Source: Vibrio sp. NTOU-M3
GTDB lineage: Bacteria; Pseudomonadota; Gammaproteobacteria; Enterobacterales; Vibrionaceae
Length of the DNA stretch: 64,000 nucleotides
Assembly (NCBI RefSeq): GCF_040869035.1
Contig: NZ_CP162100.1
Location: 2,356,001 to 2,420,000, forward strand
Direction: 5' to 3'
The number at the start of each line of letters is the position of its first letter. The stretch's first letter is position 1. Under the pieces are notes generated by a model. It did not search any database, was not told the DNA's origin, and worked only from the letters and a program-made list of their open reading frames with translations. The position numbers and the translations under genes are program-made. Of the stretch, positions 1 to 64,000 are shown in pieces.

Positions 1-1303
1 CGCAAAAGCCGAAGAGTTCGATAAATGTGAAGAGCTCAATCTCAAAGACTGCATTGAATGTGGTGCTTGTGCATTTGTGTGCCCAAGCGAAATTCCTCTT
101 GTTCATTATTATCGTAAAGCAAAAGCCGAAATAAAAACTCGTAAAGAAGAAGCTGAAGCATCTGAACGTGCGAAAGCGCGCTATGAAGAGAAAAAAGCGC
201 GAATGGAGCGCGACAAAGCAGAGCGGGAAAATCGCTTCAAAAAAGCAGCTGATGATCGCAGAAAAGAGATGAAGAAAACGGGTGGTGACGATGCAATCGC
301 TGCCGCCATCGCTCGTGTGAAAAAACAAAAAGCCAACAACGAAGCGGAAACACCAGCAGTCAAACCAGCCGTTGCCGCTGCCATTGCCAAAGCGAAAGCC
401 AAACAAGCCGCAGCTATGCAAGCAGGCGACAGCGAGCCAGATAATTCAGAAATGATGAAGCTGCGTGAAGAACGCAAACGTCAGGCAAGAGAACGTAAAG
501 CGGCTAAGGCAGAGCAACAATCTGCCACTGAAAACTCTAATGACAAACAAGATGCGGTCGCCGCTGCAATCGCTCGTGCTAAAGCGAAGAAAGCTCAAGC
601 ACAAAACACTGATGCTTCCAACACCGACAAAAAAGCAGCAGTAGCTGAAGCCATTGCAAGAGCGAAAGCTCGGAAAGCGAAGCAAGAAAGTAAGCCAGTG
701 GCAGAGCCTGAATCTTCACCAGCTCCAATGCAAGAGGACGATCCGAAAAAAGCAGCTGTTACTGCCGCTATTGCACGTGCCAAAGCACGCAAAGCGAAGC
801 AAGAAAGCAAACCGACTGCTGAGTCGGAAGCTTCACCAGCTCCAGCGCAAGAAGACGATCCGAAAAAAGCAGCCGTTGCTGCCGCTATTGCACGCGCTAA
901 AGCGCGCAAAGCGAAGCAAGAAAGCAAACTGACTGTTGAGCCGGATGCTTCACCAGCTCCAGAACAAGTAGACGATCCGAAAAAAGCAGCCGTTGCCGCC
1001 GCTATAGCACGCAAAGCGAAGCAAGAAAGCAAACCAACGGCCGAGCCAGAAGCTTCACCAGCTCCAACGCAAAAGGACGATCCGAAAAAAGCAGCCGTTG
1101 CTGCCGCTATTGCACGCGCTAAAGCACGCAAAGCGAAGCAAGAAAGCAAACCAACGGCCGAGCCAGAAGCTTCACCAGCTCCAGCGCAAGAAGACGATCC
1201 GAAAAAAGCAGCCGTTGCCGCCGCTATTGCACGTGCTAAAGCGCGCAAAGCCGCAAAAGACCAACCATCAAAACCAAGCCAACAACCTGAGGAGGAAGAG
1301 TAA
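1..1303 (+). CDS. rsxC: RsxC/RnfC, electron transport complex subunit C (5' partial)
   Basis: C-terminal part of the iron-sulfur subunit of the Rsx/Rnf complex, an inner-membrane, ion-motive NADH:ferredoxin-type oxidoreductase that in E. coli also keeps SoxR reduced. The reading frame is open from base 2, so the gene starts before the window. A [4Fe-4S] motif [12 protein letters not shown] lies at about nt 50-85. After it comes a long, highly charged Ala/Lys/Glu-rich tail (about 390 residues) with near-identical 39-aa repeats; RsxC tails of this kind are known to vary in length in gammaproteobacteria. The stop codon overlaps the rsxD ATG by one base, so the genes are translationally coupled. 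Function is confident from the cluster motif and the rsxD-G-E neighbours; the role of the tail is unknown. Confidence 0.95.
629..1258 (+). repeat. Tandem 117-bp repeats coding the RsxC tail
   Basis: Six in-frame units begin at 629, 746, 863, 980, 1085 and 1202. Each full unit is 117 bp (39 residues): [20 protein letters not shown], then a Ser/Pro/Glu/Ala linker ending in DDP. The unit starting at 980 lacks 12 bp (residues AKAR) and the last is cut short by the gene end. More degenerate copies of the [10 protein letters not shown] element lie upstream (about 295-600). Units are almost identical at DNA level, which suggests recent expansion by slippage or recombination. Confidence 0.93.
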
Positions 1304-2349
1304 TGGCCTTCTTCATTGCCAGCTCACCACACGCGCACAGTCGCAAAAGTACTCCTGATCTAATGAAATGGGTCGCCTTATGTGCGTTACCTGGTTTAGC
1401 AACACAGACGTACTTCTTTGGTTGGGGTACCATTATTCAGCTGAGCATGGCCATTGTTATTGCATTGGTTTTAGAAGCAGGTGTGATGCTCGCTCGCAAG
1501 CGTCCACCGATGTCAGCACTCAGGGACAATAGCGCCCTAGTCACCGCTTGGCTACTGGCGGTTGCGATACCGCCACTCTCTCCTTGGTGGCTCATTACAA
1601 TTGGTTTAGTGTTTGCTATTTTAATTGCCAAGCATCTATACGGCGGGATTGGGCAAAATCCATTCAACCCAGCGATGGTTGCTTATGTGGTCCTGCTGAT
1701 CTCTTTCCCAGTTCAAATGACCAGTTGGATTTCTCCAGCTGAACTACAAACGACTCATATCTCTATGGGAGATGCTTTCTCGTTAGTATTCAGTGGATTG
1801 AATAATGAAGGGCTATCCTTACAACAAATCCGGACTGGCATTGATGGGGTGACCATGGCAACCCCTCTGGATGCATTTAAAACATCACTGCACTCAGGCC
1901 ATACAGCGGCTGAAGCCCTAAGCCAATCTCAATTTTCTTCCTTAGCTGGTATCGGTTGGGAGTGGGTAAACCTCGCGTACTTGATCGGCGGATTACTGCT
2001 GCTGAAAATGCGAGTTATCAGCTGGCATATTCCCTTGAGCTTCCTTATGAGCTTATTGGTCATCAGTAGCCTATTTATGTTATTCGCGCCTGATTCAACA
2101 GCGTCACCACTACTCCATTTGTTATCTGGCGCAACAATGCTCGGTGCATTCTTTATCGCGACAGATCCCGTTTCTGCATCAACAACCGTCAAAGGACGCC
2201 TGATTTACGGTGCCTTTATTGGGATCATGGTATTCATCATTCGTAGTTGGGGTGGTTTCCCCGATGGCGTAGCTTTTGCCGTATTACTCGCTAATATGTG
2301 TGTTCCGCTGATCGATTACTACACTAAACCACGAACTTACGGGCATTAA
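1303..2349 (+). CDS. rsxD: RsxD/RnfD, electron transport complex subunit D
   Basis: Integral membrane subunit of the Rsx/Rnf complex, 348 aa, homologous to NqrB of the sodium-pumping NADH:quinone reductase. Many hydrophobic segments are visible across the protein. The motif DGVTMATPL places a threonine at residue 187, the position known in Vibrio RnfD to carry covalently bound FMN, so the flavin site is intact. The conserved GQNPFNPAM and [15 protein letters not shown] segments are also present. The ATG overlaps the rsxC stop by one base and rsxG begins 9 bp after the rsxD stop, so all are co-transcribed. Confidence 0.96.
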
Positions 2350-2357
2350 GGAGCAAT

Positions 2358-2993
2358 ATGTTAAACGCTATTCGTAAAAACGGCGTCACACTTGCCATTT
2401 TTGCCTGCGCTTCGACAGGCCTTGTGGCATTGACGCAATATCTCACTCAAGATCAAATTAAACTGCAAGAACAGAAACAACTGCTTTCCGTGCTAAATCA
2501 AGTTATTCCCCACGATTTACACGATAACGAACTTTATCGTTCATGCACTTTGGTCAGTGACCCCGCTCTGGGCACAACAACTCCGATGCCAGCCTATTTC
2601 GCCACGTTAAATGGTAAGCCAAGCGCACTGGCTATCGAAGCCATCGCCCCAGATGGCTATAACGGCGCGATTAAACTTATCGTTGGTATCAAGCAAGATG
2701 GCACCATTACTGGCACTCGAATTCTGTCTCACCAAGAAACACCGGGGCTAGGTGATAAAATTGATTTACGCATTACCGATTGGGTCTTGGCTTTTAGTGG
2801 CAAACAGGTGACAGAGCAAAATATCAACACTTGGAAAGTGCGCAAAGACGGCGGCCAGTTTGACCAATTTACAGGCGCCACAATTACCCCTCGTGCGGTC
2901 GTCAAAGCGGTCAAAAATACCGTAAACTACGTCAACCAAAATCGCGAACAGCTACTTAAGCAACCGATGGATTGTGGAGACAATCATGGCTGA
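2358..2993 (+). CDS. rsxG: RsxG/RnfG, electron transport complex subunit G
   Basis: FMN-binding subunit of the Rsx/Rnf complex, 211 aa, related to NqrC. It has one N-terminal membrane segment (about residues 9-28) followed by a soluble domain that faces the periplasm in this family. The flavin attachment motif FTGAT puts the modified threonine at residue 175, the residue known to be flavinylated in Vibrio RnfG. The [11 protein letters not shown] segment is also typical. A GGAG ribosome site precedes the ATG, and the 3' end overlaps the start of rsxE by 8 bp. Confidence 0.96.
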
Positions 2994-3678
2994 GCATAAA
3001 ACTCTGATTAAAAATGGCATGTGGGACAACAACCCCGCACTTGTCCAACTGCTAGGCCTGTGCCCTTTGCTTGCGGTCTCATCAACAGTGACCAATGCTC
3101 TAGGGCTCGGCATTGCAACCTTACTGGTTCTGGTTGGATCTAATGTAACCGTTTCACTGGTACGAGATTTTGTCCCTAAAGAAGTGCGTATTCCTGTGTT
3201 TGTGATGATCATTGCTGCATTGGTTACTTGCGTACAGCTGCTCATGAATGCTTACGCTTATGGCCTGTACTTATCACTGGGCATTTTCATCCCCCTTATT
3301 GTTACCAACTGTATCATTATTGGCCGTGCGGAAGCCTTTGCGTCTAAAAATGATGTATTGCCCGCCGCGCAAGATGGTTTCTGGATGGGCATGGGAATGA
3401 CCAGCGTACTCGTTTTATTAGGAGCCATACGTGAAATCATTGGCAATGGGACACTATTTGATGGTGCAGATCTTCTGCTCGGAGATTGGGCAAAAGTGCT
3501 TCGTATTGAAGTCTTTCATTTCGACAGTAGCTTCTTACTTGCATTACTACCGCCAGGCGCATTTATTGGCGTTGGCTTACTGATCGCCCTCAAAAACGTT
3601 ATCGATAAGCAAATGGAGTCTCGCCAACCAAAACAAGAAAAAGCGACGATAGAGCGCGTGCGAGTCACCAACCAATAA
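2986..3678 (+). CDS. rsxE: RsxE/RnfE, electron transport complex subunit E
   Basis: Integral membrane subunit of the Rsx/Rnf complex, 230 aa, homologous to NqrD, with about six hydrophobic helices. The start is taken as the ATG at 2986 ([13 protein letters not shown]), because GGAG lies 7-8 bases upstream and the N-terminus matches the family; an in-frame GTG at 2974 is possible but less likely. The start overlaps the end of rsxG. The protein ends in a short charged tail. nth follows after 24 bp, the same order as in E. coli. Confidence 0.96.
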
Positions 3679-3702
3679 GAATACACAGGAAGCAGCCTAC
3701 CA

Positions 3703-4344
3703 ATGAACAAAACAAAACGCATAGAGATCTTGCAACGACTGAGGGATGACAATCCCAACCCACAAACCGAGCTTAACTGGAGCTCTCCATTTGAGCTCTT
3801 GATTGCGGTGCTGCTTTCTGCGCAAGCGACCGATGTCAGTGTGAACAAAGCCACAGATAAACTTTACCCTGTAGCTAACACACCACAAGCCTTATTCGAT
3901 CTGGGTGTCGACGGTGTTAAAGAGTACATCAAGACCATTGGCTTATTTAACTCTAAAGCTGAGAACGTTATCAAAACGTGCCGTATTTTGTTAGACAAAC
4001 ACAACGGTGAGGTACCAGAAAACCGTGAAGCACTCGAAGCACTACCTGGTGTCGGCCGAAAAACAGCCAATGTTGTCCTTAACACCGCATTTGGTTGGCC
4101 CACGATTGCGGTTGATACTCACATATTTCGTGTCTCTAACCGAACTAAGTTCGCAATGGGGAAAAATGTGGATGAAGTCGAAGAAAAGCTACTAAAAGTG
4201 GTCCCTAAAGAGTTTAAATTAGACGTTCATCATTGGTTAATTCTTCACGGTCGCTATACCTGTGTCGCCAGAAAGCCACGTTGCGGCAGCTGTATTATTG
4301 AAGATCTTTGTGAATTCAAAGAAAAAGTCTATCCAGAGAGCTAG
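3703..4344 (+). CDS. nth: Endonuclease III, DNA glycosylase/AP lyase
   Basis: Base-excision repair enzyme that removes oxidised pyrimidines and nicks the abasic site; 213 aa. The helix-hairpin-helix segment LPGVGRKTAN carries the catalytic lysine at residue 120, and VDTHIFRVSNR carries the catalytic aspartate at residue 138, the same numbering as E. coli Nth. The C-terminal [4Fe-4S] ligands are Cys187, Cys194, Cys197 and Cys203 (spacing 6, 2, 5). It is the fifth gene of the rsx operon, with gloA 9 bp downstream. Confidence 0.97.
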   Translation: MNKTKRIEILQRLRDDNPNPQTELNWSSPFELLIAVLLSAQATDVSVNKATDKLYPVANTPQALFDLGVDGVKEYIKTIGLFNSKAENVIKTCRILLDKHNGEVPENREALEALPGVGRKTANVVLNTAFGWPTIAVDTHIFRVSNRTKFAMGKNVDEVEEKLLKVVPKEFKLDVHHWLILHGRYTCVARKPRCGSCIIEDLCEFKEKVYPES

Positions 4345-4353
4345 GAGCAAGCT

Positions 4354-4770
4354 ATGTCAAATGGTCGTATTCTTCACACAATGCTACGTGTCGGTGACTT
4401 AGATAAGTCTATCGAGTTTTACACCCAAGTTATGGGTATGCAGCTTCTGCGTACCAACGAAAATACGGAATACAAGTATACCCTTGCATTTCTTGGCTAC
4501 GGTGATGAATCCCAAGGAGCAGTGATTGAGCTGACTTACAACTGGGGAACCAGTGAGTATGATTTAGGTTCAGCATTTGGCCACATTGCGATTGGGGTCG
4601 ATGATATTTACACCACTTGCGACACTATTAAAGCAGCTGGAGGCAACATTACACGTGAGCCAGGCCCCGTCAAAGGCGGAACAACCCACATCGCATTCGT
4701 AAAAGACCCTGATGGCTATATGATTGAGCTCATCCAAAATAAGCAAGCTAGTGCTGGACTAAAAGGTTAA
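4354..4770 (+). CDS. gloA: Lactoylglutathione lyase (glyoxalase I)
   Basis: Converts the hemithioacetal of methylglyoxal and glutathione to S-lactoylglutathione in the cytoplasm; 138 aa, the normal length for the nickel-type bacterial enzyme. The four metal ligands are present as His8, Glu59, His77 and Glu125, each three residues beyond the E. coli positions. The segments [11 protein letters not shown] and [14 protein letters not shown] are family hallmarks. An AGGAG ribosome site lies just inside the nth-gloA gap of 9 bp. It is the last gene before a strong terminator, so it closes the rsx-nth operon. Confidence 0.97.
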
Positions 4771-4817
4771 CCCTGCTTCAAATAAGCAATACATATCAAA
4801 TAGATACAAAATATTCA

Positions 4818-4846
4818 TAAGGCAGCAATTCGCTGCCTTATTTTTT
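4818..4846 (+). terminator. Rho-independent terminator of the rsx-nth-gloA operon
   Basis: Nine-base-pair stem TAAGGCAGC / GCTGCCTTA with a 5-base loop, followed by a T run. It lies about 50 bp after the gloA stop and just before the Fur box. Confidence 0.85.
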
Positions 4847-4855
4847 AACTTTACA

Positions 4856-4870
4856 TGATAATCGTTATCA
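4856..4870 (+). promoter_or_regulatory. Candidate Fur box upstream of the DUF2753 gene
   Basis: TGATAATCGTTATCA matches the 7-1-7 Fur consensus TGATAATNATTATCA at all but one position. It lies 40 bp before the ATG of the next gene, where Fur would block transcription when iron is plentiful. fur itself lies at 40530. Confidence 0.7.
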
Positions 4871-4909
4871 TTTAATCTTTCGATACCTCGTGTGTTGGAG
4901 ATAATAAAA

Positions 4910-5347
4910 ATGGGCATCGCAGATTGGGAGAAGCATACACTACTTGCTGACATAGCAATGAAGGAAGACGATCAGTTGAGAAGTATTCTTCATTATCAGC
5001 AAGCATTGACGCTCAGTGAACGAATTAGTGATTCCGAAGACGTTGATGTCGAAGATCGCTTAATGATTTCGGTGATCTCATGCCATAACCTCGCTTCTTT
5101 CTGGCGTACCGTTGGCGACACCACCTACGAACTCAAATATCTACAACTGGCATCAGAGAAGGTGTTAACGCTCGTACCACAGTGCCCAAATACAGATTGC
5201 AATGCGTTTATTGATTCGATGGGGTGCTGTAAAAAAGCACTGATTGAATTTATGAAACGTCACCCAAATCCTGAAATTGCAAAGCAAGTTCAAGATATTG
5301 ATACCGCAACTAACTGCAATCTAATCGCCAAATTCCGCCTAAATTAA
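4910..5347 (+). CDS. DUF2753 family protein, putatively iron-regulated
   Basis: 145-aa soluble protein of unknown function; the sequence resembles the Vibrio family DUF2753. It is mostly helical and looks like a short TPR-type repeat protein, with pairs such as SILHYQQALTLSERI and ELKYLQLASEKVL. Six cysteines lie in the second half, including QCPNTDC and GCC, which could bind metal or form disulfides; that is inference. The ATG at 4910 is preferred over an in-frame GTG at 4892, because GGAG lies 9 bases upstream. A near-perfect Fur box sits 40 bp upstream, so expression probably rises under iron limitation. It is a single-gene unit between two terminators. Confidence 0.85.
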   Translation: MGIADWEKHTLLADIAMKEDDQLRSILHYQQALTLSERISDSEDVDVEDRLMISVISCHNLASFWRTVGDTTYELKYLQLASEKVLTLVPQCPNTDCNAFIDSMGCCKKALIEFMKRHPNPEIAKQVQDIDTATNCNLIAKFRLN

Positions 5348-5374
5348 AAAAAGCCAGCTGATGCTGGCTTTTTT
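5347..5374. terminator. Bidirectional terminator between DUF2753 gene and motY
   Basis: Stem AAAAGCCAGC / GCTGGCTTTT with a short TGAT loop, flanked by A and T runs, so it serves the converging genes on both strands. Confidence 0.85.
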
Positions 5375-5379
5375 GTTCA

Positions 5380-6261
5380 TTAGACTTGTGTCCGACCCAG
5401 AGATATTACCACACGTCGATTTCGGTCTTTACCGATTGGAGAAGCATTGTCATCAATAGGTCGACGTTTGCCATAACCTTGAACCTGAATCCTATCTTCC
5501 GGCAACCCCAGAGACTTAAAGTAGTTTCTTAACACTTCAGCACGGCGCTCAGATAGATTTTGACTGGCACTTTTACTGTCCTCTGCATCGGTATAGGTCG
5601 AAACCAACACCAGATCAATATCTTGGTTATAGCGAATGTACTCTGCGATCTGAGCTAAGCGCTTTTGTGACGCTTTGTTAAGATCAACACTCGTACGGTC
5701 GTAATGAAGAATAGTGAACGATATATCTTCAAAACTGTAAGGTAATAAATTAGCAATACAGCTACTAAAAACGTTGTATTGCTGCTGGAAAAGTACTGAA
5801 GACAGCGCTACTTCCACTCGTTGATCGCGGCTTTGCCACTCTTGATAACTAAACGTTGGATAGCGCCCCTTTTCGAGTTCATCCAATAAGCTCCAAGCGG
5901 TTTGCCCACCGACGTAACCGTCAAACTGCTTGAAAAAACGTAAATTGGTAATGCGCTCAGCACCATCGCCAGGGCGCCATACTGGCGGCATAGAAACCAA
6001 ATTCACATCACGGGTTTCCCCCATCGGACGCTTCATTTTCAATTCGAAATCGAGGTTAATTTTTTTGCTCGCATGAGACGAAAAAACCGCATCGCCAAAA
6101 TTAGGGATCGGGTGCACTAAGCGGCATTCAAGCGGCGTATTGGACACCATTTGCCAAGTCGACTGCTGCGGTTTAGCAACATAGCGCTTTTCTATTGCAT
6201 TAGAGGCATATGACGCAATAGAACAGGAAAACAGAAGACTGATTGCTAACAGCTTTTTCAT
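5380..6261 (-). CDS. motY: Sodium-type flagellar motor protein MotY
   Basis: Component of the T ring under the flagellar basal body that anchors PomA/PomB stators around the Vibrio sodium-driven polar motor; 293 aa. Residues 1-20 form a cleavable signal peptide ([20 protein letters not shown]). The N-terminal half is the MotY-specific domain. The C-terminal half (about 170-285) is an OmpA-like peptidoglycan-binding domain, with [14 protein letters not shown] and GYGKRRPID followed by DRNRRV. It stands alone on the minus strand, 7 kb from pomAB, as is usual in vibrios. I could not identify a clear flagellar sigma-factor promoter upstream. Confidence 0.93.
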
Positions 6262-6449
6262 AGTGACGTTATCTCAATAGGTACAGCTTGAGGAGGCAAC
6301 ACATTGCCATCCGTATTTATTCTCACTAAATAATGCAAAAAGCTCGCCACCCTAGGTGTCATGTTCACCGCTTTTTATTCAGCTCGCTGGTTTTTCTTAC
6401 AACAAGAATCTGCAATAATGCCAGCTTCATCACACAATTGTAGAACGAC

Positions 6450-7100
6450 ATGACTGTAGAAAACGAAGCATTGACGTTAAAAAAACGTTTTCGTGGCTAT
6501 TTCCCGGTGGTTATCGACGTAGAAACCGCTGGATTTAATGCAAAAACTGACGCACTTCTAGAAATATGTGCCATCACTTTAAAAATGGATGAAAATGGTG
6601 ATTTGCATCCAGCCACCACTATGCATTTTCATGTCGAGCCATTCGAAGGCGCAAACCTTGAAAAAGAAGCGCTTGAATTTAATGGCATCCGCGACCCTTT
6701 CAGCCCATTACGGGGCGCAGTTAGCGAAGCCGAAGCACTAAAAGAAATCTTTAAACAGATCCGCAAAGAGCAAAAATCGGTCGATTGCAGCCGTGCCATT
6801 ATCGTGGCGCACAACGCCACCTTCGATCATAGTTTTGTTACCGCTGCGACTGAGCGCTGCAAATTAAAACGAGTCCCTTTCCATCCCTTCGCTACGTTTG
6901 ATACCGCAACGCTTGCTGGTCTAGCCTATGGCCAAACCGTATTAGCCAAAGCTTGTAAAACTGCCGGGATGGATTTTGACAACAAAGAAGCCCACTCTGC
7001 ACTCTATGACACACAAAAAACAGCAGAGCTATTCTGCGGCATCGTTAACAAATGGAAAGCTCTCGGTGGCTGGCCATTGATTGATGCTGAAGAAAAATAA
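6450..7100 (+). CDS. rnt: Ribonuclease T
   Basis: 3'-to-5' exoribonuclease that trims tRNA and other stable RNA 3' ends and turns over tRNA-CCA; 216 aa. It is a DEDDh-family exonuclease with all five catalytic residues visible: Asp23 and Glu25 (VIDVETAG), Asp126 (HNATFDHSF), and His182 and Asp187 (HSALYDTQ). Length and sequence are close to E. coli RNase T over the whole protein. The antiporter gene follows 24 bp downstream on the same strand and may be co-transcribed. Confidence 0.97.
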
Positions 7101-7124
7101 CAAACACAACAATACGAGTTAAAT

Positions 7125-8450
7125 ATGAATCCTGTAGTTATTTCAGTATGTATCATGCTGATCCTCGCCTTGATGCGGGTGAATGTCGTTGTCGCTCTGA
7201 CATTCAGTGCCATCGTTGGAGGCGTGGTTTCCGGTATGGATATCAAAGAAGCGGTTTCGGCATTTGAAAGTGGTTTAGGTGGTGGTGCGACCATTGCGCT
7301 AAGCTACGCTATGCTTGGTACTTTTGCGGTGGCGATTTCAAAATCTGGCATTACCGACATCTTAGCCCGCAGCGTGATCAAGCGTTTAAACGGTAAAGAA
7401 GATGGTGCTGCCACAACCGGACTAAAATATGGCGTTTTGGTGGCTCTAATTGCCGTTACTATGTCATCACAAAACGTTATTCCGGTTCATATCGCCTTCA
7501 TCCCCATCTTAATTCCACCTTTACTGAGCGTTTTTGCCCGACTAAAACTTGATCGCCGTATGGTCGCCTGTGTTCTGACTTTTGGCTTGATCACCCCTTA
7601 CATGATTCTACCAATTGGTTTTGGTGGGATCTTCCTTAACAATATCTTGCTAAAAAACCTGCACGACAACGGTTTAGACAATGTGGTGGCGAGCCAAGTA
7701 CCAACAGCCATGTTGCTGCCTGCCGCTGGAATGATTTTTGGCCTCTTGACCGCTATCTTCTTCAGCTATAGAAAACCACGTGAGTACCCTGAAACCGAAC
7801 TCACTCATGTGGAAGAGTCACCTCAGACCGTGTGTAAAAAGAACATTATGGTTGCCGTTGCCGGTATTATCGCAGCACTCGCTGTACAGCTCTTTACCGG
7901 CTCAATGATCATCGGTGCATTGGCTGGCTTTATGGTATTTACCTTTGGTGGCGTGATCGCGTGGAAAGAAACCCATGATGTATTTACTAAAGGCGTTCAC
8001 ATGATGGCAATGATTGGCTTTATCATGATCTCTGCAGCTGGTTTCGCTGCTGTCATGAAAGCCACTGGAGGCGTTGAAACCTTAGTGCAATCACTATCCA
8101 CCAGCATTGGCGATAACAAACCGCTGGCTGCTCTATTAATGCTGGTTGTTGGTCTTTTAGTCACCATGGGCATTGGTTCATCATTCTCAACCATCCCAAT
8201 TATCGCGACAATTTATGTTCCTCTGGCTGCTGCATTTGGTTTTTCACCCATGGCAACCATCGCTTTGGTGGGTACCGCAGCGGCATTGGGTGATGCAGGT
8301 TCACCGGCATCTGACTCTACATTAGGCCCAACATCTGGCCTAAATGCCGATGGTCAACATGAACACATATGGGAAACGGTGGTTCCAACCTTTGTTCACT
8401 ACAACATTCCTTTAATTGTCTTCGGCTGGATTGCAGCGATGGTGCTCTAA
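7125..8450 (+). CDS. Na+/H+ antiporter family protein (NhaC-like)
   Basis: Multi-pass inner-membrane transporter, 441 aa, with about 11-12 hydrophobic segments. It resembles the NhaC/ion-transporter superfamily members annotated as Na+/H+ antiporter family proteins. Supporting features are the N-terminal hydrophobic block, the [16 protein letters not shown] segment, and the [19 protein letters not shown] motif near the C-terminus, which is rich in small and polar residues suited to ion binding. Substrate is inferred only; an organic-acid or amino-acid exchanger of the same fold is possible. It is followed by a strong terminator. Confidence 0.75.
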
Positions 8451-8476
8451 AGCCAAAAGAAACAAAAGATAGCTAT

Positions 8477-8512
8477 AAAAAACGAGCCCCTGAACTGGGG
8501 GCTCGTTTTGTT
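8477..8512. terminator. Bidirectional terminator between antiporter gene and rlmM
   Basis: Stem CGAGCCCC / GGGGCTCG extended by an A tract and a T tract on either side, located between two converging genes. Confidence 0.88.
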
Positions 8513-8515
8513 TGA

Positions 8516-9607
8516 TTAGTGCGGTGAGATATTTGATAGGCTTTGGATATGTACCGTGATCTCTTCACGGTCATGGTAAAGATGCTTTGCTTGCAGCTTA
8601 AACTTCACCCCGTTTTCTTTTAGGAAGATCTTAAGGTTTTCAATATCTTCCAGAACTTCATCATAACGGCCTTTCATCGGCAATTTCAGGTTGAAGATGG
8701 TTTCTTTTGCCCAACCACGGATGATCCACTCACCCATTAACTGAGCAACACGAGACGGCTTCTCTATCATATCGCAGACCAGCCATGTAACGTTCTTACG
8801 TGCTGGCTCAAACTTAAACCCATCTTCTTGGTGGTGTTTAACTTGCCCTGTCTCCATCAGGCTATCTGCCATCATGCCATTGTCCACAGAGTGGACAAAC
8901 ATTGAACGCTTCACCAATTGGTAAGTCCAGCCCCCCGGGCAAGCACCTAAATCCACGCCCCACATACCAGACGCTAAACGTTCATCCCACTCTTCACGCG
9001 GAATAAATACATGAAACGCTTCTTCTAACTTTAATGTCGAGCGGCTTGGCGCATCGGTTGGGAACTTAAGACGGGGGATCCCCATAAAGAACTGAGAGTT
9101 GTTACCCGATACCGAGTAGCCAATAAAGCAGTGACCAGGAGCTACAAAACAGATATGCAGAACCGGCTTTTTTGGATTCTCTTTATTGAGTAAAATCCCC
9201 TTGCCACGCAGCGCCTGACGCATAGGCACGGTAAACTTGCGACAAAACTTCAATAACTCTTTTGCTTCATTCGTGTCCGGGGTTTCAATCCGGATGTCAC
9301 CACAGCGAGGGAAAGCTTCAATGTCACTCAATTCCTGCAGAATTGGGGAAATACGGTCTTCACGTGGCAACTCTTCGAACTCAACGGCTACTGCAAACAT
9401 TTGACGTGCAAAAATCAATGATTGGAAGTCCAGTTTTTTGACCAGTTTTTCTGCATCACCCGCTTGGTAACATTCAAACAGCACATAACCAGAATTCTTT
9501 TTAAGGCGTGGGAAACCATAAACTTCCAGTTCGGTGGCGCGATCTTGGATCTCTCCCGCACACTCTTTTTCAAAGCCCGAACGGCAATAAAGCATTACTT
9601 GTTTCAC
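8516..9607 (-). CDS. rlmM: 23S rRNA 2'-O-ribose C2498 methyltransferase RlmM
   Basis: SAM-dependent enzyme that methylates the ribose of C2498 in 23S rRNA; 363 aa, close to the E. coli length. The N-terminal part is a THUMP-like RNA-binding region. The C-terminal Rossmann domain has the SAM-binding motif [13 protein letters not shown] followed by a conserved Asp segment ([10 protein letters not shown]) and a lysine in [10 protein letters not shown], consistent with the K-D-K-E catalytic set. Its ATG overlaps the end of ygdD by 4 bases, so it is translationally coupled as last gene of the gcvA chain. Confidence 0.96.
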
Positions 9608-10002
9608 TTGCTAACCTCTTTTATCTGCAGTGCTGCGAATACGAACATCCCCCACCCTAACATAAACGTTAGTCCACCAAATGGTGTGATTGGCCCAAAC
9701 CACTTTATTCCAGTCAGAGTCAATGCGTAGAGGCTGCCACTAAAACAAAAGATGCCGATGATAAAGCAAATTGATGCGATGAAAAAATATTTTTGCGCTT
9801 TTACGGAAATTGGAAGGCTAAGCAACACCCCACACAATAAAATCGCCAATGCGTGAATCAATTGATACTGCACTCCAGTTTGAAAGACATCCAATAGATA
9901 TGCAGAAACCTGTTGCTTTAAACCATGGGCTGCAAATGCACCCAGCGCAACAGCAACTCCCATCAAAATTCCGCCAAAAGCCAGTAAGTACTTATGCTTC
10001 AT
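9604..10002 (-). CDS. ygdD: DUF423 inner-membrane protein YgdD
   Basis: Small integral membrane protein of unknown function, 132 aa, with four predicted transmembrane helices. The segment [13 protein letters not shown] at residues 15-30 is the hallmark of the DUF423 family. E. coli has the same neighbourhood (gcvA-ygdD-rlmM). It overlaps the hydrolase gene upstream by 11 bases and rlmM downstream by 4 bases, so its translation is coupled to both. Confidence 0.93.
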
Positions 10003-10615
10003 GATAAGCCTCTTTAATAAATTGACTCAGTTGTGCGATTGTTTGTTCGATATTTTCAGCCTCGGTATAACCTGAACGTTTCCGAGGTTTAAAACTATGG
10101 TCCCCATCTGGCAGAAAATGAACCTGAACCTTTGGGGAAAGCTCAAAATCGACAAACTCTTCTTTTTTACCAAAGGTGTCACGCTCACCCTGCAAGATCA
10201 AACAAGGTTTTTCCAACGTTGCAAGGTGTTCGGCTTTGTACTTCTCCGGTTTTCCCGGTGGGTGAAATGGGAACCCTAAACAGGCGACCGCAGCGACATT
10301 CTCCTCCTGTGCTAATAAGCTTGCCATTCTTCCACCCATCGATTTTCCACCAATAACCACTGGTTTGGTCGCATATTTCGCGATGACGTCCTGAAAAGCC
10401 TCGAGCAGTTTTGGGGCGCGATCCGGTGGACGCTTCTTGCCGTCCTCAGCTCGTTTAACCATATAAGGAAAATTAAACCGAATAACTTGAATGCCAGTAT
10501 TAACTAACCCCGTTGCCACTTGCTCCATAAACGCATGCTCCATGCCGGCGCCAGCCCCATGAGCAAAAATAAATAGTGGATGCTCACTATCACCTTGAAC
10601 AATCACATTACTCAT
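9992..10615 (-). CDS. Alpha/beta-fold hydrolase (KANL3/Tex30-like)
   Basis: Predicted cytoplasmic serine hydrolase, 207 aa. The nucleophile elbow is GGKSMGG (about residues 92-98), an oxyanion loop is suggested by FAHGAGAGM, and the catalytic histidine is in DGDHSF; LQGERDTFG probably supplies the acid. The compact size fits the KANL3/Tex30-type family. Its substrate is unknown. It sits between gcvA and ygdD, overlapping both (8 and 11 bases), and is an insertion relative to the E. coli gcvA-ygdD order. Confidence 0.85.
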   Translation of the reverse strand: MSNVIVQGDSEHPLFIFAHGAGAGMEHAFMEQVATGLVNTGIQVIRFNFPYMVKRAEDGKKRPPDRAPKLLEAFQDVIAKYATKPVVIGGKSMGGRMASLLAQEENVAAVACLGFPFHPPGKPEKYKAEHLATLEKPCLILQGERDTFGKKEEFVDFELSPKVQVHFLPDGDHSFKPRKRSGYTEAENIEQTIAQLSQFIKEAYHEA

Positions 10616-11516
10616 CTAATAGATCCTCTTGCTCACTTTGAGCCTTCGCTAACATCCAATCTCGGAACGTTGCAATCCGTCCCATGTCTGCCTGCTTTTC
10701 ATGACACACAACGTAAAAGGCATTTTTTGAAACAAGCAGCTCATCAAACGGAGCGATGAGACGCCCGGCTTCTAGCTCTGGCTGCGCCAGCACGTTATTC
10801 CCGAGCGCAACCCCTTGTCCATGAGCTGCCGCTTGAAGCACCATGGTTGAGTGACTGAAGATAGGACCATGGTTAACGTTAACGCCATCAAGACCATGCT
10901 GCTTAGAAAATTGTTTCCAATCCTTTCTAGATGTGTCATGAAGTAACGTATGCTGTTTCAAATCGGTTAGTGATTCTAATGGTTTAGGCCCAAGCAATAG
11001 TGACGGTGAGCACAGTGGAATTAAATATTCTTGATAGAGTTTATCCGCACGTAAACCCGGCCAATTTCCACGACCGTAATAGATCGCGACATCGACATCA
11101 TCAGTCAGTGAACCTTCATCCATATCCACCGCTTTGATACGAACATCAATATCCGGCTCTTGTTGGTTGAAGTCAGATAACCTAGGAACCAACCACTGAA
11201 TGGCAAAGCTCGGTGGCAGACTAATGGTTAAAGCCCCTTTCTCACTGCGTTCCAGCACTTTATCCGTCGCTTCAGAAAGCGAGGTAAAGATGTCTTTTAT
11301 ATCAAGAAAGTAACTTTGCCCCTCTTCTGTGAGCAATAAAGAACGGTTGCGACGACGAAAAAGTTTCAGCCCTAAAAACTCCTCTAGAGCTTTAATTTGG
11401 TGGCTGACAGCGGCTTGAGTAACAAAGAGTTCTTCAGCGGCGCGGGTAAAACTTAAGTGACGTGCAGCCGCTTCAAAAACTTTTAACGAGTTTAGGGGAG
11501 GCAATCTTCTGGACAT
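10608..11516 (-). CDS. gcvA: LysR-type regulator GcvA
   Basis: Transcription factor of the glycine cleavage system; 302 aa. It is close to E. coli GcvA over its whole length: the N-terminal winged helix (RRLPPLNSLKVFEAAARH, then FTRAAEELFVTQAAVSHQIK) and the effector domain with GRGNWPGLR and GPIFSHSTMVLQAAAHGQG. The ATG at 11516 (MSRRLPP) is chosen over a TTG at 11528 because it matches the family N-terminus. The divergent small RNA GcvB lies immediately upstream, the same arrangement as in enterics, where GcvA activates gcvB when glycine is abundant and represses its own gene. Confidence 0.95.
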   Translation of the reverse strand: MSRRLPPLNSLKVFEAAARHLSFTRAAEELFVTQAAVSHQIKALEEFLGLKLFRRRNRSLLLTEEGQSYFLDIKDIFTSLSEATDKVLERSEKGALTISLPPSFAIQWLVPRLSDFNQQEPDIDVRIKAVDMDEGSLTDDVDVAIYYGRGNWPGLRADKLYQEYLIPLCSPSLLLGPKPLESLTDLKQHTLLHDTSRKDWKQFSKQHGLDGVNVNHGPIFSHSTMVLQAAAHGQGVALGNNVLAQPELEAGRLIAPFDELLVSKNAFYVVCHEKQADMGRIATFRDWMLAKAQSEQEDLLDE

Positions 11517-11536
11517 GCTAGCTCTCAACGTTAAAG

Positions 11537-11541
11537 ATTAG
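11537..11541. promoter_or_regulatory. Possible GcvA-binding element
   Basis: CTAAT on the minus strand (ATTAG on plus), the short core known for E. coli GcvA sites. It lies about 70 bp before the predicted gcvB start. A 5-base match is weak evidence alone. Confidence 0.25.
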
Positions 11542-11573
11542 TTTTTTTAATCTGAAACATTATAAATTGTCCG

Positions 11574-11602
11574 TTGCCTCTCGACCAGAGAAATTCTATA
11601 TT
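11574..11602 (+). promoter_or_regulatory. Putative sigma-70 promoter of gcvB
   Basis: TTGCCT and TATATT separated by exactly 17 bases, placing transcription start near 11609, which gives an RNA of about the known GcvB length. Confidence 0.65.
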
Positions 11603-11608
11603 TCATCC

Positions 11609-11811
11609 CGCAACGCAAGCCTGAACGGCTTGATTCTTATTTAGAATCAATTGGCTTTGTTGTTGCGATGTTGTGTTTGCAAACTCGAATTTCGAGTTAG
11701 GTAGGTTTCTACCACCGTTCTGTTTCACACCGAAATAGAACATATACTTCCTGTATTTATTTTGACCTGTCTGTCAAATTTTTAGCACCGCCTCTTTGGC
11801 GGTGTTTTTTT
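11609..11811 (+). ncRNA. gcvB: GcvB small regulatory RNA
   Basis: Hfq-dependent small RNA that base-pairs with many mRNAs for amino-acid and peptide transporters. Recognised by similarity to E. coli GcvB: the G/U-rich seed region R1 at about 11657-11680 (TTGCGATGTTGTGTTTGCAA), the 3' segment ACTTCCTGTA (about 11746-11755) and ACCTGTCTGTC (about 11765-11775), and the final GCACCGCC / GGCGGTG terminator with a T tract ending at 11811. Internal hairpins ACTCGAATTTCGAGT and GTAGGTTTCTAC are also in the expected order. It is divergent from gcvA, as in E. coli. The 5' end is predicted from the promoter only. Confidence 0.92.
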
Positions 11812-11845
11812 ATGCCGATTCAGTGCTACCCCACCTTTCAGATAC

Positions 11846-11876
11846 AAAAAAACGCAAACCGCTTTCACGATTTGCG
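11846..11876 (-). terminator. Terminator of thiI (minus strand)
   Basis: Nine-base-pair stem CGCAAATCG / CGGTTTGCG (one G-U pair) with a 6-base loop, followed on the minus strand by seven Ts. Confidence 0.8.
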
Positions 11877-11904
11877 CTTCTATCACTCTCATAAGCAAAG
11901 ATAA

Positions 11905-13353
11905 TTAAGGGCGATATACCTTAACGTTATTAAAACCTTGCTCTTGCAAATACAATGCTTGTAGGCGGCTCATCACACCTCGGTCACAGTACAACAAGTA
12001 CGTTTTAGACTGGTCTAAATCACCAAACTGGGTACCGAGCTTGTAAAATGGAAGGTGCTTCACTTCCACGCCATCAATTTCTAATGGATTGTCGTCTTCT
12101 TCTTCAGGGCTGCGAATATCTAAAACAATTGCATGCTCTTCAACCGCTTTCACTTGCTCGACTTCTGGCGCCGCTTGCTCAGACTCTTTCGCAATGTCAC
12201 GAATGTCCATTTGGCGAGCATCACGAACAACTTGTTCTAGAATACCGAAGTCAAACTTCTCTTCTTCCGCTTCGAGTTTCGCTTTAACTGCTTTCACTGT
12301 TGGCTTCTTCGAAATCACACCGCAATACTCAGGCATTGTTTTCGCGAAGTCTTCAGTACCAATTTGGCGAGCTAAGTTAATAATGTCTTCTTTGTCCCAG
12401 TTGATAAGAGGACGAAGGATAAGTGAGTCAGTCACACCATCAATATGACGTAAGTTGGTCAACGTTTGGCTAGAAACCTGACCTAACGCTTCACCCGTCA
12501 CCAAAGCCTGAATACCAAACTTCTCAGCAATCATACCTGCGGCGCGCATGAACATGCGTTTTAAGACCACGCCCATCTGACCGTCATCGACTTTCTCTAA
12601 GATCTCTGCCACAACAGGTTCAAAGTCAACCGAGATAAAGCGAACTTTCGCTGAAGAACCATACTTGTTCCATAGGTAGTGAGAGACTTGCTTTACACCA
12701 ATCTCATGCGCTGGACCACCAAGGTTAAAGAAGCAGTAATGAACCTTTGAGCCACGTTTGATGTGTAAGTAGCTTGATACGCCAGAGTCAAAACCACCGG
12801 AGATCAAGCTTAATACGTCTTCTTGGGTACCAAGAGGGAAACCACCTAATCCTTTATGGCGAGCAATGATTTGGTTTAACTTCTCACCCGCCACTTCAAT
12901 CTTCACGGTGACATCTGGGTTTTGCAGTTTAACTTTGGCACTTTCTACCGCTTGGTTAAGGCCACCACCAACATAACGCTCGAGTTCAATGGAGGTGAAA
13001 TCATGTTTACCACGACGTTTTGCACGCACCACAAACGTTTTGTTTTCAATGTTTGGACGATTCAGTTCCAGTACTTGCTCGTAGATGTCGTGCAAATCTT
13101 TGAATTCAGATTGCTGAACTTCCAGTACATGATGAATACCCGGAGTATGAGTAAGTACTTGAAGTACTTCATTGAAATACTGATCACTTTCAGAAGTGAC
13201 TTCAATGTGGTCTCGACGGTTAAATACCGCTACCGACTCAGTGCGGCTCTGAATGATGTTGCGAATGTTGCATTCTAGGATCTTCGTGAAGCGCTTACGC
13301 ACAGATTCACTTTTAACAAAAATTTCTGGATGGGGCTTTACGATAAATTTCAT
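11905..13353 (-). CDS. thiI: tRNA 4-thiouridine synthase ThiI
   Basis: Sulfurtransferase that makes 4-thiouridine at tRNA position 8 and, with ThiS, helps build the thiamine thiazole; 482 aa, the full enteric length. Order: N-terminal ferredoxin-like and THUMP domains (about 1-165), the ATP-binding PP-loop SGGFDSG (about 184-190), then a C-terminal rhodanese domain whose catalytic cysteine is residue 456 (YCDRGVMS). A second conserved cysteine is in [12 protein letters not shown]. It is transcribed alone, ends in its own terminator, and is separated from pomAB upstream by another. Confidence 0.97.
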
Positions 13354-13463
13354 ACTTCACTTCACTAGTTAGCAGCTTTCGCGGTTTAGTTCGCAATCTA
13401 CGGTAGTGATGACAAGATCATCACTCTCTAAGGGCGCAAGATTATACATGATGAAATGACCAT

Positions 13464-13489
13464 AAAAAAGACGAGCTTTTCAGCTCGCC
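13464..13489 (-). terminator. Terminator of pomA-pomB (minus strand)
   Basis: Stem GGCGAGCT / AGCTCGTC (one G-U pair) with a GAAA loop and a TTTTTT tail on the minus strand. It separates pomB from thiI. Confidence 0.82.
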
Positions 13490-13500
13490 TCTTGTTTGGC

Positions 13501-14448
13501 TTATTGCGGTGTGGATGGCACTTCATCACTATATAAAGGCTCACCCTGCATAATACTGATTTCCACTCGCCGGTTTCTTGAGCGTTGAGCTTCCGTATCA
13601 TTTGGCCCTAGAGGAGCCGTATCTGCCATACCGCGAACTCGCAGACGTTGATGAGAAAAGCCACGTACTTTTTCCATCTCTTGAGCAACCGATACTGCAC
13701 GCTGTGCAGATAAATCCCAGTTGGAACGATACAACTCTGAATCGACTCGTTGGTTATCAGTGTGGCCAGAGATCCGCACAATGCCCGGAACGTCTTTGAC
13801 TAGTTCTGCAATTTGACGAACCAGAGGACGGAATTTCGGTTGCAAGAATGCCGAACCTTCTGGGAACGCTCCCTTTTCTCGAATCCGAATCACAATTTGT
13901 TGGCCAAGGTTTTCGACTTCAATCGCCCCTTGTTCGATTTCACGTTCCAGCGCTTTCTTGATGGCTTCCATGACGGTTTCCATCTCTTCAGACATCGCCT
14001 CAGATTGTTGCTGAGTCTGATCCGATTCGGAATTCTGATTGTTCTTGGTCGATGTTTCAGGCGATTGGCCTCCCGTCATCTTACCTTGATCGCGCTGAGT
14101 TCCGCCTGCTCTATCCGATTCCCCTTCATGGAATTCAAGCGTCTGCTGCGTAATGTCTATGGTTTGCTGCATGATGACATCAATAGGCGTTGGCTCTGGC
14201 CGACCAGGCCTAAATTCTTGCGCAATAATGCTGGTCCCTTTAGGGATATCTTTCACTTCTAAACGGTTTTGAACACCAAAGGCAAACTTCATTGAACCTG
14301 CAATCTGTTTGAACTTCAGCACGTCCATTTCTGAAAACGAAAGCAGAAGTACGAAGAAGCACATCAGCAGTGACATCAGGTCCGCAAATGTTCCCATCCA
14401 TAATGGAAGGCCGGGTGGCGGACATTTGCATTCGTTATCATCATCCAT
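13501..14448 (-). CDS. pomB: Sodium-driven flagellar stator subunit PomB
   Basis: Stator protein that, with PomA, couples sodium influx to rotation of the polar flagellum; 315 aa. One N-terminal transmembrane helix holds the ion-binding aspartate at residue 23 (MGTFADLMSLLMCFFVLLLSF), equivalent to Asp24 of V. alginolyticus PomB. A Gln/Ser/Glu-rich linker follows (about 90-150), then a C-terminal OmpA-like peptidoglycan-binding domain (about 180-305, with SGHTDNQ and RNRRVEISI). The start has GGAAG upstream. It begins 9 bp after the pomA stop. Confidence 0.97.
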   Translation of the reverse strand: MDDDNECKCPPPGLPLWMGTFADLMSLLMCFFVLLLSFSEMDVLKFKQIAGSMKFAFGVQNRLEVKDIPKGTSIIAQEFRPGRPEPTPIDVIMQQTIDITQQTLEFHEGESDRAGGTQRDQGKMTGGQSPETSTKNNQNSESDQTQQQSEAMSEEMETVMEAIKKALEREIEQGAIEVENLGQQIVIRIREKGAFPEGSAFLQPKFRPLVRQIAELVKDVPGIVRISGHTDNQRVDSELYRSNWDLSAQRAVSVAQEMEKVRGFSHQRLRVRGMADTAPLGPNDTEAQRSRNRRVEISIMQGEPLYSDEVPSTPQ

Positions 14449-14457
14449 TGTGCTTCC

Positions 14458-15222
14458 TTACTCGTTATCTACATCAAGCGCACGTTTACCTTCATTGAGG
14501 TAATTCTTCAGATAACTATCAATAACACGAGGGTTTTGACCATCTTGAATCGCGAGCACCCCATCCATGATCAAACGACGGTTAAGTTTTTCTTGCTCAC
14601 GACGAAGTGAAAGTTTGTCGGCGATTGGGAAGAAAACCATGTTGGAAAGAATCGCACCATAGAGCGTGGTAAGAAGTGCAACTGCCATCGCAGGACCAAT
14701 GGCTTTTGGGTCATCCATGTTTGATAACATCGCAACCAGACCCACCAATGTACCTATCATCCCCATGGCTGGCGCTACGTCACCAAACGCTCGAAATACA
14801 CCAGCACCTTGCTCGTGACGCTCATCAGTTAACGCGATATCTTTTTGCAATGCCGCACGGACGACATCGGCATCATGACCATCCACTAATAAGTCGATGC
14901 CTTTTTGCATAAAGCTGTTGGTGATTTCCATCTCTTCTAGAGCTAAGAAACCGCCTTTACGTGCCGCATCAGCCATTTCAACCACTTTCGCGATCAAATC
15001 CTCTGGTTCATCGGCTTTAAACATGAATGCTTTACCAGCGATTTTCGTGGCACCAAAGAATTGCCCCATGGTAAATTTCATTAACACAACGAAAGTTGAG
15101 CCGCCCACAACGATCAAAATCGACGTCACGTCGATGAACATCATGATGCTTCCGCCTAAAATCATTGCCATGATCACGAAAGCAAAGCCGCCAATGAGTC
15201 CTATCAGCGTTGCTAAATCCAC
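14458..15222 (-). CDS. pomA: Sodium-driven flagellar stator subunit PomA
   Basis: Four-helix membrane protein of the Na+ stator channel, 254 aa. Hydrophobic segments lie near residues 5-25, 29-50, 150-172 and 182-205; the large cytoplasmic loop between the second and third contacts FliG. The conserved segments GDVAPAMGMIGTLVGLVAML and GPAMAVALLTTLYGAILSN are typical of PomA/MotA. Translation begins at GTG (15222) with GGAG six bases upstream. It forms an operon with pomB. In E. coli thiI and xseB are neighbours; here pomAB is inserted between them. Confidence 0.97.
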   Translation of the reverse strand: MDLATLIGLIGGFAFVIMAMILGGSIMMFIDVTSILIVVGGSTFVVLMKFTMGQFFGATKIAGKAFMFKADEPEDLIAKVVEMADAARKGGFLALEEMEITNSFMQKGIDLLVDGHDADVVRAALQKDIALTDERHEQGAGVFRAFGDVAPAMGMIGTLVGLVAMLSNMDDPKAIGPAMAVALLTTLYGAILSNMVFFPIADKLSLRREQEKLNRRLIMDGVLAIQDGQNPRVIDSYLKNYLNEGKRALDVDNE

Positions 15223-15496
15223 AAAGCACTCCTCATGCTATCTTTAAAGCTTCTACCAAATTATATCGGCAACATGCTCAGATCTTTAATGTTTTATTGG
15301 TATCACACTCACACAAATTAGGCTTAGCCTGCTTATTTGTCATACTAGACTATAAATACGCCGCTGTTGATGACCTTTTTCCTTTTGTGGACATGCATGT
15401 GTAAAATCTATTTTTCTGACAATTTTACTCGGTTAAATTTGACCATCATTACCTGCTAAGGTAACTTTCGTGCATCTTTCGAAACGTAGATAAGTT

Positions 15497-15739
15497 ATGG
15501 CGAGCAAAAAACCTGAAAATATGACTTTTGAAGCCACAATTGACGAGTTGGACACACTGGTTGATCAGCTTGAAAATGGTGACCTGTCTTTAGACGACGC
15601 TTTGAAAAAATTCGAACGTGGTATTGCTCTAGCCCGAGCTGGTCAAACCAAACTGAGTGATGCCGAGCAGCGTGTCAGTATCTTGTTGCAAGATAACGAT
15701 GATGCTCCATTGAGTGAATTTGATTCTCAGTCTGAATAA
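15497..15739 (+). CDS. xseB: Exodeoxyribonuclease VII small subunit
   Basis: Small subunit of exonuclease VII, which degrades single-stranded DNA to oligonucleotides; 80 aa. The segment FEATIDELDTLVDQLENGDLSLDDALK followed by FERGIALAR is the family signature and forms the helical hairpin that binds XseA. It is the first gene of the conserved xseB-ispA-dxs group, and ispA starts 22 bp after its stop. Confidence 0.96.
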   Translation: MASKKPENMTFEATIDELDTLVDQLENGDLSLDDALKKFERGIALARAGQTKLSDAEQRVSILLQDNDDAPLSEFDSQSE

Positions 15740-15761
15740 CCGTACCAAAGAAGATCGCTTT

Positions 15762-16646
15762 ATGCTTGAGGCTCTACCCTCTTACCAACAAAGAAATAAT
15801 CAGCAGCTAGAAAACTGGCTGACTCAACTTCCACATCAGAACCAAGCCTTAATTGAGGCAATGCGTTATGGCCTTTTATTGGGAGGCAAACGCGCACGTC
15901 CTTTCTTAGTCTATATTACTGGCGAAATGCTCGGTATTGAGCTTGCAGATCTCGATACACCAGCATCTGCTGTCGAATGCATTCATGCCTATTCGCTGAT
16001 CCATGATGACTTACCTGCAATGGACGATGATGCGCTGCGCAGAGGTCAGCCGACATGCCACATAAAATTTGATGAAGCAACGGCGATTCTGACAGGCGAC
16101 GCGCTGCAAACACTGGCATTTACCATTTTGGCCGAAGGCCAACTTGCGCCACAAGCTGAAACCAACCGAATTCGTATGGTGCAGGTCTTAGCGGAGGCAT
16201 CTGGCGCACAAGGTATGTGTATGGGTCAAGCATTGGATTTAGCGGCAGAAAATAAAGCGATATCGATAGCTGAGTTAGAAGAGATCCACAGAAACAAAAC
16301 AGGTGCATTAATTAAATGTGCCATTCGCCTTGGCGCATTGGCCGCTGGCGAAAAAGGCAAAGCCATATTGCCGCAACTGGATCAATTTGCGGATGCAATT
16401 GGTCTGGCGTTTCAGGTTCAAGACGACATTTTAGATATCATTAGTGACACCGAGACCTTAGGCAAGCCTCAAGGTTCCGATCAAGAATTGAATAAAAGCA
16501 CCTACCCAGCTTTACTTGGCTTGGAAGGCGCAGTAAACAAAGCTCATACTCTGTTGCAAGAGGCACTTCAAGCGTTAGAAGCAATCCCATACAATACAGA
16601 GTTACTCGAAGAGTTCGCCCGATACGTCATCGAGCGCAAGAACTAA
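15762..16646 (+). CDS. ispA: Farnesyl diphosphate synthase (geranyltranstransferase)
   Basis: Condenses isopentenyl diphosphate with dimethylallyl and geranyl diphosphate to make farnesyl diphosphate for quinones and undecaprenol; 294 aa. The first Asp-rich motif is in [13 protein letters not shown] and the second in FQVQDDILD; the GGKRARP isopentenyl-diphosphate site is present. The ATG at 15762 ([10 protein letters not shown]) gives the normal length. An in-frame GTG at 15714 inside xseB would add 16 residues and is less likely. dxs follows 19 bp downstream, giving a precursor-pathway operon. Confidence 0.95.
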
Positions 16647-16665
16647 ACTAAAAGCGCGCAACTAT

Positions 16666-18531
16666 ATGACTCTTAATATTTCAAAGTATCCAACACTGGC
16701 ACTGGCAAATACACCTGATGAGCTACGCAGCTTACCCAAAGAGACGCTGCCGGAGCTGTGTGAGGAACTACGCACATACTTATTAAATTCAGTTAGCCAG
16801 TCTAGTGGTCACCTAGCATCTGGCTTGGGCACGGTTGAGCTGACGGTAGCACTTCACTATGTCTACAACACCCCTTTTGATCAGTTAATTTGGGATGTGG
16901 GCCACCAAGCATACCCACATAAGATCTTAACTGGCCGTCGCGAACAAATGCCAACCATTCGCCAAAAAAATGGGCTGCACCCTTTCCCGTGGAGAGAAGA
17001 AAGTGAATACGACACCTTATCTGTCGGTCACTCATCCACTTCAATTAGTGCGGCTTTAGGAATGGCAATCAGTGCAGACAAAGAAGGCCAAAATCGTAAA
17101 GTAGTCAGTGTTATTGGCGATGGTGCCATCACTGCTGGTATGGCTTTTGAAGCAATGAACCACGCAGGGGATATTCATCCTGACATGCTAGTGGTTCTAA
17201 ATGACAACGAAATGTCGATTTCAGAAAATGTTGGCGCGCTCAATAACCACTTAGCACAAGTATTGTCAGGCAGTTTGTACACCTCCATTCGTGAAGGTGG
17301 GAAAAAGGTCCTTTCTGGTATCCCTCCAATTAAAGAGCTGGTGCGTCGTACTGAAGAGCATTTAAAAGGTATGGTAGTTCCAGGCACTCTTTTCGAAGAG
17401 CTTGGTTTTAACTACATTGGCCCAGTGGATGGTCACGATGTCATTGAACTGGTCAAAACACTCCGCAATATGCGTGAGTTAAAAGGCCCGCAGTTCTTAC
17501 ACATTATGACCAAAAAAGGTAAAGGCTACGCACCTGCCGAGAAAGACCCTATTGGTTATCACGGTGTACCTAAATTTGACCCTAGCCATAACTCACTGCC
17601 TAAGAGTAACGGTGGCAAGCCATCTTTCTCGAAGATTTTTGGTGATTTCCTCTGTGATATGGCGGCCCAAGACCCCAAGCTTATGGCCATAACGCCTGCA
17701 ATGCGTGAAGGCTCTGGCATGGTTCGATTCTCGAAAGAATACCCGAATCAATACTTCGACGTGGCGATTGCAGAGCAACACGCTGTAACATTAGCAACAG
17801 GTATGGCTATTGCGGGTGATAGCCCAATCGTAGCCATCTATTCAACCTTCCTACAGCGTGGCTACGATCAGTTGATTCATGACGTTGCTATCATGGACTT
17901 GCCTGTAATGTTTGCGATTGATCGAGCAGGTTTAGTCGGCGCCGATGGCCAAACCCACCAAGGGGCTTTCGACCTTAGTTTTATGCGCTGTATTCCTAAT
18001 ATGGTGATCATGGCACCAAGTGACGAAAATGAGTGTCGTCAGATGCTCTATACAGGTCATAAGCATACCGGGCCTTCTGCTGTTCGTTACCCTCGCGGTA
18101 CAGGCCGGGGCACTGAGATCGAAAAAGAATTTACTGCACTTGAAATCGGTAAAGGTCGCCTCGTTCGTCAAGGAGAGAAAGTCGCAATTCTAAGTTTCGG
18201 CACGTTCTTAGACAACGCACTTAAAGCGGCAGAAGCGTTGAATGCAACAGTTGCAGATATGCGTTTTGTCAAACCACTTGATGAAGCATTAATTAAGCAG
18301 TTGGCCAATGAGCATGATGTTCTCATCACTCTTGAAGAAAATGCCATCGCTGGCGGCGCTGGTGCTGGCGTGATTGAGTTCATGATGAAAGAAAAGCTAT
18401 TGAAACCAGTTTTGAACCTTGGTTTACCTGATGAATTCATCGCCCAAGGTACTCAAGAGGAACTTCATGAAGAACTAGGATTGGATGCTAAGGGAATTGA
18501 ACAATCAATTCGCAGCTACCTTGAAAAATGA
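16666..18531 (+). CDS. dxs: 1-deoxy-D-xylulose-5-phosphate synthase
   Basis: Thiamine-diphosphate enzyme that makes DXP from pyruvate and glyceraldehyde-3-phosphate, the first step of the MEP isoprenoid pathway; 621 aa. The cofactor motif begins [20 protein letters not shown] (about residues 149-168). The central transketolase-like region has [10 protein letters not shown] and [13 protein letters not shown], and the C-terminal domain ends with LGLPDEFI. It is the last gene of xseB-ispA-dxs and is followed by a bidirectional terminator. Confidence 0.98.
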
Positions 18532-18545
18532 TCATTTATCATTGT

Positions 18546-18574
18546 AAAAAAGCCCTCTGATGAGGGCTTTTTTA
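18546..18574. terminator. Bidirectional terminator between dxs and truC
   Basis: Stem AAAAGCCCTC / GAGGGCTTTT with loop TGAT, flanked by an A run and a T run, between converging genes. Confidence 0.88.
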
Positions 18575-19294
18575 TTGCGGTAAAATCCAGTTAAACTCAG
18601 AACACAGTTTTTTCCAAGTATCATCAAATCCCGCTTTAATCACCACTGTTTGCTGACTAAACGGATGGGTAAACACCAACTTCGATGCATGCAACAACAA
18701 GCGATGAGAGTCATAAACCTCTCGAAATAGCTTATTGTGTTTTCCATCACCATGCGTCGTGTCACCAACGATTGGATGACGTAAGTGCGCCATATGACGT
18801 CTCAGCTGATGCTTTCGTCCTGTTAGAGGCTTTAACTCCATCAAACAATATCGTGTGGTTGGAAACTTTCCTGTCGAATAGGGGATTTCTACCTGAGCAA
18901 GAGGACAATAATCAGTAATCGCGTCTTGGGCCTCTTTCTCCTGACTTGCATGTTTATCCGCTATCTTATCTAACTCAACTTTTAGCGGGTAATCTAAGCG
19001 TCCTTCTTCAACAATCCATCCGCGTACAATCGCATGATAGGTCTTTTCCATTTCATGATTCGCAAACATCGGCATCACTTGTGATGCGACTTCACTCGAA
19101 AGCGCAAACATCAACACTCCGGAAGTTGGTCTATCTAAACGGTGTAGTGGAAAAACATGTTGACCAATCTGATCACGCAGTGTCTGCATCACAAATTGGG
19201 TTTCATGCTTATCTAACCAACTTCGGTGAACTAACATTCCAGCAGGCTTATTGACGGCGACAAAATATTCATCTTGATAGACAATTTCTAACAT
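18572..19294 (-). CDS. truC: tRNA pseudouridine-65 synthase TruC
   Basis: Isomerises uridine 65 in the T stem of some tRNAs; 240 aa, RluA-type family. The catalytic aspartate is in FPLHRLDRPTSGVLMF, and LKPLTGRKHQLRRH is the second conserved motif. The start is placed at ATG 19294 (MLEIVYQDEYF), which matches E. coli TruC and overlaps the yqcC TGA by one base; the upstream in-frame codons would add only three residues. Co-transcribed with yqcC, the same pair as in enterics. Confidence 0.95.
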   Translation of the reverse strand: MLEIVYQDEYFVAVNKPAGMLVHRSWLDKHETQFVMQTLRDQIGQHVFPLHRLDRPTSGVLMFALSSEVASQVMPMFANHEMEKTYHAIVRGWIVEEGRLDYPLKVELDKIADKHASQEKEAQDAITDYCPLAQVEIPYSTGKFPTTRYCLMELKPLTGRKHQLRRHMAHLRHPIVGDTTHGDGKHNKLFREVYDSHRLLLHASKLVFTHPFSQQTVVIKAGFDDTWKKLCSEFNWILPQ

Positions 19295-19608
19295 CAAGCA
19301 CATGCCTCTTCAATTTGTCGAATAATCACAATCAATGACTCTAGGTGTGTTTCATCTTTCCAGCTTTCTTCAAAATAAGGCGACATTCTAAAACCAGCAG
19401 GGAGTTTTTCTCGGTGAAGCAATATCGACTCCATCTTGGGAATAAATACCCACTGCAGCCACTCATGAGGTGCTAATACATCAATAGCAAAAGGTTCGGT
19501 GCTTTCAAGCGCATCGTTGGCAGGGGAAGTCTCCTGCCAAAGCTCTAACCGCATCATAGTGACTTGCAGTTGCTTGAGTAACATTAATATTTGTTCTTCT
19601 TTCTTCAT
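19294..19608 (-). CDS. yqcC: YqcC family protein (DUF446)
   Basis: Small soluble helical protein of unknown function, 104 aa. It matches the YqcC family: PFAIDVLAPHEWLQWVFIPKM and a C-terminal helical segment. The ATG at 19608 (MKKEEQI) is chosen over a start 10 residues upstream, because it agrees with the family N-terminus and has GAAGAAG before it. Its stop overlaps the truC start, so the two are translationally coupled. Confidence 0.9.
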   Translation of the reverse strand: MKKEEQILMLLKQLQVTMMRLELWQETSPANDALESTEPFAIDVLAPHEWLQWVFIPKMESILLHREKLPAGFRMSPYFEESWKDETHLESLIVIIRQIEEACA

Positions 19609-19682
19609 TATCTTCTTCAAGACCTTGAAAATCAGCAATAGAGTACCATTTATAAGGGAAAGAAAGTTAGGACAATTCTTCC

Positions 19683-20720
19683 ATGGAAACGATTCATACT
19701 CTTACTCAGCTATTGATCAATAGTCACTGCCAGTACCAGATTTTCGATCTAGGACGACGCATCAGTCCTATCGACAGCCATGTCTTTGAAAAGGTTGAGC
19801 AAGGCCAACAACCCTACCCTTATCCAATGCAGCGTAAAGCGCATCTAGCCATTGCATACTGGAATGAACATAACCAACCGTGGATATGGTTTCTTAAATT
19901 TGAACTGGATGAAAGAGGGTTGTTAAAGCAGTCCGATGTGGGTAATTTCATCAAATTTGTTGTTGAAGCGATGGGAAGTCGCTTACAAGATAATATGTCC
20001 GAAGAGCAACAGCAAAAACTCGCAAATAACCCATATACGTTTAAACCTGCCGAAGACAAGATGGCGGTATTTCATAGTCAGGTACGCGCTCTCTTAGCTC
20101 TACCCTGCAGCCAATACTACGAACATGCACAGCACTACTTTTCTGGTAGTTTAGGGTGGGAGAAGTGGCAAACAGTCGGATTGCAAGGTGTCACCGACAT
20201 GTGTGCACGCCTAGGACAAGAGCAAAACGGTGTAAACCTTCGTAAAGCACTGCCTCATTTACCAGCTGAGCCTCTCTATGCATTGCTTGGGGCTTTAGAA
20301 CATACTCCGCTGCCGGAAAAGCTCGCCATACGCATCGCTGAGATGGCGCAGCAGCAAATATCCAGTTCAGACCCTGATCTTTTTTTACTTGGAGCATTAG
20401 TCCGCGCTTTATCGGGTGCTGATAGGAGCTTAGCTCAGCCAATTCTAGAGCAGGTACTCGCCTCCCCTCGGTTAAGCCATCAAGAAGTGCTGATAGGTAT
20501 CGCAGGAAGAAGCTGGCATTTACTGGCAGACAGCGCCCTTGCTGAGACATTCTTGTTACGCTTAGCACAAACAGGAAATCAGCCATTATTTAATCAGCTA
20601 TTTGCCGACTTGGTGATGTTGCCTCAATTACGGTTGGTATTGCTACCCCTGCTACATAGCAGTCCATCACCAGAGCTTTCCCAAGCTCTAATTAAACTCC
20701 AGCAAGCAACTAAGGGGTAA
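19683..20720 (+). CDS. DUF3549 family protein
   Basis: 345-aa cytoplasmic protein of unknown function, recognised as the gammaproteobacterial DUF3549 family. No signal peptide, membrane segment or catalytic motif is visible. Residues 180-345 are built of short alpha-helical units (LPAEPLYALLGALEH and similar), suggestive of a HEAT-like helical repeat; this is inference. It starts 74 bp from the divergent yqcC and ends 3 bp before the DUF3301 gene, so those two form an operon. Confidence 0.85.
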   Translation: METIHTLTQLLINSHCQYQIFDLGRRISPIDSHVFEKVEQGQQPYPYPMQRKAHLAIAYWNEHNQPWIWFLKFELDERGLLKQSDVGNFIKFVVEAMGSRLQDNMSEEQQQKLANNPYTFKPAEDKMAVFHSQVRALLALPCSQYYEHAQHYFSGSLGWEKWQTVGLQGVTDMCARLGQEQNGVNLRKALPHLPAEPLYALLGALEHTPLPEKLAIRIAEMAQQQISSSDPDLFLLGALVRALSGADRSLAQPILEQVLASPRLSHQEVLIGIAGRSWHLLADSALAETFLLRLAQTGNQPLFNQLFADLVMLPQLRLVLLPLLHSSPSPELSQALIKLQQATKG

Positions 20721-20723
20721 GCA

Positions 20724-21023
20724 ATGATGACTGATTTATTTGCTATATTAGCGCTATCAATGGTTTGTTTTTTGTTTTGGCAGCAACGGCGTCAAGCTGA
20801 AATTGCGAAAAACATTGTAAACCGTAAATGTGAACAGCTTGAACTGCAAATGATCAGTATCGCTCTCAAAGCCCATAAAATAAAAACGCCAGACGGAATC
20901 TGGCGTTGGCATACAGTGTATCAATTTGAGTTTTCTTCGCTTGGAGACGATTGCTACGTCGGAGAACTCACTATGTATGGCTTTCAAGCTGGCAATTTTC
21001 ATCTGCCTCCACATCGGATGTGA
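20724..21023 (+). CDS. DUF3301 family protein
   Basis: 99-aa protein with one N-terminal membrane segment (about residues 4-19, LFAILALSMVCFLFWQ) followed by a soluble cytoplasmic domain containing IWRWHTVYQFEFSS and GELTMYGF. It belongs to DUF3301, whose function is unknown. It follows DUF3549 by 3 bp. Its last 53 bp overlap, on the opposite strand, the end of the acetyltransferase gene, so the two mRNAs have complementary 3' ends. Confidence 0.85.
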   Translation: MMTDLFAILALSMVCFLFWQQRRQAEIAKNIVNRKCEQLELQMISIALKAHKIKTPDGIWRWHTVYQFEFSSLGDDCYVGELTMYGFQAGNFHLPPHRM

Positions 21024-21489
21024 AAACAAACTCCAAAAAAGGCCCGAACGTGTCTTCATGCTCACCAACCAAAACAAAGCCCAGTTTATTAAGGATTGAG
21101 AGCGACGCAGTATGATGAGTATTTGCAGTCGCTTTGACTGTTTCTAAGTTCAGTTCCCAACATGCTCTTGAAAAGAAAGCTTTGACAGCCTCAGTACCAA
21201 GCCCTTTTCCCCAATAGGTTTTGTCAAAGAGATAACCAAGCTCTGGCGCACTGTCTATCTCTGATATAAACACATGCCCCATATATTCACGAGTTTGAAT
21301 ATCTAGCACTGCCATCGAGTAAATACTTGGGTCATTAAGAATACGCTGAAACAGTTGTTTTGCGCTGGCGACGGTATGAGGTCCATTCATTTCCGCACGA
21401 TTTTTCGCGCAGCAGTTAAGCATCAAAAAATCTGACTGTAGTGACTCACTATAAGGCACTAAAAGCGTTCTTCGAGTTACAATTGTCAT
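20971..21489 (-). CDS. GNAT family N-acetyltransferase (RimJ/RimL-like)
   Basis: Predicted acetyl-CoA-dependent N-acetyltransferase, 172 aa. The acetyl-CoA loop is recognisable in LFDKTYWGKGLGTEAVKAFF, preceded by the strand MGHVFISEID and followed by TANTHHTASLSILNKLGF, a layout typical of RimJ/RimL relatives that modify protein or small-molecule amines. The substrate is unknown. The ATG at 21489 is selected because AAGGG lies 7 bases upstream; an in-frame TTG at 21516 is less likely. A weak Fur-like box lies 108 bp upstream. Confidence 0.85.
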   Translation of the reverse strand: MTIVTRRTLLVPYSESLQSDFLMLNCCAKNRAEMNGPHTVASAKQLFQRILNDPSIYSMAVLDIQTREYMGHVFISEIDSAPELGYLFDKTYWGKGLGTEAVKAFFSRACWELNLETVKATANTHHTASLSILNKLGFVLVGEHEDTFGPFLEFVFTSDVEADENCQLESHT

Positions 21490-21596
21490 CACCATACCCT
21501 TGGTTTTGCAAATCAAATCGACTGACTAAGTGAAGGTCGAAACGTTAAACCAACTCACTATTGTATATATTGATCTGAGTATGAGTTTATTTATGT

Positions 21597-21615
21597 AATT
21601 GTAATTATTCTCATA
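21597..21615 (-). promoter_or_regulatory. Weak Fur-box-like sequence upstream of the GNAT gene
   Basis: Minus-strand TATGAGAATAATTACAATT agrees with the 19-bp Fur pattern AATGANAATNATTNTCATT at 13 of 16 informative positions. AT-rich DNA gives such matches by chance, so this is tentative. Confidence 0.3.
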
Positions 21616-21633
21616 ATCAAGCAGGTCTTGGGT

Positions 21634-21665
21634 AAAGAAAAGCCCCAACATAAAAGTATGGGGCT
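21634..21665 (-). terminator. Intrinsic terminator of the CsrB-type RNA
   Basis: Seven-base-pair stem at 21659-21665 and 21641-21647 with an 11-base loop, followed on the minus strand by TTTTCTTT. Confidence 0.85.
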
Positions 21666-22036
21666 AGTAGCTTATCACATAGCATCCTGCTGATTTTACT
21701 CCATATATCCCTTACTACATTACAGTAATCTGTATATGTCTACGCCATCCCAAGCGGTGTCCCTCGCCCTCTAGTACCAACACCTTTTGCTGTCTAGAGC
21801 ACTACCTATTCCTTCAAAATAGTGGCGAAGTATTGCCCTTTACTTCTTCCTAATAAAAATCAACACGGTTTCCTGCCGTGGCTACACTATCCTTTGCCTG
21901 TCCTTCCATGTCAGCTTCCAACCAACAGGTTCTACTGTACCAATATTGCTTTTCCCAACAATATCCTTCCACTTATATCAATAGAGCAAATCATAATTAA
22001 AGAACAAGAAACCGTAAAAGATCAACAAGTTAGGGC
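21634..22036 (-). ncRNA. csrB: CsrB-family small RNA (sequesters CsrA)
   Basis: About 400-nt RNA that would bind many CsrA dimers and relieve CsrA control of metabolism, motility and quorum sensing in the VarS/VarA pathway. On the minus strand 16 GGA motifs occur between 21970 and 21685, mostly as AGGA or GGGA. Several GGAs are in hairpin loops: CACGG-CAGGAAA-CCGTG (21864-21880), ATATTG/CAATAT around TTGGGAAAAG (21943-21964), and CACTA/TAGTG (21800-21834). The RNA ends in a terminator (stem AGCCCCA / TGGGGCT, then TTTTCTTT). Which of the several Vibrio CsrB paralogues this is cannot be told here. The 5' end is inferred from a -10 element. Confidence 0.9.
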
Positions 22037-22042
22037 AAACTA

Positions 22043-22048
22043 AATATA
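22043..22048 (-). promoter_or_regulatory. Putative -10 element of the CsrB-type RNA gene
   Basis: TATATT on the minus strand with no recognisable -35 at the proper distance (AGTCTT there), which suits a promoter that needs an activator. Predicted start is near 22036. Confidence 0.5.
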
Positions 22049-22084
22049 AAAACTCTTTCGCTTAAAAGACTCCTCTCACATTCA

Positions 22085-22102
22085 AGTAAGCGATCTCTCA
22101 CA
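22085..22102 (-). promoter_or_regulatory. VarA/GacA/UvrY-type upstream activating box
   Basis: Minus-strand TGTGAGAGATCGCTTACT is a 6-6-6 arrangement matching the GacA-family consensus TGTAAG-N6-CTTACA at 10 of 12 positions. It is centred about 57 bp before the predicted start of the CsrB-type RNA. Confidence 0.65.
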
Positions 22103-22229
22103 AAGCATCAGGCTATTGGGCTACTCGTGTTTTAATAACATTGTGCAAAGCAACTCACTAAGCAAGCATATCTTCTCGATAGAAAGGTTATAATATGGTT
22201 GTATCACCGATTTGACACAGGAATAGAGG

Positions 22230-22514
22230 ATGTTAACTAAAGATGTAACCGAAGAATTGCATGGGATAATGCAGCAACTACAAAATCAGGGAAAAGAACC
22301 GACTGTAGCTTTGGTCAAAGCAAGATTAAGTAGCAATGTGCCTATTCCAGCCCTTATTACGACGATCAAAACATGGAAAAATGCTAATCGAGTACCTAAA
22401 GTCGAAATTGCTGCAACTGAATCAAATGAAAACAACAGAATCGAAGAACTTGAAAAGAAAGTCGCGGATCTGACATCGAGGTTGATTGCATTAGAAAAGA
22501 AACTGGATAAATAA
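22230..22514 (+). CDS. Small hypothetical protein with KfrA-like N-terminus and coiled coil
   Basis: 94-aa protein I can only partly recognise. Residues 1-55 (EELHGIMQQLQNQGKEPTVALVKARL, written here in overlapping parts: EELHGIMQQLQNQ and GKEPTVALVKARL, then ALITTIKTWK) resemble the helix-turn-helix domain of KfrA-type DNA-binding proteins. Residues 69-93 (IEELEKKVADLTSRLIALEK) form a clear heptad coiled coil for dimerisation. DNA binding is inference. The gene is divergent from the CsrB-type RNA and shares its upstream region; a TATAAT at 22189-22194 may be its -10. It ends at a bidirectional terminator shared with sucD. Confidence 0.75.
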   Translation: MLTKDVTEELHGIMQQLQNQGKEPTVALVKARLSSNVPIPALITTIKTWKNANRVPKVEIAATESNENNRIEELEKKVADLTSRLIALEKKLDK

Positions 22515-22533
22515 ACTATATGTGATCAATTAA

Positions 22534-22562
22534 AAAAGGCTTGGTAAACCAAGCCTTTCCTT
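22534..22562. terminator. Bidirectional terminator at the end of sucD
   Basis: Ten-base-pair stem AAAGGCTTGG / CCAAGCCTTT with a TAAA loop, with an A run on one side and a T-rich stretch on the other. Confidence 0.82.
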
Positions 22563-22578
22563 TTCCAAATTGGTTCAA

Positions 22579-23451
22579 TTACCAACCCGTGATTTCGCGT
22601 AAACCTTTACCGATGTCAGCTAGAGACTTCACAGTCTTAACGCCTGCCGCTTCTAGAGCTGCAAACTTGTCTTCCGCAGTACCTTTACCACCAGAAATGA
22701 TTGCACCTGCGTGACCCATACGCTTACCCGGAGGAGCTGTTACACCTGCAATGTAAGAAACCACTGGCTTAGTGACATTCTCTTTAATGAACGCAGCAGC
22801 TTCTTCTTCTGCAGTTCCACCGATTTCACCAATCATTACAATTGCTTCAGTTTCAGGGTCTTCTTGGAACAGCTTCAGGATGTCGATAAAGTTTGAACCT
22901 GGGATGGGGTCACCACCGATACCTACACAAGTAGACTGACCAAAACCTTCGTCTGTAGTCTGCTTAACTGCTTCGTAAGTTAGTGTACCGCTGCGAGATA
23001 CGATACCCACTTTACCTTTCTTGTGGATATGACCAGGCATGATACCAATCTTACACTCATCTGGAGTGATTAGACCCGGACAGTTAGGACCAATCATGCG
23101 AACGCCAGTTTCTTCTAGCTTCACCTTCACGTCGATCATATCGGTTGTAGGGATGCCTTCAGTGATGGTCACGATTAGCTCGATACCCGCATCAATCGCT
23201 TCTAGGATTGCATCTTTACAGAAAGGTGCTGGTACGTAGATAACTGTTGCTGTTGCGCCAGTTGCTTCTACTGCTTCACGTACTGTATTGAATACAGGAA
23301 GGCCTAGATGAGTTTGACCGCCTTTACCCGGAGAAACACCACCAACCATCTGTGTACCGTATGCGATAGCTTGCTCAGAGTGAAAAGTACCTTGACCACC
23401 AGTGAAACCCTGACAGATTACTTTGGTGTCTTTATTAACTAGTACAGACAT
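22579..23451 (-). CDS. sucD: Succinyl-CoA synthetase alpha subunit
   Basis: CoA-binding, phosphohistidine-carrying subunit of succinyl-CoA synthetase in the TCA cycle; 290 aa. The N-terminal Rossmann region has [16 protein letters not shown], the CoA-ligase signature is [14 protein letters not shown] ([10 protein letters not shown]), and the active-site histidine is in [11 protein letters not shown]. Its first base coincides with the last base of the sucC stop, so it is coupled to sucC. The product pairs with SucC to make ATP or GTP from succinyl-CoA. Confidence 0.98.
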
Positions 23452-24617
23452 TATTTGCCCTCCGCAGCAGCAACAACTTTCTTAGCTGCGTCAGTTAGCG
23501 ACTCAGCTGCAATGATATCAACATCAGAATTAGCAAGAACTTCGCGACCTAGGTCTGCGTTAGTACCTTCTAGACGAACAACTACTGGTACGCTTACGCC
23601 TACCTCTTTAACTGCACCGATAATACCTTCAGCGATCATGTCACAGCGCACGATACCACCGAAGATATTTACTAGTACTGCTTTTACATTGTCGTCAGAT
23701 AGGATGATCTTGAATGCTTCTGCTACACGCTCTTTTGTTGCGCCGCCACCTACGTCTAGGAAGTTAGCTGGCTTGCCGCCGTGTAGATTTACGATATCCA
23801 TCGTACCCATTGCTAGACCTGCACCGTTAACCATACAGCCAACATTTCCGTCTAGTGCTACGTAGTTCAATTCCCACTGAGCAGCGTGTGCTTCACGCTC
23901 ATCTTCTTGCGAAGGGTCGTGCATTTCACGTAGCTTAGGCTGACGATACATTGCGTTAGAGTCGATGTTGATCTTACCGTCAAGGCATAGCAAGTTGCCT
24001 TCGCCAGTAATCACAAGAGGGTTGATCTCTAGTAGAGCAAGATCGTACTGAGAGAACATGTTGCCAAGACCCATGAAGATCTTAACAAATTGTTTGATTT
24101 GGTCGCCTTCAAGACCTAGCTTGAATGCTAGTTCACGGCCTTGGTAAGCTTGAGGACCTACTAATGGGTCGATAGCTGCTTTGTGAATCAACTCTGGAGT
24201 CTCTTCTGCAACTTTCTCGATTTCAACACCACCTTCAGTAGATGCCATGAATACAACTTTACGAGTTGCACGGTCAACAACTGCGCCTAGGTAAAGTTCG
24301 TTAGCAATGTTCGATGCTTCTTCAACTAGAATCTTAGTGACAGGCTGACCATTTGCATCTGTTTGGTAAGTTACTAGGTTTTTACCTAGCCACTTTTGTG
24401 CAAACTCTTTAACGCCGTCTTTCGTATCGTGTAGCTCAACGCCACCAGCTTTACCACGTCCACCCGCATGGACCTGACATTTCACTACTTTCTTTTGAGT
24501 GCTGATACGGCCAGCCGCTTCAAAGGCTTCTTGAGGCGTATCGCATGCGTAGCCTTCCGGCACTGGCAAACCGAATTCTGCAAACAGCTGTTTGGCTTGA
24601 TATTCATGCAAATTCAT
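23451..24617 (-). CDS. sucC: Succinyl-CoA synthetase beta subunit
   Basis: Nucleotide-binding (ATP-grasp) subunit of succinyl-CoA synthetase, 388 aa. It begins with [20 protein letters not shown], carries the grasp segment [13 protein letters not shown], and has the conserved [22 protein letters not shown] and [10 protein letters not shown] motifs. It overlaps sucD by one base. Unlike the E. coli layout, 200 bp with a terminator-like hairpin separates it from sucB, so sucCD may have extra control. Confidence 0.98.
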
Positions 24618-24818
24618 TTTGATATTCCGTTTGTTATTCCCTTAAGGGATTTATTATTTCCATAACACCGCTTTTACGATGCGTCTGTAGGGTCTTCTCA
24701 AGTAAGCCATATATTCAGAGTGCCTATACGACTCAAATGAAGGCCAGACGCTGAGCAAGTCTAGCCTTAGGTGCAAAAAACGTCGAGCTATCAGAGATAA
24801 CTCGACGTTTTAGCGATA
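24618..24818 (-). other. sucB-sucC intergenic region with two hairpins
   Basis: 200 bp without a gene. Reading on the minus strand, sucB is followed by a terminator (24773-24812), then a second long hairpin at 24740-24768 (AAGGCTAGAC / GTCTGGCCTT with a 9-base loop), then about 120 bp before sucC. It could hold a sucC promoter, a processed 3'-UTR RNA or a partial attenuator. Confidence 0.6.
24773..24812 (-). terminator. Terminator-like hairpin after sucB (minus strand)
   Basis: Stem AACGTCGAG / CTCGACGTT with a 13-base loop, followed on the minus strand by TTTTTT. It lies inside what would otherwise be a continuous sdh-suc operon. Confidence 0.75.
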
Positions 24819-26027
24819 TTAAACGTCTAATAGCAGACGCGCTGGATCTTCCAGTAGCTCCTTAATGGTGACAAGGAATCCTACTGATTCACGACCATCA
24901 ATCAAACGGTGGTCATAAGAGAGTGCTAGGTACATCATTGGCAAAATTTCTACTTTGCCATCAACTGCCATTGGACGCTCTTGGATTTTGTGCATACCCA
25001 AGATTGCCGATTGTGGTGGGTTGATGATTGGCGTCGACATCAATGAGCCAAATACCCCGCCATTTGTGATAGTGAAATTACCACCCATCAGTTCATCAAC
25101 GGTTAGCTTACCGTCACGGCCTTTAATTGCGAGCTCTTTAATGCCTTTTTCAATGTCAGCAAAACCTAGTGTGTCACAATCTTTTAGAACTGGCGTCACT
25201 AGACCACGTGGCGTAGAAACCGCCATACTGATATCGAAGTAATTGTGGTAAACGATGTCATCACCATCGATAGATGCGTTCACTTCTGGGTAACGTTTCA
25301 GTGCTTCTGTTACTGCTTTTACGTAGAAAGACATGAAACCAAGACGAGTACCGTGACGCTCTTCGAACTGATCTTTGTATTGCTTACGAAGATCCATAAT
25401 TGGCTTCATGTTCACTTCATTAAACGTCGTGAGCATAGCCGTATTGTTTTTAGCTTCTAGAAGACGGTTTGCCACTGTCTTACGTAGACGCGTCATTGGT
25501 ACACGTTTTTGGCTGCGGGCTGCTGCTGGCGCTTCAACCACTGCAGAGGCTTCTGCTTTCGGTGCAGCCTTCGCGTTAGCTAGGTGAGCGTCAATATCTT
25601 CTCGAGTAATACGACCACCAACACCTGTACCTTTCACTTGGGATGCTTCTAAGCTATGTTCAGCAAGCAGTCGACGAACGGCAGGGCTAAGTGCATCGTT
25701 GCTTTCTTCAGTAAGCGCAGCTTTATGACGCTTATCTGGAGACGCTTCTGTTTCTTCCGTTGTATCTGTTGTAGGCTCACCAGCGACAGCACCAGGCTTA
25801 AGCTTAGCGATTAATTGTTTAGAAAGTACAGTTGCACCTTCTTCTTCAATAATGGCTTCTAAAACACCGGCTTCAGGAGCTGGCACTTCAAGCACAACTT
25901 TATCAGTTTCAATATCAACCAGAACTTCATCACGCTCAACGGCGTCGCCTGGTTGTTTGTGCCATGTTGCAACAGTTGCGTCGGCCACTGATTCAGGTAA
26001 ATCTGGAACCAGAATTTCAATAGTCAT
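24819..26027 (-). CDS. sucB: 2-oxoglutarate dehydrogenase E2, dihydrolipoyl succinyltransferase
   Basis: Core subunit of the 2-oxoglutarate dehydrogenase complex, 402 aa. Order: one lipoyl domain (about 1-77) with the lipoylated lysine in [11 protein letters not shown]; a linker; the peripheral-subunit-binding domain (about 110-148, [14 protein letters not shown] and [13 protein letters not shown]); an Ala-rich linker; and the catalytic acyltransferase domain with [12 protein letters not shown] carrying the HxxxD motif. It follows sucA by 28 bp on the minus strand. Length matches E. coli SucB. Confidence 0.98.
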
Positions 26028-26055
26028 ATCTGTTTCTTCCTTTTACTTCTAGTTC

Positions 26056-28881
26056 TTAATCCGAAGTTTTTGCATTCACGTTTAAAGCGTCTTCAACTAA
26101 CGCTTTTTGCTGTTTCAAGTGTACTGACATATAACCAACCGCAGGGGACGCTGAAGCAGGTCGTCCTGCATATTTAAGGTCAGCTCCTGTAGGAATCGCA
26201 GCACGGAAATTATGTTGACTACAGTACCAAGCACCTTGGTTCTGAGGCTCTTCCTGACACCATACAAAATCGACAACATTTTTGTACTCGGCGATCGAGG
26301 CTTGTACTTCCTCAAGTGGGAATGGATACAGTTGCTCGATACGTACAATAGCAACATCGTCTTGCTCATTATTTCGGCGCTGTTCAAGTAGATCGAAGTA
26401 GACCTTGCCAGAACAAAAAACAACACGTTTCACTTTTTCTGGAGCAATATTGTCAATTTCACCAATAGCAGGCTGGAACGTACCATTGGCAAGCTCTTCG
26501 ATAGAAGACGTACACAACGGATGACGAAGTAATGATTTAGGAGACATTACAATCAAAGGACGTCTCATTGGACGAACGACCTGACGACGCAGCATGTGGT
26601 AAACCTGAGCAGGTGTTGATGGCACAACAACTTGCATGTTTTGCTCAGCACATAACTGTAGGTATCGTTCAAGACGAGCGGATGAGTGCTCTGGCCCCTG
26701 ACCTTCATAACCATGAGGCAGTAACATCGTTAGACCACATAAACGCGCCCACTTTTGCTCACCTGATGAAATAAATTGGTCAATAACAACTTGGGCACCG
26801 TTAGCGAAATCACCAAACTGCGCTTCCCATAGCGTTAAACCACTTGGCTCTGCCGTCGCATAGCCGTATTCAAATGCAAGTACGGCTTCCTCAGACAATA
26901 CCGAGTCAAACACTTGGAATGGCCCTTGTTTGTCATGAATATTCGCTAGTGGAATAAATGTGCTGGCGTCTGTTTGGTTATGCAGAACTGAGTGACGATG
27001 GAAGAATGTGCCACGTCCTGAGTCTTGGCCAGAAATTCGAATACGTTTTCCATCATCAACCAATGTTGCATAGGCAAGCGTTTCAGCCATACCCCAGTCG
27101 ATCTGCTTCTCACCATTCATCATAGATAAACGATCGTTGTACAGCTTATTCACTCGACTTTGAAGCTTATGACTTTCAGGGAACTGACATACCTTATTGC
27201 CTAACTCTTTCAAGCGTTCAGCATCAACTTGACTGTCCCAATCGATGTTCCAGTCGTGTCCAAGGTAAGGTGACCAATCAACAGAGTGCAATGCCATCGG
27301 ACGCCATTCTTTAACAACGACTTCACCATGATCTAATGCATCACGGTATTCATTAACCAGCTGGGTTGCCGTTTCAATATCGAACTCACCACGGTCTATC
27401 AATACATCTGCATACAGTTTACGAGGCGTTGGGTGCTTTTTGATTTTCTGGTACATCAAAGGCTGAGTTGCATTTGGCTCATCTGCTTCGTTATGACCAT
27501 GGCGGCGATAACAAACTAGATCAATCACAACATCACGCTTAAACGTATTGCGATAATCCAGAGCCAGGCGGGCAACAAAAGCAACTGCTTCAGGATCATC
27601 AGCATTCACGTGGAATATAGGTGCCTGTACCATTTTAGCGATATCAGTACAGTACATGGTTGAACGCGTATCACGAGGATTAGATGTCGTGAAACCAACT
27701 TGGTTATTCACCACGATTCGAACTGTACCACCGACACAGAAACCGCGAGCCTGAGACATGTTGAATGTTTCTTGAACTACACCTTGACCCGCAATGGCAG
27801 AGTCACCGTGGATAGTGATAGGAAGAACAGCATCACCATTCTTATCATTCAAGCGGTCTTGACGAGCACGTACTGAACCAATAACCACTGGGTTAACAAT
27901 TTCAAGGTGGGATGGGTTGAAGGCTAGCGCTAAATGTACATCGCCACCTGGCGTTGCAAAATCAGCAGAAAAACCTTGGTGATATTTAACGTCACCCGTT
28001 CCCCATGTTTCATCATGCTTACCAGCAAACTCGTCGAACAGGTCTTGAGGCTTTTTACCAAGAACGTTGACCAGCATGTTCAAACGTCCACGGTGAGCCA
28101 TACCAACCACAACTTCACGCATCCCTTGACCACCAGCATGACGAATAATCTCTTTCGTCATTGGGATCAGGGCATCACCACCTTCTAACGAGAAACGTTT
28201 AGCCCCAGGGAATTTAGCCCCTAAATAACGCTCAAGGCCTTCAGCAGCTGTAAGCTCTTCTAAGAATGCACGCTTTTCCTCGTCGTTAAATGATGGTTGA
28301 CCTACCACTGATTCTAAACGCTGTTGAATCCAACGCTTTTGCTCAGTGTTTGTCATGTGCATATACTCAGCACCGATAGAACCACAGTAAGTTTTCTTCA
28401 GTGCATCGTAGAGATCTTTAAGCACCATGGTCTCTTGACCAATAGCAAAAGAACCTACATTAAACGTTTCTTGGAAGTCGTCTTCGGTAAGAGTATGGAA
28501 GGAAGGATCAAGATCTTGAACCGCATCTCTTTTCCATAGACCTAGGGGGTCTAGGTTTGCAGCTTGATGCCCACGAAAACGATAAGCATTGATAAGCTGT
28601 AGAACTTTTACTTGTTTAGCATCGACATCAGGATCACTAACTTGGACATTGTAATGCTTTGTTTCTTGAGCGAGTCGTCGGAAGTAATCACGGACACGTG
28701 AATGTGGCTGTTCCACCACCTCAGAGGCTTGCACAGGCAAACCATCAAATACACGTCTCCACTCCTCACTTACCTGATCGGGGTCACTTAGATACAGTTC
28801 GTAGAGTTCTTCTACGTAGGTTGCATTGGCGCCAGCCAAGTGTGAAGACTCGAGCCATGCCTTCATCACGCCGTTGTGCAT
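26056..28881 (-). CDS. sucA: 2-oxoglutarate dehydrogenase E1
   Basis: Thiamine-diphosphate-dependent decarboxylase of the 2-oxoglutarate dehydrogenase complex, 941 aa. The start MHNGVMKAWLESSHLAGAN aligns with E. coli SucA from its first residue. Motifs include MAHRGRLNMLVNVLGK, the ThDP motif GDSAIAGQGVVQETFNMS, and C-terminal LPHGYEGQGPEHSSARLERY. It lies between sdhB and sucB in the TCA operon, 92 bp after sdhB. Confidence 0.98.
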   Translation of the reverse strand: MHNGVMKAWLESSHLAGANATYVEELYELYLSDPDQVSEEWRRVFDGLPVQASEVVEQPHSRVRDYFRRLAQETKHYNVQVSDPDVDAKQVKVLQLINAYRFRGHQAANLDPLGLWKRDAVQDLDPSFHTLTEDDFQETFNVGSFAIGQETMVLKDLYDALKKTYCGSIGAEYMHMTNTEQKRWIQQRLESVVGQPSFNDEEKRAFLEELTAAEGLERYLGAKFPGAKRFSLEGGDALIPMTKEIIRHAGGQGMREVVVGMAHRGRLNMLVNVLGKKPQDLFDEFAGKHDETWGTGDVKYHQGFSADFATPGGDVHLALAFNPSHLEIVNPVVIGSVRARQDRLNDKNGDAVLPITIHGDSAIAGQGVVQETFNMSQARGFCVGGTVRIVVNNQVGFTTSNPRDTRSTMYCTDIAKMVQAPIFHVNADDPEAVAFVARLALDYRNTFKRDVVIDLVCYRRHGHNEADEPNATQPLMYQKIKKHPTPRKLYADVLIDRGEFDIETATQLVNEYRDALDHGEVVVKEWRPMALHSVDWSPYLGHDWNIDWDSQVDAERLKELGNKVCQFPESHKLQSRVNKLYNDRLSMMNGEKQIDWGMAETLAYATLVDDGKRIRISGQDSGRGTFFHRHSVLHNQTDASTFIPLANIHDKQGPFQVFDSVLSEEAVLAFEYGYATAEPSGLTLWEAQFGDFANGAQVVIDQFISSGEQKWARLCGLTMLLPHGYEGQGPEHSSARLERYLQLCAEQNMQVVVPSTPAQVYHMLRRQVVRPMRRPLIVMSPKSLLRHPLCTSSIEELANGTFQPAIGEIDNIAPEKVKRVVFCSGKVYFDLLEQRRNNEQDDVAIVRIEQLYPFPLEEVQASIAEYKNVVDFVWCQEEPQNQGAWYCSQHNFRAAIPTGADLKYAGRPASASPAVGYMSVHLKQQKALVEDALNVNAKTSD

Positions 28882-28938
28882 ATTTTCCCTTAACCAGTAG
28901 TTTTCACGTTTGCGTCGGTCTACGCCGAGCTATAAAGA

Positions 28939-28957
28939 GCCGACCCTCTGGATCGGC
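28939..28957 (-). other. Hairpin between sdhB and sucA
   Basis: Inverted repeat GCCGATCC / GGGTCGGC (one G-U pair) with a 3-base loop and no real T tail. It may be an mRNA-stabilising or weakly attenuating structure in the 92-bp gap. Confidence 0.4.
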
Positions 28958-28973
28958 AATTTGTTTTATTAAA

Positions 28974-29684
28974 TTAAATCGAACGATTAACCAGCATACT
29001 CTTAATATGACCAATAGCTTTCGTCGGATTTAGTCCCTTAGGACAAACACTTACACAATTCATGATGCTATGGCAACGAAAAACGCTAAATGCATCGTCT
29101 AAATCTGACAAACGTTCATCCGTAGCCGTATCTCGACTATCAATTAGCCATCGGTAAGCAGCTAGTAAGCCCGCAGGCCCAATAAACTTATCAGGATTCC
29201 ACCAGAATGAAGGACACGATGTGGTGCAGCACGCACACATGATACATTCGTATAAACCATCTAAATGGGCGCGCTCATCTGGCGATTGCAGATTTTCTCG
29301 CGATGGTGGCAATTTGTCATCATCGATTAGGAACGGTTTTACTTTCGCGTAATTATCGTAAAACTGAGTCATATCAACGATGAGATCACGTACCACAGGT
29401 AAACCCGGTAGTGGGCGAATGACAATCTTGTCACCCTGCAATGCAGATAGCGGTGTGATACATGCTAGGCCGTTTTTACCATTCATATTTAGGCCGTCAG
29501 AACCACATACGCCTTCACGGCAGGAACGACGGAACGCGATGCTCGGATCTTGCTCTTTTAGCAGAATCAGCGCATCCAGAACCATCATGTCTGAGCCTTC
29601 TTCCACGTCAAGAATGTAATCCTTCATGTAAGGTTTAGTGTCCACATCCGGATTGTAGCGGTATAAAGAGAAGTTCAATTTCAT
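28974..29684 (-). CDS. sdhB: Succinate dehydrogenase iron-sulfur subunit
   Basis: Electron-transfer subunit of succinate:quinone oxidoreductase, 236 aa. The [2Fe-2S] ligands lie in SCREGVCGSDGLNMNG, and the [4Fe-4S] and [3Fe-4S] ligands in CIMCACCTTSCPSFWWN and CHSIMNCVSVCPKGLNP. The ATG at 29684 is preferred, because GGAGG sits 8 bases upstream; another ATG six bases earlier is too near that site. It starts 15 bp after sdhA. Confidence 0.97.
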   Translation of the reverse strand: MKLNFSLYRYNPDVDTKPYMKDYILDVEEGSDMMVLDALILLKEQDPSIAFRRSCREGVCGSDGLNMNGKNGLACITPLSALQGDKIVIRPLPGLPVVRDLIVDMTQFYDNYAKVKPFLIDDDKLPPSRENLQSPDERAHLDGLYECIMCACCTTSCPSFWWNPDKFIGPAGLLAAYRWLIDSRDTATDERLSDLDDAFSVFRCHSIMNCVSVCPKGLNPTKAIGHIKSMLVNRSI

Positions 29685-29699
29685 GGTCATATCCTCCCT

Positions 29700-31466
29700 T
29701 TAGTAAGTACGTACTTTCGGCGGGAAAGCTTCACGATGCACTGGCGTCATGTTTACATCACGCTTCGTCATCGCTTCCGTTTCCGGATTGTAGATAGAGT
29801 GGCATAGCCAGTTTTCATCATCACGCTCTGGGAAGTCGAAGCGAGCATGTGCACCACGGCTTTCAGTACGGTAGTTAGCCGCCACTGCTGTTGAGAACGC
29901 AGTTTCCATCAAGTTATCTAACTCTAGACATTCAATGCGTTGCGTGTTGAATTCAGAAGACTTATCAGCAAGGTGTGCATCCTGTAGACGCTCACGAATC
30001 ACTTTTAGCTCTTCTAGACCTGTTGCCATTGCATCGCCTTCACGGAACACCGAGAAACTATTTTGCATGCAAGATTGCAGATCTTTACGGATTTGAACTG
30101 GGTCTTCACCACCAGTGCTGTTTTCCCAACGCATAGTACGCGCTAGAGATGCTTCAATATCAGATTCTGTCGCAGGGCGAGCTTCAGCTTGTGCAGCCAA
30201 TGTTTCGCCAAGGTGTAAACCTGTCGCGCGACCGAATACCACAAGGTCAAGCAGTGAGTTACCACCCAGACGGTTTGCACCGTGTACTGATACCGACGCG
30301 ATTTCACCACACGCGTATAGACCTTGAACTTCAACGTCATTGCCGTCAGCAGTCTGCTTGATTGCTTGACCTGAAACTTGTGTTGGAACACCGCCCATCA
30401 TGTAGTGACAGGTTGGGATTACTGGAATTGGCTCTTTCACTGGGTCCACGTGTGCGAATGTACGCGAAAGCTCACAGATACCTGGTAGACGAGATTCAAG
30501 AACGTCTTTACCTAGGTGATCCAGTTTCAGCTTGATGTGCGGACCCCAAGGACCATCACAGCCGCGGCCTTCACGGATTTCAATCATCATTGAACGCGCT
30601 ACTACGTCACGACCTGCAAGGTCTTTCGCGTTTGGTGCGTAACGTTCCATGAAGCGCTCACCGTCTTTATTTAGAAGGTAACCACCTTCACCACGACAAC
30701 CTTCTGTAACAAGAACACCTGCACCAGCGATACCAGTTGGATGGAACTGCCACATTTCCATGTCTTGCATTGGAACGCCAGCACGAAGTGCCATACCAAC
30801 ACCATCACCAGTATTGATGTGTGCGTTCGTTGTTGACGCGTAGATACGACCTGCACCACCTGTTGCTAGAATGGTTGCTTTCGATTTGAAGTAACAAATC
30901 TCGCCCGTTTCCATACAGATAGCGGTACAACCCATGATCGCGCCATCTTGGTTTTTCACCAAGTCTAGTGCGTACCATTCAGAGAAAATAGTTGTCTTGT
31001 GTTTTACATTTTGTTGGTAAAGCGTATGAAGAAGTGCGTGACCTGTACGGTCTGCCGCAGCTGCTGTACGAGCCGCTTGCTCACCACCAAACTCTTTTGA
31101 CTGACCACCAAACGGACGTTGGTAAATTGTACCGTTATCAAAGCGAGAGAATGGAAGACCCATTTTCTCGAGTTCGATTACTGACTCCGGACCGTTTTTA
31201 CACATGTACTCGATTGCATTTTGATCACCAATGTAGTCCGAACCTTTTACGGTGTCGTACATGTGCCATTGCCAATTATCCTGATGCGAGTTACCAAGCG
31301 CAACGGTGATGCCACCCTGCGCAGAAACAGTATGAGAACGAGTTGGAAAAACTTTAGATAGCAAAGCACAAGATAAGCCTTGCTCTGATATTTGTAGTGC
31401 AGCGCGCATACCTGCACCACCAGCGCCGATAACCACGGCATCAAATTCACGAACTGGAATAGTCAC
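29700..31466 (-). CDS. sdhA: Succinate dehydrogenase flavoprotein subunit
   Basis: Catalytic subunit of succinate dehydrogenase, 588 aa, oxidising succinate to fumarate and carrying covalent FAD. The dinucleotide motif is [15 protein letters not shown] near the N-terminus; the flavin-linked histidine is in [11 protein letters not shown]; the active-site region includes [11 protein letters not shown], and [19 protein letters not shown] lies further on. It begins directly after the sdhD stop (adjacent bases), so it is tightly coupled. Confidence 0.98.
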
Positions 31467-31811
31467 TTACGCACCCCACAAAATAAACAGACCAGAGAAG
31501 AAATAACCCAATAGCACGGCTATCACACTTAATTGAAGTGCACCTCGTAGCTTGGTGCACTTGATGTAATCAGTTAGCACTTGCCACAAGCCAATCCAGG
31601 CATGAATTAAAACGGAAGCCAAAGCAAGCATGGTAAATACTTTAGTAAAAGTACCACCAAAGAATTGGGTCCAAGATGCGTAAGAGATATCAGTGAACGC
31701 ACAGAAGCTCACTAAATAGATAGTGTATAACGTCATAATGATGGCTGTTGCACGGATCAATAGGAAATCATGCACACCATTACGACCAAAAGAGGAAACG
31801 TGTTTTACCAT
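31467..31811 (-). CDS. sdhD: Succinate dehydrogenase membrane anchor SdhD
   Basis: Heme- and quinone-site membrane subunit, 114 aa, with three hydrophobic helices (about residues 16-38, 52-75, 90-113). It starts with MVKHVSSFGRNGVHDFLLIRATA, a family signature, and has the heme-ligand region in SVLIHAWIGLWQVLTDYIK. It overlaps the end of sdhC by 7 bases. Confidence 0.96.
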   Translation of the reverse strand: MVKHVSSFGRNGVHDFLLIRATAIIMTLYTIYLVSFCAFTDISYASWTQFFGGTFTKVFTMLALASVLIHAWIGLWQVLTDYIKCTKLRGALQLSVIAVLLGYFFSGLFILWGA

Positions 31812-32197
31812 ACCATAATCCCCGCCAATAACGATAAAACTGCCGTCGCACCAAATGCCACTTTGGCACTCAATGCTCCTGACTCAAGTTCTTCAAAATG
31901 ACCGAGATCCATTAGCAAGTGGCGAATACCACCCGCAATATGATAGGCCAAAGCAGTTAGTATTCCCCAAAGAATTAGCTTCACAAAAAAACCATCGACA
32001 ATATCGCTGGCTTCCATGAACCCAACAGGGGATGACAGAGAAATGGACAGCAACCATAACAAAATACCTAGCGCTACAAACGTGATTACACCAGATACCC
32101 GGTGTAATATTGATGCGATTGCAGTGATAGGAAAGCGAATGGTCTGTAGATCTAGATTTACAGGTCTTGACTTTCTTTCTTTCACGGGCTTGCTCAC
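31805..32197 (-). CDS. sdhC: Succinate dehydrogenase cytochrome b556 subunit SdhC
   Basis: First gene of the sdhCDAB-suc group, 130 aa, three transmembrane helices. RPVNLDLQTIRFPITAIASI and LHRVSGVITF at the N-terminus and ALAYHIAGGIRHLLMDLGH, with a heme-ligand histidine, are typical. Translation starts at GTG (32197) preceded by GGAG. The 396-bp gap to divergent gltA holds the shared control region. Confidence 0.96.
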   Translation of the reverse strand: MSKPVKERKSRPVNLDLQTIRFPITAIASILHRVSGVITFVALGILLWLLSISLSSPVGFMEASDIVDGFFVKLILWGILTALAYHIAGGIRHLLMDLGHFEELESGALSAKVAFGATAVLSLLAGIMVW

Positions 32198-32593
32198 TCA
32201 GCTCCATTGAGCATTTATTGTTATAAACGAAATTTGGCTGCAAACTTACAAAAGTTAACATTTATTTAACAAGAAAACCCTCAAATCGGGCCGGTTAATT
32301 GTAAAACACTTGTTAACAAACAAGGAAAGAAACGTCACCTCACATTTGTTTCAAGCCTTGAATTTATAAGGTTTCCCCCAAAATTTACAGCGTCACTATA
32401 AGACTAGCAACATTCTAATACAATTGATGTAACATTTTTTGCTACACAGAACAGATTTTTAACTTTATGCGCATAAAAAATCAAAACAAGTGCACACATC
32501 AGCGGAGAAAAATTGACTTTGTTAACGAACCAACGTACAAAAATGGCACATAAACATCCTGGACGGATTAAATAATAAACAAAGGAGATTGTT
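32198..32593. other. gltA-sdhC divergent regulatory region
   Basis: 396 bp without a gene, AT-rich, lying between the divergent gltA and sdhC genes. It contains an ArcA-type direct repeat (32254-32270) and further GTTAA pentamers at 32294-32298 and 32312-32316. I see no convincing -35/-10 pair. Confidence 0.6.
32254..32270 (-). promoter_or_regulatory. Candidate ArcA-binding direct repeat
   Basis: On the minus strand two GTTAA pentamers start 11 bp apart (GTTAAATAAATGTTAAC), the spacing known for ArcA sites. ArcA represses sdh and gltA in anaerobic enterics, so the position before sdhC makes sense. Confidence 0.5.
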
Positions 32594-33883
32594 ATGGCAG
32601 ATAAGAAAGCGACCCTTCATATTGAAGGTAAAGCGCCAATCGAACTGCCGATTATGGACGGGACTATTGGCCCGCAAGTAATCGATGTTCGAAAACTGGG
32701 AGCAAATGGATTTTTTACTTTTGACCCTGGTTTTCTTGCCACTGCATCTTGTGAATCTCAAATCACCTACATCGATGGCGCTAAGGGCGTGTTACTGCAC
32801 CGAGGCTTTCCAATCGATCAGTTAGCAAATAACGCTGACTACTTAGAAGTTTGTTACATTCTTCTTTACGGTGAAGCCCCTACTCGTGAGCAATACGAAA
32901 AATTTAAAACGACGGTTACCCGCCACACAATGGTCCATGAGCAAATTGCTAGCTTCTTCCACGGATTCCGCCGTGATGCGCACCCAATGGCTGTAATGTG
33001 TGGTGTTGTTGGTGCTCTAGCCGCGTTTTACCATGATTCCCTAGATATCCATAACGATACGCACCGTGAAATCGCTGCTTATCGTTTACTATCAAAGATG
33101 CCTACCTTGGCTGCGATGTGTTACAAATACTCTATCGGCCAACCATTCATTTATCCACGTAATGACCTAAGTTACGCAGAAAACTTCCTTCACATGATGT
33201 TTGCAAACCCTTGTGAGGAATACGAAGTGAATCCTGTGGTTGCACGTGCTATGGATAAGATTTTCACGCTTCACGCAGACCACGAGCAAAATGCTTCCAC
33301 TTCAACGGTTCGATTAGCTGGATCTTCTGGTGCAAACCCATTTGCATGTATTGCTGCTGGTATTGCGTCTCTGTGGGGTCCTGCACACGGTGGTGCAAAC
33401 GAAGCGTGTCTGAAGATGCTTGAAGAGATCGGCAGTGTAGATAACATTCCTGAGTACGTAGAGCGTGCGAAAGACAAAGATGACCCATTCCGTCTAATGG
33501 GCTTTGGGCACCGTGTTTATAAGAACTACGACCCTCGTGCAACAGTAATGCGGGAAGCTTGTCACGAAGTGCTTAAGGAACTTAATATCCAAGATCCACT
33601 TTTAGATGTGGCAATGGAGCTTGAGCGAATTGCACTCTCTGATGAATATTTCGTAGAGAAGAAACTATACCCGAATGTTGATTTCTACTCGGGAATCATT
33701 TTAAAAGCGATTGGTATTCCTGTCTCTATGTTCACAGTGATCTTTGCTATGTCTCGTACAATTGGATGGATCGCCCACTGGAATGAAATGCATAGTGATC
33801 CAGGCAACCGAATTGGCCGCCCTCGCCAGCTTTACACGGGTGAAACACAGCGTGAGTTTTCACCACTTCACGAACGTGAATAA
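32594..33883 (+). CDS. gltA: Citrate synthase
   Basis: Condenses acetyl-CoA and oxaloacetate, entering the TCA cycle; 429 aa, the hexameric type II (NADH-sensitive) bacterial form by length and similarity. Active-site segments: [37 protein letters not shown] (catalytic His) and [15 protein letters not shown] (His and Asp region). AAAGGAG precedes the ATG. It is divergent from sdhC, as in E. coli. Confidence 0.98.
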
Positions 33884-33898
33884 GTAGCTAACAGTATG

Positions 33899-33936
33899 AA
33901 AAAAGGGTTGAGACTCGCATCTCAACCCTTTTTTAT
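33899..33936. terminator. Bidirectional terminator between gltA and ybgI
   Basis: Twelve-base-pair stem AAAAGGGTTGAG / CTCAACCCTTTT with an 8-base loop, with A and T runs on the two sides. Confidence 0.88.
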
Positions 33937-33955
33937 TGCGCAAAATCCAACTTGT

Positions 33956-34714
33956 TTATACTGGGTTATCGATATCAATAAATTCAACTTCAAGGTCATG
34001 CTCTCTTACTAACCATTCTCCCAGAGCTTTAATACCGTAACGTTCCGTTGCGTGGTGACCAGCTGAAAAGTAATGAATATCCAACTCACGAGCGGTGTAA
34101 GTCGTACGTTCTGAGATCTCTCCCGAAATAAACGCATCTAATCCATGCTGAGTAGCTAGCTCAATGAAATCCTGACCTCCGCCAGTGCACCAACCGACTG
34201 TCTCTATCATTTTATCCGCATTTTCAGGTGCAATATGTAGGGGTTCACGGTTTAATACTAGATTGATTTTGTTAGCAAACTCAGCACCTGTCATCGCTTG
34301 CTTTAAACGACCAAACATAGCAACTGATTGAGGGTGGCCTTCAAGCCCGCCTTCCACTTCAATTTCCAATAAACGTGCAAGTTCTGCGTTATTACCAAGT
34401 TCAGGGTGAATATCTAACGGTAAGTGGTACCCGTACAGGTTGATATCATTTTTAATCAAACTACGGATACGCTTTCCTTTCATGCCACGAATTGGCTCAG
34501 GTTCACCTTTCCAAAAATAGCCGTGATGAACAAGCAATGCATCTGCTTCCAACTCGATAGCTTTATCGATCAGTGCTTGCGAAGCAGTTACACCCGTAAT
34601 AATACGTTTGATTTCTGATTTACCCTCAACTTGTATACCATTTGGAGCATAGTCTTTGATAAGTTGCGGCGACAGTTTCTCGTTGAGGATCTTTTCCAGA
34701 TGTAAATTGTTCAT
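33956..34714 (-). CDS. ybgI: Nif3-like dinuclear metal protein YbgI
   Basis: Member of the Nif3/YbgI family (GTP cyclohydrolase 1 type 2-like fold), 252 aa; the biochemical role is not firmly known. Metal-binding histidines are in LLVHHGYFWKG, DINLYGYHLPLD and AGHHATERYG, with an acidic ligand near the C-terminus. The ATG at 34714 (MNNLHLEKILNEKL) matches E. coli YbgI and has GGAAG upstream; a start 10 residues earlier is less likely. Confidence 0.94.
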   Translation of the reverse strand: MNNLHLEKILNEKLSPQLIKDYAPNGIQVEGKSEIKRIITGVTASQALIDKAIELEADALLVHHGYFWKGEPEPIRGMKGKRIRSLIKNDINLYGYHLPLDIHPELGNNAELARLLEIEVEGGLEGHPQSVAMFGRLKQAMTGAEFANKINLVLNREPLHIAPENADKMIETVGWCTGGGQDFIELATQHGLDAFISGEISERTTYTARELDIHYFSAGHHATERYGIKALGEWLVREHDLEVEFIDIDNPV

Positions 34715-34846
34715 TATTACTTCCAATACTTGTGGCTTGACCAAAGTGTATATCGAACCGTAATCAGGATGCCAGTTGTCAGATCCCCAACTTGAATAAA
34801 TTTCGATACAATAAAAAGGCTTTCAGAGTGATAACAAGGATAATGG

Positions 34847-35599
34847 ATGAATTCGCTACAACGTTTCTACCAATGGATTGCAAACACGCCTCCACTATTT
34901 AAACTCAAATCTCCTTTTGCCACTGTTGAAGAGATTCCCAGTCACCCCTTACCAGAAGATGAAAATTATAATGGTAATCCTCGACTTGGTTTTCTATACC
35001 AACACCTTTGCACCAAGCTGCTAACTAGCTCACCTCGATATGAATTGATTGCTGAAGAAATTCAACTCAATGACGCGACTGGACGCACAATTGGTGCTGT
35101 CGACTTGATCCTGAAAAATCTGGAAACCAATCAACACGAACACTGGGAAGTGGCAATTAAGTTCTACTTATTACATGAAGGTATTTGGTATGGACCGAAT
35201 GCTCACGATCAGCTACATAAAAAGCTCGATCGCATGCTGACCCACCAACTAAAAATGAGTCAGAGAGATGAATTCCGTCAACAACTGCCTTTGGGGAGCA
35301 TGCCGAGCGAACATTTACTGATACAGGGACGCCTTTACATCAACCCTTTCTCAACGGAACCATTGCCGACAAGCTGTCTGGGTTACGAGTTAGACTCTAA
35401 CCAAATATCTGGTTATTGGTGCTATCAAAATCAATGGGATCTAATTAAAGAGCCGCTCTACGCTGTTTCTAAACCATTATGGGCAATAGGTAATAATGAG
35501 TTCTTGGAACCCATAGATAAGCCATCAAACCGGTTCATTCATGCTCAGACTAAGAGCGGGCAATTCTGGTTTGTCGTACCGGATACTTGGCCGAATTAA
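34847..35599 (+). CDS. DUF1853 family protein
   Basis: 250-aa cytoplasmic protein of the DUF1853 family, function unknown. The stretch AVDLILKNLETNQHEHWEVAIKFYL has the D...ExK pattern (Asp, then Glu-Val-Ala-Ile-Lys) seen in PD-(D/E)XK-type nucleases, and the genome neighbourhood gives no further clue; nuclease activity is only a possibility. AAGGA lies 7 bases before the ATG at 34847; an ATG four bases earlier is in another frame. Divergent from ybgI. Confidence 0.8.
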   Translation: MNSLQRFYQWIANTPPLFKLKSPFATVEEIPSHPLPEDENYNGNPRLGFLYQHLCTKLLTSSPRYELIAEEIQLNDATGRTIGAVDLILKNLETNQHEHWEVAIKFYLLHEGIWYGPNAHDQLHKKLDRMLTHQLKMSQRDEFRQQLPLGSMPSEHLLIQGRLYINPFSTEPLPTSCLGYELDSNQISGYWCYQNQWDLIKEPLYAVSKPLWAIGNNEFLEPIDKPSNRFIHAQTKSGQFWFVVPDTWPN

Positions 35600-35654
35600 A
35601 AGCGGAGTACAACGCTCTATAATCCTAAAGAATACGCTCTGTTTGAGTTTCCAT

Positions 35655-35690
35655 AAAAAAGGGCCGACACTCGGTCAGCCCTTTTTAAAA
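35655..35690. terminator. Terminator between DUF1853 gene and pgm
   Basis: Hairpin AAAAAGGGCCGAC / GGTCAGCCCTTTTT with one bulge, flanked by A and T runs, between converging genes. Confidence 0.75.
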
Positions 35691-35705
35691 CCTTAATCGT
35701 TCAAA

Positions 35706-37352
35706 TTACAGACCAGCGGCTGCAAACACTTGATTAACGATTTCTTGTGCTTCTGCTTCGATTTGTTTTAGGTGTTCTTCACCTTTGAAGCTTTCACAGT
35801 AAATTTTGTAGATGTCTTCTGTTCCAGATGGACGAGCAGCGAACCAACCATTAGCTGTCGTTACTTTTAGACCACCGATTGCAGCACCGTTACCTGGAGC
35901 GTGCGTCAGGCGAGCCGTAATTGCATCGCCGGCCAGTGTTTCAGCCGCAACCATTTCAGCAGACAGTTTCTTCAATACGTCTTTTTGAGGGCCGTTCGCT
36001 ACAGCTTGAATGCGGTTGTACTTAGATTCGCCGTGCTTCGCCGCAAGCTCTTCGTAGTATTCTTGTGGGTTCTTACCTGTAACGGCAGTGATTTCAGCCG
36101 CTAGAAGACATAGTAAAATACCATCTTTGTCAGTTGACCAAGGCGTACCATCTTTACGAAGGAAAGATGCACCTGCACTTTCTTCACCGCCGAAGCCAAA
36201 CTTACCAGTGTAAAGGCCATCAACAAACCATTTGAAACCTACAGGCACTTCGCACAGCTCACGACCTAGATCCGCAACAACACGGTCAATCAGTGCACTT
36301 GATACAAGCGTTTTACCAACGGCAACCTCTTTGCCCCACGCGTCACGATGACGGTATAGGTAATCGATACAAACCGCTAAGAAGTGGTTAGGGTTCATTA
36401 AACCTTTTGGCGTTACTATACCGTGACGGTCATAATCCGGGTCATTACCAAATGCTAAATCGTATTCGTCTTTCAGAGCCAATAGACCTGCCATTGCGTA
36501 CGGAGAAGAACAGTCCATACGTACAACGCCATCTTTATCTAGAGACATGAATTGGAAAGAAGGATCAATCGCTTCACTCACTAGTGTCAGATCTAGGTTG
36601 TATGCCTGACCAATCTGACGCCAGTAATCGATGCCGCTGCCACCCAATGGATCAACACCAATCTTCAGATTTGCTTTTTGGATAGCTTCCATGTCGATAA
36701 CGTTTACTAGGTCATCTATGTATGGCTTCACTAAATCCATTTCAACAAATAACTCTGATGCTTTAGCTTCTGCTAGTGGAAGACGCTTAACACCCTGCAA
36801 GCCTTCAGCAATTAGCGCATTTGCACGATCTTCGATAGCTTGAGTCAGTTCTGCTTCTGCTGGACCACCGTGAGTTGGGTTGTATTTAATACCGCCGTCT
36901 TGAGGTGGGTTGTGTGATGGCGTAATTACAATGCCATCAGCTTTATCATCATGCTTGATGTTATAAGTCAGAATCGCGTGTGAAATACCTGGTGTTGGGG
37001 TGTAGCCATTATCTTGTTGAACGATGACCTTTACACCATTTGCAATCAATACTTCAATTACGCTTGAGAATGCAGGCTCAGACAACGCATGCGTATCCTT
37101 ACCAACAAACAAAGGACCTGTCGTACCTTGCTCTGCACGAACTTCAGCAACCGCTTGAGCAATAGCTAAGATATGATTCTCATTAAATGTTGCTTTATCT
37201 GCCGTACCACGATGTCCTGAGGTACCAAACTCTACTTTATGAGCAGGGTTTGAAGGTTCTGGTTGAAGAAGAAAATAATTAGAAACCAAAGCTGGGATGT
37301 TATGCAGATCTTGTTGCTGCGCTTTCTGTCCCGCTCTTGGGTGCATAGCCAT
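35706..37352 (-). CDS. pgm: Phosphoglucomutase (alpha-D-glucose)
   Basis: Interconverts glucose-1-phosphate and glucose-6-phosphate for glycogen and nucleotide-sugar synthesis; 548 aa. The phosphoserine loop is [16 protein letters not shown], the metal loop is [13 protein letters not shown], the sugar loop includes [14 protein letters not shown], and the phosphate-binding loop near the C-terminus is [13 protein letters not shown]. It lies behind seqA as in E. coli, but a strong terminator sits in between. Confidence 0.97.
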
Positions 37353-37381
37353 GTCGACACCTTTCTTAAAATTAAGATTAG

Positions 37382-37428
37382 AAAAATAAAAAACCTCATA
37401 ACACTGTTTCTTACCTGTTATGAGGTTT
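37382..37428 (-). terminator. Terminator between seqA and pgm (minus strand)
   Basis: Long stem AAACCTCATAACA / TGTTATGAGGTTT with a 12-base loop and a TTTTTTATTTTTC tail on the minus strand, placed in the 89-bp gap after seqA. Confidence 0.82.
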
Positions 37429-37441
37429 AAATTAGTTCGGC

Positions 37442-37981
37442 TTAAATGGCATTGATGACCTTTTCGGCGAGGTCAGCAGGCAAACTCATTCGACCCATCA
37501 ATTGTTCTACCATCTGTCTTTTTCGACTGGTGTTATTGTTGGTAATAACCCAGAAAGGCGTGTTAGGAATCGACTTCGGCTTGGTCGTATTCCCACTTTC
37601 TAGTAACGTCTGCTCATTTTCAGCAAAATAAACGCGCTTACGCCCTTTAACTTGAGTTGCTTCAGCAAAACCGGCTGGATCAATTCGGTATAACGTTGAA
37701 AGCACCAACATAAAACGATCAATTGCTTTTTTCAGTCCAGCAAATTCATCTGAAATTAGCATCGAACGCATTTCTTTAACGGCATCAACCGACATTCTTT
37801 CCCCAGCATCTTTGCTAACCACAATACCTTGTGGCTCAACATTTTTTACCGGTTCCATAACTTGAACATCACCATCAACGTTCAATAAACGACGCAGAAT
37901 ATCTGAAGCACTCTCTCCGATATGTTGGGTTTGACTTGCGATGTAACGGTATAAATCCTCATCAACCTCAATTGTTTTCAT
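37442..37981 (-). CDS. seqA: Negative modulator of initiation of replication SeqA
   Basis: Binds hemimethylated GATC sites, sequesters oriC and organises new DNA; 179 aa. The N-terminal oligomerisation helix is [19 protein letters not shown] and the C-terminal DNA-binding domain (about 60-179) contains [16 protein letters not shown] and [18 protein letters not shown] minus-strand TATAAT at 38018-38023 is a likely -10 element. SeqA goes together with Dam methylation, typical of vibrios and enterics. Confidence 0.97.
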
Positions 37982-38073
37982 TCGCTTTTCACAATCTCTA
38001 TGTTTAAACTCATGGGGATTATAGCGAGATCTTTTCTGATACTCTACGATAAACCAGTCACTAATAAGATAAA

Positions 38074-38838
38074 ATGTCGCAGCTTCTCAACTATAAACTT
38101 GAAGGTGAGGGTCACACCGTCGTATTGATCCATGGTCTATTTGGCAATCTAGACAATCTAGGGCTTTTGGCGCGTGAATTAAAAAAACGCTTTCAAGTAC
38201 TTAGCATTGATTTGCGCAATCACGGGCTTTCTTTCCACTCTGACAGTCACACATATCAGCAGCAAGCGGAAGATGTTCTCTCGCTATTGCAACATCTAAA
38301 CATCCAACAATGTTCTATTATCGGCCACTCTATGGGTGGAAAAGTGGCAATGAAAGTCACTGCCATGGCTCAACACATGGTCGATAAGTTGGTGGTATTA
38401 GATATGGCGCCAGTCGCTTATCACGTTGCAAGACATGATAACGTTATTCAAGGGCTAAAAGCAGTTCAACAAGCCCAACCTGCTCACCGAAAAGAGGCGT
38501 TAGAGATCTTAGCCCAACACATCGAAATGGAAGGTGTAAGACAGTTCCTCGGTAAATCCTTATATAAGAACCATGATCATTTTAGTTGGCGTTTCAATGT
38601 CGACAGTTTACAAAAGAACTATTGGGATATTCTTGATTGGGAGACAGTTCCACCAGTCAAAGTCCCCACCCTCTTTATTAAAGGCGGAGAGTCTGATTAC
38701 TTGACTGCTGAACATCAGCCGTTGGTAAAAAAACAATTTGTTAATGCAAAGGCGCATGTGATCTCAAATACTGGTCATTGGCTTCACGCAGAAAAACCAG
38801 CAGAAGTACTAAGGGCGATCACAAAGTTTTTCACTTAA
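38074..38838 (+). CDS. ybfF: Alpha/beta hydrolase YbfF (esterase)
   Basis: Cytoplasmic esterase, 254 aa, active on acyl thioesters in E. coli. Oxyanion segment VVLIHGLFGNLDNLG, nucleophile elbow in IIGHSMGGKVAMK, and catalytic histidine in ISNTGHWLHAEKP. It is divergent from seqA, the enteric arrangement (ybfF-seqA-pgm). About 110 bp separate it from the next gene, which has its own promoter. Confidence 0.94.
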   Translation: MSQLLNYKLEGEGHTVVLIHGLFGNLDNLGLLARELKKRFQVLSIDLRNHGLSFHSDSHTYQQQAEDVLSLLQHLNIQQCSIIGHSMGGKVAMKVTAMAQHMVDKLVVLDMAPVAYHVARHDNVIQGLKAVQQAQPAHRKEALEILAQHIEMEGVRQFLGKSLYKNHDHFSWRFNVDSLQKNYWDILDWETVPPVKVPTLFIKGGESDYLTAEHQPLVKKQFVNAKAHVISNTGHWLHAEKPAEVLRAITKFFT

Positions 38839-38887
38839 GCTTCTAAACGAGTTTTGACGAGAATAAGAAGTATCTACACCACATTCA

Positions 38888-38916
38888 TTAACTTTAGATG
38901 TTAACAATGGTATAGT
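38888..38916 (+). promoter_or_regulatory. Putative promoter of the DUF2788-fldA pair
   Basis: TTAACT and TATAGT separated by 17 bases, 32 bp before the DUF2788 ATG. Confidence 0.5.
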
Positions 38917-38947
38917 GCGCGCAAGTAAATTGGCATAAAGGGATCCC

Positions 38948-39169
38948 ATGCTTTACGACTATATGAATGTCCTCGAGTCTATTGGACTCGACCTGCTTTT
39001 TGCTGCTATTTTTTTCCTCATTGGTATGGCAATAAAAGATGTACTTAAAGCGGGGAACGTTCCGCCATTCGGGCGTCGTATTGTGTGGCTTGTCTTATTT
39101 CTGGGCTGTGCGGGTTTTATTGCGAAAGGTATAATCCAAATCAGCTGGGAAGGCACCGGATTAGGTTAA
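38948..39169 (+). CDS. DUF2788 family membrane protein
   Basis: 73-aa protein with two hydrophobic helices (about residues 14-31 and 44-64) around a short basic loop, GNVPPFGRR. It is a DUF2788 protein of unknown function, probably in the inner membrane. The gene is followed 47 bp downstream by fldA on the same strand, so the two are likely co-transcribed; the pairing with flavodoxin hints at a redox link but does not show one. Confidence 0.88.
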   Translation: MLYDYMNVLESIGLDLLFAAIFFLIGMAIKDVLKAGNVPPFGRRIVWLVLFLGCAGFIAKGIIQISWEGTGLG

Positions 39170-39216
39170 GCTATCCCGAAAAGCTAACAAATCACAATGT
39201 TAAAGGTAACGAATCT

Positions 39217-39750
39217 ATGGCAAGTGTAGGTATCTTCTTTGGTAGTGACACAGGTAACACTGAAGCTGTTGCAAAGATGATTCAAAAGCAACTAGGTAAA
39301 CAACTGGTTCACGTTCAAGATATTGCAAAAAGTAGCAAAGAAGACATTGATAACTTTGATCTACTATTATTAGGCATCCCTACTTGGTATTACGGTGAAG
39401 CCCAATGTGACTGGGACGACTTTTTCCCAGAACTTGAACAAATCGACTTCTCTACCAAGCTGGTTGCAATTTTTGGTTGCGGTGATCAGGAAGACTACGC
39501 GGAATACTTCTGTGATGCGATGGGAACAGTTCGAGATATCGTTGAAGCAAAAGGCGGTACTATCCTAGGCTACACTTCAACCGAAGGCTACGAATTTGAA
39601 GCTTCAAAAGGTCTTGTTGAAGGCGACGATAGTCTATTTGTTGGCTTGTGTATCGATGAAGATCGCCAACCAGAGCTAACTGAAGAACGCGTTAACAACT
39701 GGTGTAAGCAAATCCACGAAGAGATGTGCTTAGCGGAACTAGAAGACTAA
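39217..39750 (+). CDS. fldA: Flavodoxin FldA
   Basis: Small FMN electron carrier used by biotin synthase, pyruvate formate-lyase activase and MEP-pathway enzymes; 177 aa. The phosphate loop FFGSDTGNTEAVAK is at the N-terminus, and the flavin-stacking segments are IPTWYYGEAQCDWDDFF and FGCGDQEDYAEYF. The ATG at 39217 is preceded by AAAGG; the open frame extends farther upstream into DUF2788 but has no family similarity there. The fldA-fur proximity matches E. coli. Confidence 0.97.
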   Translation: MASVGIFFGSDTGNTEAVAKMIQKQLGKQLVHVQDIAKSSKEDIDNFDLLLLGIPTWYYGEAQCDWDDFFPELEQIDFSTKLVAIFGCGDQEDYAEYFCDAMGTVRDIVEAKGGTILGYTSTEGYEFEASKGLVEGDDSLFVGLCIDEDRQPELTEERVNNWCKQIHEEMCLAELED

Positions 39751-39772
39751 TTCCTTCTACCAAGCCAATTTA

Positions 39773-39799
39773 AAAACCTCCCATTGGGAGGTTTTTTTG
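39773..39799 (+). terminator. Terminator of fldA
   Basis: Stem AACCTCCC / GGGAGGTT with a 3-base ATT loop and a run of Ts. Confidence 0.87.
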
Positions 39800-39833
39800 T
39801 ATCTGATTTAATACCTTTATCACTCAAAATTAG

Positions 39834-40325
39834 TTACTTCTCACTCTCTTCTCGGTATTTTGGTTTTTTGCGTACATAAAGCTTTCGTTGGACTTCAGAC
39901 ACTACCGTACCGTTTTTATCCTTTACGTAAGTGATAAATTCAGGAAAACACTTGTCTCCATTTGCGGTCTTATTCAGCAACTCCTGCAATTGAGCCTCAC
40001 CCACACAAAAGTCAGCAAAAAGGTCACTCTGACCGGGCTTAATAAAATTGATACTCGCTTCTTTATCCCATACAAAATATTGCTCCCCTAGAATCCCCAT
40101 CAACATCAGTGAATAGACAGGATCGGTAAGGGAAAAAATGCTGCCACCATACTGAGTTCGGTTTGCATTCTTATTCCACCAGCGCAATTTCAACTTCATT
40201 TTAACTTCTCGAAAGTCATCACTGATGGATAATATTTTAATACCTGCTCCCCAAAATGGCGGCCAGCTATTCAGTGCAAACTTTACAATACTCGGCTTAT
40301 AAATCCTTGAAATGAATCCATCCAT
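39834..40325 (-). CDS. DUF4442 family protein (hotdog-fold thioesterase-like)
   Basis: 163-aa protein with the features of DUF4442, a family with the hotdog fold of acyl-CoA thioesterases. WWNKNANRTQYGGSIFSLTDPVYSLMLM, here split as NKNANRTQYGGSIFSL and TDPVYSLMLM, is the hallmark: N..R.QYGG..FS..DP. Substrate and partner are unknown. It is a lone gene on the minus strand between fldA and fur, oriented away from fur. Confidence 0.83.
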   Translation of the reverse strand: MDGFISRIYKPSIVKFALNSWPPFWGAGIKILSISDDFREVKMKLKLRWWNKNANRTQYGGSIFSLTDPVYSLMLMGILGEQYFVWDKEASINFIKPGQSDLFADFCVGEAQLQELLNKTANGDKCFPEFITYVKDKNGTVVSEVQRKLYVRKKPKYREESEK

Positions 40326-40529
40326 CCTTGTATTCTCACTAGATTATCAATAAGAGTTGTTACATAATTGTAACTGGTCAGACGAGATATATCAGTGACA
40401 TCACACGACTTTACAAAAAAAGTCTAGTAACCCTTTGAAGTTCGTGGTTTATTGTTATCTGATAGTGCCCTATAATGATGGGAATATTGAATTCTGTTAA
40501 ATAGCTGCAGATCATCAACAGGAAAGTAT

Positions 40530-40979
40530 ATGTCAGATAATAACCAAGCGCTTAAGGATGCTGGTCTTAAAGTTACCCTACCTAGACTTAAGATTTTAGA
40601 AGTATTGCAGCACCCTGATTGCCAACATATCAGTGCTGAAGAATTGTATAAAAAGCTGATCGATCTCGGCGAAGAAATTGGTCTGGCTACCGTTTACCGT
40701 GTTTTGAACCAGTTCGACGATGCAGGAATTGTTACACGCCACCACTTTGAAGGTGGTAAATCCGTATTTGAACTTTCAACACAGCATCACCACGATCACC
40801 TTGTATGTTTAGATTGTGGTGAAGTGATCGAATTTTCAGATGACGTTATTGAGCAACGACAAAAAGAAATCGCAGCACAATACAATGTGACACTAACCAA
40901 CCACAGCTTATACCTTTATGGTAAATGTGGTGACGGTAGCTGCAAAGACGATCCAAACGCGCACAAATCCAAGAAGTAG
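40530..40979 (+). CDS. fur: Ferric uptake regulator Fur
   Basis: Iron-responsive repressor, 149 aa. The winged helix (residues 1-83) includes LKVTLPRLKILEVLQ and EEIGLATVYRVLNQFDDAGI. The metal/dimer domain has HHHDHLVCLDCGEVIEF with a CxxC pair, and a second Cys pair near the end (CGDGSC). TATAAT at 40471 is a probable -10 element. The Fur box at 4856 is a candidate target within this window. Confidence 0.98.
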   Translation: MSDNNQALKDAGLKVTLPRLKILEVLQHPDCQHISAEELYKKLIDLGEEIGLATVYRVLNQFDDAGIVTRHHFEGGKSVFELSTQHHHDHLVCLDCGEVIEFSDDVIEQRQKEIAAQYNVTLTNHSLYLYGKCGDGSCKDDPNAHKSKK

Positions 40980-41002
40980 TCTAATCTCAATATTAGCAAT
41001 CA

Positions 41003-41030
41003 AGCGCCAGCCTCAGCTGGCGTTTTTTAT
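41003..41030 (+). terminator. Terminator of fur
   Basis: Stem GCGCCAGC-like (CGCCAGC / GCTGGCG) with a CTCA-type loop, then TTTTTT. Confidence 0.85.
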
Positions 41031-41052
41031 ACCCAAACAATCAAAGCAAATA

Positions 41053-41087
41053 CAAAAAAGCCAGTCATCAAGACTGGCTTTTTTATT
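41053..41087. terminator. Bidirectional terminator at the end of glnS
   Basis: Stem AAAAAAGCCAGTC / GACTGGCTTTTTT with an ATCAA loop. On the minus strand it ends glnS. Confidence 0.85.
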
Positions 41088-41099
41088 TAGAGCGGTTGA

Positions 41100-42770
41100 C
41101 TACTTAGCTTCGATTTTAGCCCAAGTATCTCGCAAGCCTACAGTACGGTTGAACACTAATGCTTCTGGTTTTGAATCTTTAGCATCCGCACAGAAGTAAC
41201 CCATACGCTCAAACTGGAAACCTTTCTCCGCTTCAGCTTTCGCTAGGCTTGGTTCAACAAAACCGTTTAGCTTAACAAGCGAGTCTGGATTCAGTGTCTC
41301 TGCAAAATTATCTGCCGCTGCTGGGTTTGCTACCGTAAATAGACGATCGTACAAACGAATTTCTGCTGGTAAGCCTTTATCCGCTGATACCCAATGGATT
41401 ACACCTTTTACTTTACGGCCGTCTGCTGGGTTCTTACCTAGCGTTTCGTCATCATAAGTACAGAAGATAGTAGTGATATTACCTTCAGCATCTTTCTCAA
41501 TACGCTCAGCTTTGATCACATAAGCACCACGTAGACGAACTTCTTTACCAAGCACTAAACGCTTGTACTTCTTGTTCGCTTCTTCACGGAAATCTTCACG
41601 CTCAATCCACACTTCACGCGTAAATGGTACTTCACGCTCACCCATTTCAGGCTTGTTCGGGTGGTTAGCAACGGTCAGAGTTTCCACTTTATCAGCATCG
41701 AAGTTTTCAATCACAATCTTAACAGGATCAAGAACAGCCATTGCACGCGGTGCGTTTTCGTTTAAGTCATCACGAATACAAGACTCTAGTGAGCCCATTT
41801 CAATCATGTTGTCTTGCTTAGTTACACCAATACGCTTACAGAACTCACGAATCGATGCCGGTGTGAAGCCGCGACGACGTAGGCCAGAAATCGTTGGCAT
41901 ACGCGGGTCGTCCCAACCATCAACCAGTTTCTCTGTCACAAGCTGGTTTAGCTTACGCTTAGACATTACCGTGTACTCTAGGTTCAGACGGCTGAACTCG
42001 TACTGACGAGGCTGACAATCAATCGTGATGTTGTCTAGCACCCAGTCGTATAGACGACGGTTGTCTTGGAATTCAAGCGTACAGATAGAGTGCGTAATGC
42101 CCTCTAACGCATCAGAAATACAGTGCGTGAAATCGTACATTGGGTAAATGCACCATTTGTCGCCCGTTTGGTGATGCTCTGCAAAACGAACACGGTAAAG
42201 AACTGGATCGCGCAGTACGATGAAAGAAGACGCAAGGTCAATCTTCGCGCGTAAACACGCTTTACCTTCTTCAAAGCCACCATCACGCATTTTTTCAAAT
42301 AACGCTAGGTTCTCTTCAGGCGTGCGGTCACGGTACGGGCTTGGCTTACCAGGTTGAGTCAGAGTACCTCGGTACTCGCGGATCTGCTCAGGACTTAGCT
42401 CTTCAACGTACGCTAAGCCTTTGTTAATTAATTCCACTGCGTAGCCGTATAGCTTGTCGAAGTAGTTTGATGAATAACATACATCCCCACTCCACTTAAA
42501 GCCTAACCAGCTCACATCATTCTTAATTGACTCAACGTATTCAACGTCTTCTTTTTCTGGGTTCGTGTCATCAAAACGTAGATTACACTGGCCCTGGTAG
42601 TCCTGAGCAATACCGAAGTTCAAGCAAATTGACTTAGCGTGACCGATATGCAGATAACCGTTAGGCTCTGGCGGAAAACGGGTATGCACGCTTGTGTGTG
42701 TACCATCCGCTAAATCTTTATCAATGATTTGGCGAATGAAATTCGATGGACGAGCTTCAGCTTCACTCAT
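41100..42770 (-). CDS. glnS: Glutaminyl-tRNA synthetase
   Basis: Class I aminoacyl-tRNA synthetase for glutamine, 556 aa. HIGH motif in [25 protein letters not shown] equivalent in [13 protein letters not shown]; the C-terminal third is the paired beta-barrel anticodon-binding domain. Full length and close to E. coli GlnS. It is separated by terminators from both fur and nagE; the 269-bp upstream gap also holds the nagE terminator. Confidence 0.98.
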
Positions 42771-42987
42771 CTATAGCACCTCAATTGTTGTAGTATTGTT
42801 CAGAGAAATCGTGCGCTTTAAGCCATGTATAGAAGCTCAAAGCATATAACGTCTAATGATCCACAATTCTTACCCATTACACAACTACAACTGAGCGCTA
42901 ATTCGCAAATAATGGCTGATTTCTCTATCTGATAACTAAAACAATGGTCAGCTTTTCATCGAATCAATTTATCAAGACAGCAGAAAC

Positions 42988-43013
42988 AAGAAAGCCTCCC
43001 AAAGGAGGCTTTC
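42988..43013 (-). terminator. Terminator of nagE (minus strand)
   Basis: Stem AAAGCCTCC / GGAGGCTTT with a short loop, followed on the minus strand by TTCTTGTTTC. Confidence 0.75.
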
Positions 43014-43039
43014 ATCATTCACTTATTAACGAGTCGTTA

Positions 43040-44614
43040 TTAAGGAAGTTTTACATCTGATAGGTCTTCGTTAGCACCGATTGCTTTCATTTCACCAGCA
43101 ACGATTTCAGCTAGAGGACCAAGGATAACTTGAAGGTTGTTCTCACCTAGTTTAACGACACCCTTCGCACCAAGCTTCTTAAGTACAACTTCGTCAGCTA
43201 CAGAGCGGTCTTTTAGAGTAAGACGTAGACGAGTAATACAAGCGTCGATTGAAGTTAGGTTATCGTGACCACCTAGAGCTTTTAGGTATTGACGAGCTAG
43301 GTCGCCATTTTTAGCTTCACCAGCTGGTGCGCCTTCAGAAGCTTCATCATCATCTTCACGACCTGGTGATTTCAGGTTGAATGCGCGGATAGCGAACGTG
43401 AAAGTGAAGAAGTATAGAGCACCAAAACCTAGACCGATTAGTAGTAGAACAACTGGCTTAGTAGCTAGACCCCAGTTCAGTACGAAGTCGATTAGACCAG
43501 CAGAGAAACCAAAGCCGTGTAGCGTACCAAACATGTTAGCAACTACTAGAGATAGACCAGTGAATACAGCGTGCATTGCGTATAGAGCTGGAGCTAGGAA
43601 TACGAACATGAATTCTAGTGGCTCTGTGATACCTGTTAGGAATGAACAGAAACCTACTGAGAATAGTGCACCACCAACTTGGCTACGTTTTTCAGCTGGA
43701 GCTGCTAGGTACATTGCTAGAGCTGCACCAGGTAGACCGAACATCATTACAGGGAAGAAGCCGTTCATGAATACGCCAGCAGATTTGTCGCCGCCGAAGT
43801 AACGGTGTAAGTCACCAGATTTAACTGTTTCAGTTACTTCTTTAACAGTTGCTGTGATTTCTGGAGTTACAGAGTTAGCGAATTCGAATGTGTGTGATTG
43901 ACCAGCAACAAGAGTCTTAGCTAGAGCTGGGTCTACACAAAGCTGTTGTAGAGCAGGAAGCGCCTGACCAGCAGCTTGCGCACCAGTAACTAGAACTTCT
44001 TGACACGTGCCCATACCAAACCAGAAGTAAGAGTTAAGAACGTGGTGAAGACCTACAGGGATAAGTGCACGGTTAAGAGTACCGTAAACAAACTGACCAA
44101 TTGCACCTGAAGTAGAAACAGCGTGTGCTAGAGCGTCAAGACCACCTTGGATAGTTGGCCATACAACACCAGAAACCGCACCCGCTACTAGCGCGAATAG
44201 GCCAGCCATGATTGGTACTAGACGTTTACCAGAGAAGAATGCCAACCACTCAGGAAGACGTGTAGCATGGAAAGCGTTGTAAGAGTGACCAGCAATGATA
44301 CCAGCGATGATACCACCGAAGAATGACATGTTAACGTCAGCATTGATTGTTGTTGCTGTTGCTGTCAGTACGAAGTATGCAACTGCACCAGCTAGGCCAG
44401 CAGCACCTTGACCGTCTTTAGAAAGACCAATCGCGATACCTAGACCGAATAGAAGAGGTAATTGACCAAAGATAGCACCACCAGCTTGCGCCATGAATGG
44501 GATATCTAACAGGTCACCTTGACCTAAACGTAGTAAAAGCGCCGCAACTGGAAGCGTTGCGATAGGTAGCATAAGAGCTTTACCTAACTTTTGCGCATAT
44601 CCAAGAATATTCAC
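43040..44614 (-). CDS. nagE: PTS N-acetylglucosamine transporter EIICB (NagE)
   Basis: Phosphotransferase permease that imports GlcNAc and phosphorylates it; 524 aa. Domain order is EIIC (about 1-390, around ten hydrophobic segments), a charged linker with an acidic EDDDEASEG stretch, then EIIB (about 445-520) whose phosphocysteine is in SIDACITRLRL. The protein ends after EIIB; the EIIA domain present in E. coli NagE (648 aa) is missing, so phosphate must come from an EIIA such as Crr. It is divergent from nagA-nagC with a shared CRP/NagC region. Confidence 0.95.
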   Translation of the reverse strand: MNILGYAQKLGKALMLPIATLPVAALLLRLGQGDLLDIPFMAQAGGAIFGQLPLLFGLGIAIGLSKDGQGAAGLAGAVAYFVLTATATTINADVNMSFFGGIIAGIIAGHSYNAFHATRLPEWLAFFSGKRLVPIMAGLFALVAGAVSGVVWPTIQGGLDALAHAVSTSGAIGQFVYGTLNRALIPVGLHHVLNSYFWFGMGTCQEVLVTGAQAAGQALPALQQLCVDPALAKTLVAGQSHTFEFANSVTPEITATVKEVTETVKSGDLHRYFGGDKSAGVFMNGFFPVMMFGLPGAALAMYLAAPAEKRSQVGGALFSVGFCSFLTGITEPLEFMFVFLAPALYAMHAVFTGLSLVVANMFGTLHGFGFSAGLIDFVLNWGLATKPVVLLLIGLGFGALYFFTFTFAIRAFNLKSPGREDDDEASEGAPAGEAKNGDLARQYLKALGGHDNLTSIDACITRLRLTLKDRSVADEVVLKKLGAKGVVKLGENNLQVILGPLAEIVAGEMKAIGANEDLSDVKLP

Positions 44615-45093
44615 CTTAAGTTCCCCCTATAGGATTTTTGTATTTGGTTGAGCCACTTTTTTTGGTCGCTCAATTTAGTCACGGTCAGTTTATGTCATTA
44701 ATTTTGCCCCGCAAATTAAAACCTCATCATTTGTGATCATAATCACCAGAAACCCGGCAAGAGTAAGGTTTTTGCTAGCGAGATCATAAAACTTATTTTA
44801 CAATACAAAAAAATGAATATCTGTGGATTGAATTCAAGGTATTCTCTAACGAAACAAGTTCATTCAAAAAGCCTATATGAAAGGGCTGCAGTGATAGATA
44901 GGTATCCATATAAACCACTTTGTCACAACACCGAGACAGAGTTTTGAACTAGATCTGGTATAGAATTTGTGATCGTTTGCTAAAGATATTTTGTGATGAA
45001 ATTGAAGCGCTCAAATTAAGTTAATTAATGCCGCTAATTTCAACTTGCTATATCAAAGATATTAAGAACTCTACTGAGAAGGATTAGCTAACC
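44615..45093. other. nagE-nagA divergent regulatory region
   Basis: 479 bp without a gene, AT-rich. It contains a CRP-like site at 44732-44747 and two direct TTTGTGAT repeats 24 bp apart (about 44966-44973 and 44990-44997); the second lies in the symmetrical ATTTTGTGATGAAAT (44988-45002). NagC operators are expected here by analogy with E. coli, but I cannot assign them firmly. Confidence 0.6.
44732..44747. promoter_or_regulatory. CRP-binding site between nagE and nagA
   Basis: TGTGATCATAATCACC has the TGTGA-N6-TCACA form with one mismatch. It is about 115 bp before the nagE start, in the place where cAMP-CRP activates amino-sugar genes. Confidence 0.6.
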
Positions 45094-46230
45094 ATGTATG
45101 CGCTAACTAATTGTAAAATCTATACTGGCAGCGATGTCCTCGTTGACCATGCTGTGATCGTTAACAACGACATCATTGAAAATGTTTGCCCAGTATCTGA
45201 GCTTCCTACAGGCATTGAAACTCGTGACCTAGACGGCGCAAACCTAAGCCCTGGTTTTATCGACCTACAGCTTAACGGTTGTGGTGGTGTCATGCTAAAC
45301 GATGAGATCACAGCGGAAACGATGCAAATCATGCACGAAGCTAACCTTAAGTCAGGTTGTACAAGCTTCTTACCAACGCTTATTACCTCTTCTGATGAAG
45401 ATATGCGCCAAGCGGTTGCTGCTGCACGTGACTACCACGCAAAATACCAAAACCAGTCACTAGGTTTGCACCTTGAAGGTCCATATCTCAACGTCGCTAA
45501 AAAAGGCATCCACAGCGTTGATTACATTCGTCCTTCCGATGACAGCATGATCGATTTCATGTGTGAAAACGCAGACCTAATTGCAAAAGTAACATTAGCT
45601 CCAGAACACAACGAACCAGCTCACATTGAACGCCTAAAAGCGGCGGGTATTGTTGTTTCGATTGGTCATACTAATGCGACATACGCAGAAGCTCGTCGTG
45701 GCTTCGATGCTGGTATTACATTTGCTACTCACCTATTCAATGCTATGACACCGATGGTTGGTCGTGAACCAGGTGTTGTTGGCGCAATTTATGATACTCC
45801 AGACGTATACGCAGGTATCATCGCCGACGGGTTCCATGTGGATTACGCAAACATCCGTATTGCTCACAAAATTAAAGGTGAGAAATTAGTATTAGTGACC
45901 GATGCCACAGCTCCTGCAGGCGCTAACATGGATTACTTTATTTTTGTAGGTAAGAAAGTATATTACCGTGATGGTAAGTGTGTTGATGAAAATGGCACAC
46001 TAGGCGGCTCAGCACTGACTATGATTGAAGCAGTACAAAACACAGTCGAGCACGTCGGTATCGCTTTAGACGAAGCACTGCGTATGGCAACGCTATACCC
46101 TGCAAAAGCAATCGGAGTTGACAGCAAACTAGGCCGAGTTAAGAAAGGCATGGTTGCCAACCTGACTGTATTTGACCGTGACTTCAACGTCAAAGCGACT
46201 GTTGTTAACGGACAATACGAGCAAAAATAA
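45094..46230 (+). CDS. nagA: N-acetylglucosamine-6-phosphate deacetylase
   Basis: Removes the acetyl group from GlcNAc-6-P to give glucosamine-6-P; 378 aa, amidohydrolase fold. The metal and substrate segments are [37 protein letters not shown] and [17 protein letters not shown], and the catalytic aspartate is in [10 protein letters not shown]. It starts the nagA-nagC operon and is followed by nagC after 2 bp. No nagB follows here. Confidence 0.97.
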
Positions 46231-46232
46231 GA

Positions 46233-47447
46233 ATGAATGGCGGACAAATAGGTAACGTAGATTTAGTAAAGCAGCTAAATAGTGCAGCAGTATATCGACT
46301 CATCGATCAACAGGGACCTATTTCTAGGATTCAAGTGGCAGATGTCAGTCAGCTTGCACCAGCAAGTGTTACAAAAATTACCCGCCAACTTCTTGAGCGC
46401 GGCCTAATCAAAGAGGTCGCGCAACAAGCGTCTACCGGAGGTAGACGCGCTATTTCTCTGACAACAGAGGTCGAACCTTTTCACTCTGTCGCGGTACGAT
46501 TAGGCCGTGACTACATCCAATTTAGCCTGTACAACTTAGGTGGCAAAGAACTCGCTTCTGAATATCATGAATTTTTCTATGCCACAGAAGACGAACTTCT
46601 AGATGGCTTAACCAGCCACCTCAAATCCTTCATTCAATCTCAGCAATCTGCACTCAATCAACTTATTGCTATTGGTGTTGCACTGCCTGGCCTCGTAAAC
46701 CCTGAAACAGGGGTAGTCGAATACATGCCAAACATTACCGTGAATAATCTTGCTTTAGCAGACATCATTCGCGATATATTCCACGTGGAATGTTTTGTTG
46801 GGAATGATGTTCGTGGTATGGCCCTTGCTGAGCACTATTTTGGCGCTAGCCGTGATAGCCAAGATTCAATATTGGTGAGTGTCCACCGAGGGACTGGCGC
46901 TGGTATTATCGTAAATGGGCAAGTATTTTTAGGCTTTAACCGAAACGTCGGTGAAATAGGTCACATCCAGATCGATCCATTAGGCGAGCAATGCCAATGC
47001 GGCAACTTTGGTTGTTTAGAAACGGTTGCTGCAAACCCAGCCATTGTAGAACGTTGCAAAAAGCTAATCAGCCAAGGTTACGAATCAAGTTTATCAAGCT
47101 TGGAAAGTATTAATATCCATGATGTCTGCGAACATGCTAATCAAGGTGATGAACTGGCTAAACAAAGCTTAGTGCGAGTTGGAAATAAACTAGGTAAAGC
47201 CATTGCGATTACCATTAACTTATTTAACCCACAAAAAATTGTGATTGCAGGTGATATTACACGCAGCAAAGATGTTCTTTTCCCTGCGATTCGTCGTAAT
47301 GTCGAAAACCAATCACTCACAACATTCCACAGTGGCTTACCTATTGTTGCTTCGGAAATAGACAAACAGCCGACGATGGGAGCCTTCGCGATGATTAAAC
47401 GTGCGATGCTGAACGGCGTTTTGTTACAAAAATTACTCGAAGACTAA
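46233..47447 (+). CDS. nagC: N-acetylglucosamine repressor NagC (ROK family)
   Basis: Transcription factor that represses amino-sugar genes and is released by GlcNAc-6-P; 404 aa. The N-terminal winged helix includes ISRIQVADVSQLAPASVTKI. The ROK domain has ATP-site glycines and the zinc motif GEQCQCGNFGCLE, preceded by GEIGHIQIDP. Overlap of function with nagA 2 bp upstream makes the operon autoregulated. In vibrios NagC also touches chitin and colonisation genes. Confidence 0.96.
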   Translation: MNGGQIGNVDLVKQLNSAAVYRLIDQQGPISRIQVADVSQLAPASVTKITRQLLERGLIKEVAQQASTGGRRAISLTTEVEPFHSVAVRLGRDYIQFSLYNLGGKELASEYHEFFYATEDELLDGLTSHLKSFIQSQQSALNQLIAIGVALPGLVNPETGVVEYMPNITVNNLALADIIRDIFHVECFVGNDVRGMALAEHYFGASRDSQDSILVSVHRGTGAGIIVNGQVFLGFNRNVGEIGHIQIDPLGEQCQCGNFGCLETVAANPAIVERCKKLISQGYESSLSSLESINIHDVCEHANQGDELAKQSLVRVGNKLGKAIAITINLFNPQKIVIAGDITRSKDVLFPAIRRNVENQSLTTFHSGLPIVASEIDKQPTMGAFAMIKRAMLNGVLLQKLLED

Positions 47448-47477
47448 GCCCTTACGCAATTAATTGAGTTAGAATAT

Positions 47478-47508
47478 TAGGCTATGTTGCTCAACATAGC
47501 CTTTTTTG
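47478..47508 (+). terminator. Terminator of nagA-nagC
   Basis: Stem GGCTATGTT / AACATAGCC with a 4-base loop, then TTTTTT. Confidence 0.86.
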
Positions 47509-47527
47509 TAGGAATGACACTAATAAA

Positions 47528-49117
47528 ATGGAACTAATTCTAATTACAACTGCATTTATTGCAGGATTTATTGCTTTAAAATGCAACCTCCCCCCTTTAG
47601 TTGGCTTTTTGCTCGCAGGTTTTTCTCTACATGCAGCAGGATTCGAATCAAACGATACCATTGTCACTTTAGCAGATTTAGGGGTCACACTATTACTCTT
47701 CACTATCGGCCTAAAGCTTGATATCAAAACATTACTTTCAAAAGAGATTTGGGCTGGAGCAACCGTCCACAATTTACTTTCGACTGGTTTATTTTGTTTG
47801 CTTTTAATGCTGTTTAAGTATTTGGGTATATCTTCTCTTGCAAACCTTGGTTTGGAGCAATTATTACTACTCGGTTTTGCTCTCTCCTTTTCCAGTACGG
47901 TATTCGCGGTTAAATCACTACAAGAAAAAGGTGAAATGAATGCAACTTATGGCACCATTGCTATCGGCATTCTGGTTATGCAAGATATTTTTGCGGTTGT
48001 CTTTCTCACGGCCTCGACTGGCAAACTACCCGAGTGGTACGCCATCGCCTTATTTGCATTACCCGCTTTGAGACCTGCTTTTTATAAATTGCTTGATTGG
48101 GTAGGACACGGTGAAATGCTTGTCCTATTTGGTATTTTCTTTGCCTTAGTCGTTGGTGCAGGTCTCTTTAGCCTTGTAGGAATGAAACCCGATCTCGGCG
48201 CACTCGTACTTGGCATGTTACTCGCGGGTCATACCAAAGCATCTGAGCTATCGAAATCTTTATTCAACCTAAAAGAGCTCTTTTTAGTCTGCTTCTTTCT
48301 CAATATTGGCTTGTCGGAACAGCCAACATTAGAAGGATTTGGTGTCGCGATCTTATTCTTATTACTTCTACCGCTTAAAGGCATCCTTTATTTCCTTGTT
48401 CTAAATGGCTTCAAGTTCCGAGTTCGTACTTCTTTATTGGCTTCATTGTGTTTATTCAACTTCAGTGAATTTGGTTTAATCGTCGGTGGATTAGCATTCA
48501 AAATGGGTTGGCTTAGCGGCGATACGCTGGTCGCACTCGCCCTTGCAGTATCCATCTCCTTCATCATCGCCGCACCAATCAACCGCAAAGGACATGAGCT
48601 GTACTTACGTTCCGGAAGGTGGCTAAAAGAACATGCCGCCGAAAAACTGAACCTACGCGATCAGCTTATCAATCCTGGTCATGCTCAAATTCTTATTCTA
48701 GGGATGGGGCGCATAGGTACTGGAGCTTATGATGAACTGCGAGCTCGCTACGGCAAAATCAGCCTTGGTATTGAAGTCAGAGAAGATGCGGCCCATAAAC
48801 ACATTATGCATGGGCGTAACGTGATCTTAGGCGATGCAACGGACCCTGATTTCTGGGAACGAATTCTCGACACGGCGAACGTAAAGTTAGTTTTATTGGC
48901 GATGCCTCACCACCAAGGAAACCAAATTGCACTAGAGCAGTTAAAAGCTCGTGATTTCCAAGGACAAATAGCCGCCATCGCTGAGTATCCTGATCAACTT
49001 GAATCGTTAACTGACGGTGGAGTGGACGCTGCATTCAATATTTATAGTGAAGCAGGGAGTGGTTTCGCCAGACACGTTTGCGACCAACTTCAACCTAAAT
49101 TTAGCAAGGTTACCTGA
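47528..49117 (+). CDS. CPA2-family cation:proton antiporter with TrkA-N domain
   Basis: Monovalent cation/proton antiporter resembling YbaL and KefB/KefC; 529 aa. About 12 transmembrane helices fill residues 1-375, with the ion-binding region in GTIAIGILVMQDIFAVVF carrying the conserved Asp. A cytoplasmic nucleotide-binding domain follows (about 390-520), with ILILGMGRIGTGAYDELRARY, here cited as GMGRIGTGAYDEL. The exact ion, and whether glutathione gates it, cannot be told. It is a single gene just after the nagC terminator. Confidence 0.88.
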   Translation: MELILITTAFIAGFIALKCNLPPLVGFLLAGFSLHAAGFESNDTIVTLADLGVTLLLFTIGLKLDIKTLLSKEIWAGATVHNLLSTGLFCLLLMLFKYLGISSLANLGLEQLLLLGFALSFSSTVFAVKSLQEKGEMNATYGTIAIGILVMQDIFAVVFLTASTGKLPEWYAIALFALPALRPAFYKLLDWVGHGEMLVLFGIFFALVVGAGLFSLVGMKPDLGALVLGMLLAGHTKASELSKSLFNLKELFLVCFFLNIGLSEQPTLEGFGVAILFLLLLPLKGILYFLVLNGFKFRVRTSLLASLCLFNFSEFGLIVGGLAFKMGWLSGDTLVALALAVSISFIIAAPINRKGHELYLRSGRWLKEHAAEKLNLRDQLINPGHAQILILGMGRIGTGAYDELRARYGKISLGIEVREDAAHKHIMHGRNVILGDATDPDFWERILDTANVKLVLLAMPHHQGNQIALEQLKARDFQGQIAAIAEYPDQLESLTDGGVDAAFNIYSEAGSGFARHVCDQLQPKFSKVT

Positions 49118-49337
49118 TACTTTTCTTTAAAAGCGCAGCTCAAATGCTGCGCTCCTTTCCCCAATCGCACAAAAAAGCAACGATGATTAGAATTTATCTT
49201 CCATATCTTGTTATTGATTAAATATTTTTTAATTCAAAGCCATTTTTGTAATTTTGATCATCAAACACTGTTGCTTTTTTTAATCAGAATGGCACATTGA
49301 ACACAACAAGTTTAAAAAATATCTAAAAGGAAGTTGT

Positions 49338-51002
49338 ATGTGTTCTGTATTTGGAATCTTGGACATTAAAAGTGATGCAGCGGCGCTGCGTCCAATTGCG
49401 TTAGAAATGTCTAAGAAACTTCGTCACCGAGGCCCAGATTGGTCAGGTATTTACGCATCAGATAAAGCTATTCTAGCTCATGAACGTTTAGCAATTGTTG
49501 GTTTAAATAGTGGCGCTCAACCATTATATAGCCCAGATAAAAAGCTGATCTTAGCGGTGAACGGTGAAATTTATAACCACAAAGAAATTCGAGCACGCTA
49601 CGAAGGCAAATACGACTTCCAAACTGACTCCGACTGTGAAGTTATTTTGGCCCTTTATCAAGAAATGGGCGCGGATCTACTCGAAGAGCTCAACGGTATT
49701 TTTGCCTTTGTTCTTTACGACGAAGAGAAAGACCAGTATCTCGTCGGCCGTGACCATATCGGTATCATCCCGCTTTACCAAGGCTATGACGAACACGGAA
49801 ACTACTACGTAGCATCTGAAATGAAAGCTCTTGTACCTGTATGCAAAACAGTAAGTGAGTTCCCTCCAGGCTGCTACTATGGTTCAACAGATGCAGGCCC
49901 TGTTCGCTACTACATCCGCGATTGGAACGAGTACGCTGCTGTTCAAGGTAACGCCACGAGTAAAGAAGAATTAACCGAAGCTCTAGAAGCGGCGGTGAAG
50001 CGTCAACTGATGACTGATGTGCCATACGGCGTGTTACTTTCTGGTGGCTTGGACTCTTCAATTACCTCTGCGGTTGCCAAACGCTTTGCAGCAATGCGTA
50101 TTGAAGATGATGAAAAATCCGAGGCATGGTGGCCACAACTCCACTCCTTTGCAGTAGGTTTAGAAGGAGCCCCTGATTTAAAAGCAGCGCGTGAAGTGGC
50201 TGACCAAATCGGTACCGTTCACCACGAAATGACCTACACCATTCAAGAAGGTCTTGATGCGATTCGTGACGTTATCTACCACATTGAAACGTATGATGTA
50301 ACGACGATTCGTGCATCTACACCTATGTTCCTAATGGGACGTAAGATCAAAGCGATGGGCATCAAGATGGTACTTTCAGGCGAAGGCGCAGACGAAATCT
50401 TTGGCGGTTACCTATACTTCCACAAAGCGCCAAACGCAAAAGAGTTCCACGAAGAAACGGTACGTAAACTGCTTGCTCTGAACATGTTTGACTGTGCTCG
50501 TGCGAACAAATCGCTTGCGGCATGGGGTGTTGAAGGTCGTGTACCTTTCCTCGATAAAGAGTTTATCGACGTAGCAATGCGCCTAAACCCAGAAGATAAG
50601 ATGTGTGGCAACGGCAAGATGGAGAAACATATCCTACGTGAGTGTTTCGAACACTACCTGCCAGAAGCAATCGCATGGCGCCAGAAAGAACAGTTCTCTG
50701 ACGGTGTTGGCTACAGCTGGATTGACACGCTAAAAGAGGTAGCTGAAGCTAAAGTTACCGACCAGCAAATGGAAACTGCAGCATTCCGCTTCCCATACAA
50801 CACGCCAACAACCAAAGAGGGTTACGTATATCGTGAGATCTTTGAAGAGTTGTTCCCACTTCCATCAGCGGCAGAGTGTGTTCCAGGTGGTCCTTCGGTA
50901 GCATGTTCATCGGCTAAAGCGATTGAATGGGATGAGTCTTTCCAAAACTGTGTCGACCCATCAGGCCGTGCGGTTCAAACCATCCACAACGACGCTTACT
51001 AA
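49338..51002 (+). CDS. asnB: Asparagine synthetase B (glutamine-hydrolysing)
   Basis: Makes asparagine from aspartate using glutamine and ATP; 554 aa. The class II glutaminase nucleophile is Cys2 (MCSVFGI), released when the initiator Met is removed. The synthetase domain has the PP-loop LLSGGLDSSITSA and LSGEGADEIFGGYLYF. AAGGAAG lies before the ATG. It runs towards rfaH, with a shared terminator. Confidence 0.97.
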   Translation: MCSVFGILDIKSDAAALRPIALEMSKKLRHRGPDWSGIYASDKAILAHERLAIVGLNSGAQPLYSPDKKLILAVNGEIYNHKEIRARYEGKYDFQTDSDCEVILALYQEMGADLLEELNGIFAFVLYDEEKDQYLVGRDHIGIIPLYQGYDEHGNYYVASEMKALVPVCKTVSEFPPGCYYGSTDAGPVRYYIRDWNEYAAVQGNATSKEELTEALEAAVKRQLMTDVPYGVLLSGGLDSSITSAVAKRFAAMRIEDDEKSEAWWPQLHSFAVGLEGAPDLKAAREVADQIGTVHHEMTYTIQEGLDAIRDVIYHIETYDVTTIRASTPMFLMGRKIKAMGIKMVLSGEGADEIFGGYLYFHKAPNAKEFHEETVRKLLALNMFDCARANKSLAAWGVEGRVPFLDKEFIDVAMRLNPEDKMCGNGKMEKHILRECFEHYLPEAIAWRQKEQFSDGVGYSWIDTLKEVAEAKVTDQQMETAAFRFPYNTPTTKEGYVYREIFEELFPLPSAAECVPGGPSVACSSAKAIEWDESFQNCVDPSGRAVQTIHNDAY

Positions 51003-51009
51003 TAAGAAA

Positions 51010-51037
51010 TAAAAGCACTCTTCGGAGTGCTTTTTTC
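51010..51037. terminator. Bidirectional terminator between asnB and rfaH
   Basis: Stem AAAAGCACTC / GAGTGCTTTT with a TTCG tetraloop and a T run. Confidence 0.87.
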
Positions 51038-51532
51038 TTATAAATCAATCTCTTTATTATCTAAGCTTATAGGGATTATTTGGGTGATCATCTTCACCAG
51101 TAATATGGAACGCCTCTCTCCATCAGGCTCTTGATAGATTGCCTCAACACCTGCAAATTGACCGCTTGTCACTCTTAAGCGCTGTCCTTTCTTAGGCAAC
51201 GTTTTATACGGCTCTTGCAAACAATAGCTTTCCATTTCTTTGAGAGAAACAACCAAACCTTCTTGCAACTGATGAGGATGCGCGCCCTGACGAACAAAAT
51301 CTACCACACCTCGAGTGGAGCGTACGGCTGTAAATGATGGCCCTTGTTGATAATCAAATCGAATAAAAATATAGGAAGGAAAAAGTGGTTCTTTCTTTAA
51401 CTGTTTTTTACCACGGAGAATTTTCTCAACGTCCACCTCAGGGTAGTAACATTCAACCCCTTGGTTTTCTAGATGTTGCTTAGCTCTTTGCTGCTCACCA
51501 CGCTTGCAGTAAAGCAAATACCACTGTTTCAT
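51038..51532 (-). CDS. rfaH: Transcription antitermination factor RfaH
   Basis: NusG paralogue that loads onto RNA polymerase at ops sites and lets it transcribe long surface-polysaccharide operons; 164 aa. MKQWYLLYCKRGEQQRAKQH begins the NusG-like N-terminal domain, LFPSYIFIRFD and STRGVVDFVR follow, and the C-terminal KOW-type domain is about 110-160. I saw no obvious ops element in the window, so its targets lie elsewhere. Confidence 0.94.
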   Translation of the reverse strand: MKQWYLLYCKRGEQQRAKQHLENQGVECYYPEVDVEKILRGKKQLKKEPLFPSYIFIRFDYQQGPSFTAVRSTRGVVDFVRQGAHPHQLQEGLVVSLKEMESYCLQEPYKTLPKKGQRLRVTSGQFAGVEAIYQEPDGERRSILLVKMITQIIPISLDNKEIDL

Positions 51533-51627
51533 TTCAGATATCGCTTGGAAGTTTGCGCTATTCTAACATCTGGAAAACGTGCTGGGAATTTTGTGATAGC
51601 CACAGCTGAAGCTAACCAGTAGCCTCT

Positions 51628-51658
51628 TTGACAACTCTGCGTCAATTCTTGCTATAAA
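51628..51658 (+). promoter_or_regulatory. Possible promoter of the peptide transporter gene
   Basis: TTGACA and TATAAA with a 19-base spacer in the 306-bp rfaH-transporter gap, giving a leader of about 170 nt. The long spacer lowers confidence. I see nothing else in this gap. Confidence 0.35.
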
Positions 51659-51838
51659 TATGGAAACTTAGTTTGTAGCACGTCTTTTTATAACTTTCTT
51701 TTTTAGAAATCGCTAAAATTCATAAGGTTAGATAATTTCACTCTAAACTGTATGAAATTTGGTAATTGCAGTTTATCTGCCTCAGATGTATATGTGGTTT
51801 GGAATTAAATTTTTTAATAACTACAAACAGAAAATCTC

Positions 51839-53227
51839 ATGCCAAACCAACATCAAATCTTAGGCCACCCTCGTGGCTTGTTCCTCTTGTTCGGTACCGA
51901 ACTTTGGGAACGTTTCTCTTATTACGCAATGCGCGCGATTTTAGTTCTCTATCTGACAGATACAACCATCAATGGTGGTTTAGGGTGGACCACAAAAGAC
52001 GCGCTCGATCTTTACGGAATCTATACAGGTCTGGTTTACATTACCCCAATGATTGGCGGTTGGTTAGCGGACAACTATTTAGGTCAGCGTCGCTCAATCT
52101 TAATCGGTGGTGCTTTGATGGCGATTGGCCAATTCACACTAGCGATGCCAGCGGACATGATCGGACTCGATGCCGTACATGGCTTTTACCTTGGCTTAGC
52201 GCTGTTGATTTGTGGTAATGGCTTGTTCAAACCGAATATTTCAACAATGGTTGGCGATCTTTATGAAGAAGGTGATAACCGTCGTGATGGCGCTTTTACC
52301 ATCTTCTACATGGGGATTAACTTAGGTGCTTTGATTGCAGGTGTTGTTTCTGGCTCTGTAACCAATAGCTTCGGCTGGAAAGCGGGCTTTATCGCGGCGG
52401 GAGTTGGCATGATCATTAGCCTTATCATGCAAATGACACTGGCGAAAAGCTGGCTTGGTGATATTGGCACCGTACCGGCAGCGGCACGAGATCTGCAAAA
52501 GAAAAAATCATCACAAAAAGAGCCATTAACGAAACAAGAAATGGATCGCTTAAAAGTGATTCTTGTGATGGGCCTCTTTGTAATTGTGTTCTGGGCAGGC
52601 TTTGAGCAAGCTGGCGGCCTAATGAACATCTATACCCAGCAATATACCGACAGAATGTTGGGCAGCTTTGAAGTACCAGCTGCATGGTTCCAGTCTTTGA
52701 ACCCATTCTTTATTATCACCCTAGCCCCGATTCTGGCTGCATTTTGGGTGAAATTGGGTCCAAAAGAGCCAAATTCACCGACTAAGTTTGCTTTTGCACT
52801 CTTTTTCTTAGCCCTTGGCTTCCTATGCATGGTGGGTGCAGTAATGGAACAAGGTGGTGATACAACTGTAAAAACTTCTATGTTATGGCTGGTTGGCGCC
52901 TTCTTCTTCCACACACTTGGTGAACTTTGCTTATCTCCAATTGGCTTATCATTGGTTACTAAACTGGCTCCTCTGCGTTTGGCTTCTCTCATGATGGGGG
53001 CTTGGTTTGGCTTTAATGCTATTGCCAACTACGTTGCCGGTCTAATTGGTTCCCATGTTGGTGAGCTGGGTGCTCTACCAATTTTTGGCGGCATTGCTAT
53101 TTCGGCAACAGTAAGCGGTGTGATACTACTGCTATTCTCAAATACCCTTGTTCGTTGGATGCATGGTGCAGAAAGCCCAGTAAGCACAGAACAGCAAATT
53201 GAAGAGCAGCAAACACAAGTTGCTTAA
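51839..53227 (+). CDS. POT-family proton-coupled di-/tripeptide transporter
   Basis: Inner-membrane peptide:H+ symporter of the DtpA/PTR2 type, 462 aa, with 12 or more helices. The signature ELWERFSYYAMRAILVLYLT (ExxERFxYY) is near the N-terminus and GIYTGLVYITPMIGGWLAD follows; FTIFYMGINLGALIAG is the second family motif. Substrate range among small peptides is unknown. Peptide transporters are the main class of GcvB targets in enterics, so control by the GcvB of this window is plausible but not shown. Confidence 0.92.
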   Translation: MPNQHQILGHPRGLFLLFGTELWERFSYYAMRAILVLYLTDTTINGGLGWTTKDALDLYGIYTGLVYITPMIGGWLADNYLGQRRSILIGGALMAIGQFTLAMPADMIGLDAVHGFYLGLALLICGNGLFKPNISTMVGDLYEEGDNRRDGAFTIFYMGINLGALIAGVVSGSVTNSFGWKAGFIAAGVGMIISLIMQMTLAKSWLGDIGTVPAAARDLQKKKSSQKEPLTKQEMDRLKVILVMGLFVIVFWAGFEQAGGLMNIYTQQYTDRMLGSFEVPAAWFQSLNPFFIITLAPILAAFWVKLGPKEPNSPTKFAFALFFLALGFLCMVGAVMEQGGDTTVKTSMLWLVGAFFFHTLGELCLSPIGLSLVTKLAPLRLASLMMGAWFGFNAIANYVAGLIGSHVGELGALPIFGGIAISATVSGVILLLFSNTLVRWMHGAESPVSTEQQIEEQQTQVA

Positions 53228-53248
53228 ACACATTCTATTCGTTCATAA

Positions 53249-53281
53249 AATAAAAAAGCCCGGCAATAGCCGGGCTTTTTC
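53249..53281. terminator. Bidirectional terminator between the peptide transporter and chitobiase genes
   Basis: Stem AAAAGCCCGGC / GCCGGGCTTTT with an AATA loop, A and T runs on either side. Confidence 0.88.
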
Positions 53282-53295
53282 GTTGATGATTGTAA

Positions 53296-55947
53296 TTACT
53301 TCACCGAAGTAACACGACTAGCTTTTTCACCAGTTACCGATACTGAACGAATAAAGACTTCACCAGCGACCTTTGGCTTAGCTTCGTCAGAATACGATTT
53401 CCACTGCTTACCATCTAACGAGTATTGCAGTTCTACTCCTGGGAATTGGACATTCATCGACAACTCACCATTGTCAATTTTCGCTCCTGGTACAGGTAAA
53501 CGATAGTCAATGCCAGCTTTTTCAAGCTTTGCTAACTCGCGCTGACCAAGAAGGTTAGCAAAACGGTTAAAGTCTTGGTTTAAGCGAGCCTTATCAACTA
53601 AGTTAGTTACTTGAGAATACGCTACGCCAGCTTTGTAATCGTTTTCCCAATCCGCGCGATGCCATGCACGCTCAGCGGCTGCAAGAACGCGAGGGAAGAC
53701 CATGTATTCATATTGCTCGTCATTGCGGACGGTTTCAGACCACAGCTGTGCTGACAAGCCATAGAAAGGTTTCGTTGTAATGTCCCCTTTTCCGGTAAAC
53801 CCATTACCATCACGGTCAACGGAAGTTTCTGCGTTTTGAGGCATATTCTCTGGTGCAAAACCAAACATCTTACGTGTATCGGTAGCACGTGTTGCCCAGT
53901 AGTAACCGCGCTCTTTCGGATCAACTTCGTATGGCATGTCCATGTACACGTAGTCTGGGTTTGAAACGACAACGTCATAACCTTTCTTTGCCCACTCATA
54001 AACTGATGCGGTACCACCCCAATATAAGGTATCCCAGAAGTTTACTCGTTTATTCTCTGTCGCAAATGCTTTAGCACCATCACTGTACTTCAGACCGTCT
54101 TGCCAAGCTTGGAAGTTAGGAATGCCTTTCTCTGCCACAATCTTAGACACTTGCTCTGCAAAGTGACTTGGCAAGTGACCAAAGTCGCTTACTGTGCCGT
54201 CAGCTATCAGCGTCTGACATTGTGGAGATTGCGCGAATGGCTTGTCTTGCTTCGATAGGTCAATCGTACCTTTCCAGCCAACCTTCTCTTCAGCACTCAC
54301 ATCTTGGAAACCAGCACCTAGCTTGATGTTCTTCGCTTCATCACCACCAAAATGCCATGTTGTAAGCGGTGCGCCCGCTTCTTGGTGCATGGCTGCCACT
54401 TCAGAAATCACTTTATCCACAAAGCGAGTTGAAGATTCCATACATGGGTTGATGAAACTTTGCTTGTCGTAGAACTGAACCGTTGTGACGTTTGATGTAT
54501 CTTGTGGATCCATTAGTCGATATTCATTGGCTTCAGCCGTTTTACCTTTCGCCATTAAACGATCATAACGGGCTTCCATTGACACAACTGCCGCGCGCGC
54601 ATGAGCTGGCATATCAATTTCAGGAATCACCTCAATATTACGAGCTTTTGCGTATTTGAGGATCTCAACATAATCACGCTTACTAAAGTAACCACTACCA
54701 AAATTATCTGATGTCGGGCCAGAACCTAGCTGCGGAAGCAAACACGTTTTCTCTTCTAAATCGAAGCAACGCTGACCACCAATGTCAGTGAGTTCAGGTA
54801 ACCCTGGTATTTCTAAACGCCAGCCTTCATCATCCGTAAGGTGAAGGTGTAATTTGTTCATTTTATACGCTGCCATTTGGTCGAGTGTTGCCAAAATAGC
54901 GTCTTTTGAATGGAAGTTACGTGCAACATCCACCATCACACCACGATAATCAAAGCGCGGAGCATCCTTAATAGACAGTTGTGGTAGAGACTTAACATTC
55001 TGGCTGTCTATCAGGCCAAAGATAGACTGAACCGCATAAAATGCACCCACTTTATCAAACGCTTTAATTTCAATGCCATTTGAATCAATGTTAAGTGCAT
55101 AAGCACCAGACTTCGCTAAGTCACCCGTGAAGCCAGCAGGAACAACAGTAACGCTAACAGGTAGCGTACCGCTCACATCCACACCTACCACACCTGCACG
55201 ATCTTTAATCGCTGCAAATTGTGCTTTATCAAATGCATGACTTGGTAACGCGATACCATTTGAAATATCGACCTCACCCTCACCGTTTTCTACAAACATT
55301 GGGCTTGGTAATAGTGTTCTAGACACATCTTGAGTCGCTAAGTCAGCATTCTTTTCAAAACGAGACAGTGCATTGGCCATGACATTATTATCATCAGGAG
55401 TACGCTTTAGGTTGTCTCCCTCAAGGCCTGAAACGAATGAATCAACTTCTTCTGTATTCAATGATGCAATGAGCTTAGGCTCTGTATTAGGTGCTGCGAC
55501 AAACGCGCCTGGCATAAAGTCTGTTCCAAACAGCTGCCAGTACTCAGCAACAAGAGGAAGAACGACTTCTTCACCCGCAGCAAAACCATCAAACTTATCG
55601 GTAGGCTCTAGCTTATGTAGATCGCCCGTGACACGAGTGATCTTGAACTGCTCATTTTCAACATCAAGAATAAGGCGAATACTGTGGAAATAGATCGCCC
55701 AATCTTTCGCATTTACAGCTTCACCTTGATTCACCAAAGTCATGTTCACTTTGTTACAAGAAGCCCATTCAGCCCCTAAGTCCTGACAAGCTAGACCATC
55801 ATTTGCACCATGATTTGTCAGAACTTGGTATTGAATATCAAGATTGTCCGCTAACGTGTTGACCACTTGTTGCTCAGAACTTTGTAGCGAAGAACATCCA
55901 GCTAATGTCGCAATGACAGAAGTAGCAATTAAACTATGTTTCAACAT
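53296..55947 (-). CDS. chb: Chitobiase, beta-N-acetylhexosaminidase (GH20 lipoprotein)
   Basis: Outer-membrane-type lipoprotein that hydrolyses chitobiose and short chito-oligosaccharides to GlcNAc; 883 aa. The lipobox LAGC puts the lipidated cysteine at residue 18. Order: N-terminal carbohydrate-binding-like domain (about 30-190), small GH20b domain (about 210-325), (beta/alpha)8 catalytic domain (about 332-775) with the catalytic Asp536-Glu537 pair in WHFGGDEAKN, and a C-terminal immunoglobulin-like domain. It matches the Vibrio chitobiase family in length and layout. The released GlcNAc would feed NagE and NagA. Confidence 0.95.
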   Translation of the reverse strand: MLKHSLIATSVIATLAGCSSLQSSEQQVVNTLADNLDIQYQVLTNHGANDGLACQDLGAEWASCNKVNMTLVNQGEAVNAKDWAIYFHSIRLILDVENEQFKITRVTGDLHKLEPTDKFDGFAAGEEVVLPLVAEYWQLFGTDFMPGAFVAAPNTEPKLIASLNTEEVDSFVSGLEGDNLKRTPDDNNVMANALSRFEKNADLATQDVSRTLLPSPMFVENGEGEVDISNGIALPSHAFDKAQFAAIKDRAGVVGVDVSGTLPVSVTVVPAGFTGDLAKSGAYALNIDSNGIEIKAFDKVGAFYAVQSIFGLIDSQNVKSLPQLSIKDAPRFDYRGVMVDVARNFHSKDAILATLDQMAAYKMNKLHLHLTDDEGWRLEIPGLPELTDIGGQRCFDLEEKTCLLPQLGSGPTSDNFGSGYFSKRDYVEILKYAKARNIEVIPEIDMPAHARAAVVSMEARYDRLMAKGKTAEANEYRLMDPQDTSNVTTVQFYDKQSFINPCMESSTRFVDKVISEVAAMHQEAGAPLTTWHFGGDEAKNIKLGAGFQDVSAEEKVGWKGTIDLSKQDKPFAQSPQCQTLIADGTVSDFGHLPSHFAEQVSKIVAEKGIPNFQAWQDGLKYSDGAKAFATENKRVNFWDTLYWGGTASVYEWAKKGYDVVVSNPDYVYMDMPYEVDPKERGYYWATRATDTRKMFGFAPENMPQNAETSVDRDGNGFTGKGDITTKPFYGLSAQLWSETVRNDEQYEYMVFPRVLAAAERAWHRADWENDYKAGVAYSQVTNLVDKARLNQDFNRFANLLGQRELAKLEKAGIDYRLPVPGAKIDNGELSMNVQFPGVELQYSLDGKQWKSYSDEAKPKVAGEVFIRSVSVTGEKASRVTSVK

Positions 55948-56356
55948 CTTACTTACCCTAAAACGAAAAAATTAATCAGCAAAAAAACGCTATTGCCTAC
56001 CAATATCTTCAACATACAAGGAGTTTTTTCTATGCGTAAAATTATTCCGCTCTTAAAGTGATCATCTTCAAATTTTATAAAAACACTATTCAAGTTATCG
56101 TTGTAAAACATAAACTTATAAATCACGTTAAAATCTACAGAGTTAATTTAACGGGTTTACTGAGAAGCACATCACGAAACATAAGGCTTAAAGCTTTCCT
56201 TTTGACGATCTCGATCACTAAGCTGATAAAGTAGCACTGTTCGAAATCGTGGACATGATTGAGGAAATGTGATTTTTTTCGCATTTATATCACGTTAAAT
56301 AACGTCAAAAATTTCAGATTTAACAAATTTACCGTCGCGGAAAATGGACTGTTTCT
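55948..56356. other. Intergenic region between chitobiase and TraB/GumN-like genes
   Basis: 409 bp, AT-rich, divergent between two genes. The only coding signal is a 9-codon frame at 56032-56061 with a very good ribosome site. Repeated ATCACGTTAAA sequences occur at 56117 and 56289 (about 11 bp, both on plus), which could be regulator half-sites. I see no firm promoter. Confidence 0.5.
56032..56061 (+). other. Short frame with strong ribosome site (MRKIIPLLK)
   Basis: AAGGAG is placed 7 bases before an ATG; the frame encodes MRKIIPLLK and stops. It looks like the beginning of a signal peptide or a leader peptide. It may be a remnant of a lost exported protein, a leader for the gene 300 bp downstream, or chance. 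Confidence 0.3.
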
Positions 56357-57223
56357 ATGAAAAGATATTTCTATGCGTTACTCATTATCATCTTTGCTTT
56401 TCCTAGCTATTCAGAACCTCTTTTCTGGTCAGCGAAAAAAGGACAGCTTGAGCTGGTCATTTTCGGTTCCGTTCATGTTGGAGATGAACGCTTCTATCCT
56501 CTCCCAAACACAGTAACGGATTACCTGCTAAGCAGTGATGGTTTGATTGTAGAAACAGACATTCAAAACCCGGGAGCAGTACAGTACCCTCCACTTCGTA
56601 TTCGCAGCCAAGCGTTACTGAATGAAACTCAACAAAATGAATTAGTTGGAATAGCAAAACTACTCAACTTAAATGCACAGGAACTTCTATCCCTCCCTCC
56701 ATGGGCTACCGCATTACAAGTCCAGATGCGTCAGTTTGAATACTTAGGTTATTCCGCAGATAAAGGGGTCGACATCCAGCTACTTCGCCAAGCGGGATTA
56801 AACCAAATTCCTGTACTCAGTCTGGAAACCTTTCAATTTCAAATTGATCTGTTAACCAAGCAAGCTGAAGGGGGAAAAGAGTTACTCATCAGCACCATTG
56901 AGGAATTTGATAAAACGGAGCAGGCAACGCATTGTTTGATCGACAGTTGGCTCAAAGGGGATATCAAACACTTAGAGAAGTTTGCCAAACTGGCCGCTAT
57001 CTCCCCAGAGTTTGAAGACCAATTCATTTACCAGAGAAATAAAGATTGGGCAATGAAATTGGATAAAGGGATCACATCTCAGTCGAACAAAGGAAAGTAT
57101 TTAGTTGTGGTCGGTACACTACATTTGGTGGGACGAGATAATCTTATTTCACTTTTAAAGCAACGTGGCTTTGAAACTAAGCAGCTCTCTAACAGTGAAA
57201 CGTCGCTATGCAAATTCGATTAG
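56357..57223 (+). CDS. TraB/GumN family exported protein
   Basis: 288-aa protein of the TraB/GumN (YbaP-like) family, whose members are putative metalloproteases. A signal peptide covers residues 1-19 (MKRYFYALLIIIFAFPSYS), so it acts outside the cytoplasm. The paired motifs are VIFGSVHVGDERFYPL near the N-terminus and VVVGTLHLVGRDNLISLL near the C-terminus, with glutamate in IVETDIQ; His and Glu could bind a metal. Its substrate is unknown. It is a single gene ended by a terminator. Confidence 0.85.
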   Translation: MKRYFYALLIIIFAFPSYSEPLFWSAKKGQLELVIFGSVHVGDERFYPLPNTVTDYLLSSDGLIVETDIQNPGAVQYPPLRIRSQALLNETQQNELVGIAKLLNLNAQELLSLPPWATALQVQMRQFEYLGYSADKGVDIQLLRQAGLNQIPVLSLETFQFQIDLLTKQAEGGKELLISTIEEFDKTEQATHCLIDSWLKGDIKHLEKFAKLAAISPEFEDQFIYQRNKDWAMKLDKGITSQSNKGKYLVVVGTLHLVGRDNLISLLKQRGFETKQLSNSETSLCKFD

Positions 57224-57251
57224 CTAGCTCCAGCTACCATTGCCTGAAATG

Positions 57252-57287
57252 CAAAAAAGGCGCTACATTTCTGTAGCGCCTTTTTTA
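57252..57287. terminator. Bidirectional terminator between TraB-like gene and tRNA-Pro
   Basis: Stem AAAAAAGGCGCTACA / TGTAGCGCCTTTTTT with a TTTC-type loop, ending both the plus-strand gene and the minus-strand tRNA. Confidence 0.9.
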
Positions 57288-57292
57288 AAAGA

Positions 57293-57369
<77 letters not shown>

Positions 57370-57406
57370 AGACATTGTCGGGCTCAATGCCCTGCAACGG
57401 ATGCGT

Positions 57407-57434
57407 ATAATACGGATTATCACGTTGAACGCAA
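57407..57434 (-). promoter_or_regulatory. Putative promoter of tRNA-Pro
   Basis: On the minus strand TTGCGT (57429-57434) and TATTAT (57407-57412) with a 16-base spacer, giving transcription start near 57400, about 30 bases before the mature tRNA. Confidence 0.6.
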
Positions 57435-57625
57435 GCCATTTTCTGTTTTTCTTTGCTAAAAAAATGCGTTCGGCTAAAACATCATCAGCGGGCTACAAAA
57501 TGTGAGCAAATACACACCACGAGAAACATTAATGCAACCAATAGAACACAATTGATCCAGATCATTACCATAACTGTTAACAGGCTTTAGTTTAACCCTT
57601 GTCTTCTTTGACTTTGGAGGAAACG

Positions 57626-57766
57626 ATGGACTTTTGGCTTGATCTCCTATTCGGAAATGCAGTGGGACTATCTTCCATGATAGTAATCTTTGGCGCTTTA
57701 GGTCTGATGCTTTTTTATGGCGGTTTCATAATCTACAAAGTCATGAACGACAAATCTCCTCACTAG
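57626..57766 (+). CDS. DUF3149 family small membrane protein
   Basis: 46-aa protein, mostly one hydrophobic helix: MDFWLDLLFGNAVGLSSMIV starts it and the helix runs on to about residue 38, ending in a polar tail KVMNDKSPH. It matches DUF3149, a family of tiny gammaproteobacterial membrane proteins of unknown function. GGAGG lies five to six bases before the ATG, and a good terminator follows, so it is a real single-gene unit. Confidence 0.85.
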   Translation: MDFWLDLLFGNAVGLSSMIVIFGALGLMLFYGGFIIYKVMNDKSPH

Positions 57767-57807
57767 ATCGCTTAGCGACTATTCCGAGAATGGTAAAACG
57801 CTATGCA

Positions 57808-57840
57808 CCGAAGTAGATTTTCTGTCTACTTCGGTTTTTT
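57808..57840 (+). terminator. Terminator of the DUF3149 gene
   Basis: Ten-base-pair stem CCGAAGTAGA / TCTACTTCGG with a 7-base loop, then TTTTTT. Confidence 0.88.
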
Positions 57841-57925
57841 AGTTTCTATCCCACTGCTTCTACTGCCCTTTCATTCGCCGTAACGTTATAATCGTGAGTC
57901 TTATTTATTCCATCGAGATAAAGTG

Positions 57926-58507
57926 ATGTCTCAAGAAGATGATTTGTCCTTATTTCAACAAATGATGGGTGACGTAAAACCACTCACACAGGACACAGCT
58001 GAACATAAGAAGCAACATCAGGTCACCGAAAGCCATATCGCAAAACGGGAAGCGGCACTGTGGCTTGCCGATCAAGATCCGGATCATTTATCCATCGACC
58101 ATGCCCCGCCGATAAAGCCAGAAGATGTGATCGAGTTTAAACGTGATGGTGTCCAAGAAGGGGTTTACCGTAAATTAAGGCTTGGAAAATACCCGATTCA
58201 AGCGCGATTGGATCTGCATAGAAAAACATTGAAAGAAGCGCGATCTGAGGTCACCTCTTTTCTCAAACAATGTATTGCAATGGATATCCGAACGGTAATG
58301 ATTGTTCATGGCCGAGGAGAAAAATCGAATCCACCAGCATTAATGAAAAGCTTTGTCGCCAGCTGGCTCCAACAGATAAAAGATGTGCAATGTGCTCACA
58401 GTGCACAACGGTTTCATGGTGGCACAGGAACCACTTATGTTTTGCTTAGAAAAAGCAGCGATAAAAAACTTGAGAACCGAGAAAGACACCAAAAACGCAT
58501 GGGCTAA
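57926..58507 (+). CDS. smrA: Smr-domain endonuclease SmrA (YdaL)
   Basis: 193-aa protein with a C-terminal Smr domain (about 90-175), a fold found in nicking nucleases and in ribosome-rescue nucleases. The motifs are RLDLHRKTLKEARSEV (LDxH) and VMIVHGRGEKS (HGxG), with HGGTGTTYVLLRK at the end. N-terminus (LFQQMMGDVKPL) and C-terminus (ENRERHQKR) point to the SmrA/YdaL branch and not SmrB. The start is ATG 57926; a GTG just upstream would add one residue. rluF follows 91 bp later. Confidence 0.9.
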   Translation: MSQEDDLSLFQQMMGDVKPLTQDTAEHKKQHQVTESHIAKREAALWLADQDPDHLSIDHAPPIKPEDVIEFKRDGVQEGVYRKLRLGKYPIQARLDLHRKTLKEARSEVTSFLKQCIAMDIRTVMIVHGRGEKSNPPALMKSFVASWLQQIKDVQCAHSAQRFHGGTGTTYVLLRKSSDKKLENRERHQKRMG

Positions 58508-58598
58508 GCACGTAAATGGTGCTAAACTCGCGGCCAAATTTCGACCACAAACATTTGTGGTTCCCTCGTACAGCCGTTGTGAAACGTATAGGTAAAAC

Positions 58599-59621
58599 AT
58601 GTCACAAGAATCTGCAAAACGCTTAAACAAATACATTAGTGAAACTGGCTATTGCTCACGCCGTGAGGCGGATAAGTTGATCGAACAAGGCCGTGTCACC
58701 ATCAATGGCAAGATACCAGAGATGGGAACAAAAGTTTTTTCCGGTGATGATGTTTGTATTGATGGCAACCCTGTCAGCGCCAAAGAAAAACCAATTTATC
58801 TCGCACTCAATAAACCAACCGGGATCACCTGCACCACAGAGCGAGATGTCGCAGGAAACATCGTTGACTTTATTGGGCATAAAAAACGGATTTTCCCTAT
58901 TGGTCGTTTAGATAAGCCTTCTGATGGTTTGATCTTTTTGACGAATGATGGCGATATCGTCAACAAAATACTCCGAGCTGGTAATAACCATGAGAAAGAG
59001 TACGTTGTCCGTGTCGATAAACCGATCACCGATGATTTCATTCGAAAAATGAGCTCTGGCGTCAATATACTCGACACAGTGACGTTACCTTGCACTGTTA
59101 CCAAAGAAACCAAGTTCTCTTTCCGTATCGTATTGACTCAAGGCCTTAACCGCCAAATTCGTCGTATGTGCGAAGCACTTGGTTATGAAGTTTTCAAACT
59201 ACGCCGCGTACGCATCATGAACATCACACTTGATGGTATTCCAAACGGCCAGTGGCGTTACTTGAGTGATGCTGAAGTGGCTGAAATATTAGCCATGTGT
59301 GAAGGCTCTAGCGGTACAGAAGAAGCGTCGAAAGTTGATAATAAAGGTCAACGGATTCGCAAAGCGACAGATGCAAAACTATTTGATAGCCGAGAAGAGA
59401 ATCAAAGTTCAACCGCTCGTCGCAACCAAAAGTCACGTACCTTTAAAGGGCGAAATGCCGATGAGTTCCGTCATGCCCCGAACTCCAAAAAAGGACGACA
59501 TGGTGCGAAAAACAAACCGAGCAACAAAGGAAAAACGGTTTATACACCCAAATCAGATCAACCAGCACAACGCGTGGCAACTAAGCCACGTACTGGTGGC
59601 ACATTAAGTTTGAAGAAATAA
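58599..59621 (+). CDS. rluF: 23S rRNA pseudouridine synthase RluF
   Basis: Makes pseudouridine 2604 (and sometimes 2605) in 23S rRNA and can modify tRNA-Tyr; 340 aa. An S4 RNA-binding domain (about 7-55, [20 protein letters not shown]) precedes the catalytic domain, whose aspartate is in [36 protein letters not shown] is the RsuA-type motif. Residues about 245-340 form a Lys/Arg/Asn-rich, low-complexity tail typical of RluF and probably disordered. Confidence 0.94.
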
Positions 59622-59626
59622 CCCAC

Positions 59627-59660
59627 AAAAAAGGAGGAGCATCCGCTCCTCCTTTTTTAT
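59627..59660. terminator. Bidirectional terminator between rluF and upp
   Basis: Stem AAAAAAGGAGGAGC / GCTCCTCCTTTTTT with an ATCC loop, between converging genes. Confidence 0.9.
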
Positions 59661-59678
59661 CTCTATAAGAAACTTGGG

Positions 59679-60305
59679 TTACTTAGTCCCAAAGATCTTA
59701 TCACCAGCATCACCTAAACCCGGTACGATGTAACCTTTATCATTCAGTTTTTCATCGATTGCAGCCGTGTATAGCTCAACGTCTGGATGGGCTTTTTCTA
59801 ACGCTTCAATCCCTTCAGGCGCAGCAACTAACACAAGCACTTTAATGTGCTGACAACCTTTCTCTTTAAGAAGATCAATTGTTGCAATCATAGAGCCGCC
59901 AGTTGCAAGCATTGGATCAACAACAAGTGCAATACGCTCATCTATATTTGATGCAAGCTTGTTGAAATATGGTACAGGCTCTAGCGTTTCTTCATCACGG
60001 TAAATACCGACAACACTGATTCGAGCGCTTGGTACATGTTCTAGTACACCGTCCATCATTCCCAATCCCGCACGTAGAATTGGCACAACCGTTACTTTTT
60101 TACCTTTGATTTGATCAACTTCTACAGGACCATTCCAGCCATCAATCGTTACGCGTTCCGTTTCAAAATCTGCAGTCGCTTCATAAGTCAGTAAGCTACC
60201 TACTTCTGTTGCTAACTCACGAAAACGCTTTGTGCTGATATCACCTTCTCGCATCAGGCCAATTTTGTGCTTTACTAGAGGGTGTTTCACTTCAACAACT
60301 TTCAT
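59679..60305 (-). CDS. upp: Uracil phosphoribosyltransferase
   Basis: Salvages uracil to UMP using PRPP; 208 aa, the E. coli length. The PRPP loop is [17 protein letters not shown], with [13 protein letters not shown] and the C-terminal [14 protein letters not shown]. The start is the ATG at 60305 ([11 protein letters not shown]), preceded at good distance by GGAG; an ATG six bases upstream sits directly against that site. No uraA permease follows. It is divergent from purM with a shared 284-bp region. Confidence 0.97.
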
Positions 60306-60507
60306 TTTCATCTCCGGCTTCTGGGTAAAATTTAAATAAACCTTCAGATTATAATCGATTTAAGTCGCAATATCTTGATCTAAAGCCAGCCAGAATCACT
60401 CCATTTAGGTTGTTTGCTGATTGTTTACTCAATGGCGCGATTAATAAAACAAAAAGCACCAAAATGCCCTACCAGCGTTTAATCATCCCGCGAAGCGTAA
60501 AAAACTC

Positions 60508-60523
60508 ACGCAAACGTTTGCTA
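60508..60523. promoter_or_regulatory. PurR operator before purM
   Basis: ACGCAAACGTTTGCTA matches the 16-bp PurR palindrome (ACGCAAACGTTTNCNT) very closely. It overlaps a possible -35 (TTGCTA, 60518-60523) of a promoter whose -10 is TAGAAT (60542-60547; 18-base spacer), so PurR with hypoxanthine or guanine should block polymerase. Confidence 0.8.
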
Positions 60524-60589
60524 TCTAAGTTTATCCACTGTTAGAATAGCGCCGTTTTCATATCCAACTTTCAAACCGAGGACTTCCCC

Positions 60590-61630
60590 GTGAGTGGTAA
60601 CAACTCTTCTCTTAGCTATAAAGATGCTGGTGTAGATATTGATGCAGGCAACGCGCTTGTAGATCGTATTAAAGGTGCGGTTAAGCGTACGCGTCGCCCT
60701 GAAGTAATGGGTGGTATTGGTGGTTTTGGCGCATTATGTGAACTGCCAACTAAATACAAGCAACCTGTATTGGTTTCAGGTACGGATGGCGTAGGAACGA
60801 AACTCCGCCTTGCTTTGGATATGAAAAAGCACGACACCATTGGTGTTGACCTTGTAGCAATGTGTGTGAACGATCTTATTGTTCAAGGTGCTGAACCTCT
60901 ATTCTTCCTAGACTACTACGCAACAGGCAAACTCGATGTTGATACAGCAGCAGACGTAGTGTCTGGTATTGCTGACGGTTGTGTTCAAGCAGGCTGTGCC
61001 CTAATCGGCGGCGAAACGGCTGAAATGCCGGGAATGTACGAAGGAGAAGACTATGACGTTGCCGGCTTCTGTGTTGGTGTTGTAGAAAAAGAAGACGTAA
61101 TCGACGGCACTAAAGTAGCCGCTGGTGACGCACTGATCGCTGTAGGTTCAAGCGGTCCTCACTCAAACGGTTACTCACTGATCCGTAAGATCCTTGAAGT
61201 ATCTGGCGCAGACAAAAACGAAGAGCTAGCAGGTCGCACAATCGGTGAACACCTACTAGAACCGACAAAGATTTACATCAAATCAGCACTTAAAATGATT
61301 GAGAAACACGACATCCACGCGATTTCTCACATTACAGGTGGTGGTTTCTGGGAAAACATCCCACGCGTACTTCCTGAAGGTACTAAAGCGGTTGTTGATG
61401 GTAACAGCTGGGAATGGCCAATCATCTTCAAATGGCTACAAGAGAAAGGCAACGTAACGACTCACGAAATGTACCGCACATTTAACTGTGGTGTAGGCCT
61501 TGTTGTTGCTCTACCTAAAGACCAAGCAGACGCAGCGGTTGAGCTATTAAACGCTGAAGGCGAAAACGCTTGGGTTATCGGTGAGATCGCAAACGCTGCA
61601 ACTGGCGAAGAACAAGTAGAGATCAAATAA
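60590..61630 (+). CDS. purM: Phosphoribosylformylglycinamidine cyclo-ligase
   Basis: AIR synthetase, fifth step of purine synthesis; 346 aa. [20 protein letters not shown] starts the protein (GTG codon, GAGGA 7-8 bases upstream); [25 protein letters not shown] and [13 protein letters not shown] are the ATP-binding and family motifs. It forms an operon with purN (2 bp apart), the same order as in E. coli, and is preceded by a PurR operator. Confidence 0.98.
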
Positions 61631-61632
61631 GC

Positions 61633-62274
61633 ATGAAAAGTATCGTCGTTTTAGTTTCAGGAAACGGTTCTAACCTGCAGGCAATCATTGATGCATGTGA
61701 CAAGGACATTACTGCTGGTCGTGTTACCGCAGTATTTTCCAACAAAGCCAATGTCTATGCTTTAGAGCGTGCTGAGAAAGCCGGTGCTGCGGCACACTTC
61801 CTTGATCCTAAAGCGTTCGATACCCGTGATGCTTTTGACCATGAGTTGATGAAGCAGATCGATGAATATAAGCCAGACGTCATCGTGCTTGCTGGTTACA
61901 TGCGTATTCTAAGTGGTGAATTCGTTCGCCACTACATGGGCCGCATGATCAATATTCACCCTTCTCTGCTTCCTAAGTACCCAGGTCTTAACACTTATCA
62001 ACGTGCAATCCACGCTGGCGATGAAGAGCATGGTACTAGCGTCCACTTCGTTACCGAGCAGCTTGATGGTGGCCCTGTTATTTTGCAGGCTAAAGTGCCA
62101 ATTTTCGATGAAGATACCGTCGATACTCTAACTGAGCGCGTTCAAACTCAAGAACACAAAATCTACCCTATGGTGGTGAAGTGGTTGGTTGAAGAACGTT
62201 TGGTGATGAAAGATGAAAAAGAGGCTTACCTTGATGGCAATCTTCTTGGTATGCACGGTTACGCTGAAGAATAA
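61633..62274 (+). CDS. purN: Phosphoribosylglycinamide formyltransferase 1
   Basis: GAR transformylase, which uses 10-formyltetrahydrofolate in the third purine step; 213 aa. The substrate loop SGNGSNLQAIIDA is at the N-terminus; catalytic Asn and His lie in MINIHPSLLPKYPGLNTYQR and the catalytic Asp in TEQLDGGPVI. It follows purM by 2 bp, so both share the PurR-controlled promoter, and is followed by a terminator. Confidence 0.97.
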   Translation: MKSIVVLVSGNGSNLQAIIDACDKDITAGRVTAVFSNKANVYALERAEKAGAAAHFLDPKAFDTRDAFDHELMKQIDEYKPDVIVLAGYMRILSGEFVRHYMGRMINIHPSLLPKYPGLNTYQRAIHAGDEEHGTSVHFVTEQLDGGPVILQAKVPIFDEDTVDTLTERVQTQEHKIYPMVVKWLVEERLVMKDEKEAYLDGNLLGMHGYAEE

Positions 62275-62292
62275 TATTCTCACTAGCAGTAT

Positions 62293-62330
62293 GTAAAAGG
62301 CGAGCGTACTGCTCGTCTTTTTTTGTTTTT
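62293..62330 (+). terminator. Terminator of purM-purN
   Basis: Stem AAGGCGAGC / GCTCGTCTT (one G-U pair) with a GTACT-type loop, then a run of seven Ts. Confidence 0.82.
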
Positions 62331-62395
62331 CACCATTATTAATCCTCTATTCATCTTTGCTCCATTAAGCTATCAAAAAATGATGGAGGTAACCT

Positions 62396-63046
62396 ATGGA
62401 TCTTAAAAGCCTACTTAATCAAGCCCTCAATTCAGATATCGTCCAACAAGGACAAGCTCAAATCAAAAACAGTTCAAACTCTAATACTTTGAAATCGCTT
62501 GGCGCTGGCGCTGTTGGAGGCGGCTTAGTCAGCCTGCTTATGGGCTCGAAAAAGAGCAAAAAGCTCGGCAAGAAGTTAGGTAAAAACACGCTCAAAGTCG
62601 GCGGTGTTGCTGTTCTTGGTGCGTTGGCTTATAAGGTCTATAACGACTATCAAAATAAGCAAACGTCCGCTGACACAACTGAAAACTTCAATGCTCAAGA
62701 TGACTACCATAGTGAACTGATTCTAAAAGCGATGATTGCTGCAGCCAAAGCAGATGGCCATGTAGACCAGCAAGAGATGGCGCACATTGAGTCGACGCTT
62801 GAACAATCTGGTGCAGACACCGCACTACAACAGCTCGTTCATGCAGAATTAAACAAGCCGCTCGACCCAGTAGAAGTCGCTCGATTAGCCCGTTCTCCAC
62901 AACAAGCATCTGAAGTTTATTTAGCCTCTCTTATTATTATTGATGAACAAAACTTTATGGAGAAGGCCTACTTACAAGAGCTAGCCAAACAGCTTCATCT
63001 AGACAATGAAGTCACGTATCAACTAGAACAACAGCTGCAAAATTAG
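62396..63046 (+). CDS. DUF533 family protein (YebE-like, TerB-type domain)
   Basis: 216-aa protein of the DUF533/YebE family. Residues 34-50 form a Gly-rich hydrophobic patch (LGAGAVGGGLVSLLMG), followed by Lys-rich residues and a second hydrophobic stretch (VGGVAVLGALAYKVYNDY, about 68-85), so it may sit in the inner membrane. The C-terminal part (about 105-215) is a helical TerB-like domain with LKAMIAAAKADGHVDQQEMAHI, here cut as AAAKADGHVDQQEM. Function unknown; YebE is stress-induced in E. coli. Confidence 0.85.
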   Translation: MDLKSLLNQALNSDIVQQGQAQIKNSSNSNTLKSLGAGAVGGGLVSLLMGSKKSKKLGKKLGKNTLKVGGVAVLGALAYKVYNDYQNKQTSADTTENFNAQDDYHSELILKAMIAAAKADGHVDQQEMAHIESTLEQSGADTALQQLVHAELNKPLDPVEVARLARSPQQASEVYLASLIIIDEQNFMEKAYLQELAKQLHLDNEVTYQLEQQLQN

Positions 63047-63168
63047 TTTCATTGTATAAATTGCAAGCATCAGTTTATCAGGCTTGAGCTAGAGCAAGCT
63101 TAAGCTTTGAGTTTCCTAAATTGAGTGTGTATATTTGAGAGCAGTTATCATTTATTGGAGTTGAAGCT

Positions 63169-63375
63169 ATGCAAGTATATGGCTGTTGTGAACTGGTTCG
63201 TGAGCTGTATGCTCAAATCGGCAGTGGTGACCAAGCGTATGTCCCACAAGCAATTTCATGCGCAGTAAGGGCGTTGAATGATATTGCAGCGGATGAGTCT
63301 CTACCTAAAGAAGCACGAGAGAAAGCCGCCTTTGCTGCTGCAAATCTGTTAATTTCCGACTTCGAGGATAAGTAA
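63169..63375 (+). CDS. yaeP: YaeP/UPF0253 family protein
   Basis: 68-aa soluble protein of the UPF0253 (YaeP) family; function unknown. The segments [19 protein letters not shown] and [18 protein letters not shown] are family hallmarks. A GGAG site lies 8 bases before the ATG. Its stop overlaps the ATG of the next gene by one base (TAATG), so the two are translationally coupled. Confidence 0.92.
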
Positions 63376-63566
63376 TGAATCTGGCGAACTTTGAAAGCAT
63401 GGATCCAGTGATGTTGATGAGTATCGTCAACATGAAGCTACGTGATGATTTTGGCGGTGACTTAGACAAACTTGTTGTTTACTTCGATATCGATAAAAGC
63501 GCGTTAGAAGCAAAGCTCGCCACTGCTGGTTTTGACTTTTTGCCAGATGCAGGTCAGTTTCGTTAA
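63375..63566 (+). CDS. DUF4250 family protein
   Basis: 63-aa protein of DUF4250, unknown function. [20 protein letters not shown] begins it, followed by KLRDDFGGDLDKLVVYFDID. It has no membrane segment. Its start overlaps the yaeP stop by one base; the pair probably forms one operon and perhaps a complex, which is inference. It ends at a bidirectional terminator. Confidence 0.87.
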   Translation: MNLANFESMDPVMLMSIVNMKLRDDFGGDLDKLVVYFDIDKSALEAKLATAGFDFLPDAGQFR

Positions 63567-63588
63567 CGACTCCTGCAAATACTAGATG

Positions 63589-63618
63589 CAAAAAAACCGC
63601 CCTATTCGGCGGTTTTTT
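63589..63618. terminator. Bidirectional terminator between DUF4250 and DUF3622 genes
   Basis: Stem AAAAAACCGCC / GGCGGTTTTTT with a CTATTC-type loop. Confidence 0.88.
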
Positions 63619-63636
63619 ATTTGCAGTGGATCGCGA

Positions 63637-63987
63637 TTATTCTTCGTCGAAGAAATCGTCTTCATCATCCAATTCAGCTTGTGCTGCTGCAAGTTTCGCT
63701 TCTTCGATACGGCGTGCTTTCTTTTCTGCTGCTTCTTGTGCTAAACGCTCTTCACGTTCAACGCGAACCTTACGTGCTTCGCCTTTACGTTCGTTACGAG
63801 CAGCTTGATTCTGAACAAAGCCCGCTAGCTCTTTTTCAGCCCACTCTTGAGCTTGAGCTTCAGTTTCAAAGCCAGTCTCACGCTTAGATACTGACGTTTT
63901 ACGTGAAGTCACTTGGCGTGTGATCTCTGCACACCAACCGTTACGTTTTTCTGTAACACGAATGGCAAATTTTTTGTTGTTCGACAT
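63637..63987 (-). CDS. DUF3622 family protein
   Basis: 116-aa protein of DUF3622, unknown function. The N-terminal half (KKFAIRVTEKRNGWCAEITR and TGFETEAQAQEWAEKEL) is a small folded domain; the C-terminal half (about 62-116) is a long charged Glu/Ala/Arg helix ending in an acidic DDEDDFFDEE tail. The ATG at 63987 is preferred because AGGA is 7 bases upstream; an ATG six bases earlier is too close. The promoter is beyond the window. Confidence 0.87.
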   Translation of the reverse strand: MSNNKKFAIRVTEKRNGWCAEITRQVTSRKTSVSKRETGFETEAQAQEWAEKELAGFVQNQAARNERKGEARKVRVEREERLAQEAAEKKARRIEEAKLAAAQAELDDEDDFFDEE

Positions 63988-64000
63988 ATTCATTTCCTAA

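Follow-up and report, generated by a model that had tools for sequence, protein, structure and literature searches.

The 713-bp intergenic span between a GNAT acetyltransferase gene and a gene for a 94-aa protein raises two questions: whether it holds a gene for a CsrB-type RNA, and, if so, whether this RNA can still act as a sponge for CsrA or is decaying. The span lies in the window, by which we mean the whole 64-kb stretch of DNA that was analysed, and its length agrees with the value of about 700 bp in the first-pass annotation, which proposed a CsrB-type RNA gene under a VarA/GacA box as a complete unit. The flanking genes are as follows.

20971-21516, minus strand: GNAT acetyltransferase gene, a syntenic neighbour found near the locus in 74 of the 80 named relatives' loci
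22230-22514, plus strand: gene for the 94-aa protein, a syntenic neighbour present in 117 of 118 genomes of the genus, its own among them

The 94-aa protein has no Pfam match and is conserved throughout the genus. The gene beyond it encodes a succinyl-CoA ligase subunit (Pfam) and is taken to be sucD; since sucD lies within 3 kb of the locus in only 25 of the 80 named loci, the label 'suc-locus' was discarded, the common neighbours being the 94-aa and GNAT genes; the probabilities assigned below do not depend on sucD. The sole listed open reading frame of at least 60 aa entirely within the gap encodes 73 aa (21822-22043, plus strand). It had been called false beforehand, rightly so: a search of 80 Vibrio loci gave no relative (five matches, best E 4.0), and the frame was dismissed as a gene.

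The Rfam model of CsrB, RF00018, describes RNAs with many GGA motifs, hairpins and a terminator. The general plan of the locus is alike, yet no match to the model was obtained at any threshold used. The covariance search that had been suggested as a check therefore turned out negative: no Csr family was found in the window at gathering scores, and none in the gap alone at E values up to 10. Applied to the genome, RF00018 found two other csrB loci (83.8 and 70.6 bits against a cut-off of 71, E = 1.6e-22 and 1.6e-18) and left the window locus unmatched. Elsewhere in the window, Rfam identified a GcvB sRNA at 11610-11813 on the plus strand (106.8 bits against a cut-off of 42), whose first hairpin is shortened and whose middle is changed relative to the model, and a tRNA gene at 57296-57369 on the minus strand (RF00005, 66.9 bits).

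Upstream of the presumed RNA, the following elements were recognized.

22085-22102, minus strand: VarA/UvrY box TGTGAGAGATCGCTTACT, identical to the family consensus at 16 of 18 positions
22075-22080, minus strand: second TGTGAG half-site, conserved in the family by alignment with 81 orthologs
22020-22032, minus strand: IHF-like site that departs from the consensus at one position; weak, as chance should give about 92 matches as good per 64 kb
21934-21939, minus strand: -10-like TACAGT (TAAATT in the family), without a clear -35, by ortholog alignment

The 6-6-6 box TGTGAG-N6-CTTACT of the first-pass annotation is thus present, and it is the only site in the 64-kb window with three mismatches or fewer (0.05 expected). 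A box pattern derived from the genome's own three csrB boxes, TGTNNGAGATCNCNNAC, has just three sites in the 4.86-Mb genome, ahead of the two canonical csrB genes and here, and its reversed control has 0 sites genome-wide; at the two other csrB genes the pattern can be read on both strands. The distance from the box to the 94-aa gene is 127 nt, compared with mostly 67-90 nt in the equivalent gap of relatives. The position of the IHF-like site (22032-22020) matches that of a similar conserved block of csrB orthologs in the alignment; the one-mismatch scan was too unspecific for use.

The equivalent gap was then compared among relatives. A box-like site lay 69-79 nt from the 94-aa gene in 28 of 29 fetched loci, with 17-26 GGA motifs in the densest 300 nt; the sole exception, locus L009, has a box of 15/18 whose first base is changed, and was missed by the pattern. 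Among the 78 of 80 named loci that could be scored by length, 72 had at least 16 GGA in 300 nt, and 71 had this together with a box of at least 14/18. A profile reaching from box to terminator, built from 81 distinct intact copies (93 loci), matched the window at 22102-21869 (51.0 bits, E = 1e-15) and 21764-21633 (19.7 bits, E = 3e-6), and nowhere else in the 64 kb at E values up to 10. A profile of the RNA only scored at least 147 bits in 100 of 107 relatives' loci (94 distinct upstream sequences), a result that is partly by construction because 93 of the 107 (81 distinct) had built the profile, and in which some species are present twice. By this RNA-only profile, the two other csrB genes of the genome, which are not in the profile, scored 330 and 216 bits, intact orthologs 231 or more, and the window RNA 27.1. 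Pairwise global identity with loose gaps was abandoned, as shuffled letters scored 0.74.

The position in relatives, the ortholog profile and the box found at three places genome-wide together indicate that the gap holds the third csrB-type locus of the genome, strongly diverged. Together with the orthologous first hairpin described below, this evidence outweighs the failed covariance test, and the proposal of a CsrB-type RNA gene under a VarA/GacA box is borne out. The locus has the conserved neighbours and the orientation of the Vibrio csrB gap, descends from the csrB orthologs of this gap according to the profile matches, and carries upstream the VarA/UvrY/GacA box and at its end the intrinsic terminator of CsrB/Rsm-type RNAs; the genome also contains csrA (one match) and varA (433 bits against a cut-off of 280, the reading frame being whole and open to its stop). 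Judged by these comparisons, the window copy is a csrB ortholog by descent and position, and it is not filed as a member of RF00018.

The extent of the RNA was estimated from the start of its relatives. V. cholerae has three Csr RNAs under VarA, CsrB, CsrC and CsrD, with a predicted box TGTGCGAGATCTCTTACA at about -177. The full-length promoter fragments described there have their 5' ends at -197 or -196, 20 nt ahead of the predicted box, and their 3' ends at +3, so the first base of the box lies about 177 nt before the start (PMC6550530). Applied here, this spacing gives a start at 21925, and the first hairpin of the family begins at 21927 by ortholog alignment. A start at 21925-21927 leads to the following RNA.

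21634-21927, minus strand: predicted csrB-type RNA of about 294 nt with 12 GGA, from the orthologous start, the V. cholerae box-to-start distance, the profile matches and the GGA count

The start at 22036 assumed in the first-pass annotation is not supported by the same two measures, and its transcript of about 400 nt (22036-21634) shortens to about 294 nt (21927-21634); the inferred start is preceded by the -10-like TACAGT at 21939-21934. The 16 GGA motifs placed in less than 300 bases also need correction: sixteen require 22102-21634 (469 nt), the densest 300 nt contain 15, and since three of these precede the inferred start, the RNA itself has 12 (4.1 per 100 nt). This excess is modest compared with shuffles of the RNA's own letters (12 reached by 184 of 5000 mononucleotide and 55 of 2000 dinucleotide shuffles) and clear compared with the surroundings, where none of 1294 overlapping segments of equal length on both strands reached 12 (maximum 10). 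An origin as chance GGA-rich intergenic DNA, or as a small protein gene in the form of the 73-aa frame on the plus strand, would fit the modest excess over shuffles and the missing Rfam match, but is hardly credible given the position, the profile matches, the genome-wide rarity of the box and the csrB descent, and given that the frame has no relative in 80 loci.

In the minus strand, five hairpins with GGA in the loop were found.

21909-21927, minus strand: hairpin H1, GGA in the loop, orthologous to the first hairpin of the family (alignment, covariation, local folding)
21864-21880, minus strand: hairpin H2, CACGG-CAGGAAA-CCGTG, close to where the family has its second hairpin, the stem being different; the two were matched by eye from spacing
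21837-21859, minus strand: local hairpin with AGGA in the loop, G-U pairs included (local folding)
21800-21824, minus strand: local hairpin with AAGGA in the loop, G-U pairs included (local folding)
21752-21769, minus strand: local hairpin with GGGA in the loop, containing the conserved GGACACCGCT (local folding, alignment)

H1 retains six pairs, one of them via a change from C-G to U-G, and the hairpin at 21752-21769 overlaps a second small GGA hairpin, CGCU-UGGGAU-GGCG, of 4 pairs. The two 5' hairpins show covariation, with a score that none of 500 shuffles reached in a chosen subset of 28 distinct rows. The alignment consisted of the window and 28 of 53 distinct extracted orthologs, more divergent ones including L111 (V. 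mimicus) being excluded, and the second hairpin of the window was out of register and counted as unpaired, so that hairpin 1 alone is supported for the window. Three hairpins presenting GGA had been reported at the outset; the number of such loops varies with the rules of folding. With G-U pairs allowed, local folding places 5 of the 12 GGAs (42%; median of intact orthologs, 43%) in loops above a stem of five or more pairs, Watson-Crick pairs alone give 1 of 12 with a 5-pair stem, and the best global fold has 3 of 12 in hairpin loops. Global folding energy was dropped as proof, because it is not special (z = -1.27; 31 of 200 shuffles equally good).

The local hairpins were evaluated by a measure of our own, chosen after the sequence had been inspected and tried at several settings. 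In shuffles that kept the GGAs fixed, 22 of 2000 reached the loop fraction of the window and 1 of 2000 its mean stem length. Of 80 window segments with at least 6 GGAs, one matched the mean stem and eight the fraction; among 32 trinucleotides GGA ranked second in mean stem, GAA (7 occurrences) being first. When G-U pairs were disallowed, depending on the setting 20 to 81 of 1000 shuffles reached the mean stem and 25 to 85 the fraction, showing that the signal of GGA-hairpin preservation leans on G-U pairs.

At the 3' end, a terminator hairpin followed by a T tail was found where it had been annotated.

21634-21665, minus strand: intrinsic terminator, hairpin 21665-21641 of -13.0 kcal/mol followed by a T-rich tail (folding)

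It is weaker than the terminators of all 30 intact copies measured (of 81), which had -17.1 or better, and stronger than those of three other loci considered below (L009, -9.8; L101, -1.4; L109, none).

Intact Vibrio csrB genes in the equivalent gap (L007, L008, L036 and others) have the 94-aa gene beside them and lie on the same strand as the window copy, with which the intact orthologs share the VarA box, the box-to-start distance, the first hairpin TGT..GGA..ACA, the GGACACCGCT block and the AGCCCC/GGGGCT terminator. The window copy differs in that the middle section is lost, the stem of the second hairpin is different, and length and GGA content are reduced to 294 nt and 12, compared with medians of 407 nt and 27 in intact orthologs, which were picked by a box and at least 20 GGA per 300 nt so that their GGA minimum is partly by construction. 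Against these medians its length is down by over a quarter and its GGA number by more than half, and the description as a complete unit is not supported. As in V. cholerae, where CsrB, CsrC and CsrD carry 28, 23 and 23 GGA (PMC6550530), the genome has three Csr RNA loci, and the present copy has 12 GGA; Nguyen et al. describe vibrios as generally having three copies, most of them in conserved synteny groups (PMC6262261). A reduced Csr RNA next to fuller siblings, with conserved upstream sequence, is also described in Pseudoalteromonas fuliginea (PMC11882849): Pf3 has 9 GGA, its promoter is active, it bound CsrA in vitro and it raised glycogen in E. coli. The activity of Pf3 was shown experimentally, and that of the window copy is predicted from sequence; since Pf3 with 9 GGA bound CsrA and affected glycogen, 12 GGA can suffice (PMC11882849).

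Whether the window copy works was evaluated against neutral simulations, which combined a simple model of substitutions and indels with one deletion. GGA density was reached by 30 of 180 simulations that had decayed to an equal profile score under the tighter match and by 76 of 331 under the looser one, and is therefore not above neutral decay; being also weak against shuffles, GGA number alone was set aside as proof. The GGA hairpins, the box and the terminator are better preserved than the simulations would leave them: the fraction of GGAs in loops averaged 15% in matched simulations and the window's value was reached by 28 of 1105, the box of 16/18 was reached by 12 of 1105, and the terminator energy by 4 of 400, the last at one fixed divergence (0.43) that was not score-matched. 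The promoter profile score was reached by 31 of 1105 simulations, and box and promoter score jointly by 4. In profile, alignment and simulations alike, the promoter and both ends are better kept than the middle, as might be expected if a different sRNA had been derived from csrB that retained the VarA-controlled promoter and no longer acted as a CsrA sponge. We regard this as very improbable, because the share of GGAs in local loops is like that of intact csrB RNAs and nearly half of the GGA number persists.

The main rival is a csrB gene in decay, of the same descent, in which selection is gone and the box, hairpins and terminator are what is left before the gene disappears. It is in keeping with the low profile score and a GGA density such as neutral decay predicts, with the weakened terminator, with the two other csrB genes retained by the genome, and with the state of the gap in relatives, where 7 of the 107 scored loci have no copy or a broken one. 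The RNA-only profile scored 0 in six of these (L087, L093, L097, L101, L107, L109) and 13.7 in L009. Three of them look like csrB remnants: in L101 the RNA and terminator are gone, and what is left is a 17/18 box with a vestige of hairpin 1; L109 has a box of 17/18 without RNA or terminator; and L009 has, besides its box, a trace of the RNA with 33% of its 6 GGAs in such local loops, and a weak terminator. To judge by these remnants, some lineages are losing the csrB of this gap, and the window copy could represent an earlier stage of the loss seen in L101, L109 and L009. Since L101 and L109 hold boxes of 17/18 without an RNA, a kept box proves little, and box retention alone was rejected as proof. 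Against decay stand the GGA-in-loop hairpins, box and terminator in excess of the simulations, and the weaker or missing terminators of the three remnants. Taken together, decay is a real but lesser possibility.

Two further arrangements were observed in relatives. L093 and L097, which have no csrB in the gap by profile, share another similar stretch, AGGAAATAGCCATTAAGGATGATAGACGAATGGATTCA plus part upstream. In genome G003, contig 1 carries two CsrB matches 2.3 kb apart (2473201-2473513 and 2475506-2475818), the nearer one within 1 kb of the 94-aa homolog, a possible local duplication.

A DNA search for a close relative of the window version gave one other short match among 61 genomes, and no close relative among 227 genomes (own included), in which eight other matches of 30-60 nt were found. 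Three of these coincide with the box and four with the terminator, L122 among the latter being a csrB; the eighth, in L118, falls within the middle of the RNA, has no profile match and looks like chance.

Weighing these results, we consider it reasonably probable that the window copy is a working but weaker CsrA sponge, and favour this over a decaying relic. For this RNA we infer transcription, binding of VarA and binding of CsrA. Phosphorylated VarA would bind the box, some 177 nt ahead of the start, and switch on transcription from the -10 without a -35, and the RNA would end at its own terminator. Its GGA-loop hairpins and single-stranded GGAs would capture CsrA dimers and reduce the amount of free CsrA, together with the RNAs of the two canonical csrB copies, the window copy being a weaker sponge with fewer sites that may be maintained by structure rather than by sequence. 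More tentatively, and with considerable doubt, it may be a functional csrB RNA: turnover would have affected most of its sequence and over half of its binding sites, with the GGA-in-loop rate, the box and the terminator preserved. If so, selection would act on presented sites and not on sequence, and the copy would be a low-capacity third sponge with a role of its own.

This type of RNA is well known, and the window copy is a divergent representative that the standard model does not recognize; a limited literature search brought up no description of an eroded csrB in this position. A standard RNA model can miss diverged Csr RNA genes, and counts of Csr RNAs per genome can consequently be too low; position and the VarA box can find a diverged csrB copy. 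With intact, eroded, relic and absent copies within one genus, this gap provides a natural series on how many GGA sites are needed and on the loss of redundant copies.
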